Assembly: GCA_003971905.1 (NCBI GenBank)
Contig: RSEE01000027.1
Location: 62,001 to 126,000, forward strand
From: Moniliella sp. 'wahieum'
Lineage: Eukaryota > Basidiomycota > Moniliellomycetes > Moniliellales > Moniliellaceae
DNA: 64,000 nucleotides
Reading direction: 5' to 3'
Shown: positions 1-64,000 of the stretch, in pieces
Layout of the letters: each line of letters starts with the position of its first letter
Position numbering within the stretch: position 1 is the stretch's first letter
The notes under the pieces: model-generated
Told to the model about the DNA's origin: nothing
The model's input: only the letters and a program-made list of their open reading frames with translations
The model's database searches: none
Made by a program: the position numbers and the translations under genes

Positions 1-732
1 ACAACCCAGTCGATAGACCACAGGTTGACACGCTCACCTGGGTTCTGTCGGCTTCCCATGCGCTCCTATACATATAATGGTGGGCCATCGATGGTGCAAA
101 CGGTCGTCCTACTCTTCTCCATATGTTTTTACTACATCCCTTCTCTTGGCATTCTATATAACCCTTTCTTTCATCAGGATCGTTCTCTTGGTTGCCAACT
201 ATGAGATACTTAGTTGGATTCGCAAAAGAAGACTTACTGAAAAGATGGACAACATCAGCCCTGTCTATGACCCTATGATGTTCACCTCTCCTTACTTGCC
301 ATGGAGTACCCTGGGCGAATGGGTTCAATGCGGTTCTAGCTGGCGCTCTATATAGTTCTCAAAAGTTTGCTTATGCTGCTGGTGGCGTTTCCCCAAGTAC
401 ATGTTCCCAAAGATAAGAGAGAAAGCTAGTGGGTTGATACATTATACGTTGACAGAAGATGACAAGAGTCGCGTCTAAATCCGCTGGGACATTGCGGGGC
501 AATAATGGATCATTATTCGCAGACGTTAAAGGGAAAGAATTACACCTTCGTCCTACCTGTGGCGTATCCCACGACCATCAAGAATGAAAAGCGGGGAAGG
601 GGGACGTGCTGAAATAAGAAGAGAGTACGGCAATTGATCAAGGAGTGTCGGAGCACGCCCCCGGACGAAAATACTGGCAATAGTAATGTATCTTGTGGGT
701 GAACATAGTAAGGAAAATCGCCCCATTCGTTT
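1..732. other. left-edge spacer, no gene recognised
   Basis: No protein that I recognise is encoded here. An open frame at 77-355 on the + strand would give a 92-residue protein with a hydrophobic stretch, but it has no recognisable motif and is cut by stops in neighbouring frames, so I do not call it. The stretch abuts the 3' end of the MAP kinase gene at 733 and must contain its 3' untranslated region. Confidence 0.4.
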
Positions 733-1996
<1,264 letters not shown>

Positions 1997-2641
1997 TGGC
2001 GTCAGCGAGCTGGGCGCGCCTGGGCCTCAGCACGCGCACAGCGTCGACATCAAGGGTGGACATGGGCGGCGAATGGACAGGGATGGAGGTGGTGGTGGGG
2101 CCCGGAGGGAAAGCATGGCCGACGGACGTGGGCTCGGGATCACAGGCCGATGGCCGGTTCGCCAGTTCCGGCTCACGGTCAACGTTCAACGCCGGCAGGC
2201 CAGGATACGACGCTGGGCGAGCATCGCAGACGATTCAGTTTGAGTACCCGTCTGAGTCCTGGCCCACGCAGTCTCGGCCGCACCGCCCCGGCTCCCCCAT
2301 CCATCCTGAGCCTGACTTCCGGAGCTTCCGCGCGGCCCTAGTGGCGCACAGCGCCCCTGTGCCGCAGTCGTCACATATCACATGCATCACATGACACATG
2401 TCACATGTCACACTGGCTCGCCGTCCTTGGCGCATCCCGTTTTGAACTTGGATTTGCTCCACGCCTTCACCAGCATTCCGCTCGTGTCTTCCCCATTCCG
2501 CCCCGAAGCATGTCCCGCCGCCCGTCGCCTGGCATCCTGCCAGTGTCGCTGGCCGCCCATCGGGAAAAAATCAGTGCGCGCCGCAGAGGCGCCTGGCCGC
2601 ACCCATCCTCCTTGCCCAGCGCGTCATCCACCACCACCATC
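1997..2641. promoter_or_regulatory. divergent promoter region, MAPK / eIF3l
   Basis: Intergenic stretch between the divergently oriented MAP kinase (start 1996, -) and eIF3l (start 2642, +), so both promoters and 5' UTRs must lie here. It contains a short array of TCACATGTCACA-like words at about 2370-2412 (several overlapping ACATGT/CACATG units), resembling arrays elsewhere in the window. No TATA box is evident. Confidence 0.5.
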
Positions 2642-4438
2642 ATGTCGTGCCGTACTATAACCAGGACGTCGAAGACGAGCTTCTTGAAGGCGAGGTCGAC
2701 CTCGGTGTCGACTGCCGCTGCTGGAGCCGAATTTGCTGACGATGCCGCGCACCCGCCATGGTCGCTGAGGCCCAGAAGGCTGCTGCTGCCCAGCAAGCCG
2801 CCGCCCTGCAGCAAGTGCCGGCACCTGTCAAGAAGTACATCATTGGCTTCTACACGCGGTCAAAAACAACTCTCTCCATGAGATCAGCTCAGCTTACGAG
2901 GGCGGCTGGAACAACCTGACGGCCAAGCACTATGCCAAATCAGAGTGGCCCGATGCGGAGGTGATCGCACCCCTGGTGGAGACGACCAGGTGTTCCTCAT
3001 CCTCTACAAGGAACTCTGGTACCGCCATGTCTATTCACGTCTGCAGCCCACGGGGGAGGACCGTTTCAGTCATACGACAACTACTGCTCGACTTCTTCAA
3101 CTATGTTCTTAACAATGAGCACGGCCCTGTGCCCATTGACCTTCCTCTTCAGTGGCTCTGGGACATTATCGACGAGTTTATCTACCAGTACCAAAGCTTT
3201 ACCCAGTGGCGCAACAAAGTCTCCACCAAGAATGAGGAGGATCTCGAGCTGCTGCGCGAGGGTGGGGTGTGGAGTAGCTACTCAGTGCTCAACGTCCTTT
3301 ACTCTTTGATTCAAAAGGCCAACATTGCCCACAGCTTGCTGCCACCGCCGCCGGGACAGATCCGGATGAAGTGGCGGGCGAGTATGGCAGCACGCAGCTT
3401 TACAAGACGCTTGGTTTCTTCAGCTTGATAGGCTTGCTGCGCGTGCATGTCCTGCTCGGCGACTATACGCTTGCGCTCAAGACGCTTGACCACATCGAAC
3501 TAGGCAAGAAAAACGCCCTGATGACCCGCGTGACGGCGTGCCACGTTTCGACGTATTATTATGTCGGCTTTGCCTACTTGATGCTCGGCCGCTATCCCGA
3601 CGCCATCCGCTCATTCACCAGCATTCTCACCTTCATGCAACGTCTCAAGTCCTTCACGCGCTCGTACCAGCACGACCAGCTGACCAAGACTGCAGACCGA
3701 ATGTATGCACTGCTGGCCATCAGCACCGTCCTCTGCCCTACTCGCCTGGATGAGAGTCTGCAGTCGGCCCTGAAGGAAAAACGCGTGAGCCTCTGGCTCG
3801 GATGCACAAAGCTCAGCCTTCGGCATTTGAAGAGTTGTTCCTCTATGCCGCGCCAAAGTTCATTGCCACCTCGGGTCCGGCGTACGACGACCCTGAAACG
3901 ATGAAGGTGTGGGATGATGGCCAGCTATCTGATCCGGTGCAGCATCAACTCAAACTATTTATGACTGACATCATTCCTCAACTGTCCAACGGACGGTTCG
4001 GAGCTTTGTCAAGCTCTACAAGTCGCTTGGGATCGATAAGCTCGCGGCCTTCTGCGACGCCGATGAAGAGGACGTGATTGAACGCATGATGGTCGCCAAA
4101 GCGGCGACGCGGCAGTTCAATGGCAATCAGGAAACCTTCTGGAGGGTACTGTGATCAACACTTCGGACCTAGACTTTGTCCTCGACGCGGACACGGTTCA
4201 TGTGGCAGAACACCGTGCTGGCCGCCGGTACGGGGACTGGTTTTTGCGTAACGGCACGCGCATGGCCGACACAACCCAGCACTTGCGCAACATGCCGCTT
4301 CCCATTGCCCCAGTTGAGACAAAAGAGGAGACCACTACGGAGCCTGCGGCTGCCCGCCCAAGAAGCCCGCTTTCCGGCCACGCGGTGCGTGGGGGGCCCG
4401 GATCGCAGCCACGACGGAGGCGTAAAATGGCCCCATGA
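2642..4438 (+). CDS. eukaryotic translation initiation factor 3 subunit l
   Basis: Subunit of the eIF3 complex, which loads mRNA and initiator tRNA onto the 40S ribosome in the cytoplasm. The fragments, in order across frames, match the eIF3l family: VKKYIIGFY near 2826, [20 protein letters not shown] near 2915-2965, [19 protein letters not shown] near 3000, [20 protein letters not shown] near 3110-3165, the TPR/PCI-type stretch [19 protein letters not shown] near 3460-3520, [20 protein letters not shown] near 3560-3620, and a C-terminal winged-helix part ending at 4438. Frame changes occur near 2705, 2860, 2985, 3065, 3345, 3790, 4000 and 4130. The start is set at the ATG at 2642, which with one lost base reads into an acidic N-terminus ([14 protein letters not shown]). 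The start is less sure than the identity. The C-terminal tail after about 4320 is low-complexity and basic. Confidence 0.9.
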
Positions 4439-5427
4439 GGGTGCCTATCATGAACCCGCCCCCCCCCTCTCTTCGTGTAGCAGAATGGGAGGTTGTATTG
4501 CATGCTTACTACGATTGGTGGTCTGGTCGATCAGATTGGCGATGATGTATATAGAAGATGGTCGATGAAACTTGACCAGGAGATAAAGAAGGGCGTCGAC
4601 AGTGGCCCTACAGAAGCGCGCGACGCTAACGGGGAATATGAATACAGAACGAAATGCCATTCTTCGAGCTGGGCGCCAACGTGTTTCAATGGGTCCTGAC
4701 GAAGCAGCCCAAACTTTGGACAACGAAACGTTGCGCTTAAGGCAACCCGTCCATCCGGCGTATTAGCGCCAACCCAGTTTAAGGAACCAGGGGGATCTCC
4801 AGGAGATCAGGACCCTTTGGTGCCCGCCATCCGTTCCCATACCGAGGTAGCTCGTGGGGGAATACGGATGAACGTGGTTAACAAGACGACAGGAGGGGGC
4901 GAACGCGTAGCAGCCGACGCACGGAACATGGAAACGGTCTTGTTCGGCCTTAGGCGTCAGACTTGAAATTAAGTTGAACGTCTGCCACCACGGGAGCAAC
5001 TTGCAAAGCCCAGGGGCTTGCACCGATCAGCGTGGGCCGCTGGCAAACGGGCGCTTGCTGGATCGATGGGAGACCTGGCAAGCGGGGCCGTGCTGACGTC
5101 ATCGTCATCCCTCTGCCGGTGCCCGGTGAGCACCACAGGGCCAGTGTGAGTGGTCGTGCTGCGTGAAAACTCGGCTCGTCGTGAATCGAAGCACTTTGCA
5201 AGTGCCCCGCGGTGGGGACGTGGAACACAGACACACTGCCGACATGCCGCCTCTCTGCCCACCGGTGCGCAGCTTCCCCGCCGTTTCTCTGGCGGCTGTT
5301 GCGACCGGCGCGCGACGTGGCCCGGACCCGGGCGCCGCCTGAATCGGAGTGGGTTAAAAGAGACGCCAAGGTAGGCATTGCGCCTCTGCCCTTCCCTCCA
5401 TCTCCACAGTTGCGCCCATCCCTCGCC
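4439..5427. other. intergenic spacer eIF3l-SCP2
   Basis: No supportable gene. Overlapping open frames on the minus strand at 4950-5549 are artefacts of GC-rich DNA and run antisense into SCP2. The last part, next to 5428, must contain the SCP2 promoter and a pyrimidine-rich 5' leader (about 5380-5427). Confidence 0.4.
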
Positions 5428-5939
5428 ATGTCCGAATTCAAGTCCCAAGCACTCTTCACCCAGATCCAGGAGGGCCTCAAGGCTGCCGGCGAGAAGGACA
5501 AGAAGGACATCATCAAGAAGACCAACGGCATCTTCGAGATCCACATCAAGAAGGCTCGAAGGAGCTGGTCTACACGATTGACCTCAAGAAGGCGGGCGAG
5601 GCCTACGAAGGCAAGGCCAAGGGCAAGGCTGACGTGACCATCAACACGTCGGACGAGAGTATGTTCCCATTGCTCTCTCTCTATCGAAGCGCGTGCAACG
5701 ACTAACCTCTGCTTGTGCTCACGCGACCCACACAGCCTTTGTCGACATGGCTGACGGCAAGGTCAACGGCCAGAAGGCCTTCATGAGCGGCAAGCTTAAG
5801 GTCAAGGGCGTAAGTACTCCCGTGCTTGTTCTCGTTCAATTGGTTTCGATAAAGGTTGCTGACGCGTTATTCTCTCTAGAACATCATGCTGGCTACCAAG
5901 CTGGACACCGTGCTCAAGGCCCAGAAGGCCAAGCTCTAA
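5428..5939 (+). CDS. SCP2 sterol-carrier-type lipid transfer protein
   Basis: Small single-domain SCP2 protein of about 120 residues, the family's usual size; such proteins bind fatty acyl-CoA or sterols, generally in peroxisomes. Visible blocks are MSEFKSQALFTQIQEGLKAA, IFEIHIKK, ELVYTIDLKKAGEAYEGKA, KADVTINTSDES, FVDMADGKVNGQKAFMSGKL, KVKG and NIMLATKLDTVLKAQKAKL-stop. The last residues AKL act as a peroxisomal targeting signal type 1 of the SKL family. Two introns: 5659-5735 (GTATGT donor, a CTAAC branch at 5702, CACAG end) and 5810-5879 (GTAAGT donor, CTCTAG end). One base is missing near 5554, just before the ELVYTIDL block, otherwise the protein is intact. Start is the first ATG after a pyrimidine-rich leader. 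Confidence 0.95.
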
Positions 5940-7854
5940 AGGAGGACATCGCAGTATCCATCAATGCCTGCACCTCCTGTAGCTAAATGTACATGTCCAG
6001 ATCAAATTTGGTGGAAACTATCTGCAGATGAAAGGGCCTCGGCTCGTATCCGACCTTGGAACGTTATTGACCTGAGCGCAAGGATTGAGGTGTGTGTGGG
6101 TATGATGATGATAGATACACTATTAGAATGTCCTACTTGGACTGGCGTCGTAATATGCGCGCGAACCATGTTCGCGCAGTCACTAGTCAGCGTGGGGAGA
6201 TGGGTGTGACTTTCACTGTGGCGCCAAGGAAAGCACTCGGATGCCTCTTGCACAAAAGATTTGGCCCCTGTAGATCATCAGTCAGGCGTTGAACGTTGAG
6301 CCTCTTCAGCAGGCCACACCACGCCACACATAAATCGATCGCAGAGGGTCACACTGACCAAGGAGGATGTTCGCGTGACGAGAGTCAAGGCACTCAAGCT
6401 TAAGCTTAACTGAAGAGCGCATTGTTATATATATAGTGCACTCTGCATTGAGAAGGAGGGGGTGTGGTCTCTTTTATTAGCCGGGGACTAAAGCGAGGAG
6501 GTCCATAGCCGGGACATGACCCCAGGGAACCACATGCAAAGAAATCCTTTGTGCGGAATAACTTGAGAGGAGGCCATGGATAAGAACTAAAGAAGGACAG
6601 CAGGGTGGGGAGAAGAAAAAGAGACATCGGGACACAGATAAATTGGAAATGGGAACAAGAGGTCGCAGTCAATCTATGCCATATGTGACAGGTGTGGTAT
6701 GTTGCTGTCTCGTTGTTTGACAAACGTGTTTCTCCCAGTGCATTCGTGAGCGAATCCTACAACGGACACCCACACTTCGCCTTATTTCGCGTGTGCACCC
6801 AATACGTTTGATCTAGTTACTGTCTTCACATAGGCTTGATAATGCTTGTAACTGTCCTTTCCTTCACCATCTGTGCGGCAAATGACGACGCAAGAATACT
6901 ATTGCCGCGAACAACACCACGAAAAAGAAGTTTGGCCACCGTGGAACAAAAGAACCAGCCGAAAACAATATCCCGTTTTGGAAATAATGCATAGGACAAG
7001 AGTACTGACCGGTGCCTACCACTTTCAGTTACTTTCAGTTGCCTCTGTGCTCCACCGCGTTAACTCGATTTGAAGACGGATGGTTGGGTCCACAGAAAGT
7101 CTTAACCAACTACCGACCCCTCAACCTCCTAATTCCATCGGAGAGTGTGTGAGCTGAAGCAAACAGATGCGCCAGCCTGGTGGCTGAGAGAGTTCCCATG
7201 CCCCTGCCTAACTTTGATGAAGGTTGTAAGGCTTTAAGTTACACTGTGTGCTGCATGCACATTCATGTGCACCATGCATGTGTAATGGGGCGATGATGGT
7301 CAACACGAATCGATATCCCCCAATTCACTGGTATACGTGCGTGTTGCTTTGTATGACTTCCATCCAATTCTAAAGGGATATCGTCTCAGGCCTCAGTGTG
7401 CCTATAATGGTGACCATCACTTTGCCTTTTACAGCCACAGAGCGAAGAGTTCATGTTGAAAACGATCATCGCGACCAATCCAAAAGAAAACGTTTTTGAC
7501 CAGTACCTGTGGCTGTGCAGCGGGCGAGAGTGCACCACAAGTCTATTACGTCCCATGCTTCTCTCGCTCTTCCTTTTTGTTCCCTGCAGATACCTTTTGT
7601 TTACTCACTTAAACGATCTTGTGATGCCCCCCTCCCCGTAGTACCTCTCTGACTTAGACCTTATAGTCTCTTTCGCTTAATAGATCGGACTATGATTGCA
7701 ATGGCTATCGTTCGTGTCATCTCATTCACCTGCATCACTCCATCACAACGGAGGTGCACAAAGGCATACCGATTTTTCACTTCTTTGACACATATTGCTA
7801 TGGATGGAGGTCTCAAAAGTTCTCAACACCAACGCTAAAAAAGCTCTATTATAA

Positions 7855-8069
7855 GATCTAAGATCTGAAGCTTGAAGCGTGAACAAGGCTGAACGTTTTG
7901 ATGTAAACTACGAGAGCTTCAAGCTTCGAGAGCTTCGACGTTCACAGTTAAACGTTAACCCTTTTTCATCCTATTGATCTTATCGACAGACGCTAGTATC
8001 ACCCCGAGCATAATATAATAACCATAACCGATGTCACCGATGTCTTCAAGCTTCAAGCTTCAAGCTTCA
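7855..8069. repeat. AAGCTT-centred short repeat cluster
   Basis: Dense repetition of words around the self-complementary hexamer AAGCTT and relatives. AGATCT occurs with GAAGCTTGAAG at 7855-7880, GAGCTTCAAGCTTCGAGAGC at 7914-7935, AACGTT-type words at 7940-7962, and three and a half tandem CTTCAAG units at 8044-8069. The units alternate strand sense, so the cluster reads similarly on both strands. Confidence 0.7.
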
Positions 8070-8386
8070 TCCTCCGTCAAAACGTCGCATCCACGGGGTT
8101 ACATTAACTATAGTAGGCCCTGACTCTCTGAGGCCCTACTGGACATCTATAAGTCTTGCAAACTTGAGAGCCTGAGAATGCTTTTACTTTCAAACTAGCC
8201 AATCCTCAAAAACCTCAAGTCTCTCGGTCGCGGTACAGCTGGTACACAGCACATGCTGTTGGGTCATCGAGTGTTTGTTGTGAGATATCTGTGAAAGCTG
8301 CAACGTAATATAAATACACACACTGTGATGCATTCTTTGAATGTGCAATAAGAGCATTGTTTGATGGATTTGCGACTGGAAGTTAT

Positions 8387-8530
8387 TGAGTACTTAGTAC
8401 TTGGTACTTAGTACTTCGAGTTTCTCGGATCTCAGATCTTACATGTCACATGATTATGTCACACATGTCACACCAGATCTTTGCCACACACCACACACAC
8501 CACACACATCAGAGACACAACACACATGTC
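8387..8530. repeat. AGTACT / AGATCT / ACATGT short repeat cluster
   Basis: Tandem TACTTAGTACTTGG-type units at 8387-8418 contain repeated AGTACT. They are followed at 8426-8480 by AGATCT and ACATGT words (CTCAGATCTTACATGTCACA and similar), then a CA-rich CACACACCACACAC stretch to about 8530. Each hexamer is its own reverse complement. Confidence 0.7.
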
Positions 8531-8589
8531 ATCAATTCATAAAGCTGTTTCTGTTGTTGGGCGGGGTGGGATGACCTCGATGACCCTTG

Positions 8590-8700
8590 ACTAGCTTGAA
8601 GCTCGAAGCTTTGAAGGCTTGAGAGGTCCTTCTGAGGCCTGAGGCCTGAGGCTCAGGACTCAGCCTGAACCTGAGTCCTGAAGATGCCTTTTGAAGCTTT
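8590..8700. repeat. AAGCTT / AGGCCT / CTCAGG repeat cluster
   Basis: AGCTTGAAGCTCGAAGCTTT at 8592 onward, then GAGGCCTGAGGCCTGAGG, then an imperfect inverted pair GGCTCAGGACTCAG / CCTGAACCTGAGTCC at about 8650-8685 that could fold back on itself. Same style as the neighbouring arrays. Confidence 0.6.
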
Positions 8701-8994
8701 TGACCTTAATAGAGACTTGCTCTTCCCTCTTCTTGCATATGTTAATGTCTACATGATTGAAGCTGTCATGAAGCCGCAACCCTTATGCCTTTGAATAATG
8801 TTATGCCCAGTGACTAGTGATGAAGACAGTATGATAAGAGCTTGCCAAAGAGCTACATTAATTTGCAGCTGGTGTGTGGTATATGTTTGAGGGGTTTTGT
8901 AAAAGATGGCTCTCTCCCTTTTTGTTATTGTCCCGGTTGTTGGGTAAAATGTTGAGCATTCTTGAAGTTAACGAGATGAACGTGTGAACAGGTT

Positions 8995-9250
8995 TGTTGG
9001 GGTGATGCCCCAATCACGCCATCCTTGTGCGGGACAGGCACCGCCCCTCTTATCCGCCCGGAAGCTCCCTCTGCTCTCCCCCTGTACTGTCGGCTATATA
9101 AGCCCTACCTTTCTCATAACCTCCTGTTCCTCTCCTCAGCACCACATCCGCCATTCTCCTCCTTCAGCAGAGTTGAACCGTGGAGTATACGAGTTCCGAG
9201 TACTAATAAACTTAATATGTATAGGCCTTATTGGGCTGTGTTGCCCTATA
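8995..9250 (+). mobile_element. probable solo LTR of a Ty3/gypsy element
   Basis: Starts with TGTTGGGG and an immediate small hairpin (TTGGGG TGATG CCCCAA, 8997-9013), a 5' end common in fungal gypsy LTRs. It then shows promoter-like order: a GC-rich stretch, TATATAAG at 9095-9102, a pyrimidine-rich segment, and AATAAA at 9205-9210. No internal gag or pol sequence is adjacent, so it would be a solo LTR or a remnant. The 3' border and target duplication could not be fixed; no clear CA-ending terminus was seen, so the end given is approximate. Confidence 0.42.
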
Positions 9251-10272
9251 CGCGCTTGACGTGTTTGTAATTGACCCTTTATAGAGTCGGGCGGGCCGGG
9301 TGCGGGAAAGCCAGTAGTCGGATATAAATCTGGCTACGTACCACCTATAGGCGTATTTAGGACTGAGTACTCAGAGCTCAGAAAGTACACAGATCTCGGA
9401 GAGATCTCAGAGATCTCAGAACTTTAGGCTCAGGCGCTCAGGTCGATCAGATCCAGATCCAGACCACTGGTACAGAGTACTGAGTGCACTGAGTCATCCT
9501 CACAGTATAACTGAGTACATATTATTACTAGGTACCGACTGCCTGGGCCAGGACCGAGCTCCTGAGTCACAGCGTCAGCGTAGTACACACTAATAGTACA
9601 CACCCACCTACCACCCACCGGCTGCAACCCGGCAGATGGTCAGTCACTTTCACAGTCACATGTCACAAGCGCGTACGTCTGTCACCTCCACACCCACTCC
9701 ATCACGAAAATACATCCCTCCTTCCACCATGCATCACTCACGGTCACGCCAGCGTCACCATTGTGCCAGCGACCGTCACAAAAGTGCGGGAGGCAGCCCA
9801 CGAGCAGAAGCGCCATGGTCGCGGCAGCAGTAGCCGCCCACAAAAAACCTCCGATAGTGATGGGTTGCATCGAAGTAAGCTTTGGCACAGTTCGTACATG
9901 TGCGGTGGATATACGTTGGGGAGACCGGAGCATCCGTCGTGCCCCTCCAACTAATATACTGCCGGTGGGGGCAAACCAAAAATACGTGGCATTGGTGGTG
10001 GGTTCTGGCGAAGCCTGCATTTGGTTCTGTTTCTACCGCACAACACCACCATTCCCGCTCCCACTTCAAGCTTGTCTCTCCCATCTCTTATTCACCTCCC
10101 TCCAACTAGCAAAAACGCTTCGACTCCACACTCATTCCTTCAACGCAACCTTCTGACCTCAGTCGCCCCCCCCCCATTTCCACCGCCTCTCTCTCACCGC
10201 TCCTCTCACCATTATTGTCATTGGCGTTCTCTCTTTTTCCTTGCTTCTCACCTAGCTAGGCACCAGCCAACG
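9251..10272. other. spacer upstream of the BAH protein
   Basis: Contains a low-complexity stretch at 9361-9470 with tandem AGATCTCAG words plus GAGTACTC and GAGCTC (all self-complementary), and TCACATGTCACA-type words at about 9650-9668. The last 250 bases before 10273 are C/T-rich, consistent with the promoter and leader of the downstream gene. No gene supported. Confidence 0.45.
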
Positions 10273-12977
10273 ATGAATTTGGTCTCTGTCATGCACCCCC
10301 CCTGCAGCAGCCTAATGCCAGCCTCGACCGACCCTGGCTCAATGCTCGGCACGGTTAGCCCCTCCCCTCTTCCCGACGCCACCCCATCCGTCATGATGTC
10401 ACGTCCGGTGTACCAGCCTGATCCAACAAACCTTGGATGGCTTCATCTTCCCCCACCACCTGACCAAGTTGATCCCCTGGCTCATGCCCATGCTATCTAT
10501 GCATCTGTTTTGGCCCGTCTGATGACGCTGTGTTCGGCTGGTCAACTCGCAACACCGTCGATGCACCCCAACGGTCACAAGGTTTGTCGACTCCCTACTA
10601 ATACACCATGGTGTGCCGCTTCATGCATAAGAAAAGTACTGACAACCCCTTGTATAGCCTACCGAACCTGTCTCGTTTTACGATGTGCAACAAAAGATCC
10701 AGCGCCACGGATACGTTTATCCTTCGGAATTCGAGATGGACGTGTTGAAGGTTCTTTCTGACGGTCTTGTTGCCTCCAAGATAGGCACGCCCGAATATGG
10801 CCAAGTCGCTCGGATGCAGCATGTTTATATGGAATTGGTCAATTGGCCCCCGTCCAGCTCCATTGCCGGCATTGAGTCCCACATGGATGCGGTTATGCAC
10901 CTGTCCGCACTAGAGCCTGCACCATTTGCTTCGGTTTCTAATGGTCCAGGGGAGGCGGCACTGGAAAAGTCCACTTCCAGTAGTTGTGATCGTACCCCTT
11001 CGATGAAGTTCAACTTGGCGTACCATCCACGCTTGCCCAACCGTGAAAAGGTGTTCTTTGATCATGCCGTGTTCAAAGGCCAGACATACCGTGTCGGTGA
11101 CTGGGTCCATGTGCTGAATCCATCGGATCTGTCCAAACCTGTTGTTGGGCAAATTTTCAAGATTATACAGAAGTTGGCGTCCTCGAGTTCGCATTCATCA
11201 AATTCTCTTCTTCGTCAAACCAAGTGGGGCACCCACCACTTTCAACCAATATTACTTTTCCATCTGCTGGTATCATCGCCCGGAGGACACGGTGCACCCT
11301 CCCTCCCGGCGTTTCTTGCCCCATGAGGTCGTCAAGACGGGGATTATGGTGGACCACAAGATCCAAGACATTGTGGAGCGCTGTTACGTTCTATTCTACA
11401 CCCGTTACATTCGTGGCCGTCCCACCTCTGCCGTGTGGAATAAAGAACGCGAGCAACTCTACGTGTGCCAGTATCGCTATCATGATCAAACATGGAGGTT
11501 CAACAAGATCAAGTCATGGAACTCTTGCATTCCTGAAGAGCTGCGAGGAGTTGAACCCCCGTTGGATCTGTTCCCTGCATCCGTTATCTCGGACCGTCAA
11601 CCGTCGCCCTTCCTTACAGGAACGGCGGATGGTCCGGGGTATTTGTGCCCAGAACCGGAGATCTCTCCCGTTGAGGTATCGCAATACGCACCTCAGGGAC
11701 GTAAGCGCTCAGCCAAGGACGCGGGTTAGACTTCTCCGTGACTCAGAGGTCTTCTTTCTATCTATCTCGTCCAGAAGCTCAGCCACTTTCGATCATGGTT
11801 CCGAATTCTGCAGTGGGACAGTGGTCTGCAACTGTTGCTCAGGAGCTCAGTCCTCTACCTTCCCCTCATGCCCCACCAATGATGCAGCCTGACGCTTGGC
11901 CTGGCTCACTCTCGCCGATGTCAGGGATCCCAATGGCTTCTCGGACCGTCTCAGCAAGTGGTGCACTGGACATTGGCTTCCGCCAGGGGTTTTCTCTGGA
12001 CGAAGAAAGTGGGGCACGAATTCCTCATTCCGCCGGCCTATCACCTTCTCCGAACGTTCGTTACGGTAGTGCACCATTGATGGATACTCCCCACCTAGCC
12101 CCCCCGTCCCCTTGCTCCGTTACTTTCCCTGTTACGCATCATCCTTTGAGACAAGGGATTACCTCCTCATCGATGGTGATGACCCCATCCCGCCGTTGCG
12201 CCGGAGGAACCGATTCAACAATGGGCTCACACACCTGCTGCGACGGCTCAGGAATCCTCCATCCCGGAACTCACCTTTGATTCCCTTGATTCATCAGCAT
12301 GGACTAGCCCGGCCACCCCCGCGCTCTCAATGGATGCATCTGCATTAGCCTCATGGCAAACGGAGCCCCTGTCTCCGGTTGTGTACCCTCTCGACCATGC
12401 GCGCTCCAGCAACCTTCAGCTCAGGCGGGAGGACTTCTTGTTCCGCAACCATCCCCACCTGGGCGGCCGTCGCAATGGTCTGCGCGAAGCGGGACGGTCA
12501 GATGGCATTGCCCCAGACGTCGAGCTTGCTCTCTGCACCGTCGTCTCCCACGGTCCTGCGTCGAGCTTCATTCGATACTCTCTTTCCCAACACCAATGAC
12601 ACATGTTTGCCTACGAAGAGGCTACTGTTCAACTTGATGCTCCCATGGGTGAGCAGGTTTCCGAGGCTCTCCCTAATATGCGGCTCACTTCGTCGCTGGG
12701 TCCAGACTCAGTTCACATGCTGAGCGTGGCGGACTCTTCCATGCCCTCTCACTTCTCTTCGTCCACTTCTGCATCCACTTTCGCCCCTGCCATACAGCAG
12801 GAGGGGCCTTCTTCGCCCAAGTTGCTTACGATTCCCTGGGAACCTATGCCGTCCCAGGCTGACATGACCTCCTCATCTCTTATTGCCAATCAGCTATCTC
12901 CACTATCTGGCCGACCGACCGGCCGACGACGGTTCCCTTCTCCTTTGACAAGTTTTTGCCTTGGGAGCAGGGTCTGA
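10273..12977 (+). CDS. RSC1/RSC2-like chromatin remodelling subunit with BAH domain
   Basis: Likely accessory subunit of a SWI/SNF-family (RSC-type) nucleosome remodeller in the nucleus. Exon 1 (ATG 10273) is Ser/Pro-rich. An intron at 10582-10657 (GTTTGT donor, TACTGAC branch, TATAG end) leads to PTEPVSFYDVQQKIQ...YPSEFEMDVLKVLSDG, which resembles the C-terminal half of a degenerate bromodomain. The BAH domain follows: FKGQTYRVGDWVHVLNPSDL, KPVVGQIFKIIQ, ICWYHRPEDTVHPPSRRF, EVVKTGIMVDHKIQDIVERC, TRYIRGRPTS, LYVCQYRYHDQTWRFNKIKS and WNSCIPEELRG, ending near 11560. A one-base shift near 11240 splits the BAH. Downstream of 11729 a Ser/Pro-rich tail continues in changing frames to a stop at 12977. 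The tail belongs to this gene by inference only. Yeast Rsc1/2 carry two bromodomains; here at most one weak one is visible. Confidence 0.82.
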
Positions 12978-14811
12978 GACCACACTGGTGTAAACATTGT
13001 GGTACACGATCGTATGACCTGCTCTCAGAGCCGCTACTGGTATCTTTCTCTCTATGATGCCTATACCATTTCCCCCAAATTCCTTTCCGCGATTCTCCAG
13101 ACTCTATTCTCGCCCACGACGTGTTTTTTGCTCTGTACGCCTTGCCAAGACACGGATTTCTCAGTTTAGCTCACTCGCCCCGACCGTTCCCCCCTCACTA
13201 CACCTCTGCCTCCGTCTCTTTTTTCATGCCTAGCCCAAACTCTATTTGACACACGCTCCTTTATGTGCTCGTCTCTCTTGTCCACGTTTCACACGCTTCT
13301 GATTTCTTCGTGCCACCTCTTCCTTTACGAACATATTTTTGCTACGTGCGATATGATGGGCATCAACACCCACTGTTTTTGGGATGTCTGATTTTAATAC
13401 GCCCACACGCACCGTTTATGTCTACGTCTTCGTTGCCTGTCTCCTGTTTCCCAATCGATATGCTACACTTGAATTTAATTTGAACCCAGCGATGAGAGCT
13501 GCACGGGCGACCGGTCGGTCAGGCACACTTGCGCCGGTGAATCTGACGACGGCATCATGAAAATGGAAGAGAAGGTGGGAGCGGAGGGTGGCCCTAGCTC
13601 CCGATGTCACCTCTATCACTGCGCTCACATGAACATGTGAATTGAAACATTGTTGGTAGAGGCGCAGCGCCGAAATATACCCGAAGGGCCAAGCGCCGGC
13701 TGCCGGTTATGGCTTCGCCTGTACACCACAACACAAGACTCGAAGGTTATTCTGGTTATACCGCGTGACGGTGAGTGAAGCTTGAAGTGCATACCAGAAG
13801 GATGGTGGCCGGTGGAGCTTGTGCAGCCCATTCGCGTCTACTGTCGTAGTCTTGACTCAGTATTCCGACGACATTACCGCCGAGCACATCCGCTCCGAAC
13901 TTCTGGAAAGGTCATCAAAGAGGACCTCTTTGTTAGAGGTAGTGCTAGGGTCCCCCGGCACGGCCCTCAATCTTCAATGGATCAGTGACGCTCGCTTAGC
14001 CGGGGGGAAGAGTTCCGCTCTCGCGGCCGCGCAAGCCCTACTGCTCGCTGCATCTCCTTTCTCTCTCTCCTTTCTCCTGATCTGAGAGAGCACACCGGCG
14101 GCGTGCTTTACTGCTTCCAGTCCTCAGGCCCCCCAGGAGGCCTCAGGAGGCCTCATCGACATCGAGCTTCGGCCTCATCAATCATCGGGCCGCTTTGTGA
14201 TTGGAGAGGGTCACATGATGCACATGATGCATGAGCATGATGATCGATGTCGATGACCACAAGCTGGCGGTGTGTTTTCAAGTAAAGAATTTCCAATGTG
14301 TACCGACGGTCGGGAGCTGGTTCATTTCCTTGTTCCGCAGTTAAGCCCCGGCGGCGACTGTTGCTTGATGTTTTCCTCTGTAGGCGTTGCTGGCTGGCTT
14401 AGACCACCACCAGTAGTGCAATTGCCTTTTACCCTTGAGGACCTGATATCAGACTCCAGGCCTCAGGCCTCATCGATGATCATCAAAGCGGAAAAAACAG
14501 CGGAGCTTCTCGATATGGCTGAGCCTCGGCCTGAAGCTCAGGCTTGAGGTGACCGGTGAGGCTTGAAGCTTGAAGCTTGAGGCTTGAGGAGGGACTGAAG
14601 CTTGAAGAAGCAACGCACGAACCATCCTATCGCTCATCATGCATCATGCATCATAATGCGTGCGTCACGCGTCATGCATATCCATTTGCTTGTGCACGGT
14701 GCAATCTAGCTCCAGAATAGAACCCCGCGATACATCATCGCTTAATTAGTCCCAACTCGCTCGCCTTCTTCGCCGTAGCAAGCAACGACACTGCTTCTTG
14801 TTGCCACCACC
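12978..14811. other. intergenic spacer with short-repeat arrays
   Basis: No gene supported. It holds pyrimidine-rich sequence to about 13480. From about 14100 to 14690 there is low-complexity DNA rich in self-complementary words, listed separately. The promoter of the thioredoxin gene must lie in the last part. Confidence 0.45.
14200..14690. repeat. ATGCAT / AAGCTT / ACGCGT repeat cluster
   Basis: ATGATGCACATGATGCATGA at 14213-14232 with ATCGAT words after it; AGGCCTC words at about 14455-14475; three tandem GCTTGAA units with GCTTGAGG variants at about 14550-14605; CATCATGCATCATGCATCAT and CACGCGTCATGCAT at about 14635-14680. The repeated cores ATGCAT, AAGCTT, ACGCGT and ATCGAT are all palindromic hexamers. 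Confidence 0.7.
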
Positions 14812-15548
14812 ATGTTCTCTCGTTCTACCCTCGCTGCTATTCGCCCCTTGCTGCCTCCCGCTGGAGTGTGTTTGGTACCTCCGCCCTGCGTGCCTCCATC
14901 CCGCAGCTCGCCCTGCCTTTCGGCTTCTTCCACGGTTCAGCCCAGGTCGGGCTGCAAAGCACGCGCAAGACTGTGCGGACGAAACGGCTGCTACACCTGA
15001 AGCCCCTCCTCGCGAGCCGAAGAACGTGCATGAGCACCCCCGAATCTGGGAGGATGTGAACTACGAGACGCTGGGCCAACTGTTGACCCCTGTTGAGGGC
15101 GGTGAGGCCAAGTTGGAAACCAGCATCGCCCTCATCGACTTTTACGCCGACTGGTGCGGGCCCTGCAAGGCGCTGTCGCCCTTGCTGGAGAAGCTTGCCA
15201 AGGAAGAGGGATTGGACACGACGCTCATCTCGCTCGATGTGGACAAAAACCCAGAGATTGCCCAGGCTTTCCAGATTACGGCGCGCTGACGGTGTATGGC
15301 CTATACCAGAACAAGCCTGCGACGCTGTACGTGCCCTCCTGCCTTACACATCTCTTTCCAGGTTTGAATCCGCCTTTGCTAACATGTTGGATCTCGCGTT
15401 CAGTCCAAGGCCTTCGCCCGAAGAAGCTTTGCGCCAATTTGTTCAGGACCTTCCTACTCTAGCTGCTGAGGACGCTAAGGCGGAAGAGGCCCTGGCCGCT
15501 GCTGAGGCCGACGAAGCTGCCTCCGAGTCCGAGCCGACAAAGCAGTAA
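14812..15548 (+). CDS. thioredoxin, probably mitochondrial
   Basis: Disulfide oxidoreductase with the active site WCGPC within IALIDFYADWCGPCKALSPL (about 15127-15186), then LISLDVDKNPEIAQAFQIT and VYGLYQNKPAT, matching the thioredoxin fold. The N-terminus MFSRSTLAAIRPLLPPAG is basic and Ser/Ala-rich with no acidic residues, like a mitochondrial presequence, and about 100 residues precede the fold. An intron at 15327-15402 (GTACGT donor, GCTAAC branch, TTCAG end) is likely. The last exon gives SPEEALRQFVQDLP and an acidic Ala/Glu-rich tail ending in SEPTKQ. Two one-base losses in the leader (near 14865 and 14945) and one near 15285 break the frame. The acidic tail is not part of a standard thioredoxin. 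Confidence 0.88.
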
Positions 15549-16824
15549 TGTCTCCATCTCTCAGTGCACCAATTAATCTCCCTTTTTTGATCCTGCATGT
15601 ACAGTCTCTGATAGTGGGCATATACGTAGCTCGGCAGAAACCTGATCCAAGCCCCTCCCCCAATTTTGCATCCCCCATGCCTAGGATGTTCATCCTGCCG
15701 GCAATCTGTCTCTGGGGGTTACGTTATGCTTTGTGATGTGGCCCACAAGAGGCAGGGAAAAGATATGTGTGGACTATTCCACTCCACTGTGTAATCAACG
15801 CAATCAACAAAACCAAGGCTGGGCTCAGTCAAACCTTGTTGCCAACTGATTTGTTGCCGGAGCACAGAAATGGCGATGAAGCCAAAGCTTGCTCTGTGGG
15901 GCTACCTAAATTTGTTCGTGCCCCATCGCCAAACCCATTGTGGGCGTTGCGATGTCTAAGATAGAGCTGAAAGAGAAGCACAACGATTTCATTGATGTGA
16001 CGCCACACTGGAGTAGTGTCATCGGCAGCTCCAGTCCGGTCGTCCCCTGGCGTGCATTCCTTTCCGGAGATATCCCTTACTGGAGGCCAAAGGAATACTC
16101 TATGGCCTGTGTAATATACAATAGCTCTAGACACTAGTATCGCTCTCTATTACGAGGAGGGGAAAAATGGTCGTACATGTGCTGGCTGTGGCTGCTGCGT
16201 TGCTGAGGTTCCTGTCGATCATCGTCGAGAGCCTGGCGATATATATACTCCACCGTGTGCGCGCGGTGGCTGTGCTGCGGTCGCAGCAAGTGTCCCATAG
16301 GGTAGTGTAGTGAGGAGGGTACGATAATGGTTGCTGTTAGGCTATTCTGCAAGGCGCCCGCCATCAGCGCCGCCAGCGCCCCAGGCCGAGATGGGCCGAC
16401 GTAGTTCCCATGGCGCTGCGTCGCTAAAGACAGCGGAACGCGACCATGCTCTTTAGGGCTTACGCCTCGGGTGTGACTAGTGACTGCTGCGCTTGGCGGT
16501 GGGCGGCACCCCCGCACAGGCCCCCACTGGCCCTGTGTGCGCTTGCTATACCGCTGGTCGCCTGCCTACAACTCGAAGCCAGGAGCAGGCCCACTGCCCC
16601 CGTGCCCCGTGTTATATAAAACAACCCCCGCCGGCTGCGGCGCCGCAAGCGCATGCAGCGGTGTTTTGGGTGCGCTGCTACAGCCTTGCCTTGCCTTGCC
16701 TCCACCTGGGTCTTCTCTTCCTCTTTACTCTGTCGCCATCGCCACCGCCACTGCCACCGCCACCACACCTACCACCCCCTCCTTGGCCCCGGTGCCATAG
16801 CACACTGCCTCCTCCTACCGTATT
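15549..16824. other. intergenic spacer thioredoxin-RhoGEF
   Basis: No gene supported. The right end (about 16680-16800) is a C/T- and CCACCG-rich stretch that reads as open frames without protein-like composition and most likely forms the 5' leader of the downstream gene. Confidence 0.4.
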
Positions 16825-19800
16825 ATGGACGGCGCCACCCCTGCGCCTGTACCATCCGCCACGTCCTCCAAGCCGCTCAAAAACCCCATGCTCTCCATAC
16901 CAATCCAGTCATACCCTTCCTGCAACAAGCGGGCAGACTCTACCGGACTACCTGCACCTTGGCTCAATTCTCCGCCCATGCAGCCCTTTCTTCCAGCTCC
17001 ATTTCCCGCTCCAGCAGCAGCTCAAGCTCCACTTCGCTTGATAGCTGCCAAGAGGATAGTCATAATCGGGTTCCCGACAAAACCGACGAGTTGTGAAGCG
17101 AATCCTTCACCTCCCTCCCCAAGAACCTTGTTTTGTAGAGACACTTTCAGGTTCAGTACAAGAGCAACAGGCTACCCGGGATTGTATACCCCCCCTTGAA
17201 GTTCCGCTTGCAGGCTCAGCGTTGGCTGTTCTTCCCACCTCACCTATCATTGCTGACGGTGTCACATTGAAAGAGCCTTCAATGGTCTCAGAGGAACCAG
17301 CCGTCGACTTTCCCACATGCTCCTCTCATCACACATCTACCATCCGCGCCCGAAGATCATCGGGTACCGCCAAGGACTCCATCTATCCACCATCTGTACT
17401 CCCCCTCCGGCGCGTTTCCACCCCACTGCACCACCCAAACCTTCTCAAAAGTTGGATAGGAATCCATCACCTTCACTACCGCACAACTGATTTTCCACCA
17501 GCTCCATTTTCAGGGCAAGACCTACCACAAAGAGCGGGCCCTCTTTGTTTTCTGCCAAAGCGGACTCACTCAGTTCGAAACAGTGCAATCCCTTGCACGT
17601 TAACGACGCTCTAAACGATCCAGTAGTATTACCCCCTATCGATGACCGTTCGCGGGTGGCGGCACAAACGCTTATGGTATCAGATCCGTGAATTAGTCGA
17701 CACCGAGCACACTTATGGGGGACCTGATGGCATTGGGTTATATCTACCTTCCGCGTCTAGGCATCAGGCCTTATTTACCGCCGGTTCCAATAACTCTTCA
17801 GCATTAGGGCAAAGCAGCTCCACCTCCTCTCCCAGTCTCAGCCAAGGGTACTTTCCTTCACCTTCACCGTTACGGTCTGGGCTCTCTGTGCTGACCTGTC
17901 CGTCAAAATGGAACGATGGGGCCCTCCGGTTCAAGCAAGCGAGGAGGACGCATGCAAGACACCATCGCCATCACAAGGTGAGGTCGTAGGACCGGTTGGA
18001 AGCCGCATCTCTAAGTTAATGTCCCCCATCTCTCCTTCCAGCAGCAAGGCCCGTATGGAGGGGCGCAACAGTCGCTGCGATTTTGATGATAATGGTCCTG
18101 GAAGTCTTGTGGCGACATGCTCCATTCTGAACGATGAGAACCATTCTCTCCTGGCTACAGTTCAAGGGGCTTTGGAAGAACTTCTCATTACCCACAAGAT
18201 GGCGGCCAACTGTTTACAGGAATTGTGGAACATCCATGGGCTGGATAATGTACTTGAGCTGCTGGACTCAAGACCGTCCGCCACTCCTCTTCCTCAATCA
18301 CCCCCAAATGACGTACAGCCTTCTGCGTTTGGGGTGAACAAAGACGAAGAACATGGTGCGGTTCAACCTCAACCGTCCACCTTGCCCTCTGTTCCTTTCT
18401 CATCGTCCACGGCACTAGCAGGAATTTCGAGAACGACGGAAGACAGTGCCGGCACCGCCTATGGTGCGTACATGCAATTGGAAGCTGCTGCCGTTGATAT
18501 AGCATCTTTCTTTGCCGATCAGTTGGTACGTATCTCTATTTCCCTTTCGGTCCCACCTCCCAACGACAACACCGCGTACACCCTTCACAAATAAGAAAAA
18601 CTGACATCTTTTTTCCTTTACACTCTCCCTCTCTCAACAACACACTTTATAACTCAACTGTTACATTTACGCTCTTCCCAGTACCCTCACTTTGCAGTGT
18701 ACCAGGCATTTTGCCAGCATAAACCGAGACTTGTTACCATTATCAACGCCTCTAAGGAACGACACCCGAGCTCGTGGTTGGTGTATGAGCAGCAGTGCAC
18801 TCGAGCATTGATTGCTTCGTCAACGCTAACGCTTGGCACATTATGCACTGCCCCAGGTATGGAAGGGGATCCAGATGAAACCATCGGTATGCCGGGAAGC
18901 GATACCTGGAGCCGCAGTGGGTCCAAGCGCCGAAAAAGTATGCTGTTTTGGCTGCGACCTCAGCCACCTTCTACTGTGACGGAGGAGGGTTGTTCATGAT
19001 GCTACTGCCAGCCCAACAGCCCCTTCGACTCCAAGCGATCATAGCCCCATTTCTGTCCCGACCGACGTCCCCAACTCTACACACTCTGGTCAAAAACCTG
19101 TGAGCCCTCACCGCTCCCACTTCCTTCGCTTGTCGCGATCCAAAAAGGGCGACAGTCATCCCACAAGGCACGCTTCTCGATCGAAAAGTGTGAGGGATAT
19201 GCAACGAGCAAGGAAAAAGGAAGTACCTCCCCCAATTCCTTCGTCCGTGTCCTTTTCCACGCCCCGCGGGAAGATGCTCTCTCCTCCCTCCACTCCTTCG
19301 AACGATGAACAAACAGCCCCTTCCTGCCCTCCCTCACCCCCACCATCACCCTCGGAAACGGCACAGATGGAAAACATGAAGGCGTTGGGGCGTCGCAAAA
19401 AGTTACGGTTGGACGATTACTTGGCTCGGCCGCATCAGCGTGTGGGGCAGTACTCGCTGATGCTGGCCAACATGGTTGAGCGTGCGCATGGGGCCAACCT
19501 GCCCCGTGGAACGTATGCTGGTAGCGTACTGTTGCAGGCCAGACTCGTCACTGATGCGGCTGCCACCGAGGCCAACAGACATTCAGGCCCTGTTGCCTTA
19601 TCTCCTCGTGCAACCGACTCTTTCCCCCTGGGCAGCAAGAAACATTCCTTTTCTTCTCTGGTAGCGTCCCCGATCACTAAAAAGGTGCCGTCCCTTCCGG
19701 CCAAGGCAGCGGTACCTCTGAGACAGCTTCTCTCCCCCTGAATGGCCCCACTCGCGTCCCGACGCATCTAGTACTATCAGTACCGCCCCAGCTTCACCCA

Positions 19801-20872
19801 GGACTTGTACAACCCCTACCACAAAGGAAACTACGTCTGCACTTGTTTCTGATCTTCCTGAACTCTCTTCCCCCCAGAGGGAATCAAAAAGGATGCCACA
19901 TTGGCGGCCCGCTCACCAACTGAGCCTCACGGTCCGATCTTGGCCACCAAGGAGGCAAAGACACCGTCAACCACATACCTTCATCCTTTAAGCGCAGCGA
20001 ACCGAGAGACCAGCCATATGGCACTTCCTATCCCCGTCCCGGCTTCCACAAGTACCAGTATGAAGCTGGATGCACAACCGACCCAGCCTTCTACCGGCCA
20101 TGTTGGATTGGGTGCCCTGCCTCCCGTCCGCCCTCTTCGATCGCCTCGTCGAGGCAAGCTTCTCCTGATCCCTACGCACCTTCAGACCATCAGCACCGGC
20201 CGTACCGGCGGGACGGTGGCAGAAGTAACCCAGACGAAAGAAACCATTCTCCCCCGCAAACGGACCAAAAAGAGCGATGCGGCAACTCTGCCTGTCACTA
20301 CAGCGCATGTGCTCCAGCATGCCTCATCCCCAACTCGCTTGTCACACCGCAGACCGAGGGATGGGATGATTGGTCCCGAGAGTGTGCTGGAGCTGTTGGA
20401 TGCGGGCGAAGAAGCGGCATTTGCACCCATGGTCCCACCTTCCGTCACCATGGCTTCTTGTTCCCGACCGCCTGTCATACAACGGCCCCAATTGGCCCCG
20501 GGGAAAGAAGAGGATCCAGCAGAAAGCGAGGTGGCGAGCAGGGTAGCCACCTCACGCGATGAAAAGGCACCACAGACTGCACACCACGGGTCTCTTGGTT
20601 TTGCTTTAGGTTCAGAAGGACCAACTAAAAAAGCGCCTCAAGGCGCGTCAGCATCATTTTCTAGCCTCATCCCGCCACCCCCGGACGCCCTCCTTGCTTT
20701 GCCTGCTGACATCCCGGTGCAGCCCCCACACCAACGCAAGCGGTCCCGCACTTTGAATTGGGGCCCTGGGTTCACGGGAATGGTTGCACCTTCGTCTCCT
20801 GCTCGATCCCTTAACGCGCTGGCGCCGAAAAAGAGAGATCGCATCAGTCATTGGTTTAGAACGGTCCGATGA
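16825..20872 (+). CDS. Rho guanine nucleotide exchange factor (DH domain) protein
   Basis: Likely activator of a Rho/Cdc42-type GTPase. The DH domain can be followed in pieces: IRELVDTEHTY near 17685-17717 (first conserved helix), ATVQGALEELLITHKMAANC near 18150-18215, YPHFAVYQAFCQHKPRLVTI near 18682-18740, SSWLVYEQQC, and the diagnostic LRLDDYLARPHQRVGQYSLM near 19405-19463. These are separated by long Ser/Pro-rich inserts. Introns: 17978-18041 and 18536-18681 (GTACGT donor; end CCCAG). The N-terminal 270 residues and the C-terminal part to HWFRTVR-stop at 20872 are low-complexity Ser/Pro/Lys-rich. Several frame changes (about 17095, 17615, 17760, 19000, 19745-19890) break it. No PH or BAR domain was recognised. 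The start and the joining of 19901-20872 to the same gene are inferred. Confidence 0.72.
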
Positions 20873-21652
20873 GACTATATCCCTCCTTCACATCTCCCAA
20901 CTCCCCTTTGCTTGCCTTTGACCGCGGCCAACCACATATACACTTCCTCTGCCTGTGCGTATTCTGTTTGTTGTTTTGGGTATTGTACCGGACCTACACC
21001 TTGTATACCCTTCTTGTTGCTTCTCGGCTTTTATCCCCCCCTCCCCCGCTCGCATTCTCTTTGGGTTTAAACATTGTTACGCTCACTGTGTGCATCAATC
21101 TAGTGACGTCCATCGCCCCCCCGCACCGAAAACGGTACGAACGTACCGGGGGGTGCGCTGCTTGTGCGTGTATATATCAAAAAGTGCATATTAGCCTGGG
21201 TACGACAGATGAATCGGATGTGGTTTTGGAGATCCGCGAGTCTATGACTGACGGTGGCCTCGGAGGAACAGAGAAGCGTTGGCTGTGTTCAGAGTCGGAC
21301 AACTTGATCTAGATCCAGATCTACATTTCTGTGAGGTTGTCACGGATGTATCCAACCCTTCTGGGACGGACTGTTTGACAAAACGTAACAGGTCTGTGAC
21401 CCCAAGATTGTTGGCCTTCCCTGGGCGTGCCATCTCCTACCACCCAGAAGAACACCCCTCTTAAATCATGTTCCCCCTTTCTCTACTCTAGTGTTTGGCT
21501 GTTGTGACTGAAGGATGGCGGATAGGACTACGCCCCCCGACAAAGCCAGAGCCAAAGCCCGAGCCAGAGCCGGACCGGGGTCCCAGTTACAAATTCGATA
21601 GAAGGGTGGATGGATAAATGCGAAGAGTACAGGAACGCACCCTTACTTCCAA
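20873..21652. other. intergenic spacer
   Basis: Pyrimidine-rich to about 21110, consistent with a 3' UTR. Short AGATCTAGATCCAGATCT words occur near 21307-21322. No gene supported. Both flanking genes converge here. Confidence 0.4.
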
Positions 21653-23556
21653 TCAAACCAAAGGAGCCCAGAACCAGAGTCCATTCTCAGGGCAGGTAAG
21701 GAATGCAGATATGACAACAGAGGTGCTCCGTCGCCGCGAGCTAGGGACATCTATCAACGTGGGATACACTTCGGAACAGGTCGGAACGAGGGGGGCGGCA
21801 CACGACGGAGATGGGAGAGGAACGCAGGAGGGAGACGACACGGGGGCCAAGGTACTGTTCAAGAGGCGATTTCCATTTGTTTGTACGTCTCCGGTCGGTT
21901 TGGCTTTGGGTTGGGAACGAGTGGTGCGACCCAGGCGTTTGAACAGCTTGCTCAGCCCCGAGGGGAAGGGGAAGAGGAGGGGGAGGGGGTGACCGCAGCT
22001 GGTGGGGAGCTCTTGTCCTTGTTCTTGTTCTTGCTCTTGTTCTTGTTCTTGCTCTTGCTCTCAGTGGGAGTGGGGGCCGAGCTGGCCGGACCTCGTGGCG
22101 CAGGGGCGGCGGAGCTTGCGAGCGGGTAGCTGAGGCAGGGCGGGGCAGGAACTGGGGACAAGGGGGGTGCCAAGGCGGAAGTGGGTGGTGCGGTGCCCAT
22201 GGCAACCGACAAGGGAGAGGAGGGCAAGGAGGGGGGGTGGTTGAAGTGGTGGGAGTGGGAGGGTTGGAAGAGCTACTGGGCGAAGAGGTAGGCGGAACAA
22301 GGACGCTAGCAAGCGCAGGCACTGCCAACCCTTCCTTTCCGTCCTTACAGGGCACTGCCAGGGGGGGGACGGAGACCTCAGTGTGAGGGGTTGCTTCTCC
22401 CCCGCCCATGCCGAGAGAGCCACGGGAGGTATTGGACAGGCCTTGGGAGACGGCTTGCGATGGCGCCTGCGATGATACGGACGATTGATGCGACGTTGAA
22501 TTGCGCAAGGGCGCGGGGGACACTGCCAGGCCCACGGAAGGGGACGAGGGTGGCTTGGACGGTGTTGGCGACGGAAGCGGCGATGGCTCGTCCTTTTTTC
22601 GCCGCAGACCAAAGAACGACCCACGCCGCCGGCCCGAGGTGGCGACAGAAGTGGTGGAGCGATTGGCGAGCCGGTTGGACCACGACCCGCTCACCGAAGG
22701 CGAGGACGCTGTAGGCGACCTGGACAGCGTATCGGGCAAGTTGGCCTGGCTGGCCGAGGGGGTGTCCGCACGGGAGGCAGCACGGGACCCAGCGTGAGAG
22801 GGGGAGCGTGATTGGCTAAACGGAGTGGACCAGGCGGACTTTTTGGGCGGAACAGCCACCGCCGCTTCCTGGACGGGGTCATGAAGGGGCATGCTCATCA
22901 CTGCTCGCCGAATCTGGTGCACATCAGCCGAAGAGTGACGCGCTTCGCTCGGACGAAGTGGGGAGGACTGACCAATGTGGCTCGCGCGTTCCTTACCCTT
23001 ACCCTTGCCCTTGCCATTGTCCTGTGGCTCGTTCTCCTGTACCACGGGGAGGCTAAACTCGAGGCTGACGGGGAAGCCAGGGTCGAGGGGCAAGCGCCGG
23101 CCCAGGGAGGGATAGGGGCCATCGCTGATGCCGGGCACCACATCGGGGCCCGTCCAGTACCCGGCGCGGGCGGGAGAGGAGCGGGTGGTGCGCGGGAGAG
23201 AAGAGCGGGTGCGGAAGGAGAGAGCGTCCAAGCTGCGTGTTTCGGGCGAAAGACCAGGGCGGGCAAACGCAGCGTGGGGCGAGGCAGAGGTGCTGGCGCG
23301 GGGGGATCGGGAGCGGAGGTGGGTGTAAGCGGCGTTCTCGGCGGCGAGTTCGCAGGCGAGCTGGTCGATCTGGCGCGTGTCATTGTATCGGCGGCGGCGG
23401 GGGTGGTGGTGGATACTGATCAGGGGGCAGCGGGCCGGAGGGGGGAGGCAGGTCGTCGAGGGGCGAAGGGGCGGGGGGGGGCATGCTGGCGTGCAGCGTG
23501 GGGAGCAGGGTGCGGCGCGTGCGGGCCGGGGGCGGGTGGGAGGCGCTGGGAGCCAT
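21653..23556 (-). CDS. hypothetical Ser/Pro-rich basic protein
   Basis: Not recognised. The start is set at the ATG at 23556, which opens MAPSASHPPPARTRRTLLP and, after shifts in C-runs near 23470 and 23395, joins a frame with a natural-looking segment YNDTRQIDQLACELAAENAA. Further features are a Gly-Lys repeat (NGKGKGKGKER, about 22990-23020), a Ser-rich middle with GRRRGSFFGLRRKKDEPS near 22590-22630, and a lysine/asparagine hexanucleotide-type repeat (SKNKNKSKNKNKDK, about 22015-22065). After another shift comes LSKLFKRLGRTTR near 21920-21960, ending at 21653. The composition suggests an intrinsically disordered protein, possibly a substrate or scaffold. The long forward-strand frames over it are antisense shadows. 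No function is proposed. Confidence 0.6.
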
Positions 23557-24463
23557 GGGCGGCGGAGGGGGCAGCGAAGGGGGTCTGCTGGCAAGTGGAG
23601 GTGATCTGTGCGATGTTTCTGTTGCTGCCCTGCGTACTGGGTCTGATTAATGAGCGCTTGGGTGCGTGGCCACAGCCCGCGTGAGCCTGAGGCTGCACTG
23701 GGAGCGTGAGGGGCCGCAGTGCAGGGATCGGCGGATCGGCGCTGTGCGCACGCGTGCGCAGGGGCCTGCATCATCGATCTGCATCACCCGTCGCGCATCG
23801 CCATGGAGTCGCAGCACTGGGCCCGTGCTGCCCGCAGCTGAAACGGGCCCGTGCCCGCTCGGCGCCACTGTGGGTGCGGAGGCTGTCCCCCATGCGCCCG
23901 TCTGCGTCTGGTGCGGCTCCGCGGGGCGGGCACAGCGCCTGTGCTGGACGGCGGATGGGGCCGGCGGGGGCCGGATGCAGCGGCAGATTAGGCGCTTAAG
24001 CGCTTAAAGCGTAAGCACTGGAGATCGGAGATTGGGCGCACGCGCAGACAGACGCAGAGCCACAGCGCAGCCATCGGCCCATCTCCTCTGCCCAGGCCAG
24101 TCGACTGGCTCCCTTGCGCAGCCCCAGCATTGGACGGATGCCCCCCACCTCCATCTTGCGCGGGGCGTAGATATGATACGCCTGCGGATGTGGGACAACC
24201 AACCTCCTGCGTTCTTCCTTCGAACGCAATCAATGCCTGTTATCATCCTAACATCTCCACGCTGCAACAGGAAAAACAGTGCTACCAAATGATCTGTTCC
24301 AACCATACGCAAGGGAAAACGTTGAATCCATTTACAGTTGTTGTGGGCAGAGAGGGCCATCGCGATTGCCAACCAGGCCCAAACACATCTTGCTGGCTAG
24401 CAGCAACAGAGAGAGCAAGAGCGGGGTGTTAACAACCAATCAGTTAGGCTTGTTGCAGCAACT
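23557..24463. other. GC-rich spacer between the hypothetical gene and GLT1
   Basis: Promoter side of the minus-strand hypothetical gene and 3' side of GLT1. A small palindromic stretch AGGCGCTTAAGCGCTTAAAG lies at about 23990-24009. No gene supported. Confidence 0.4.
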
Positions 24464-27400
24464 CTACCTCCTTGCTCGTCCAGGGGTAGTGCGCTTGGGG
24501 ATCGAGCCGGCCCAGGGCAAGCGGCTAGAGCCACGGAGCTGCTCGTCGATCGCTTGCGCGCACGCCCGGCCTTCGTGGATGGCCCACACCAATGACTGGC
24601 CCCGACGAGCGTCGCCGCACGCCCAGACGCTCGGCACCGAGGTGCGGAATGGACTGGCACCCTTCGAGTCGGCAGCCAAAATGTTCGAGCGGGCATCCTG
24701 CTTGAGCGCCAACGACTTGATTGCCTCATTCTCCGGACCCAAGAAGCCAAGCGCCAGCAGACACAAGTCACACGGCCACCGCTTCTCCGTCCCGGGCACC
24801 TTGTTCATCTGCCACTTGCCACTCGCGTCCTTCTCCCAGGCAACCTCAACCGTGTGGACAGCGACCAGGTTGTTCTCCGCGTCCTTCTCAAACTTGGTCG
24901 TCGAGATTTGGTAGTGGCGCGGGTCTTGACCATAGTGGTCCGTCACCTCAGTGTGGCCGTAGTCGGTGCGGAAGATGCGAGGCCACTGGGGCCAAGGGTT
25001 GTCGCGCGCGCGCGACGCTGGCGGTTGGGGCAGCAATTCAAAGTTCACCACCGAAGCCGCGCCGTGGCGGACCGAAGTACCAATGCAGTCATTGCCCGTG
25101 TCCACCACCAATGACAATCACATTCTTACCCTTGGCATTGTAGAAGTTGCCGTCCTGCAGCCCCGAATCCAACAGCGACTTGGTGTTGGCACCCAAAAAG
25201 TCCATCGCGAACAGCACCCCGTTCGCGTCGCGGCCATCCACCCGCAAGTCACGCGGCCAGGTGGCGCCCGTAGCAAAGACCAGTGGTCAAACTGCTCAGC
25301 GAGCTCCGCCGCATCCACGTCGCGTCCCACCTCGACGCCACACTGGATATCCACACCTTCGGCTTGGAGCAGCTCGGCACGACGCATGACCACTTCCTTG
25401 TCCAGCTTCATGTTGGGAATGCCATACATGGCCAGACCAAACGGACGGTCGGCGCGTTCAAAGACAGTGACCGAGTGACCCGCCTTGTTCAGTTGATCGG
25501 CACATGCCATCCCAGCCGGACCGGAACCGACAATGGCCACCGTCTTGCCCGTCCGGTGCGTCGGCGGCTGCGGCTTGACCAGGCCCAGTTCAAACGCCTT
25601 GTCAATGATCGCCCGTTCCACCGTCTTGATGCCTACGGGCGATTCGATGATGCCCAACACGCAAGCGCCTTCGCAGGGGCAGGGCACACCCGGCCGGTAA
25701 ACTCGGGGAAGTGTTGGTGGACATTAGCTTCCAGTACGCCTCTTCCCAGCGACCGTTGAATACCAAGTCGTTCCACTTGGGGATCACATTGCTGATCGGG
25801 CAGCCCGTGTCAGATTGGCAGAAGGGCACACCACAGTCCATGCAACGCGCCGTTTGCACCTTCAGCTCGGCATCAGTCAGGCGTTGGACAACTCCTTAAA
25901 GTCCTTGGCGCGCACGTTGGGTTGACGGTACTTCTCCGCGCGACGACGGTACTTTTTGAACCCACGCAGCTTGTCCAACTTGGCTAGCGCCGTCTTGGCC
26001 CTCTCGGCATCCAGCAATGCATCTTCAATGTCCACTTCGGCCGGCTCGGCCTTGGCGGCGGCCGCCTTCTCTTGCTCCTGCTGTTCTTCCTCCAACAGGC
26101 TGACTTGGGAGCTGTGCCGCGACAAGGTACCCAACAAGTCGACGTGGCTCGAGCGTTTCTTCTCAGCCGCAGCCTTGGCCGCCTCCTCCTCCAACACACG
26201 CTTGTAGTCGTACGGCATGACCCGCACAAACCGCGGCAAAAGATGATGGAAGTCGCGGATCACATGCTCGGCCACCGTCGAGCCCGTGTAGTGGCGGTGG
26301 TTCTCAATCAGGTTGCGCAGCTCGGCAATCTCGTGAGGGTCCTTGACCGGGCCCAGCTCAACCATCTCGGTGTTGCACCGCGAGTAGAAGTCGCGGTTCA
26401 TGTCCAGCACATACGCAATCCCGCCACTCATTCCAGCCGCAAAGTTGCGCCCAGTGCTGCCCAGCACGACGACGCGACCGCCCGTCATGTACTCGCACCC
26501 GTGGTCCCCGACTCCTTCCACCACCGCATGCGCCCCGAGTTGCGCACCGCAAAGCGCTCGGCGGCAATCCCACGGAAGTAGGCATTACCCGTCGTTGCAC
26601 CGTACAAGCACGTGTTGCCGATCAGAATGTTCTCCTCTGCCTTGAACGCCGAGTTCTTGGGAGGGTAAATGATCAGGCGGCCGCCCGACATGCCCTTGCC
26701 CACATAGTCGTTCGCATCGCCCTCCAGCTCGAGCGTGATGCCCGGCGCCAAGAACGCACCGCACGACTGACCCGCCGATCCCTTAGCATTGATGTGGATC
26801 GTGTCCCGCGCCAAGCCCTCCTCGCCATACAGCTTGGAGACACGGTAGGACAACGTGGCCCCCAGTGCCCGGTCGGTATTGACCACCTCGCAATCCACTT
26901 GGACCGGCAAGCCCTCCATCAACGCCGGCTCAGCTTCTGAGATGAACTTGTTGTCCATCCGCACGTACAGGCGGTGGTCCTGCTGGCGCACCTTGTACGT
27001 CGCCGCACCCGGACGCAGCTCATGCGCCGGCTTAAGGATCGCGCTCAGGTCCAGCTTGGAGGCCTTGACGTTGCGGCCCGTGTAGTCAGTCTTGAGCAGT
27101 CCGACCGACCCACCATCTCATTGATCGTCCGCAGCCCCAGCTTGGCCATGATCCCCCGCAGCTCCTCGGCCAGGTAGTAGAAAAAGTTGATCACATGCTC
27201 CGGCTGGCCAGCAAACTTTTCACGCAAGTCGGGGTCTTGGGTCGCAATGCCCACTGGGCACGTGTTGAGGTGGCAGTGTGGGCCACCACGCCATCGGCCA
27301 GCTGGAAGTGACCGCCCGACACTTCCACACCACGGTATTCCCGCTCGCCGGCCAACTTGGCCAACGCAAACGGCGCCACCTCCAGCTCCGTCGCCGAGGC

Positions 27401-30400
27401 GGGCATCCGCTTCCGCTCATACAGCAAGTAAGGTTGGATCTGCGCCAAGCCCGCGCCGCTGAGCGTCACCACCGAAGCACCCTGCTCCGTAGCCACGCCA
27501 CTGGTAAAGATACCCAGCTCTTGCGCCAGCAAAGCCACATCCTCCACCAGACCCGCATGGCCTTCGGCAGTCTGGGCAAAGACGTACTGTCCACTGGACG
27601 GAGGTAGGATCCGTCCGTGTCGAGCAGACCGGCCAAGATGGCGCGCTTGGCCTCGGCCGAAGGGAAGGCGTGCAGAGGGATGCGGCGCTCCTTCTTGCCA
27701 AGCAGACCCAGCTCCGCCAGCTTGGCCTCCAACGGGTTCCACCCATCGGCAACGACAGTGTGCTTAAACATGTCGGCACGAGCAAATGTGGTGGAGCCGA
27801 CGAGGTCACCAACGGCGGTCACCTTACGGCTGACCACGGTGAGCTCCGCTGCACCCTCAGGACGCGTCGCGTTCAGCTGCTCCACGTACTTGTGCAGCCA
27901 CACGAGCATTTCGGCATCGATGCAGCCAGCGTAGCACGGTGCGCATCGCCATCGCCCAGCCAAGCGCCCACAAAGTACGCCTCGTCTTGCGCCGTCCGCG
28001 CTTGCGCCTGTGCGCTGGGCGGACGAGGCGGAGCTTGTCGTGCGAGTGGCCAATCAGGTCCCGCCGTCACCTCGAACCGGTCACCGTCCAAGACGAGGCG
28101 GCTCCACAAGGCCGTGGTGCTCCGACAGGAGCAAGCTGTTCACCAGCTGCGCCTGCTCCTCGGACGCCAGCGAGAGTGAGACCTTGTGCAGACCACCACA
28201 GTGCACTCGCTTGCCTCTTGGATCTTTTCCTTGAGGAGAGCAAGACGGCCTTGCAGCTGGGCCCCGACGCGGATAAAGGGCTGCTCGGCCGGCGCGGGCG
28301 ATGCAGGCGCCTTCGACTCTTCGGCCAACACCAGGGCATCGACAGGGCCCAGGGCTACTGTGTCGGCGGCGGGCTCGAGGGCAGGGGTGCCAGGGGCGGT
28401 CGAGGAAGACGCATCGGAACCTTGGTCGCTCTCAAGCTCGGGCATGGTCGTGCCCAGGTCAAAGTGAACGTGGAGAGTGGATGTGCGGTGGATGCAACTG
28501 CTCGGGTCAAACGGCGAGGCGCCAGTTGCATGGGCACGGTGACGGTGCCCGCTGAGCAAGTCCTTGGTGATCATCTCCGAGCTAAGCACAGCCGTCAGGT
28601 CAGTATACCGTCTCATATGGGGAAATGACAACCAACGTACCCGATCTTGTCGTCCATATCGTCTTCGCGGTCCAAGTCTTGACGTCGCCCAGCGATACTA
28701 GGTCGTGCATCATGCACGACGCGCGTGCTCCGCCGCCTGGTCCAGCTTCTTGTCCGACACACAGCGCGTGTAAAACTCGACCGTCTTGTTCTCCACCGTC
28801 GGCTCCACACCCACAGCAGCCAAAGAGAGAATGTGGTCGGGCGTGCACTCAAAGTGCTTCTCTGCACCGTCAATGGTGTAGCTCACCTGGTACATCGTTC
28901 CCGTTTCCACGTCGCCCACCGACATGACCAGGACGGGGTTGTTGCTGTCGTCCAGCAGAGCATCACCCAGGGCAATGTCGCCAATGCGCTTCGTCGCACC
29001 ACCAACGGTGCGCACCAGCGTATCGACACCCAAGCACTTGCGCATCATGATGCACCCCATAGCAATCAGAGGAGTGGTGGCAAACCCATACTCTTCGGCA
29101 CCCAGCAGCGTAGCAATGGCCAAGTCGCGACCGGTACGCAACTGACCGTCAGTCTGCACTGTACACGGCCACGCAGGTCGTTCAACACCAGCGTCTGGTG
29201 CGTCTCGGCCAGACCCAACTCCCAGGGCAGACCGGCGTACTTGATGCCAGTCCAGCGCGACGCACCTGTACCACCGTCGTGACCCGAGACCAGCACATGG
29301 TCCGCCTTGGCCTTGGCCACACCCGCTGCCACAATCCCCACACCCACTTCGGATACAAGCTTGACGCTCACCCGTGCGCGCGGGTTGGCACACTTGAGGT
29401 CGTAGATGAGCTGCTTCAAGTCCTCAATCGAGTAAATGTCGTGATGGGGAGGAGGGGAAATAAGACCGACGCCGGCAGTCGAGTGACGCGTACGCGCAAT
29501 CGACGGCGACACCTTGTGGCCCGGCAGCTCTCCACCTCACCCGGCTTGGCACCCTGCGCCATCTTGATCTGCAGCTCGTCACTGTCGGCAAGGTAGTGGA
29601 CGTGACGCCAAATCGGCCGGATGCAACCTGCTTGATCTTGGACCGCAGCGAGTCGCCATTGGGGAGCGGGATGGAGCGTTCGGCATCCTCACCACCCTCA
29701 CCCGTGTTGATTTGCCGCCGAGACGGTTCATGGCAATGGCCAAGGCCGAGTGAGCTTCCATCGAGATGGAGCCGTACGACATGGCACCAGTGCAGAACCG
29801 CTGCACAATCTCCGTCCAGGGCTCGACTTGGTCCACCGGGATGGCACGCACCTTGCTCAAGTCAAAGTCGAGCAAACCACGAAGAGTGGTGGCCTTGATG
29901 GATTGAGTGGCCTGCTTGCTGTACTGGTCCCAGGCAAACTGGTTCTTTTCCCGCGCCGCATCTTGCAAGTTGGCAATGGAAACGGGGTCATTCACGTGCG
30001 CTTCACCTCCATCGCGCCAGTGGTACTCGCCACTCTCGGCCATCACAGGGGGCAGAACCGTGTCCTGCGAGGGCCAGCCGCGGTTGTGGAACTCAAACGC
30101 GTCCATGGCCATCAGTTCAAACGTGATCCCTTGATACGGCTCGCCGTGCCGGCAAAGCAACGATCAATCACCGAATTGTCCACACCGAGTGCTTCGAAAT
30201 CTGCGCACCCTTGTACGATGCCAGCGTCGAGATGCCCATCTTGGACATCACCTTCAGAATCCCGCCATCGACACCGTGCAGCCAATTGTCAACCGCCGTT
30301 TCGAGCGTAATGTTCCTTGATCAAGCCCTCGCGGTGGACCTTGGCCATCACCTCAATCGCAAGCCAAGGGCAGATGGCGGCGGCCATAGCCAGTCAGAGC

Positions 30401-32701
30401 GCAGAAGTGGTGCACCTCCCGTGCCTCAGAAGTCTCAATCATCAGGGCCACCTTGGTACGCGCCTTGTTGCGGATCAGGTGGTGATGCACTCCCCCGATG
30501 GCCACGAGCGAGCTGAGGGCAACCCGCTCTGCGTGACCGCACGGTCGACAAAACCACAATGGTGTAGCCCTCGGAATGGCAGCGCTGGCTTCGGCACAGA
30601 TGCGGTCAATCGTCCGTTCGTACCCGCAATGCCATCGGCCTTGGGGAAGGTAATGTCAATCACCTTGGTCTTCCAGTCCTCGACAGCCTCGTGGATGCGC
30701 TGATCGCGTTCATTTGCTCAATCTTCAGCATAGGCGAGGGAAGCAAGAGGCGGTGAGCCTGCTTCGGGTTCATCTCCAGCAAGTTGCCCTCTGGGCCGAC
30801 ATAGGTCTCCAGCGACATGACCACCGACTCACGAATCGGGTCAATCGGAGGGTTGGTCACCTGCGCAAACAGTTGGCGGAAGTACTCATACACCTGCCGC
30901 GGAGCATCAGCAATGCACGCCAACGGTGCGTCGTTGCCCATCGAGCCAAGGGCTTCCTTGCCAGACGCGCCCATGGGCAGCATAAGCAAACTGATTGCTC
31001 ATTGGTGTAGCCAGCCGCCTGATGCGCGGATCGGTGCTGAGGGTCGTCGCGTCGAGCTCGGGGGCGATGGAGCGTTGGCACGGGTACGGCTGCAAATGTC
31101 GGGCAGTGCAGCAGCTGCGCTTCGAGCCACGCAGCAAAATCGGCCGACTGCGCAGTGGTCATCTTCAGCTCCTTGTCATCGACCAGTCGGCCCTCCTTGG
31201 TGTCCACCAAGAGCATCCGCCCGGCTGCAACCGGCCCTTGGCCAGCACTGTCGCCGGATCAATGTGGATCGTGCCCACCTCGGACGCGCAAATCATAATG
31301 TCATCGTCGGTGATGACGTACCGGCACGGCCGCAAACCGTTGCGGTCCAAGTTGGCGCCACAGAAGCGGCCATCCGAGAAGGCAAACAAGCAGGTCCATC
31401 CCAAGGTTCGGTCATGCAGGCCGCCCAGCGGTAAAACGCAACCTTCTCCGGCTCCATCTGGTCCTGCTTGCCTTGCCATGCTTCGGGAATGAGCAGCATG
31501 ATCGCTTGCGGTAGCGTCAACACGCCATTGACCACCAACAGTTCCAGCACATTGTCAAATCCGGCCGAGTCCGATCCTCCCGGTTCAATGATCGGGTAGA
31601 GGCGGTCGAGGTCGGTGCCAAACACTTCGGAGCGAAGCATGCCTTCACGCGCACGCATCCAGTTTTGTTGCCGCGGATCGTGTTGATTTCACTGGTGGCA
31701 AAGCGTCAGTACAGCAGAACATCAGTAGTGCAAGAGGGGAAGGTGCGCACCATTGTGGGCGCCCATCGCATTGGTTGGGCACGGTCCCAAGAGGGGAAAG
31801 TGTTGGTCGAGAAACGCGAGTGCACCAACGCAAAGTGCGACTCGTAACGGGCGTTGAGTAGGTCATAGTAGTAGTCGTACACCTGCCGGGGCGCGAGCTG
31901 GCCCTTATAGACAATGTTGCTCGGAGAGAGAGAGCAGATGTAGAACCAGTTGGCCAGCCCAATCTTGTGCGTGGCCGACTTGCGCAGCACATACAGTTGG
32001 CGATTGAAGTTCTTTTCATCAAATGCAGCCTCAGTTTGTGCGGCGCCGAACCAGGACCATAGTGCTCCTTGGCCACAACGAAGGGCTGGAGGGTCTTGGG
32101 TTCCTTGCTGAGAGCCGCTGGGCCAAGGATGGAGTTGTCGACACTAACATTGCGCCAGCACAGGACACGCAGCCCTACCGAGTCCGCGACCGACTCAAAG
32201 ATCTTTTGGTGGTCCGCGCGCAGTCGGTCGTCCTTGGGAGTAAAGAAGACGTTGCCCACCGCGTACTGGCCCTCGGGGGGAAGCGTGATGCGAAGTCCAT
32301 CTCCAGCTCGCGCCGGAAGAACGAGTCGGGGATGCCGGTCATGCAGCCAGCGCCGTCACCATCGCGCGCGTCGGCGCCTGTGGCACCGCGATGGGTCATG
32401 TTGCAGAGAACAAACTTGGCATCCGACACAATCTTGTGGCTCGGCTTGCCCTTGATGTGGCAAATGAAACCCACACCGCAGCTGTCCTTCTCGTTTTCGG
32501 GATCGTACAGGCCCTGGGCAGCCGGGAGCGAATCGCCGCCGTAGGACGCGAGCGGATGATATTGTGGAAGCCATTGTCGTCCAGGTTGGCCGAGGTGGTC
32601 ACCTCGGCGTGGTGGTCGCCCCGCGGAGGAGCGACGAGGGGGTCGTTCAGGTCGGGCTGTTGGGGCTGCACGGGCAGGGCGTCGACGCGGACGGCGACCA
32701 T
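24464..32701 (-). CDS. GLT1: glutamate synthase [NADH], fused large and small domains, with intein
   Basis: Converts glutamine and 2-oxoglutarate to two glutamates using NADH. Order from 32701: short leader; Ntn glutaminase starting at catalytic Cys (codon 32480-32478) in [57 protein letters not shown]; the central domain with [12 protein letters not shown]-type remnants near 30970; FMN site and [20 protein letters not shown] near 29230-29290; GCIMMRKC then, after the intein, [20 protein letters not shown]; the GXGXG beta-helix domain ([32 protein letters not shown]). The beta part has [88 protein letters not shown] and a C-terminal [20 protein letters not shown]. About 2,160 residues once the intein is removed, the usual fungal length. 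More than a dozen single-base frame changes; no introns seen. Confidence 0.96.
27276..29036 (-). other. full-length intein with LAGLIDADG endonuclease inside GLT1
   Basis: In-frame protein-splicing element of about 587 codons inside GLT1. The N-terminal splice residue is Cys (codon 29036-29034) right after [24 protein letters not shown] is a Hint block A, and [13 protein letters not shown] is block B with its TxxH. A variable linker follows (about 28140-28640). The homing endonuclease part has two LAGLIDADG helices, [14 protein letters not shown] near 28000 and [15 protein letters not shown] near 27600-27645. The C-terminal block [21 protein letters not shown] leads into the +1 Cys of CHLNTCPVG (codon 27275-27273). 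The penultimate His is present; the expected terminal Asn codon AAC is read as AC (27277-27276), a one-base loss at the junction. GLT1 inteins are known in some other fungi; the fit to class-1 splicing is from the visible blocks. Confidence 0.93.
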
Positions 32702-34345
32702 GGTAACTCGCGGGCGGCGACGGGGGGTGGCGGGGCGGGACAGAAGGAGGCGGTGGGGACGGGGGGGGAGGGGGTGGAGGACGAAAGGAGGAGCAGTCCA
32801 GCGGCTGGACGCAGCGCAGCGGTGGTTACGCCGCTACTCTTTATACGACGGGAGAGAAAACTCGCATTCCAGCCACGGCAGTCTCCGTGCAACGCCATTA
32901 TTAATGGGGCGGCACGGCGCCAGTCTCCCGTGTGGGCCGGAGCTGCATCCGCAGGCTCCCGCACGGCGCGGCACAGTGGGCGCTTGGCCCCCCGCGCAGG
33001 GCGGAGCATGGCGTCAGTGTGTGACGCCGCCGGTGCATGGCGCCAGTGTGTGACGCAGCCAGTGCCCGCCGCCGAGAGCCAGCACGGCGGCAGCCCCGCC
33101 CCGCGCCCCGCAGGCAGCCAGCGTCGCCGTGTGCATAGTCGGTGCCCACCCATCCGCACCGCTCGAACTCAACCGGCGGTTGCGTCGCCCTGTGTGGACG
33201 CGCACGCCCACCCCGTCTTTCCAGGTGCTAGACTCACCGGCACCCGCCCCTCCCCCTCCCGGGCCCACACACTGCCACAGTCCAGCGGGGGGGTGAAAAG
33301 ACATGGCTTCCAGCCGCCCATGCTTCCGGCTGGACCATGATGAGTTTGGTTGTGGGCACGCTTTACTCCTGAGAAGATGGTAGTGCCAAAGGGGAGGGGG
33401 GGGGGGGCCATGTGTATTGCGTCGCACTGGCAACCTCGAGCTCTCGAGCGTTTTGAAGCTGGACGCCTGGCGTGTGGATGGAGCATGCTGTATTGTGCCA
33501 ACCTCCTTTGTCCTTGCACAGACTGGCTGGACAAAGTCCCGACGGCTACTGCGTCTCCGTCTTTACGTACACACCCACCAATGCGGGGCAGAGCAGCATG
33601 GTGCACCGGTGCACTCTCACAGATGTCAGAGTCGCAGCTGTCGCTACTGTCCCCGCAATACAAGCCTCGTTAATCATTGCCCTCCTTAATCATCCCCGCA
33701 CCCGGGAAAATACATCTCCGCTGGCCTGAATTCTAAAAGGACTGCCCCCCCAAGGCCCAAGGCTAGGGCGCTAAGGCCAAATTACGCCCTAATTATTAAT
33801 GGCTATCCCTTCCATATACTCGCACTGTAGGAAGCCTATCTAGTCCGAGTCATAACCTCAAGGGCCCACGGGCTCGTTTTTACCATGGAGCTGAGGCTGA
33901 GTGCGGTGACCGGTGAGATCACCTCTGAGAGCCCTGCTCACGGACTTTTGTCCTATCCAACCCTACGGGGCTGTTGCAGGTTGTTGTTGTCCACACTATA
34001 GTCCGCTTCACCAGGCGACGACTGGTTGATGCGCCAGGACGAGAACTGCCTGGCCCCGGGCCGCACCATAATTCCGGACGGTCACCGGCTGTTGCGGAAC
34101 TAGCCCGAAATCCGTGCCTGTCCGTACCCCAGTACGGTGGCCACCAGCGCCACAACTTGTGCGCTTTCGGACCGGGATCTATCGATCTATCTACTGCCGG
34201 GATGTTGAAAACCACACAAAGAGTGCATTCGAGCCCCCCCCACTCCAGGTGAGGTGGGGCGAGATGAACTGGCCAAAAAGGAGTAGTTGGGACCCGGTAA
34301 CCGGGAACCACCGGGACCAGCTCTTGGGTTCTGGCGTGTCACAAG
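32702..34345. other. GLT1 promoter side and spacer to ADE12
   Basis: No gene supported. Immediately upstream of GLT1 lies GC-rich sequence including a 29-bp tandem duplication (separate entry). The half near 33740-33900 is less GC-rich. The 3' end of the adenylosuccinate synthetase gene is at 34346. Open frames in 33000-34300 have no protein-like features. Confidence 0.4.
33006..33063. repeat. 29-bp tandem duplication upstream of GLT1
   Basis: Two adjacent 29-bp units, each starting GCATGGCG and containing CAGTGTGTGACGC, at 33006-33034 and 33035-33063, matching at 26 of 29 positions. It lies about 305 bp upstream of the GLT1 start codon, so it could be a doubled regulatory site; that role is speculation. 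Confidence 0.75.
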
Positions 34346-35728
34346 TTACACCTGCCGGTGGATATCATGCTCTTCCCGACCAGGCCCAACGCCAATGTAC
34401 TCAATTGGCACTCCGAGGAACTTCTCGCAGAACTCAATGTACTTCTTGCAGTTGACGGGCAATTGGTCGTACTCGGTATCTTCGAGATGTCCGTCTTCCA
34501 GCCGGGCAGGTCTCGTACTTGACCTAACCTGAGCCAGCAACTCCAAGTCTGCGGGAAGGAAGCCAGTTCGACGCCATCGTATAGTAGGCCACGCCCACCT
34601 TGAGCTCCTCCAAGACGTCGAGAACGTCGAGCTTGGTGAGGTTGAGGCTGTCGTACCCATTGATCATATGCGAGTACTCATCACCACCAGTCCAGCCAGC
34701 CGCACCGGCGACGACGGCCGGTCGTCACACCCCATTCCGCACCCACCTCTTGCAAGTGGACACCAGTCTCATTGAGCTGCTCGGTAGGGAAGGGGCCTGC
34801 GCCGACACGGGTGGTGTACGCCTTCATCACACCAATCGTCTTGCCCACCAGTTTGGGGGGATGCCAAGGCCAGTGCACACCCCGCCAATAGCCGTCGAGG
34901 ACGAGGTGACGTAAGGGTAGGTACCATAGTCAATGTCGAGCATCAACGCATTGGCGCCCTCGACGAGCACACGGCGGTTCTGTGCCAACGCAGTGTGGAT
35001 AAAGGTGACACCATCGACGACAAAGGGGCGCAGACGCTCGGCAAACGCACGGTACCGGGCAATCTCACCCTCCGTGTCGTACTCAAAGTGACCATAGCGC
35101 TTAAACCGGCCTTCAACCAGGTTACGGAACTTGGTCGCAAACAAGTCTTGGTCATACAGGTGGTGCACACGGAGGCCCGAGCGCGAAGCCTTGGAACCGT
35201 ACGCTGGCCCAATCCCTTCTTGGTGGTGCCGATGCTGCTGCCACCCAGCTCGACTTCCTTCAAGCCATCGACAACCTGGTGAAAGTCAAACACCAGGTGC
35301 GCACGGTCCGACACAAACAGCCGGCCACTCACGTCGAGACCCTTCTTCTCCAGCGTGTCGAGCTCAGCAAAAAACGAGGGCACATGCACCACCACCCCGA
35401 CCCGATAAACCCGGCACAGCGCGGGTTGACCAGGCCCGAGGGCAGCAGGTGGAAATCAAACTTGGTCTTGACCTTGTCGGGACCCACGTGGGCCACAATG
35501 GTATGGCCAGCGTTGTTGCCGCCAGCGCAGCGAGCGCACACGTCCATGGCACCAGCAAGGATGTCACAGAGCTTGCCTGCAGAGCAAGGAAGGAGTCAGG
35601 AGAGGGGCGGGGGGATAGGGAGTGGGGGAGGGACTGACCTTTGCCCTCGTCGCCCCATTGGGCCCGAGGACAACGCTGGCGCGGCCCTCCTGGGCGCCGG
35701 AGGCGGCGGTGGCCGGGAGATGGGACAT
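34346..35728 (-). CDS. ADE12: adenylosuccinate synthetase
   Basis: Catalyses IMP + aspartate + GTP to adenylosuccinate, first committed step to AMP. Exon 1 starts [20 protein letters not shown] at 35728 and reaches the phosphate-binding QWGDEGKG. An intron at 35577-35638 (GTCAGT donor, CTGCAG end) joins to GKLCDILAG then [18 protein letters not shown]. Later blocks: [23 protein letters not shown], the IGTTKKG(I)[10 protein letters not shown] block, [90 protein letters not shown] and [15 protein letters not shown] stop at 34346 closes the frame, giving about 430 residues, the normal family size. Frame changes near 35690, 35400, 35200, 34870, 34720 and 34520 are present. The last 10 residues are uncertain because of a possible shift. 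Confidence 0.95.
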
Positions 35729-36257
35729 GGCACAGGGGCTGGGCAGGGCTCCAGCAAGGGGGCAAGTGCGGTTGACCACGAAGGTAGCCAGAAAACCAAG
35801 CAGAAGGCCGGGGGCGGCCGCTCCTTTTATTGGCCAGCCGCGCGTGTCTTCGCTTTGTTGGCTGCGCAGGAGCAGCAGCCGCCGCGCCCGAGGACCGCTG
35901 AGCGGCGAGGACCGGTGACGCGTGGCAAGTGGCAGCGGCGGGGTCCGGGACACTGGCGGGGTGCGGGTGCGGACTTATTTGCGTGGGTGCCTTTGGGCTC
36001 GGCAACGGCAGGCAACGCCGGGCAACCGCCGGCGCAGCGCCAGCCAGCGCTGCAGCGGCGTGCGTGTGCCCAATCCTTACTAGTTACTCCATATTCCATG
36101 CCGATGCTTATCGATGCGTCGCCCATCCCGCCATTCCGCCCCTCGTGGCTGAGCGGAATGGCAGCACCCACCCATCGGAATTCGACATCCCCCAAGCGGC
36201 CCCAACCCACACCCTTCCTGCCCCACGGCCCGTGGGTGGCCCACCCAGGTTTACATG
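35729..36257. other. spacer ADE12-SDH4
   Basis: Promoter region of the minus-strand adenylosuccinate synthetase gene and 3' side of SDH4. Long forward frames here (for example 35279-36364) are GC-driven shadows with no protein-like composition. No gene supported. Confidence 0.4.
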
Positions 36258-37070
36258 CTACACCTCCAGTCCCCCATGGCCGGTCTCCCTTCCGCCCGTC
36301 CACCGGCTGGCCACCTGCATGCCCCATCTCGGCTCACCCGCACACACATCCATACCCACCATAGCCACCCGTGCATTGCAATCGATCCCTTCCCTGACCT
36401 TAGCGGTCCACGCGCGTGCAATCGTCTCGGTCAGACCAATGTCGTTGGTGTTGAGCTCTGGGAGGCGCAATGCGGTCAGTCGCAGCCCACCAGCACCAAC
36501 ACGGAAAGCACGTACCATACAGGCCATACAGCGCCGCTGCCGAGGTGGCGCGCCAGGTCCAGGACAAAAACGCCGCCAGTTTGGGCGTCTTGCGCTTGGG
36601 AAGTAGTCAAACAGCACCTGGCTCACACCATAGTGTGCGTGAATGACAAGCGCGAGCGACAGCGCGCCATCCCGCGCCCGACGCACCGTGCTTGACGGTC
36701 GACGCCGTGATGAGCGGGACCAAGGAAACGGCGACCACCCTCAAACGTCCACTCGTACGAGCCGTGCGCCGCGTTCGAAGGCGGGTACTCGGTCGGCTCG
36801 TTCACCGTCCCCTTAATGTAGGACGCGCGCGGGACTTGGGACGCCTGCACTTGGCGGTACGCCGCTACGGGTAGGACACGCCCAAACCATGCCAACGGTC
36901 AGTACACAGCACGAATCGCACATACGGCCCAGCCAGCGTTCAGCACCACGGGGGCGAGGGGACAAGACGCACCGTAGCAAACGAGCGGGACGACCCGCCG
37001 GCCAGCAAGCGCAGGTGAGGCTGTTGGCAAGCGAGGCCAAGCGGAGAGGAGCGTTGACGTTGGCGAGCAT
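36258..37070 (-). CDS. SDH4: succinate dehydrogenase membrane anchor subunit (CybS)
   Basis: Membrane anchor of complex II in the inner mitochondrial membrane. Exon 1 starts MLANVNAPLRLASLANSL at 37070, a mitochondrial presequence, ending GGSSRSFAT. An intron follows with GTGCGT donor (about 36970), TACTGAC branch and CCCGTAG end (about 36870). Exon 2 gives AAYRQVQASQVPRASYIKGT, VNEPTEYPPSNAAHGSYEWT, FEG, then in shifted frames VVAVSLVPLITAS, ALALVIHAHYGVSQVLFDYF (heme-ligand-type His region), PKRKTPKLAAFLSWTWRATS, AALYGLY and LNTNDIGLTETIARAW, the conserved C-terminal block of SdhD. At least four frame changes (about 36868, 36745, 36690, 36590). The true stop may lie soon after ETIARAW (about 36400); the frame as read stays open to 36258. 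Confidence 0.85.
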
Positions 37071-38160
37071 GGTGCACAGGCCAAGTGGAAGGTGGTCGAC
37101 CGTCTACGACGACCCGCCTGGTCCAGCGCCGACGCAGCAGCAAAATCGCAAGCGGACCAGGCGGGGCCAAGGCGCCGCACTGTGGCAGGAATTAATAATC
37201 GGACACTGCCTCGAGCCGAGGCCACCCGCTGGCCCCATTCCCCCGCTCGGCCGCCCTGGCCTCCTGCCCGACGCAGGTCGGCGCAAACGCACGGGCCGAA
37301 CCAGCCGAGCCTGACCCGCTGGATTGTGCCAACGCTAACGGCCTTCCGACGATTACGTGATCAGTGTCTGCCAACCAGGGTTGCTAAAGTTTCAGGTCGA
37401 TGCAGCCAGTACCCAGGGGCCGAAGAAAGGCATGGTTGGCACTTGGGCCGCTCAACCTAACGTTCGACGTTACCGACTAGCATCCCAATGGAGTACCACC
37501 ACACGCACGGCGATCTTCCCATCGTTGGGGCTTGGAGCCTGAAGTTCGACTGGTCACTTGAAAGGGGGGAGTCCCCACGTTCCAGTGTGCGGGGGGCACA
37601 AGATCCATACGACCTGCCTAACCTATAAATACCACGGGAACAACACGTCGTACCGAGCAGCTCCGCATGTGCCAAAAGGACGCGGTTACTACTACAGCAC
37701 GCCACCCAGGTGTCCATACCAACTGTCAAACTGTCATGTCAGTGTTCAACATGAGAAATCGTACGCACGCGCGGCCGGGCGCCTTCCGCGGGCCAATAGA
37801 GAACTCTGGTACGGGTCGGACGGAGAGGGAAACGAGAAGAGAACGTATAGACAAGTGCAGTCAACTACAAGAACAGCGGCAACGGTAGCTACTTGGCAGA
37901 CGACAGGCTCCACACCACCAATGCAGCACAGCCAGGCAAAACAAATAAGAGAGGGGGGGGAACGAAAAGGTATCGAAGTCGGGGTCATCAAGGAGAGGAA
38001 GGGGAGCTGCCCATGCGGCTCATTGTATCACAAGTGAGCCCTACCAGGGCACAGGGTCTGAAGCAGTCCGGGGAACAAGGGGGAGAGAAGGGAGCAGGAA
38101 GACAAGGGTCAAAAGAGGAGAGAAGAAATGAAATGAAACGAGCGAGAGCGAGATCCGGTG
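37071..38160. other. spacer SDH4-RAX2
   Basis: SDH4 promoter (minus strand) and 3' side of the RAX2-like gene. Open frames up to about 190 codons at 37893-38474 overlap the RAX2 tail antisense and lack motifs. No gene supported. Confidence 0.4.
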
Positions 38161-41100
38161 TCAAAGAAGATACCCAGAAGGTACGACGCCCGTCTGGCCA
38201 GCATTGTTTTGGGCCAACCACCAGTCAGGGTCGCTGGATTGCAGCACGCGAACCTCTTGACCAGCAACTAATGGAAGCTCGGCCGGACTCGACGGCGCAT
38301 AGTCGTACCGGGCATGTGCCACAAACTCTTCGTCTTCTCTGGTCCCCGCGGCATCCTGCAAGGCAGACTGGATGCTGGGCCCCGTGTCCGATTCGGCGTC
38401 CGACTCGTCCAACGGGAAGCGAGCTCCAAAGGAGCCAAAGCCGGGACCGACTCGAGGCGCAGAACTGTCGGTAGAGTAGACAGGTCCACTGCTGTACTCT
38501 CGCCCGACGCATTGTGGCCCGACTGCCCGTGTCGCGTGGCCGTGGCTCGTCGCCACTCGTCGTGCCCGTCGTGGTGGAATCGCGCCCGGCGGGCTGGAGC
38601 AAGGTGCGGACGCCCACGGGCGCAAGGGGCGCGGCACCACTGTCGGTCGAAACCAAGTACCCCGTCTCTCCACTTGTCGACGTTTGGTGGCCGGGTTCGC
38701 GCCGACCGCCGGGGGACAGAACCGCGGGTGGCATACCCCGAGGTCGAGTAGCGGCCCGGGTCCATAGACGCAGATGCAGACCCGCTCCCCCGCCCAGTTC
38801 CCGAGTTGGACGTTTCCACCCCTGTGCCTGTCCCAGTGCCCGTCCCGGTAGCATAGCCCGAGCTGGTATTGTATCCCGACCCGTACCCAGTCTCGGTGCC
38901 GTCAGAAATGTGTCCGCCCTGGACGGCAAAGCTTTGACGCCAGGCGTCGGCGGCGGACGACTCGGAACTTCGATAGCCGTGGGTGGGGTGGTCTGGGTCG
39001 TCTGCAACGATCCGGATCGGCAGAGCGCCCACGATGCTCTGCTGGGAATGAGAGCTGTCTTGGTGAGCCGAGTGGTTACTGACGTCATGCTCCGGTCCCA
39101 ACAGCGATGTCGCCGATGCTTGGGCCGAATGGGAATGCGAGCCGGAGTGATCCTCGGGGGTCGATCCCGACGTGTTGGGTGGGTCGTACACCTCGGGCAT
39201 CCCGTGCCAGCTCTTGATGTGGGCGCCCTTGCCCCGAGCACGGTCTCAGCCTCGTTCTTCTCGTACCCGCTGTGTACGGGCGCCGCGCCAATAAAGAAGA
39301 CTTGCTCATCGGCCGCTGGCTGAAGAGCTGTCGGTCGTCGTGCCGCATCGGATTGCGACGAGCGACGATTAGGAAGCAAACGCGCTGAAATGCCCGACCT
39401 CGTTGACGAAGGGGTCACATTCCGAGGTGACCGACGAGACAGCATCCGAGCCGGGCCAGCCGGGGTAAGCGCCAGAACTCGCTCGGTAGCTGCTTCAAGC
39501 GTGTTGAGCAGTGCATTTGCGTCCGACTTGGGGACATTGGAGGAGTTTGCCTCCGCGCCGCACGGTTGGCTGCCGAGTTGCCAATGACGGCGAATGGACT
39601 GGGTTTATTGGCCAACCGACGACGGAGAATGAGCGCCAAGAGAAGGGCAAGAATGATGAGGATCAAGACGATGCCAAGACCAATAAAGATGCTGATGCAA
39701 ATCACGATGCCGACAGACAAATGGTGGGCATTGGCAAAGCGCAACGCATGGGTAGCACCATACGCCAATGCCCGCAGGCCCGCATTGTCCGTAGACCCAG
39801 CAGCAGCGACCGTCTTGAGCCAGGGTGTCCATCCGTTGGCGCCGTCATACAACAAAGCGCCTAGTAACCCGTAGGCTGCCGTTTGTAGCGAACCGCTGAC
39901 GAGCAACACACGGTCCCGCTCCAGCGCCCCGTTCATCCCATTCCGGCTTTTGGATAGAGGCAGCACAGTGAGTTGAGAAATGCGGGTACCACCCCCAGCT
40001 GTGCGCTTTGGTTGCCTGCGCCTCCATCCAAGAGAGAGAAGCCCGTGCCAGTCCAGATTGCCAAGTACGGGTTCTCACTCGAACCAGGAGCAGAGTCTGT
40101 TGAACCTGAGCTGGCGTCGCCGGCAACCAAGATACGGGATGGACTGTAGTCGTCCACAGCCAGAGCGGCAGCAGGGCCAGGAGCTTGGTTGGCACTTGAT
40201 CCGATCGAGCCGTAGGCTGTCCAGGAAGAGTTACCAAAATGCCACCCTGCCAGAGCGGCATGGACCCCTCCGACTTCGAGCGAACCAGCGACAACCAGAG
40301 TATTGGCCTTGTTCTACAAGGGGAGATGGAGAAGAAGTAGTTAGTCGACATATGCTCGGGGCAAATAGAAACAACACGTACCTCAGAAAAGCCCACATCT
40401 GTCACATTGCCCGTTAGACCCGGCGCTTGGGACCAGCGGTGTTGATTGGTATCCAAAAGGCAGATCCCATTGCATGGCAGACTCCCAGCGGTATCAAACT
40501 GCCCAGCAACGACGAGGGTGGTAGTGCTTGGACGAAGCACCACACGACGCACCACCACTTCCATTTCACTGGCAGTCAAGGGAGCAATGTTGGTCTCCCA
40601 TGAGTTGGAGGAAAGGTTGTACATGTTGATCCCGCCCTCATACCCAACGTAGACCGAGTCATTGACGACCCCGAGAGAGTGGACCGTGCCCAGCGTACCC
40701 GAGGGGAATGGGGCAACGCCCACCAACGTCCCGCTTCGGACATCTCCTTCCCCTCCGAATCGGACCCTGAACCAGAGGATGAGGAAGAGCCACCGTCCGA
40801 ACTGGACATGGGATACTTTGCCAAATTAGTAGCGTTGCCCGAAGCAAACTGGCCACCGATGAGCATCCAATCGCCGTGAGGGCCCTTCCAAAAGGCAGCA
40901 GTATGCATGTCGCTTGTAGGCACCAAAGGTGCCATATTTGTCGGTGAGGCACGAGGTGCTAATTCGGACCCAGATGTGTGTCCACGCCGTTGCCTGCCAA
41001 GTGGGACCGTCGATCTGAACCCTTGAGAGAGGCAGTCCAGCGAGCGAGAACGGTGGCATAGTCGGATTTGGGAGGTCGGGTCTCTTTCTTGGCATCCCCT

Positions 41101-43614
41101 GACGGAGACGGGGGGATAGCATCGAGAGTGTAGTTAAGCGGGCGAAGGGCAGGGAAAACTTGGTTCGAAGGTACGGACCCCAGCGATACGGCACCAGGCG
41201 CTGCCTGAGAAGCAAGGGCGGTGATAGAGCCGGCAAGAGGTCGCGTTGGGCAACCCTTGTGGTGTAGCGGACTTCGCGGACAGAGCAGCTTGAAGAGATC
41301 CAGCGACCAGCGCGTGTTCGTCCTCCCATGCATTGGTCGTCAGGTTCCAGATTGCGTAGCTGCCCGTAGTTTGTCCAAAGGCACCGCCAGTGGAGGTCAA
41401 GGGGAAGCGGCCCAAAAACAATATGCAGTCGGAACCCAGGTTTTGAATCGCAGACACAGGTCCAGGAAGCCCACCAGCAAGCGTGTCCCACGTTGCGTTA
41501 CCAACGTCAAAACGAGCAGCATGCAGAAGTTGCGTCTTGCCATCGGCGGTGGCACTAAAGTTCCCGCCAACGAAGACCCCCGAGGAAGTGGTCAGCAAGG
41601 CTGATACAGCCCCGTTCATCATCCTCCCCCCGGCAACACCATGGCCTCGTACCGCGACGTGACGGCAGATTCCGTTGCATTAACAGGGGGCACCATGACG
41701 ATCAAGTTAGAAAAGGGAGTGCTGGTCGAGGTGGCGTTGGAGTGGTGGTTCCATTGAACGACCCGCCGACCAAGACTTGGTTGCCGGCAATCGCGTACGC
41801 CGCTACATAGGATGGAGCCGTCAGCGCCAACGCCCCCATCCCAGCGGAAGCAGCGTCAAGGACTCCCGTTGTGACGTTGGTCACAATGGTAGTGTTGGGC
41901 AGAGGGGCATAGATGTCCGCCTCGAGCAGACCAAACCCACGCACGCTGGCAGGAGGCAAAGCTGAACTGTTGCGCAACACCGCATCCACCCGATTGACTG
42001 CGGCTGTCACCTGGCTTCCCTGCGCGGGAGCATCAACGGTGAGTGTCACGCTCGGTTTCCAGCTCTGGGTTCCCGCCGCAACAGGGCCATCATACAACTG
42101 AACCGTCTCCGCTTCAGATCCGGGTGCAGGAATGGCAGCCGTCCCAGCGGGGAGAGAAGAATTGAACTCAATGCTGGCCGACATGGAGCCCGCCGCGCCA
42201 CAGGTTCCGGTATCGTTGCATCCGGGGATCGTAGCATACAGGGTATAGTTGCCTTCAACCTGGACGTCGAGATGGAAAGTAAGGGAACCCTGAGATGTGG
42301 CGGAGCGCGCGAGACTCAGATAGCCCTCGGACGTATTCGCTCCGCTGGAGTAGGCACGATGGCTCCAACCACCGGTAGCGGTTACGAAAGCCGCGAAGGA
42401 CTCGGCTCCAGTCTGGTTGGAGCGGCATTGGGCTCGGTTGAAACCTCGGTTGGCGTGAGCTGATGCGCCTGGACCCAGAAGTTGAACCAGGTGCAGGCCG
42501 GGCCCAGCGCCGATCCAGGAATCGACGCTGATGGTAAAGGAGGAGATGTCGACTGTGCCTGTAGGCGACGACTCGGCGTCGGCCAGAATAAAGTCCTGGT
42601 AGGGAATGGACGGAATCTGGGATATGGGGCAGGTGGTGGTACAAGTCGCATTCAACCGGTTGAAGTGTCAGCATAGATCAAGGTGACGGGATTGTCGGAC
42701 GAGGAGGTGGTCAGAGAAAAGTTGCCGGACCACGGCCATTGGCAAACGTGTTGCCCAAGCGAAGGGCACGCGCAGGTGCGGTACGCAGCAAGTCCACAGT
42801 CAGGGACCCGCGCGTGCCATCGGGCCAAAGGAATGTCCCACCGCTGGCGCCATCGTTGGCTTGGGGACAGAGCAAATCAGAAGGGTCGCCGCTGCCCACT
42901 GCGCTGGCCTGAATGCTGCACCGGCGAGGGAGACGGGACGCAGGGCCGAAGTGAGGGGACTGGCACTGCGATTGCCTCCGGCTCCAGGGGAAGAGAGCTG
43001 GACGCTGAAGCCGCCAGCGAGTTGGGTTGTAGCAGGAGATTGACCAGGGCCCAATGCGAAGACGGGGCCATCCAAGGCGGGGTACGGTTGGGCCCCCAGG
43101 TAAAAAGGTGGTATTCCAAATGGAAACGGAGCCACCAAAATCACCGGCAGCGACTATCGTCTGGTGAGTAGTGTCGCAATAGAGGCATGAACCGGCCCAG
43201 ACAGGCCCTGGCCAAGGGGGTACCATGTGCCATTATTGCCATCAAGCGGCTGCCAACGGGCAATGTTACCAGCGGGGACCCCCGCCAGGGAGGAGAAATT
43301 ACCGGCGGCGTAGAGTGCTGCGGGCTGCTGGGGCTGTTGGGGCATTTCGCAAAGCGCGTTGATGGAACCGCCAGGGTCGGTAGCGGCCAAGGGGAAGACG
43401 GTGCCATTGGGGGCGCGCGCCAGAAGGGAGGCGTGAGCTGGCTGAGACTGGGAATTAGGCGTCCATAGCTCCAGCCCAGCAAAGGCACCCACCAGAGCGG
43501 CGCTGCCGAGCTGGTCAAAGTCGAGGGAAGCGCGCTGGAGGCGGCGAGGGCGGCGGCAGGTGCAGGTAGCGCGGCGAGGGCGAGGAGGACCGACGCGGCC
43601 GCAGCACCAGCCAT
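38161..43614 (-). CDS. RAX2: Rax2-like cell-polarity membrane protein with C-terminal SH3 domain
   Basis: Probable type I plasma-membrane polarity marker. The start at 43614 gives MAGAAAASVLLALAALPAPA, a signal peptide. The long ectodomain has repeating Rax2/kelch-like blades: LDFDQLGSAALVGAFAGLEL, ALYAAGNFSSLAGVPAGNIA, TIVAAGDFGGSVSIWN, NQVLVGGSFNGT, SGVFVGGNFSATADGKTQLL, LMIGGQFASGNATNLAKYP, TTLVVAGQFDTAGSLPCNGI and VLLVSGSLQTAAYGLLGALL. One transmembrane helix follows (SVGIVICISIFIGLGIVLIL..., about 39640-39730). The cytoplasmic tail is Ser/Gly/Thr-rich with a GT repeat (about 38820-38860), then a C-terminal SH3 domain VAHARYDYAPSSPAELPLVA, GQEVRVLQ, DPDWWLAQN, GQTGVVPSGYLL-stop. Intron 40314-40381 (GTACGT, CGACTAAC branch, TGTAG end). 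About 1,790 residues. At least ten frame changes. The SH3 end is not in yeast Rax2. Confidence 0.88.
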
Positions 43615-43809
43615 GGCCGCGGGGACGCGTGTAGGAAAGAAAGGGGGCTGAGAGGCGGGCGCGTCGGCTGGAGCGCGCAGGGAGGCGGTGGGGGGAGGAA
43701 GAGGAGCGGGTGGGAGAAGAGCAGCAGGGGTGGAGCGCGGCGGACTCATTCAGACATGCTGCCGGACGGCCGGCAGAAGAGGCAAAGGAAGGTGAGGTGG
43801 TGGTGGAGG

Positions 43810-43905
43810 CGGACGGGGATGGGATGGGATGGGGATGGGATGGGGATGGGATGGGGATGGGTGGGATGAGATGGGGATGGGGTGGGGATGGGATGGCCGG
43901 GGGCG
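43810..43905 (+). repeat. GGGATGG-type G-rich tandem repeat
   Basis: About a dozen imperfect GGGATGG / GGGGATG units in tandem on the + strand, 200-290 bp upstream of the RAX2 start codon. Many runs of three to four G separated by two to three bases make it a strong G-quadruplex candidate by pattern; the C-rich strand is the RAX2 coding-sense strand. Confidence 0.8.
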
Positions 43906-44459
43906 GAAGGGGCGGAGGCAGGTGATGGCGAAGGTGATGGCGATGGCCGAGCGAGCTGGGCGCCAGCAGGCAAGGATGGGGAGGCACTAGGCCCTGGACC
44001 GAGGACGCTGGGCCCTGGGCAGCAGAGGCAGCGCAGTGCCTGGGGCGTGCAGGCTATGGGTACTCCTGCGGCCAATCGCCGCTGAAAACACTCGACGGCT
44101 GGGCAGGCCAGAGACGTTTCTGCAGCTCTGCCAGCCGCCGCTGGCTGCCACTGCGCCACGGCACCACCCGTGCGCTAGCTGGGCCCCCGCTCGCTGCGGC
44201 ACACTGGCCCCACGCCTCCCATGGCCCTCACGCATCGATCCGCTCTCAGCCGCTCGGCGGCTGTCAAGATGTCAACGCTGCCAGGTGGCGCCCACCCACC
44301 CTCCCAGGCGCTGACCGGCACAGGGGCACTCCCTCGACAGCTGGCCGCCGCGCCGATCCTCACCCAGGCTGCGTCGGTGTCGAGCTCTGTTGTGTTTGCG
44401 TGCCGCCCAGGGGGCACTCTCTGCCGCGCCTGGCCCCACCCTGGCCCTGCACCCATTCT

Positions 44460-44805
44460 AGCTGATGCATGATGCATGAGGCAGGTCGGATGGCCCATGT
44501 CACGTGCCGCATGCCACATGCCACATACCCCAGGTGCCAATGATGTCATCGACTGTCCGCATGCCAGGATGAAATCGCCATCATGCATCCAGCACCATGC
44601 ATGACGCATGCAGGCCACGTCAAATTTCAAATGTCACTAGTCACTAGCGCTGGCACGCGTCACGCGTCAGCGTCACAAGCACTGGCGCGGGCCGAAAGTC
44701 AACATTGTCAACCTCAAATAAGCGCAGCCCTGGCAAAATGTTGAACGTTCAATACCCAATGTCAATGTTCAATGTTCAATGTTTAGTGTTCAATGTTCAA
44801 CCACC
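44460..44805. repeat. ATGCAT / ACGCGT / TTCAATG repeat cluster
   Basis: TGATGCATGATGCATGAGG at 44463-44481; CATGC/CACATG words at 44500-44530; CATGCATGACGCATGCAGG near 44595-44615; CACTAGTCACTAG and CACGCGTCACGCGTC near 44635-44668; then tandem TTCAATG / GTTCAA units, with AACGTT, over 44740-44805. Located in the UBR1 upstream region. Confidence 0.7.
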
Positions 44806-45210
44806 AACGTTCCTCAAATTCGTCGCAGCCGCCAAGAACGGCTTACGGCAGGGCACGTGATGTGGCCCAAACGCACACGCCATCCCCGGCGGCGGCCTGC
44901 GCTGGCTGGTGGCGGCGGGGTGGGGAGAGGCGGAGAGGAGGCCTCAAGGGCAGCGTCGTGGGCGGTGGCGGTGGCGGTGACGCGGCGAGAGTGGGTGGCC
45001 GAGGCGGGCCAGCGCACCAAGGGCAGCCACGCTCCACGACAGCCCAGGACGGCCATCCCAGCTCCGACGGCGCATTCAGTGGGACGCAGCTTGAACGTTC
45101 AAGCCCAACGTTCAGTTCAGCGCAACGCAACGCCCCATCGCGTCATCCATCCCCCACACCCACCACCACCTCCGCCGCCGCCCCGTCCATGCCCTTCCCG
45201 CCCGGCCAGT

Positions 45211-48200
45211 ATGGCGTCGGGGGCCCCCAGGCACGCCGCCCTGCCCATGCACCCCGTGGCCAACCAGCGGCCGGGCGCCATCCCAAACGGCCACGCCCGC
45301 CCCCCAAGCGTCCCCGCCTTCGTCCGCCGCTTCCTCCCCACCCATCCGCTCGCCTGGCCGCCCTTGCCTACGGCCGCTCCCCCAGCGACTTCGCTTCCCT
45401 CCGACCTCAAGCAGGCGCTCTGGCGCGACCTTCTTACCCAAATAACCCACGTCCTCCCCGATGCTACGCCATCCGCCTCCTCCTCCCGCCGCCCACCGAA
45501 GCCGCGGCGGACGACAATGTCACCTCCGTCGACCAGCTGCTCCGCCTGCTTCACCAATCCTCCTACTCGCTTCACGACACCCAGCGTGCATATTTTTCCC
45601 GCCACGGCATCAACCCCGCCCAGGCCCAGGCCCGCCACAAGGGCAAGACGCGCGCCGCCCCCGCCTCCACTGCTTCCAGCGCTTCCGCCCCTACCCTGGA
45701 TCCCAGCTCTGAAGTCCTGCCAGGCCCCATACCTTCGCTGTGGCCGCATCATCCGCAAGGGTGAAGCCTTTTACCGTTGTCGGTACGTGCACATTCTGCC
45801 TCTCACCCCCCCCCCCCTGTTAATTTAGCCTCTCTGCTAACGTGGCATTCTTCATCAGGGACTGCGCCCATGACGAAACATGTGTTCAATGCCCACCTTG
45901 CTTTGATGCATCCATCACAAGGGTCACGATGTATTTTTACGATCGCGGCCGACAGTGGTGCTTGCTGCGACTGTGGAGACCACGAGGCATGGAACCGAAC
46001 GTTAGGATGTCCGAGGCACGATCCCTCCCAGGTACCTGTGCTTCCGGCAGCTCTTCTGTGCGGGACGATGTAATGGAGGCCGAGGACAGCGGCTCAGCTT
46101 CTTCCGATGCCGACCTGTCGACGTGCTGAACGGCATCCACCCTGGCGTGCTTGATGCCTTGCAGGAGCACATCCGTCTTTGCCTCGACATGATCCTCGAC
46201 ACACTTGAGCATGCTCCAGACCGGGTTGGCATTCCGGTCTCTTCCGATGCGCCTAGTTTGATCGAACGTTCTCCCAGTGTGGATCCCTACGACCTGTGCC
46301 TTGCTGTCTTTCTGCTCCCCCCCTAACCGGCTTGCTGGCCGGAGCATACTGACTCCTGACCGACCCTCCGACTCGGCTTTTCCGACCATGAGCAATGGGT
46401 TGGACTATTACGATGCCCCCGAGGACCCCCTTGCCAGCTCACCTGGCGACACTGCAACCGAGGACGACCCATGGACGAAAGCGAGGATGGCGCCGCTGCC
46501 CCTTCCTCTTCGATCACAGCCCGCCCTCGCAACAAGTTGATGTTGGGGCTCTTTGGTCCGTCCCGTTGGAGCCGGTCATCGACCATGGACGATGTACAGT
46601 ATGCACCAGACGCTACCCCTCCTCCAGGTCCGGGGATGGAGGATCTTTGCCCTCGTGGGATCCACGTGGCCTCGCGCGTGTTCGCACTCTCCGCCGCGCC
46701 AAAGCCGCCTTTGGTGCAGAGGAAGAGTCCCGAGATCACTTCGAACAACGCCATTACACTCTTCTAGTCTGGAATGACGAGTTTCATGACTACCCTGCCG
46801 TCATGAGCATCCTGTCGACGTGACGGGAATGAGCACTGCTGGCCAAGGCCACGGCCGCGTCGACGAGATGGATCAACTGGGCCGGGTCATACTCTCCATC
46901 TCGACGGATGTACGAGACATGCTCATGGCAGCTCTGCAGATCTCTGCGGTAAACCTGGCCGTTTCCATTCGCCCCCTACGACGTTTTTGCGGAGGATGTG
47001 GCCGCTCAGCTGTGGTCCCATTTGATCGACCTGGCCTCGTCGTTCTTGTTTTTGACAGAAGGAGACCCATCTTTTGCTTCGGCCAACGCATTGCGGATCA
47101 TTTTAACCGACCAACTCGTTCAGCCGTGGGAACATATGTATCCCATTACGCACGATCGCATGTCGACTCAATTTTTTGACCCAAGCGACTTGCGCAAACT
47201 TGATGGCCTCCTGATCCTCGAATCCAAGCTACCCAAGAAGCCCGGATGGACTTCAAGTCACTTTTACTTGTTTGTCTCCGGACACGAAAGACACGAAAGG
47301 AACTCGGTATGTCACCCTCCCCAGGAGTTGCAGTTAGCATGTGGTACTAATCTCGTATGTGGACAGCACTTCGTTTCTCGGCCATGTACGCCAGCATGGT
47401 TGAAACGTTTATACTTCGTGAACGCGAGGAGGACCATTCGATCACCTCTTTGGCCGTCCAATTTTTCCCCATCCCATCCATTGCTACGATGCTCGTCCAG
47501 TCCCATGGATTTCTGGAACGCGTGTTGGACATTTTAAGAGCGCTACCACCAGCAGAGCCAGAATGCATGGTCTGGGTCTCTATCTGCCTCCCCCTCTTTC
47601 AGACGAGGCTGACCCAAGAAACCCCTTGTTCCGGGAACAACGGTGCTACTCGCTCTACTATGTTCTGCGCAACCTCCTCGCTGCCCCGGTCCAAGAGCTG
47701 CTGGTCACCAATCCAGTCCATCTCGATTCCCTCTTGAGGTTCTTCGCCCTCTTCACGGGCATCTCTCCGGACGTGCGTAGAACCGGGGAGCACTTGGAGT
47801 TCGAGTCGGAACTGTGGGTGCCGGTGTTCCACGTGAGCTCTCACTTGGGTAGAACGGCCAAGCTAATTGGCGAAGCGTTTGGCCGTGCGACCTCGTCGCA
47901 GCTCCTTGAGGCGGTCATGTCGGTTCTGGACGCCATTGCTGAGATTGGGACGCCATTCCGAGAAGAACCAAGCCGTCCTACCCCCCTCTTGCCTGGCACA
48001 TTGTCGACTTGGGCGGGTCAGAGTTCCAGGTTGTCCAGTATGATGTGGCGAGCCAACCGGTTTTTCCACCACCCCATGCACTGGATCCTGGCCGAGCTGT
48101 TGCATCATGACCGGCTTTTTGTCTTATGACGCCCTGCAACCGCTTGTCTCGGACGAAACGCGCGCCGCGCTCTTCATGGCAGGTCAGGAGAAACGATCGC

Positions 48201-51200
48201 GGCTCTTACCGTCCTCCTTACCCAGGACACCTCACAGCCGTTCGGACGGCTTGGCTTGGATTGCGGCTGGCAAGTCGTCTTTGACCTCCGCTTCGCGTGA
48301 TTGTCAAGGTAGCCCAAGAGCACGTGGGAAATGTGGGTGCGCAACGGGTTTGCACTGCGGTCCCAAGCTACGCATTACCGTGGAAGCCAGATGCGGAGCG
48401 TCATGTACAACCAAGACCTGTATCTGCTGCAATGTGGGTTCTTTCTCGACCAACGCTGGCTCGTCACCATCTGGACCGATTTGGAATTTTGGATTTTGTG
48501 AAAACGTTCCCGGTCCCTCCGAGTCCGACGGCGCAAGGATTTCGGAGGAGCACAAGCTGGGATTGCTGGATGAGTTGCTCTTACTTGTCCATCTTTTGAC
48601 CGAGGCGAGCATCTGTGGTGGCTGGACCGTAGCCGAGCAGATCCGGCATGAGATTGTCCACTTCCTCGCGTTTGGCCCAAGTACGTTTAGTGACATTGCC
48701 CAAGGCATCTCAACCCGCAGTGCCGACAATCCGTCCTTCCAACACGTCCTGCTGGATGTGGCAAATTACCTTCCCCCCACGGGGGTCGCCAGCCAAGGAA
48801 TGTTTGAACTCAAGCCAGAATGCTTCAAGGAAGTGCGTCCTTACTTTGTTCACTACTCCCGCAATCAGCGTGAGAAAGCGAAGAACTGTTGATGGAGAGA
48901 TACAAGAAGGAACATACCAGCTCCAACGGCCAGCTCGCCCCGGGATCCAACCCAGTTGAGGTCTGGGCTGCCCGCCGGCCCCGGATTGAGGCTGGCACCC
49001 TCTTTTCCGATCCCTACTTTCTCTCCGTCATGCTATCATCCCAGTTCCTCGCCTTGTTGGCCGGTAGCATCCATGTTGTGCGCGCCATCCTGGAACGCGA
49101 AGCGCAGGAAGTCAAGGTGCCCGATACGCTCCTCGACTCGCTCCTCCAATTGTGCTCGGCAGGACTGGCCTGCCACGGTTATGCATTCGTTGAGCAGCTA
49201 CTCCTCCCGCTTTCGCCTCCATCTCCAGCCGCAGTACCGGGACAGGGCTCCGCTCCCCTGCTCCTCCTTCTCTGTTGGCTCGAAAGTGACGATAAATTCA
49301 AGCAGCACCGCTCCAAAATCTCTTGGTTGCTGGAGCAAGCCGCTCAGCTGGCCCAATCGGCCCAAGGCGAGCGGGGTTGGAGCGTGTCACGGCTCTCTTC
49401 CGCTCGGCGGGCAAGACGGTCGCTGCGGCGGAGAAGGACGCGTCCGAGCGGAAGCGGCTCGAGGAGCGGCGTGCCGCTGCCCGCGCCCGCCAGTCAGCCA
49501 TCATGAAAAAGTTCACCCAACAGCAGCAAAACTTGCTCAAATCGTTTGACGACGATGACGACGACGACGGCGACGACGGTGACAATGCCACAGGTTCGCA
49601 CGATGGCATGGACACCTCCGTTACCGACAACCCGGCCAAGGGCGAAGGGAAGGCTGAGGGTCACGAGCGGCCTCGTGCCTCGCATTTAACGGACGAGGAG
49701 GTCTCGCTCAAGTATGGCAGTTGCATCTTGTGTCAGGATGGGCTCAAACCGAGTACGCCCTTTGGCATGTTGGTCCACATCCAGCAGGGCCGCACCATGC
49801 GCATTCTTCCCTGTGCCGATCTAGAAGCGCTGGGACAAAGCGTGGACACGCCTCTGACCCTGGACCGGGGCGACATGGCGGCCAAAGCGCACGAGGAGCA
49901 TGTGGCAAGCGGGGGCACTGCCTGCCCGATCCAAGGATGTGCCTCGCTTGCGGGGCACCCCGGCCAACTACACAGCTGGCCCACAGAGGATCCTAGACGT
50001 CCTGCCGGATCCTTCCCTCCCGCTTTCAACCGACCGGGGCTGTACACCACCACCTGCGGCCACATGATGCACAGCTCGTGCTTCGACACGTACTGTCAAA
50101 CTGTCGATGCGAGGCACCAGCAGCAAATCTCGCGCCAAGCCCCTGAGAACTTGGCCAGATTGGAAGTGGTCTGTCCGTTGTGCAAAGCCTTGGGCAACGC
50201 GCTTCTGCCCCTCCCCGACGCGCACAAGTGTGAGGCACTAACCGATCAAGTCGACTACCAGCCGGACACACGCACATTGCCCGACTGGATCAGAAAGGTC
50301 AACATTGACATTCTCAAGTGGAACAAACCCATCGACTTGCAAGAGTCCCACACGGGCTCAGGCACCTTCAAGCCGTGGTATGCCGACGAGCCGACGGGCG
50401 CGCTTCCGAAAAGCCAGCAAACCAACCAGTTGCTCTGGGAACCGGCGACAGAGGCCATGCTTTTGCGTCTGCTCAGCGTCACCCGGCTCCAAGCCAGCGA
50501 CATGAAGGGGCTGATGACCAAGATGCAACAGCGCACTATTTTGGCCCTGCCAAGTCGGAGAATGTACATGCCACAAGACTTGTTGGGCTACACATTGTCG
50601 ATGATCGAAGTGGCCCACGTGGCCGCGCGGCCCAAAACTCAGTGGTGGACAGTATGAAGGAATCGACAATGTACTTGTTGCGAGGAATGCTCCATTCGCT
50701 CCGGTTGAGGGCGATGCTGACCCCACAGGGGGAGAATGCGCAAGAGATGATCCGGCAAGGCTTGCTCAAACGGCTCCTGCCCCATTGGTTGACGGACGAA
50801 TCGGTTCGGTCGCCTCTCATCTTGCGCGATCCCATTAGCATCCTGGTTGAGGCGGCGGTCATCATGCCGGAAGAACTGGACCACATCATCACTCTCATGT
50901 ACTACGTCAACCTGGTTCAGCTTGTCTTTGGTCTGGCCCAACCATGCATGTGGCCCCCGGGTACAAAGGGCTATCACAAGTACCGCAGTCTTTTGCTCGC
51001 AGATCGGCCGCGGCGACGCCAATCATGCCCTCCCAGCCGCAATCTGCGCCCGACGCGTCTCCTACCGGCATGAACCCAGTTGACGGCTGCCGCCCGAGAG
51101 ATTTTCCCCGACGTACGCTGGATGGTGGCCAACATCATTGGCCTCGTCGGCTACGCCAGAGGCAATATCTCCCTTGGTGTCGACCACTTGGAGGACGACA

Positions 51201-52072
51201 CGTTGTCCAAACTGCTCTGCACTCACACGCTTCCTTTCTTGCGCCGTGCTGCCATCCTGCGTGCTGCCGTGTTTGGCTCGAATGCGCCTGCGGCGACGCG
51301 CGTCCAGACAGAGGCCGCCGCTCCCGCGGCCGGGGCAGGGGCGGGAGAGATGTCAGAGTACATGCGTCTGATGCGGAGTTTGGCCATCCCCTTGCCCAGC
51401 ACAGCGCTGCCGGCACGAAACGAGCGACAAACGTCGTTGGTGGGCATCATTGACAGCTGGATCAAGCAGGCTTACGTCCCTCTTGTCACGCTGTTCCAGC
51501 CCTTGCCGATCCAGTATTCGTTGACCACGCCAGCCAGTGGCGCTGGCGCCGGTGGACCCCACCACCTCCCGGTGCACCGACGCATCCGATCCTGTTGCTG
51601 GAACATGCCGGGCTGTACGAGCTGATTGACTTCGACGACTGGACCCACGCTCGTACAGCAGACCAACCAGCGAAAGTGCAAGCGCTGCGGTAAGCCCCCG
51701 GCCGATCCGGCGTTGTGTCTGCTGTGTGGGGAGGTGGTGTGCTACCAATCCTTCTGCTGTCAATCCGAGGACGGCAAGAGTGGGGAATGCAACCAGCACT
51801 GCGACGAATGTGGGGGCGATGTGGGCCTGTTCTTTAAGATCAAGACGAACGTCATCCTCGCCCTCTGCAAGGGCAATGGTACGTTTATCTTTAGTCCCTA
51901 CCTCGATGTCCATGGCGAAGTGGACATTGGCCTGCGCAAGGGCCGAGTCCAGCGCTTGCACCGTCAACGCTACGACGACCTGCGCAAGCAGTGGCTCACC
52001 CATGACATCCCCAACACGGTCGCGCGCAAAATCGAAGCAACGCACGACTCGGGCGGCTGGAGCACCTTCTAA
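45211..52072 (+). CDS. UBR1: UBR1-type N-recognin E3 ubiquitin ligase
   Basis: E3 ligase of the N-degron pathway, about 2,240 residues. The UBR box spans about 45730-46020: CGRIIRKGEAFYRCR, intron 45783-45858, DCAHDETCVQCPPCFDAS, CCDCGDHEAWNRTLGCPRHD. A ClpS-like segment HYTLLVWNDEFHDYPAVM lies at about 46755-46805. Then come TRKTRKELA, intron 47307-47366 (TACTAAT branch) and LRFSAMYASMVETFILRERE; then SLAVQFFPIPSIATMLVQSH, YVLRNLLAAPVQELL, FFHHPMHWILAELLHHDRLF, the winged-helix region with GMFELKPECFKEVRPYFVHY, an acidic Asp run (about 49548-49585), and a RING-type zinc domain CILCQDG...CPIQGC...TTCGHMMHSSCFDTYCQTVD...VVCPLC (49729-50190). The C-terminal zinc region is CKRCGKPPADPALCLLCGEV, CCQSEDGKSGECNQHCDECG, FSPYLDVHGEVDIGLRKGRV, ending GGWSTF-stop. 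Start ATG 45211 is in frame with the leader before a shift near 45470. More than a dozen frame changes. Confidence 0.95.
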
Positions 52073-52770
52073 GCCCTTGCTTCTAAGCCCTTCCTTTCAA
52101 GCTTCCTTCTAAGCCCTCCCTTTAAGTCCTTCCCTTCTTTTCCCCTTCCCCCCCCCGCCCCGCTTCCCTCGGTGCATCCTCCCCTCCGGACCTTGAACCC
52201 ACCCCCACACTTGTTTCTTTGCTTCGTCTCCGTTCGCCTCATTCGTATCATTGATCCCACCCCCTGCTCTAGAGGTACCCAATGCTATGATAGTCCCTCT
52301 TTTCCTAATGATGGTTTGCTATCACGGGGCTGGGACAAGCCGCGTGACGGGATGATGGTTCGTCCTCATCATGTGTGCACGTCGGCGTCGATAGTTCAGT
52401 TGCGCCGCTGTCACCATGTCCCCATGGAGGCCAGGAGCGTGCGATGGAAGCTCCATGAGCAGTCGGTGTAACCTAGATGTGTTTGTATGACTGAACGTGT
52501 ACTCATATCAAGATGATCAAAATATGGAGACCCGAGATGGAGATGGGCAAACCACGCTGTTACAAGAAGCACTATTTGGCTCATGCTACTATGCTGCTCC
52601 GGTTGCTGAGGGAGGCGGCATGGTGCGACGAGGACAGGTCACAACACCTACGACATAACTGGCGGCAAACGTCGAAATGGACTGTAGAGGACGGTTGGGG
52701 ATATACACGGAACATGGGCATTCATGTTTAAAATAGTCGAGGCACAACTAAGGCCGGGAAAAGGACAAGT
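52073..52770. other. 3' spacer between UBR1 and the peroxiredoxin gene
   Basis: Convergent 3' ends. Right after the UBR1 stop (52074-52140) comes an imperfect C/T-rich tandem repeat with TTCTAAGCCCTTCC-like units, probably within the UBR1 3' UTR. No gene supported in the remainder. Confidence 0.5.
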
Positions 52771-53421
52771 TTAGTGCTTCGAGAAGTAGGCCGACGCGTT
52801 CTTGGTGTCAATCGTGTCGGCGCCCTTCTGCCAGCCAGCCGGGCAGACCTCACCGTGCTCGGCAGTGAACTGGAAGGCCTCGAGGAGACGGAGAGTCTCC
52901 TGCACGTTGCGGCCAACGGGGGCGTTGTTGATGGTGGCGTGCTGGATGATACCCTGGGGGTCAATGATGAAGGTACCACGGAGGGCAATGCCCTGGTCGG
53001 GAAGCAGCACGTCGTAGTCGCGCGACAGGCTGTGGTTCGTGTCCGCCACGAGCGCCACGTTCTTCGACGCGCCGCCCAGACCACCGTCCGAGGTTGGTCT
53101 GGTCCAGGCGAGCTGGGTGAACTCCGAGTCGGTCGAGGCGTAGAGGAGCTCAGCGTTAAGGTCCTTGAACGCCTTGCCCTCCGCACCGAAGCTCACAATC
53201 TCGGTGGGGCACACAAAGGTGTAGGCCATGGGGTAGAACTGCGCGCGCATAAGCAGGGTTAGCAAACAGCGTCAGGAGCAGATAAGGGCAGAGCGCAAAC
53301 ATACCGAGAGCACGGTCCACTTGCCGGCCTTGAGGTTCTTCTCGAGGGAAACCTCCGAGAGCTGGCCATCGATGACGGCAGCCTTGGTGAAGAGGGGGGC
53401 CTTGGATCCGACGAGAGGCAT
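52771..53421 (-). CDS. TSA1: typical 2-Cys peroxiredoxin (thioredoxin peroxidase)
   Basis: Reduces hydrogen peroxide using thioredoxin; cytosolic by lack of a targeting sequence. Start ATG at 53421: MPLVGSKAPLFTKAAVIDGQ, KNLKAGKWTVLS, intron 53239-53304 (GTATGT donor, GCTAAC branch, GCGCAG end), then FYPMAYTFVCPTEIVSFGAE with peroxidatic Cys, DSEFTQLAW, GGLGG, LSRDYDVLLPDQGIALRGTF, IIDPQGIIQHATINNAPVGR, HGEVCPAGWQKGADTIDTKN with resolving Cys, and SAYFSKH-stop at 52771. No frameshift. Both GGLG and C-terminal YF motifs are present, the pair linked to sensitivity to over-oxidation in eukaryotic peroxiredoxins. About 194 residues, normal size. A thioredoxin gene lies at 14812-15548 in the same window, though unlinked in transcription. 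Confidence 0.97.
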
Positions 53422-53885
53422 GGTAACGCAGGAGAGACAGACGGGAGGAGGGGTGGGGGGAAGGCAAGCAGGCGAGGAATGCAGGACGGTGGTTTTATAG
53501 CTGGCGCGCCGAAGGCTTTCGAAGAACGCAGCCACGGCAGGGCGCTTGTGCTGCCTGCTGAAGGCTGGGCCTCACGCTTCAGCCAGGCAGACCGGTGGGT
53601 GATCCCGGTGATCTGAGACGGAAGAGCAGCACGCGTCGGGCCAGGCGGCCCACACGGGCGCCGTGCCGGATGCGGGCCCGGCGGGAGGCTGGCTGCGTCT
53701 GCGGTCGGCCAGCGGGTGTCAGCGCCATGTCAGCTGTCTGGCCCGCTGACGTGGCCTGCGTCGAGCGCACACACAGACACAGCGCCAGTGGCCCACGCGC
53801 CCCCGCGCCCGCGCGCTAGGGTTGGGCCAGCAGGGCGTTGCCGAACGTTTGTCGAGTGTCGCCGCAGCCGGCAACCCATGTTCGG

Positions 53886-53922
53886 TGCGTGACGCGTGAC
53901 GCGTGATACGTGACGCGTCGAC
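53886..53922. repeat. ACGCGT tandem words
   Basis: TGACGCGTGACGCGTGATAC followed by GTGACGCGTCGACG: three copies of the palindrome ACGCGT spaced about 9 bases apart with a TACGTG variant between them, 465-500 bp upstream of the peroxiredoxin start. Confidence 0.75.
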
Positions 53923-54237
53923 GGCCTTCGATAGGCACGGGAAGCGGCCAGGTGGGCTCGGTTCAACTATCACAATTCACATGCACAACTCCAAGCGCCA
54001 GGCGGCAAAACACAGCAGTGCTCCCGGGGTGGTCCGTGCATCAGCCATGCTCATCCATTCGCGTCCCGCCGCCTGTGCCAAATCCCGCCGGAGGGGTGCG
54101 ATGCGCCAGCAGGGCCCCAGCCGCAGCACCAGCGGCCTGCCCAGGCGCTCCTTCTGTCGCCTACCTCGCCCGGCGTTTGGTTTCGGGCTTCCAGCTTCAA
54201 AACACGAGCGTTTTCCAGCCGCTCCAACGTCCAACTT

Positions 54238-54330
54238 GCTGGTTCAAGCTGTACGTTCAAGACGTTCAAGCTACCCTAACCCTACCGCCCACCGCTTCAA
54301 GCTGAAAGCTTCAAGCTTCAAGGCTTGCGC
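54238..54330. repeat. GTTCAAG / CTTCAAG repeat words
   Basis: TGGTTCAAGCTGTACGTTCA and AGACGTTCAAGCT at 54240-54272, then CTTCAAGCTGAAAGCTTCAA with a further GCTTCAAGGCTTGC at about 54294-54330. Cores are AAGCTT and ACGTTCAAG. A short TACCCTAACCCTACC lies between them (see rejected items). Confidence 0.65.
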
Positions 54331-57034
54331 TGTGAAAACGATCCTGAGATAGGCATGTCAGCGGAGCCTCAGCTCAGCGCCGCCGCAGGAATCTCTCTAT
54401 CTGGCAAGGCACGCTTCTGCCGAGCACAAGAGCCCGACACGCCGATTTATCACGCGTCCGATCAGAGGCATCCCGATCACATCTAGATTTGCACCCTCGA
54501 TCCAACGTCCAAGCCTTCGACGGCCTCAACGGCCTCGATCACATCTCATCAACAGAAGGCTCCGCCCCGTTTCGATTCCGACGACGACCTCCTCGCCCCA
54601 CACTCTCGTATGGTGACAGTGTTGTCGACTTGCCACACAAAAGCGGAGAGCCCTCTCAGCCCTTATCGATTATCGATTTTCACGGTCATTTAATCCACAA
54701 CAATGAACTGAACACCGGCCGAACCCAAACCCGGTGCACATTTATATACTCCAGTGTATGTTGGTGAACGTCGGGCTATATCGCCAGTACGCATTATACC
54801 AGTCGTCGTGGGGAAAGCCAAACAGCGTCTGATGCTGAGGCGGCTCGACCTTATAGCGGCCAGATTGAAGGTGGGATGGCCTGGTGGACAATGAGCGCAA
54901 AAAACTGATCGAAGGGGGTCTTCTTCTAGTAGAGAGTGCATGGAGGGAACAGAGAAAGAAACTATGCGGTACGGTTTAGTGGTCATCCATGAGTGCTCCA
55001 ACCGAAACATCCGCAAGGTGGGGGTTGAGCACGCTGAAGAATACACCCGGACTGGAAGAAAGGCGAGGAGACGAATAGGCTACCGAGAGATAGCCTAGTA
55101 TACGTCTGGAGGATCAAGTGTGGAGAGAGGTGGACCGCACCTAAAGAGACTGCGATCGGAGATGACGAGAGAGGCGCCCAAGTTTTTGAGTACGAGAAAG
55201 AGACGGTGCACCACAAGCGACCACAACGCGCATGTGAAACGCCGGGAGGAGAGCCGCGACGACTGTTGGAGCAGGGAAACACTCAAGACACGTTTTCTTC
55301 TCTCTCTCTGATCCTGTGACGATAAGCAGGGGTACTATGCCGCCATTCAAACGAAAGTCAACAAGATATTCGAGCACTGTGGGAGGAACTTACCTGTATG
55401 TCAACCATGCTCATTCGTATTCACTGACGCTACATCCGGTTTGGGGGTGAATATAGCTGAGAAGAAAGCCAGCACAGTGAGTTTTGACCTACTAGTCACA
55501 GCAGTGGCCTCCTGATTGGGATGGCCCAAGAGCAATAGCAACACGCGCACCGGATGAGCGAGCGTTGTAGGCGCAACGGTTCTTTGTCCCTACACTGTCT
55601 CAAGAGGTTTTTACAAATGCTATTAGTATAACTAGAACAGAGTGGCAAAAATGGGCATAAAAGGGGAATATATATTGACCCAAGAAGGACAGAGAAAAGG
55701 GATGGGAGGTTCACAGGAGGGAGCGATAGGATGAGGATTCGCAGGTCGATCATTAATGAGCGAAGGAAATCAGTCCAAGAGGGAGAGAAAGAGATGACAC
55801 GCAGAGGCCTCTGTGCGGGAACCGTCTCTCCTCTCTTATCGTCGGTGTCTGCACTACAACGAACCCATTTTCCCCTCATTCTCCAACGGCTGCATCCATT
55901 GTTTCCCCTTTAGTAGTCTCTGCCCGTGTAACAGAACATGGTTTTCCCCTATACATAGTAAGCGGCTCCGCCTCCTTCTACAATTGATCAATCTATCAGA
56001 CCCATCTGGTGACTTATTCTTCTTCTACTGTATCAGTTGTACCCATAATCCAGTCCTCCCAGCTCACAATATACCTGTAGGGTCTCAGTACATGCTTCAA
56101 TCCCTCACAGTTTCAGTCCCAGCTTCTTCCTTCTCAACATCAAGATCAGGGGGCAGAGGGTAGTGTGCTGTTGCCTCTTTCCCAAAAACCCCGAGTCCAG
56201 AAATGGCTTCATACATGACCTTACTCCCCAGATTGTGGTGCCTACGCAACCGTAGTAGTTACCGCCGCCTTTCTGCCGAAGTTCCACATTTTATCCCTAG
56301 CGCCCCTCTGATCTACCGCCACAGGCTCACGAACGAAATGACCATCTCGCCTGAGTCAACCCTTCCGAAATCCAATGGATTGTAGCCCTTATCAGCCCCC
56401 GCGCGGGCCCCGAGATTGGGATCTGTCCATGACAGCAGTGAGGCAAAAACTATAAAAGCATTGTTGGCAGAAACACACTACTACGTGCATGGGGAAATTG
56501 ATTGATACACACAGGCACAAGAACGTCAGGAGTCAATTTCTTGGTGATGGCTATACTATACCGACTGTGTGCATATATACTTTTGACTGTACACCCCAGG
56601 CACCTGCCTATTGCCATTTTCATATACGGTGTGAACAACAGAATTCCCACAATGCAGAATATATTGTACCATGTAACTAACTGTCGTCCGCAATGAAGTA
56701 GCCTCGACGGTGTCAGACTCACGCCGTGCTATAGGGGGCCCTTAGACCACTAGGCCCGTATGGGCACCATGGCGTGATTCCTATGATCAGTTGGATCCTG
56801 TGTCCACATCCCGACTGTGCCCCCTTCCTGAGGAGTAGGTATACCACCTCCTCTCCGTCCATAGACGTATGTAATCCATCTGCGTCCTTTCCCCCATCTC
56901 CATCTCCTGTTAGGCGGATTGAAAGAGCAAGGGATATTATCGATGAACGCGACAAAGAAGTACTATGGTGTGTTTGTTTCATGAATGTGTTGAAGACTTT
57001 TGACGGATCAGTCCTTAGGAATGACGGTGTGGGC

Positions 57035-57142
57035 TGTCACCGAATGACTAAGCTCGCTCCAATTTCCAATTCCGCATCCTGTGTCTCTTGCTCTTCCCTT
57101 CCCTTTTGCTTCTGTTCTCTGCCTGATGCCTTCTGTTTCCTC
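57035..57142 (+). repeat. left copy of the ~107-bp bracketing direct repeat
   Basis: 108 bp, pyrimidine-rich in its second half (TCTTGCTCTTCCCTTCCC and on). It joins directly to gag-coding sequence at 57143. Identical to the copy at 60653-60758 apart from a CA dinucleotide present only here. Confidence 0.9.
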
Positions 57143-57847
57143 GGTCGCCACGTCGACGATGCGGAGAAGATTGACCGGTTCATGGGATTGATGCAAGGCG
57201 AGGCGCTTCGGTGGCTCCGGCAGTACGGGTCGGAGCCCGAACTGCCGTTGGCTCAGCGCACCTCCCCTGACCTCCAGTCGTGGCCTGCCTTTCGGACTGC
57301 GTTTTTGACCGAATGGGGTGAACGTAACCCGCAGCAGTCAGTGTATGTGGAGTATCGGGCGCTCACTCAGACCGGGTCGGCTGCCGACTATGCCGCTCAA
57401 TTTGTGCGTCTGCTGCGATGCTGGAGCCCCAATGCCCCTCATGAGCAGTACTATTGGGACTTTCTGTATGGGCTGAAACCCAAGGTGCGAGACGGTCTTG
57501 CTGCTCGTGGTGAGTCTACACACGTCAATCGGCTGTCGTTTGAGCAGCTGCGCACTGCGGCCATCGATATCGACGAGTCCCAGACGTTGGGTATGCGCGG
57601 CGTTAGTAGGGCTTCTCAGGCTCCGAGCGGGAGCCAGTTTTTTCGGCCCTCGCCGGCCGAACCCGAACCCATGGACCTTAGCGCAGCCGAGGCGCAGGCC
57701 ACAGAGAGAGCAGCACGATATCGGGAGCGCAGGGCGGAAGGATCCTGCTACTGTTGCGGCTCCCGTGACCACCGCATCGCCCGCTGCCCGCTTGCCAGCT
57801 CGCCCCCGCCTCAACAGTCCGACTCCTCCACGGCTGGTGCTGTCTGA
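57143..57847 (+). pseudogene. gag fragment with CCHC zinc knuckle
   Basis: Codes for the second half of a retrotransposon Gag: DDAEKIDRFMGLMQGEALRW, then FRTAFLTEWGERNPQQS, the LTQTGSAADYAAQFVRLLRC block, YYWDFLYGLKPKVRDGLAAR, and a C-terminal nucleocapsid knuckle CYCCGSRDHRIARC (C-x2-C-x4-H-x4-C). It is open to its stop at 57845-57847 with no frameshift. The N-terminal matrix part of Gag is missing; the left repeat lies in its place. Confidence 0.88.
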
Positions 57848-60652
57848 GGCGGCCGTCGGGCCCAGTCGGCCTTCGCCTGGTTCTTTCACGGTACTTGTTC
57901 ACTTGCGCCCTGGTTCTTCGTCCTCGTCCCCGTCCCCAGCTCCGATCCCGGTTCTTGCCCTGATTGACTCTGGTGCCAACAGCGTCTTTATGGATCGTGT
58001 CTTCGCTCACCGACACGGCCTGCTTGCCCATCCGCTGGAGTCGCCCTTGTCAGTCCGCGTAGTTGACGGACGCCCCATCTCTTCGGGTCTGGTGACCCGG
58101 GCGGTGGAGGCATCCGTCGCGGTCGGCTCGCATGTGTCGACCGAGGAATTTTTCCTCACCTCCCTCCACCATCCCTTGATTCTTGGCCTCCCTTTCTCGA
58201 GGCCCACAACCCTTCCACCGACTACCCCTCGCACACTTTGCATTTCGACAAACCGCAGTGCCGTGAGCATTGCCAACCCCAACCCCAGCACCAGCACCAG
58301 CACCCCCCCACCAGCACCAGCACCCGCCCCGCACCAGCACCAGCACCAGCACCAGCACCAGCACCAGCACCCGCCCCCGCACCAGCACCAGCACCAGCAT
58401 CTCCCCAACCAGTTCCCCCCTCCCCCATCCGCCGCAGTCCCCTCCAGCTTCCGTACCAGTCTGTGCCTCCACTTTCAAACCAGTCCCCCCCCCCCAAGGT
58501 ACGCGTCTTCGCTCCTCACCCTCCGGTACCACCCTTCCCAGTCCTCCCTTCGCCCTAGCGTGCCGATTGACCTCCTTTCCTTGGAACAGTTTGAAGGAGA
58601 GGTGGCCGCCGATCCCCACACCGAGGTATGCGTTGCCCGTCCCAGTGACCCAGCTTTGGTCATTTCGTCTGTTTCCGTTGCAGAGGGTCCAGAGCCAGTG
58701 TTCCTGACGAGTTTGACACCCCGGAGTATGTCGACCACGTCCGGAAAACGGTGCCTACCCGCTACCATGCCTATCTTGATGCCTTCTCCAAGTCTGGCGC
58801 CAAGACGCTTCCCACCCATCGTGCGGCCGACCATTCGATCGACCTCGTGCCCGGCGCTACTCCCACCTTCACTCGTCTCTATCCCCTCTCTACGGGCGAG
58901 ATGGATGCCCTGGGCCGTTGGATTGACGAAAATTTGGCCTCTAGGTTCATTCGCCCGTCTAAATCGCCGTTTGGCGCGGATGTTCTCTTTGTTAAGAAGA
59001 AGGATGGCTCGCTCCGACTGTGTGTAGACTATCGTGCTCTCAACTCCATTACCATCAAGAATCGTATGGCCCTCCCCTTGATTAGTGACTCGCTCGATCG
59101 CTTGTCCGGGGCTCGCGTTTTTACCAAGCTTGACCTCCGTGGGGCGTACAACCTTTTGAGGGTCAAGGAGGGCGATGAGTACAAGACGGCTTTTCGTACC
59201 CGGTATGGTCACTTTGAGTCGCTCGTCATGCCGTTCGGTCTCTGTAACGCGCCCGCCACTTTCCAAGCCATAATGAATGATCTCCTCCGGGACCTCCTCG
59301 ACGTCTCGGTGCTGGCATATTTGGACGATATCTTGGTATTCTCGTCGGACGAGAAGGCACACGAGGAGCATGTTGCCGAGGTGTTGCGGCGTCTGCAGCG
59401 CGCAAGGCTTTACCTTAATCCGGACAAGTGCCAGTTCCACACATCCCAGACTGAGTATTTGGGCTATGTCGTTTCGCCCACGGGGATCGGAATGGATCCT
59501 GCTAAGGTGGAAGCGATCAAAGCATGGCCGACGCCAAGACCAGTCGCCAAGTTCAGGTGTTCCTTGGGTTTGCCAATTACTATCGCCACTTCATTCGCTC
59601 CTATGCCCGCATTTCGGCACCCCTTTCCGACCTCACCCGCAAGACACAGCGGTTTGATTGGACGCCTGCCTGCCAAAGCGCCTTCGACGACCTCAAGAGG
59701 GCCTTCGCTTCTCCCCATGTCATTTGCCATTTTGACCCAGTCGGCCACTCCGCATTGAGACTGACGCATCGGATGCCGCCTTGGGTGCCGTGCTGGCCCA
59801 GCAGGACGAACATGGTCGTTGGCGGCCTGTCGCCTTCCATTCCCGCAAGCTTGTCGCAGCCGAACTCAACTATACCACGTCTGAGAAGGAGTGCTTGCCA
59901 TTGTGGCGGCCGTCGAAGTGTGGCGCCACTATGTTGAGAGCGTCGATACGGTCCAGGTGCTTACGGACCACGAGGCGATCGCTACCTTCCGCCGGCCGCG
60001 CCTCCTGAACCGCCGGCAGGGCCGGTGGCGTCAGACCTTGTCGCCCTACCGGTTACTCATGGTGTATCGCTCCGGGACGAAGAATGCTGCCGCTGATGGC
60101 TTGTCCCGTCGCCCCGATCTTTCCATCGGCTCTCGCCCTGCCGAGGCTGCCCCCCAGACCCTGCTGGAGCCTGTCTCTGAGCGTTCGGCTGCTGTGCTCG
60201 AGCTCATGTCCACTCAGCCCGACGCGCCGTTGGTGGGCGCTTGTCGGCCGACGGATCCAGCAGCGCATCCGCGACTTGGTGCCCCGCGACCCCTTGGGCC
60301 GTTGCGATCTCCCCGCGACCCCCCCTCATGCTCTTACCGTTCGCGATGGCCTCCTGTGGCATGGGGAGCAGATCTATGTCCCCCCGATGCCCCTCTCCGC
60401 GCGGCTGTCCTTTTCAGGCCCACGACTCCGCGCTGGCAGACACGAAGGGCGGGACAAGACTCGGTTGCGTGTGCGGTCGCAGTATTGGTGGCCCGCCTGT
60501 CGGCCGACGTGTGGGCATATGTGCGCTCTTGCGACCGTTGTCAGCGGACCAAAGTGCCGCGGCGTCCTCCCCTGGCTTGCTTCAACCCTTGGCCCCACCT
60601 CAAGGCCCGTGGACTCATTTAACGATGGATCACATCACCCAGCTTCCACCAA
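57790..60652 (+). pseudogene. pol fragment: protease, reverse transcriptase, RNase H, start of integrase
   Basis: The protease has the active-site LALIDSGANSVFMD near 57955-57997. A Pro/His/Gln/Ala linker encoded by a CAGCAC repeat follows. Reverse transcriptase runs from about 58790 ([13 protein letters not shown]) through [60 protein letters not shown] and the catalytic YLDD at 59318-59329. RNase H is ETDASDAALGAVLAQQDEHG to VLTDHEAI (about 59755-59985). The integrase zinc-binding part has CDRCQ near 60528-60545 and the core starts at TMDHITQLPP (first catalytic Asp codon 60627-60629), cut by the right repeat at 60653. Frame shifts near 58705, 59545, 59755, 59900 and 60240. Not functional: integrase core and both LTRs absent. 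Confidence 0.9.
58275..58412 (+). repeat. CAGCAC hexanucleotide repeat inside pol
   Basis: Roughly twenty CAGCAC/CAGCAC-like units interrupted by CCC runs, between the protease and reverse transcriptase segments. In the pol frame it encodes alternating Pro-Ala or His-Gln; on the other strand it reads GTGCTG. It has no stop in several frames, which creates long antisense open frames. Confidence 0.9.
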
Positions 60653-60758
60653 TGTCACCGAATGACTAAGCTCGCTCCAATTTCATTCCGCATCCTGTGT
60701 CTCTTGCTCTTCCCTTCCCTTTTGCTTCTGTTCTCTGCCTGATGCCTTCTGTTTCCTC
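60653..60758 (+). repeat. right copy of the ~107-bp bracketing direct repeat
   Basis: 106 bp. Begins immediately after the integrase codons for TQLPP and ends before CCACGAACGATC. Lacks the CA dinucleotide of the left copy and otherwise matches it base for base as read. Confidence 0.9.
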
Positions 60759-63700
60759 CCACGAACGATCTTGCCTTTCCCCCCGCCTCTGACAGGACCT
60801 TGGTCTCCCTCGTTTAGCCCCGACTGTTACATGGGCCTATTAACCACACAATATATTATTGGACAATCAGCGAGTGACGAAAGCAATTGAAGGCTCAGGT
60901 GCTGTATGTGACTGTATTGCAAAAAGGATTACACGAATGCGTGTGGTTATAGAGTGGATCGCCACGGAAGGAACACAAGTATCAAAGTAAAGCATGTACA
61001 TAATACTCGCGTCCTTCAATTGACAAAGAGATGAAGCTGAAGCGATGAAACCTGTTGACATAATGTTAAAATCAGTCAGCAAAGATCAAGTTCGAACATC
61101 AAAAAGTATTCTACACATCCGATTCTCGGTTCTCCCGGTCCGTCCGGCGTGTGTTGTTGCGAAAGTCAACACGGTGTTTTACTACCTCTTCTATCACAAA
61201 CCCCTGTTCGCCCTACTCCGCTCCTCATTTTCCCCATAGCGGATCATGCCCACAACCCGCAACCTTTTCTTTCTTCTCTTGTTCCTTATGTATTCTCTCT
61301 TTATTCGACATCCTCTCTTTCTCCTATTCCTCTTTTTCCTCCTGATGCACAACATATATACTTACTTTTATATCATATCAACCTACTGATCCGAACAGAA
61401 TCCTCGGTCTCTCACTCCTATACATCAAGTCTCAGTCTTTTGATGAGTGTATCCTATTCGCGATCCGTGTTGGTGGAGGTGCGGATGCGCTCACACTGAG
61501 GGGATTGCATCGCTAAAAAGATGTATTGCCGCGCGAACACCGGCTTTTGTTGTGAAGTGATGATCCTCTTTCCGTGCAAACGCATTCCCCACACATCCAA
61601 CGGAAAACCGGTGTGAGTTCGGTATATACTTCTCCGCACGTCCCAAACACCCCTCACCAGAGAGGTGGTGACGCCATTCGAACTACATTATGTGAGCGTG
61701 TGGGGAAGAGGAACGCTGGCAATGAAATGCAACAGAGGACGGAGAGAACCCGGAAACGGAAAGCATGAGTCTCATCATTGTCTTATATATTCGAAGTTAA
61801 ACAAGAGACAAGTGGCATCCCCACAACAAAAGCTGTGTATTGATTTACAAAACGAACGCGGATGATAAAATGAGAAGATCGTGCACGTATATGCTAAGCT
61901 GCATAGCCGATGAGGAGGTCGGTTTAGGCGCAACGTTCAATTCTTTGTCCCAGCCTTAAGCCTACAATATGGGTCCCCGGGGGTGATCTATAATGAGCGG
62001 GAGACGCAACGCAGTCTATCATCATGGTACCGCAAGCTCACCGGCCTGAAACGCATAATATTAGGAACGGGGGGAAGCAGCAAGGGAAACCGAGGACTGT
62101 ATACACAACCACTACAGTGTCTGTAAATTGCTCAGTACGCAGTTGGCTACAGTTCGCACATTCACGGGGTGTGGGTACAACGCGTAGTCAATACTAACGA
62201 GACCGGCGTTAAGATATATCTGTACTACAGCTTATTTTGGATTGCGCACCAAGTGGCTAACCTTTTAGCTCAATCCTTCCTGACTACATAGTCGTGTTTG
62301 TTGCCTCCCTGTCGCAGTGAATATAGTGGCATGGTATTTTGCGTGAGTTCTGTTACAAAAGGGGCGGGACATACGTATACACCTTCATTAACGTTTAACC
62401 TCAGGCTTCAGGTTCAGGCTGAAGCTGAAGCCTCACTACTGGAGTATAATTGTAGTCATCTAAGAGTAAATCGGTTTCCTTTAAGATGTAAGACCCCAGT
62501 GAGATCTAATACATCATTAAGTGTTCACATGGTGTGGGTTGTGCGCTTCCCGACACGTTGTTTGCCACGCACGGCCCCATATGCATTCTGAGTATGTTGG
62601 ACGTTGGCGTAGAACGTTGAGCGAGGCAAACTCTCACATATATACTCTGCAGGTGAGGGGCGTAGCTTCAATAAGTATATTGCACTCAATGCTGTTGCAA
62701 TACGCGGTTGTGGCTCTTCTACCTTGGGGGCTGCGGTCATGAATCGTCCGGATACAGACGATCCCTCAGCTAATCTCGTAAGCAAGAGGGGAAATGAGAC
62801 TCTCCAAACCGCGGCTTCTATACTCTCTTTCAAGTATACCCCCGAAAGGTATATGCCGATTCCAATAAGATATCCCACTCAGTAGTCTATTTGCATATGT
62901 TTTGGAGAGAGTGAGATCAAAGAGGAAAAAACATGACTCTCTGGAAGTTGCCTGAGGTTGGTAAGGTGGAGCGAACACCCCCCCCTGTCATCGCACATAT
63001 CTTTTCATTGAGTGAGTATATACGTTACTGTGCTGCACATGCGGTTCTTCACGATGAACAGTAGGGCCTCTCGTATACATGCACTAGTCCCCGTCTGGCA
63101 CGAGTTTTTCCGAGCCATGATCATGTTACAGGTTAAATAACAACCACACTCATCTTGATGGCAATGCATAACTCTCGTTGGTTTGGTTGCGGGTCCACTG
63201 TGTTTGCCGCGAGACTCCCTGGCGTCAGAGAAACAAAGATGGAAGTTTCTCCACCATCACTTTTGCGCCACACAGAAGCCCTCTTCGAATGTTTTGGAGT
63301 CTCTGTTCTTGCTTACCACTGGCTCTATCAGGCCTGTATAGAGAACGGTTGTACACGTTTAACGGGGGGACAGTCGGGCGTCAAGCTTCACTTAGGAGGA
63401 CGGTGGAAACGTGTATAAAACTCACAGGAGTCTCTCTCTCCGTGATCGCGCTTTGCACACTTCTCTGAGACCAAGGACAATACTGGAAAAGTAGTCATTG
63501 GGAGGTGTGATGCCCGACGAATTCGTCCTAGCTGGCGGGCGGGCGATAGACGGCGAACCAGACTGGCTGACTGGCTGGCCGCCAGTTAGAGCCCGCGCCA
63601 GCGCCTGTTGCGGCAACTTGGGGAGGATGATCGATGAGGTCGAGGTGGGAGGAACCCCCCAAGCACCATGCATCATCCATCTGTGCATCGCCCTCTGGCC

Positions 63701-64000
63701 ATGTGCCCCGCTTCACGCTTCAAGCGTCATCCTTCAAGTCTAGCCATCACGCGTCATGTATCACACATCATCCATTGCGTACGCTGTATCATCGATCCAT
63801 CATCGATCACTCCTTCTCTCCTCACATACTGGAGGGAAGCCGCTCTTCGCAGCTCCAGCTCTTCCAATACCGAATACTGACTAGGGGGCTTCGGCCCTCC
63901 TCCTGACTAGTGGATACGCTGAATTGCGACATGTAGCGGTTGGGTGGGGGGCGCGTCGCTTTGCCTACCATCATCATCAGTGCCACCGCCGGACGCAAGC
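60759..64000. other. AT-richer right arm without recognisable genes
   Basis: Only short frames (no more than about 117 codons), none with known motifs. Contains small palindromic-word stretches: CAGGCTTCAGGTTCAGGCTG and AAGCTGAAGCC at about 62403-62433, and CTTCACGCTTCAAGCGTCAT with CACGCGTCATGTATCACACA at about 63711-63768. GC content rises again after about 63500. Confidence 0.5.

Follow-up and report, generated by a model that had tools for sequence, protein, structure and literature searches.

The 64,000-nucleotide stretch analysed here (the window), from Moniliella sp. 'wahieum', carries on its minus strand a GLT1 gene for glutamate synthase in which the large and small subunit regions are fused. 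Its alignable bounds run from a first ATG at 32701 to a TAA at 24446-24444, with at least one intron, and the frame of the window copy is broken at many places. Six-frame translation and an alignment of four GLT1 copies from the genome assembly place an intein within this gene at 29036-27276, about 570 residues long once an intron nested inside it is taken out. The first-pass annotation had put an insert at 27276..29036 and called it an intein, and both claims hold: the insert lies there, on the minus strand, it bears the motifs listed below, and its joined flanks match bacterial glutamate synthase (GltS).

24444..32701, minus strand: GLT1, large and small subunit regions fused (six-frame translation, four-copy alignment, phmmer to GltS)
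29037..29057, minus strand: end of the N-extein, GCIMMRK; first cluster cysteine codon at 29054-29052 (2vdc C1102)
27276..29036, minus strand: intein; Cys1 codon at 29036-29034, last intein base 27276; found in all four copies
28833..28844, minus strand: block B, TPDH (TxxH); FECTPDHIL in all four copies
28582..28640, minus strand: spliceosomal-type intron within the intein, 59 nt in the window copy
27942..27980, minus strand: LAGLIDADG motif 1 (block C); Asp codon 27953-27951 aligned to PI-SceI D218
27604..27636, minus strand: LAGLIDADG motif 2 (block E); Asp codon 27615-27613 aligned to PI-SceI D326
27276..27280, minus strand: C-terminal His and remnant Asn codon, with a private single-base gap in the window copy
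27258..27275, minus strand: start of the C-extein, CHLNTC; +1 Cys codon 27275-27273 (2vdc C1108), third Cys codon 27260-27258 (C1113)

When the flanks are joined, they align end to end with bacterial GltS (phmmer, E 1.6e-175), and across the junction they align with GCVMMRACHLDTC in 7mfm and with GCIMVRQCHSNTC in 6s6s and 2vdc. This alignment to the bacterial structure, which the annotation had proposed as a check, puts the three flank cysteines on 2vdc residues 1102, 1108 and 1113, which we take to be the ligands of the [3Fe-4S] cluster, and the insert directly before 1108. The C-x5-C-x4-C spacing that had been read from the sequence is the one found in all three structures, and the GltS alignment likewise supports the reading that the intein lies inside the cluster motif, immediately before a second cluster cysteine that is also the +1 nucleophile, and that the unspliced precursor has no contiguous cluster motif. 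In this trivial sense, any intein that sits within a catalytic motif is a gate on its host.

An insert of this kind is familiar, and the GLT1 intein described here is a further example of it. GLT1 inteins are described as sitting in a highly conserved GltS loop (PMC5056185, PMC5784728, PMC1635734), and a 2018 survey places GLTi-a on 1EA0 in a conserved loop. Compared by description, in the portions of these papers drawn on here, the ascomycete GLT1 inteins (GLTi-a) share with ours the host protein, a full-length form and a LAGLIDADG endonuclease, and our length of about 570 residues falls within the 553-607 residues of the Candida GLT1 inteins (PMC5056185 Table 1), whereas the spliceosomal-type intron inside the intein sets the present one apart. 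In the same portions, GLT inteins are reported only from Pezizomycotina and Saccharomycotina, and the chitin synthase (CHS2) intein of Podospora anserina is given as the nearest non-allelic relative of the GLT1 inteins (PMC5784728, PMC5056185).

The residues needed for splicing and for DNA cleavage are largely in place. The N-junction nucleophile, Cys1, directly follows the N-extein, with the junction open in all four genomic copies; the C-junction, HN/CHLNTC, is open in three of them, the exception being the window copy. Both endonuclease motifs (LGDGD and LDTDG) are present in every copy, and the mini-intein form in none. At E 8.7e-6 the endonuclease part matches PI-SceI, the VMA1 intein of S. 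cerevisiae, and Asp residues stand opposite its catalytic D218 and D326, although PI-SceI differs in host gene and site, its similarity is low and its splicing part is unmatched by sequence; for the N-terminal part of our intein, the best PDB match has an E of 0.063. Scores against curated models fall below their cut-offs (Hom_end_hint, PF05203, 20.1 bits against 32.1; LAGLIDADG_3, 19.2 against 22.5; Hom_end, 14.2 against 21.1), the NCBIfam models gave no match to the intein, and a search of this genome with the Intein_splicing model PF14890 missed it. Given the broken frames and the divergence among eukaryotic inteins, we attach little weight to these results. Protein splicing and endonuclease activity are predicted from sequence.

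The four GLT1 copies sort into two pairs, the members of each being near-identical, at two colinear loci. They lie on four contigs and all carry the intein at the same site; an empty gene, with an uninterrupted MMRKCHLNTC, was found for none of the four in the assembly. A protein search of the genome with the intein returned nine pieces of these copies plus one match at E 0.028, and no other clear intein relative; none was confirmed in viral contigs. A coding-DNA scan for HN/CHxNTCP, a pattern that covers that C-junction only and was run without a positive control, found one stretch in prokaryote genome contigs and none in viral contigs. We considered the prokaryote stretch (L011) as an occupied GltB site and rejected it as a chance match: its frame contains stops and runs antisense to a 392-residue open frame.

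Some further observations concern the genome at large. Dynein PF12774 matches occur at two places only (contigs C50 and C2), which speaks against a zoosporic fungus. The IMPDH is nearest to 4af0, presumably the Cryptococcus enzyme, scoring 436 bits where the next entries reach 402, and this hints weakly at Basidiomycota. Loci for trehalose enzymes did not help to place the host. The flagellar families PF06098 and PF12317 have no match in this genome, nor in any control, and so carry no information on this point; no rhodopsin-cyclase fusion of the Blastocladiomycota type was seen in the three loci inspected out of six that match rhodopsin.

Comparison of the two loci, using the copies on C5 and C18, shows that the intein and GLT1 diverged together, under purifying selection. 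The intein has a dS of 0.74, as against 0.65 and 0.57 for the two exteins. Its dN/dS is 0.154 (95% 0.115-0.202, 497 codons), with 0.114 for the endonuclease part (95% 0.070-0.175, 201 codons) and 0.094 for the N-part (95% 0.021-0.227); the exteins have 0.025 and 0.031, and most of their differences are at third positions (152 of 171 and 239 of 279). Identity between loci is 81% for the intein and 88-90% for the exteins, and no near-identical conversion tract joins the two loci. Because the insert occurs in four copies at two diverged loci and has diverged codon by codon, we exclude chance. An assembly chimera might be suspected in so error-rich an assembly, but the same site is occupied on four contigs by two diverged versions with codon-like divergence, and we regard an artefact of that kind as scarcely credible, barring one error common to all four.

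The frame breaks call for separate comment, as the whole intein is in one open frame in none of the four copies. Within the intein, the window copy has seven private gaps of 1-2 bases, one of them at the C-junction; in the raw translation, this single-base gap puts the C-extein out of frame with the last part of the intein. A few single-base gaps are common to both copies of the window's pair, including one inside the intein (alignment column 6126), which may be a genuine break. Breaks in every copy, some of them shared, are what would be expected if GLT1 had decayed, either at the locus in the window or at both loci, leaving the intein as a non-splicing remnant. In the four-copy alignment, however, most gaps are private to a single copy and are spread across exteins and intein alike, and shared ones occur in extein stretches of strong conservation as well; the low extein dN/dS and the excess of third-position differences likewise speak against decay. 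We therefore rejected decay as the main reading and consider it very unlikely. The frame breaks look like sequencing errors, since they are mostly private to one copy and are present in the exteins too.

The nested intron is present in all four copies, at 59 nt in the window and C5 copies, 60 nt in C18 and 58 nt in C9, with the signals GTACGT...CTGAC...TTAG. Its length is not a multiple of three, and reading through it runs into stops. Between C5 and C18 the intron is identical at 34 of 58 positions, as against 156 of 178 and 139 of 174 in its flanks.

The insert is very probably a class 1 GLT1 intein with a LAGLIDADG homing endonuclease, handed down vertically from the time the two loci parted. 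The transcript would first lose the nested intron, which is of the ordinary spliceosomal kind, and the precursor would then be translated. Protein splicing would be driven by Cys1, the histidine of TxxH, the C-terminal His-Asn and the +1 Cys, and would proceed by an N-S acyl shift, transesterification, cyclisation of the Asn and an S-N shift, releasing the intein of about 570 residues and joining GCIMMRK to CHLNTC; only on the spliced protein would assembly of the [3Fe-4S] cluster be possible. The intein would have originated as a mobile element and been passed down with its gene since the GLT1 loci separated.

The intein might instead serve as a post-translational switch, with redox or iron state setting its splicing and hence nitrogen assimilation. 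Four thiols would meet at one spot (the cluster Cys at -6, Cys1, +1 and +6) and may form a disulfide or bind iron, the splicing nucleophile is the cluster cysteine itself, and the splicing parts are conserved between loci, as the N-part shows. Conditional splicing is known for redox-trapped and SufB inteins, which also have splicing residues beside host cysteines. The portions of the literature drawn on here describe a redox response in some bacterial and archaeal inteins (PMC5784728) and already propose intein-based modulation of GLT1 (PMC5056185, section 8). A pure regulator would, however, have no need of an endonuclease, yet the endonuclease part is conserved and no copy is a mini-intein; purifying selection on the endonuclease is what a homing element would show and does not single out a regulator. 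Across the strains of C. guilliermondii the GLT1 inteins are not fixed (PMC1508164), in keeping with a homing element. On balance we find a switch unlikely.

Somewhat more doubtful still is the idea that the intein has been retained as a gate on nitrogen assimilation, acting after translation. Since the second [3Fe-4S] ligand is the splicing nucleophile, the conditions under which the cluster forms (thiol redox, iron supply) would decide GLT1 maturation, with the nested intron adding control at the RNA level. If true, this would explain why a full intein under selection has been kept at both duplicated loci.

Whatever its role, an intein with a spliceosomal-type intron nested inside it would mean that two different splicing processes are needed before the enzyme exists. 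The intein, its endonuclease under purifying selection, has been kept in each member of a duplicated gene pair. One cysteine that is both splicing nucleophile and iron-sulfur ligand offers a clean natural case for a direct test of whether an intein in a catalytic motif acts as a regulator or as a parasite.

The first-pass annotation had placed an intein inside the cysteine motif of the glutamate synthase gene GLT1, and this proved correct and well read. The features concerned are as follows.

32701 (ATG) to 24444 (end of TAA), minus strand: GLT1, from translation and the four-copy alignment
Cys codon 29036-29034 to base 27276, minus strand: GLT1 intein, starting at the Cys codon
27275-27273, minus strand: +1 codon TGC, start of the C-extein, directly adjoining the last intein base (27276)

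The flanks of the copy on contig C9, joined after removal of the intein (469 residues), were compared with solved structures by sequence search: all five distinct sequences returned were glutamate synthases, the best being 7mfm (E 1.6e-175), followed by 6s6s, 2vdc and 1ea0 (about 5e-161 each) and 1llw (1.6e-151). In the printed alignments, the joined cysteine motif pairs with GCVMMRACHLDTC in 7mfm and with GCIMVRQCHSNTC in 6s6s and 2vdc, its cysteines falling at 1102, 1108 and 1113 in 2vdc numbering, which we take to be the [3Fe-4S] ligands. The consulted passages of PMC8097209 place the cluster on the alpha subunit and the synthase domain at residues 781-1202, with no mention of ligand numbers.

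The intein motifs occur in the expected order: block A (C-L-G-V-D-T), block B (TPDH), two LAGLIDADG motifs and HN|C. The four copies span 1754-1772 nt, which, minus an intron of 58-60 nt, leaves about 570 residues. The alignment with PI-SceI, the VMA1 intein of S. cerevisiae, covers residues 147-314 of the C-terminal query and sets the PI-SceI residues D218 and D326 opposite aspartates. In profile searches every curated intein or endonuclease model scored below its cut-off; the assignment therefore rests on the motifs, the position, the rejoined host protein and the PI-SceI match.

All four copies have, at one shared position that lies after block B and before the endonuclease part, a spliceosomal-type intron (GTAYGT...CTGAC...TTAG, 58-60 nt). 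Reading through it meets stops, and its removal from the C5 copy restores DDKIGSEMITK. C5 and C18 agree at 34/58 positions within it and at 156/178 and 139/174 in the flanking 180 columns; its sequence drifts in the manner expected of an intron. A narrow literature search for introns within inteins found no report, and a wider one was judged from passages of some of its papers; in the part seen, an RNA polymerase intein study reports 20 introns for a single gene that carries an intein and does not state whether any lies within the intein. This literature was covered in part, and the nested intron can at most be called possibly new.

A search of the assembly (223 contigs, 69.5 Mb) gave four matches each for the intein and the C-extein, on the same contigs: C27 (the window), C5, C18 and C9. 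Within the pairs C27/C5 and C18/C9, identity is 98-99% in intein and exteins; across pairs it is 81% in the intein and 88-90% in the exteins. A weak match to the linker part also occurs on contig C218 (6534-6803, E 0.028, 34% identity). The two loci are syntenic: frames at about 4.7-53.5 kb of the window find their best C18 matches at about 538-580 kb, mostly in one inverted order, and about 37-52.7 kb has no match in the colinear C18 segment. This partly incomplete, inverted colinearity is as after whole-genome duplication, large segmental duplication or hybridisation. In the C18 segment compared, a Rax2-like polarity protein (41705-42667; Rax2_3, E 1.5e-15) finds no counterpart, which would fit a loss there or a gain at the window locus. 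A retroelement reverse transcriptase (58649-59755; RVT_1, E 4.1e-39), accompanied by a probable gag-like frame starting at 56735, is likewise without a match in that segment. Because RPB2 and a dynein heavy chain were each found at two places, the assembly is most simply read as diploid, with GLT1 kept as a duplicate after an older duplication of the genome or of a segment; a hybrid origin is possible. Both RPB2 places (contigs C8 and C23, 97% identical) carry a second intein, which follows RQLHNTHWGMV, precedes CPAETPEGQ and, on C8, ends SHN|C. The trehalose-phosphate synthase family (PF00982), with 33 matches on 11 contigs, is possibly expanded.

Between C5 and C18 (497 of about 570 intein codons, those touching gaps being dropped), dS is 0.738 in the intein and 0.651 and 0.568 in the exteins; dN/dS is 0.154 (0.115-0.202) in the intein and 0.025 and 0.031 in the exteins. 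Within the intein, dN/dS stands at 0.094 (0.021-0.227) in the N-splicing part and 0.114 (0.070-0.175) in the endonuclease; the linker has 0.189 (0.108-0.285) and the short C-splicing part 0.169 (0.023-0.597). With frames assigned more loosely, the intein came to 0.142 and the exteins to 0.076 (a region with poorly anchored columns) and 0.043. From these values, the intein was already in GLT1 when the loci split; conversion has not replaced it since, and free drift is seen in none of its parts.

Private gaps or insertions in C27, C5, C18 and C9 number 7, 2, 4 and 8 inside the intein, 7, 1, 6 and 1 in 1500 extein columns upstream, and 2, 0, 1 and 1 downstream. Nearly all are of 1-2 bases and they occur in intein and exteins alike, matching the pattern of sequencing error; one in the window copy breaks the C-junction Asn codon, which is open in C5, C18 and C9. 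Single-base gaps common to C27 and C5 stand against sequencing error: there is one inside the intein (alignment column 6126), and the exteins have several, some of them in conserved stretches. Given the extein dN/dS of 0.025-0.031, decay of GLT1 is a less likely cause of these than a basecalling error common to both copies.

GLT1 inteins are already known as a kind, and ours is a further example. In the parts of the literature seen, a 2018 survey lists five, from Pezizomycotina and Saccharomycotina (PMC5784728, Table 1), hosts are named in PMC1635734, and sizes run from 553 to 607 residues (PMC5056185). GLTi-a was mapped onto a conserved flexible loop of 1EA0, with no residue number in the part seen (PMC5784728), a placement compatible with our site. 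That the endonuclease stayed under selection suggests that homing continued in the lineage or that it has a structural role, and is not specific to regulation. The idea that the GLT1 intein finely adjusts nitrogen pathways was already put forward in section 8 of PMC5056185; here it is a hypothesis that the evidence neither supports nor contradicts. The host is a fungus that apparently lacks flagella, and our partial literature search found no basidiomycete GLT intein listed; if the host belongs to Basidiomycota, as is weakly hinted, the known host range of GLT1 inteins would be widened.
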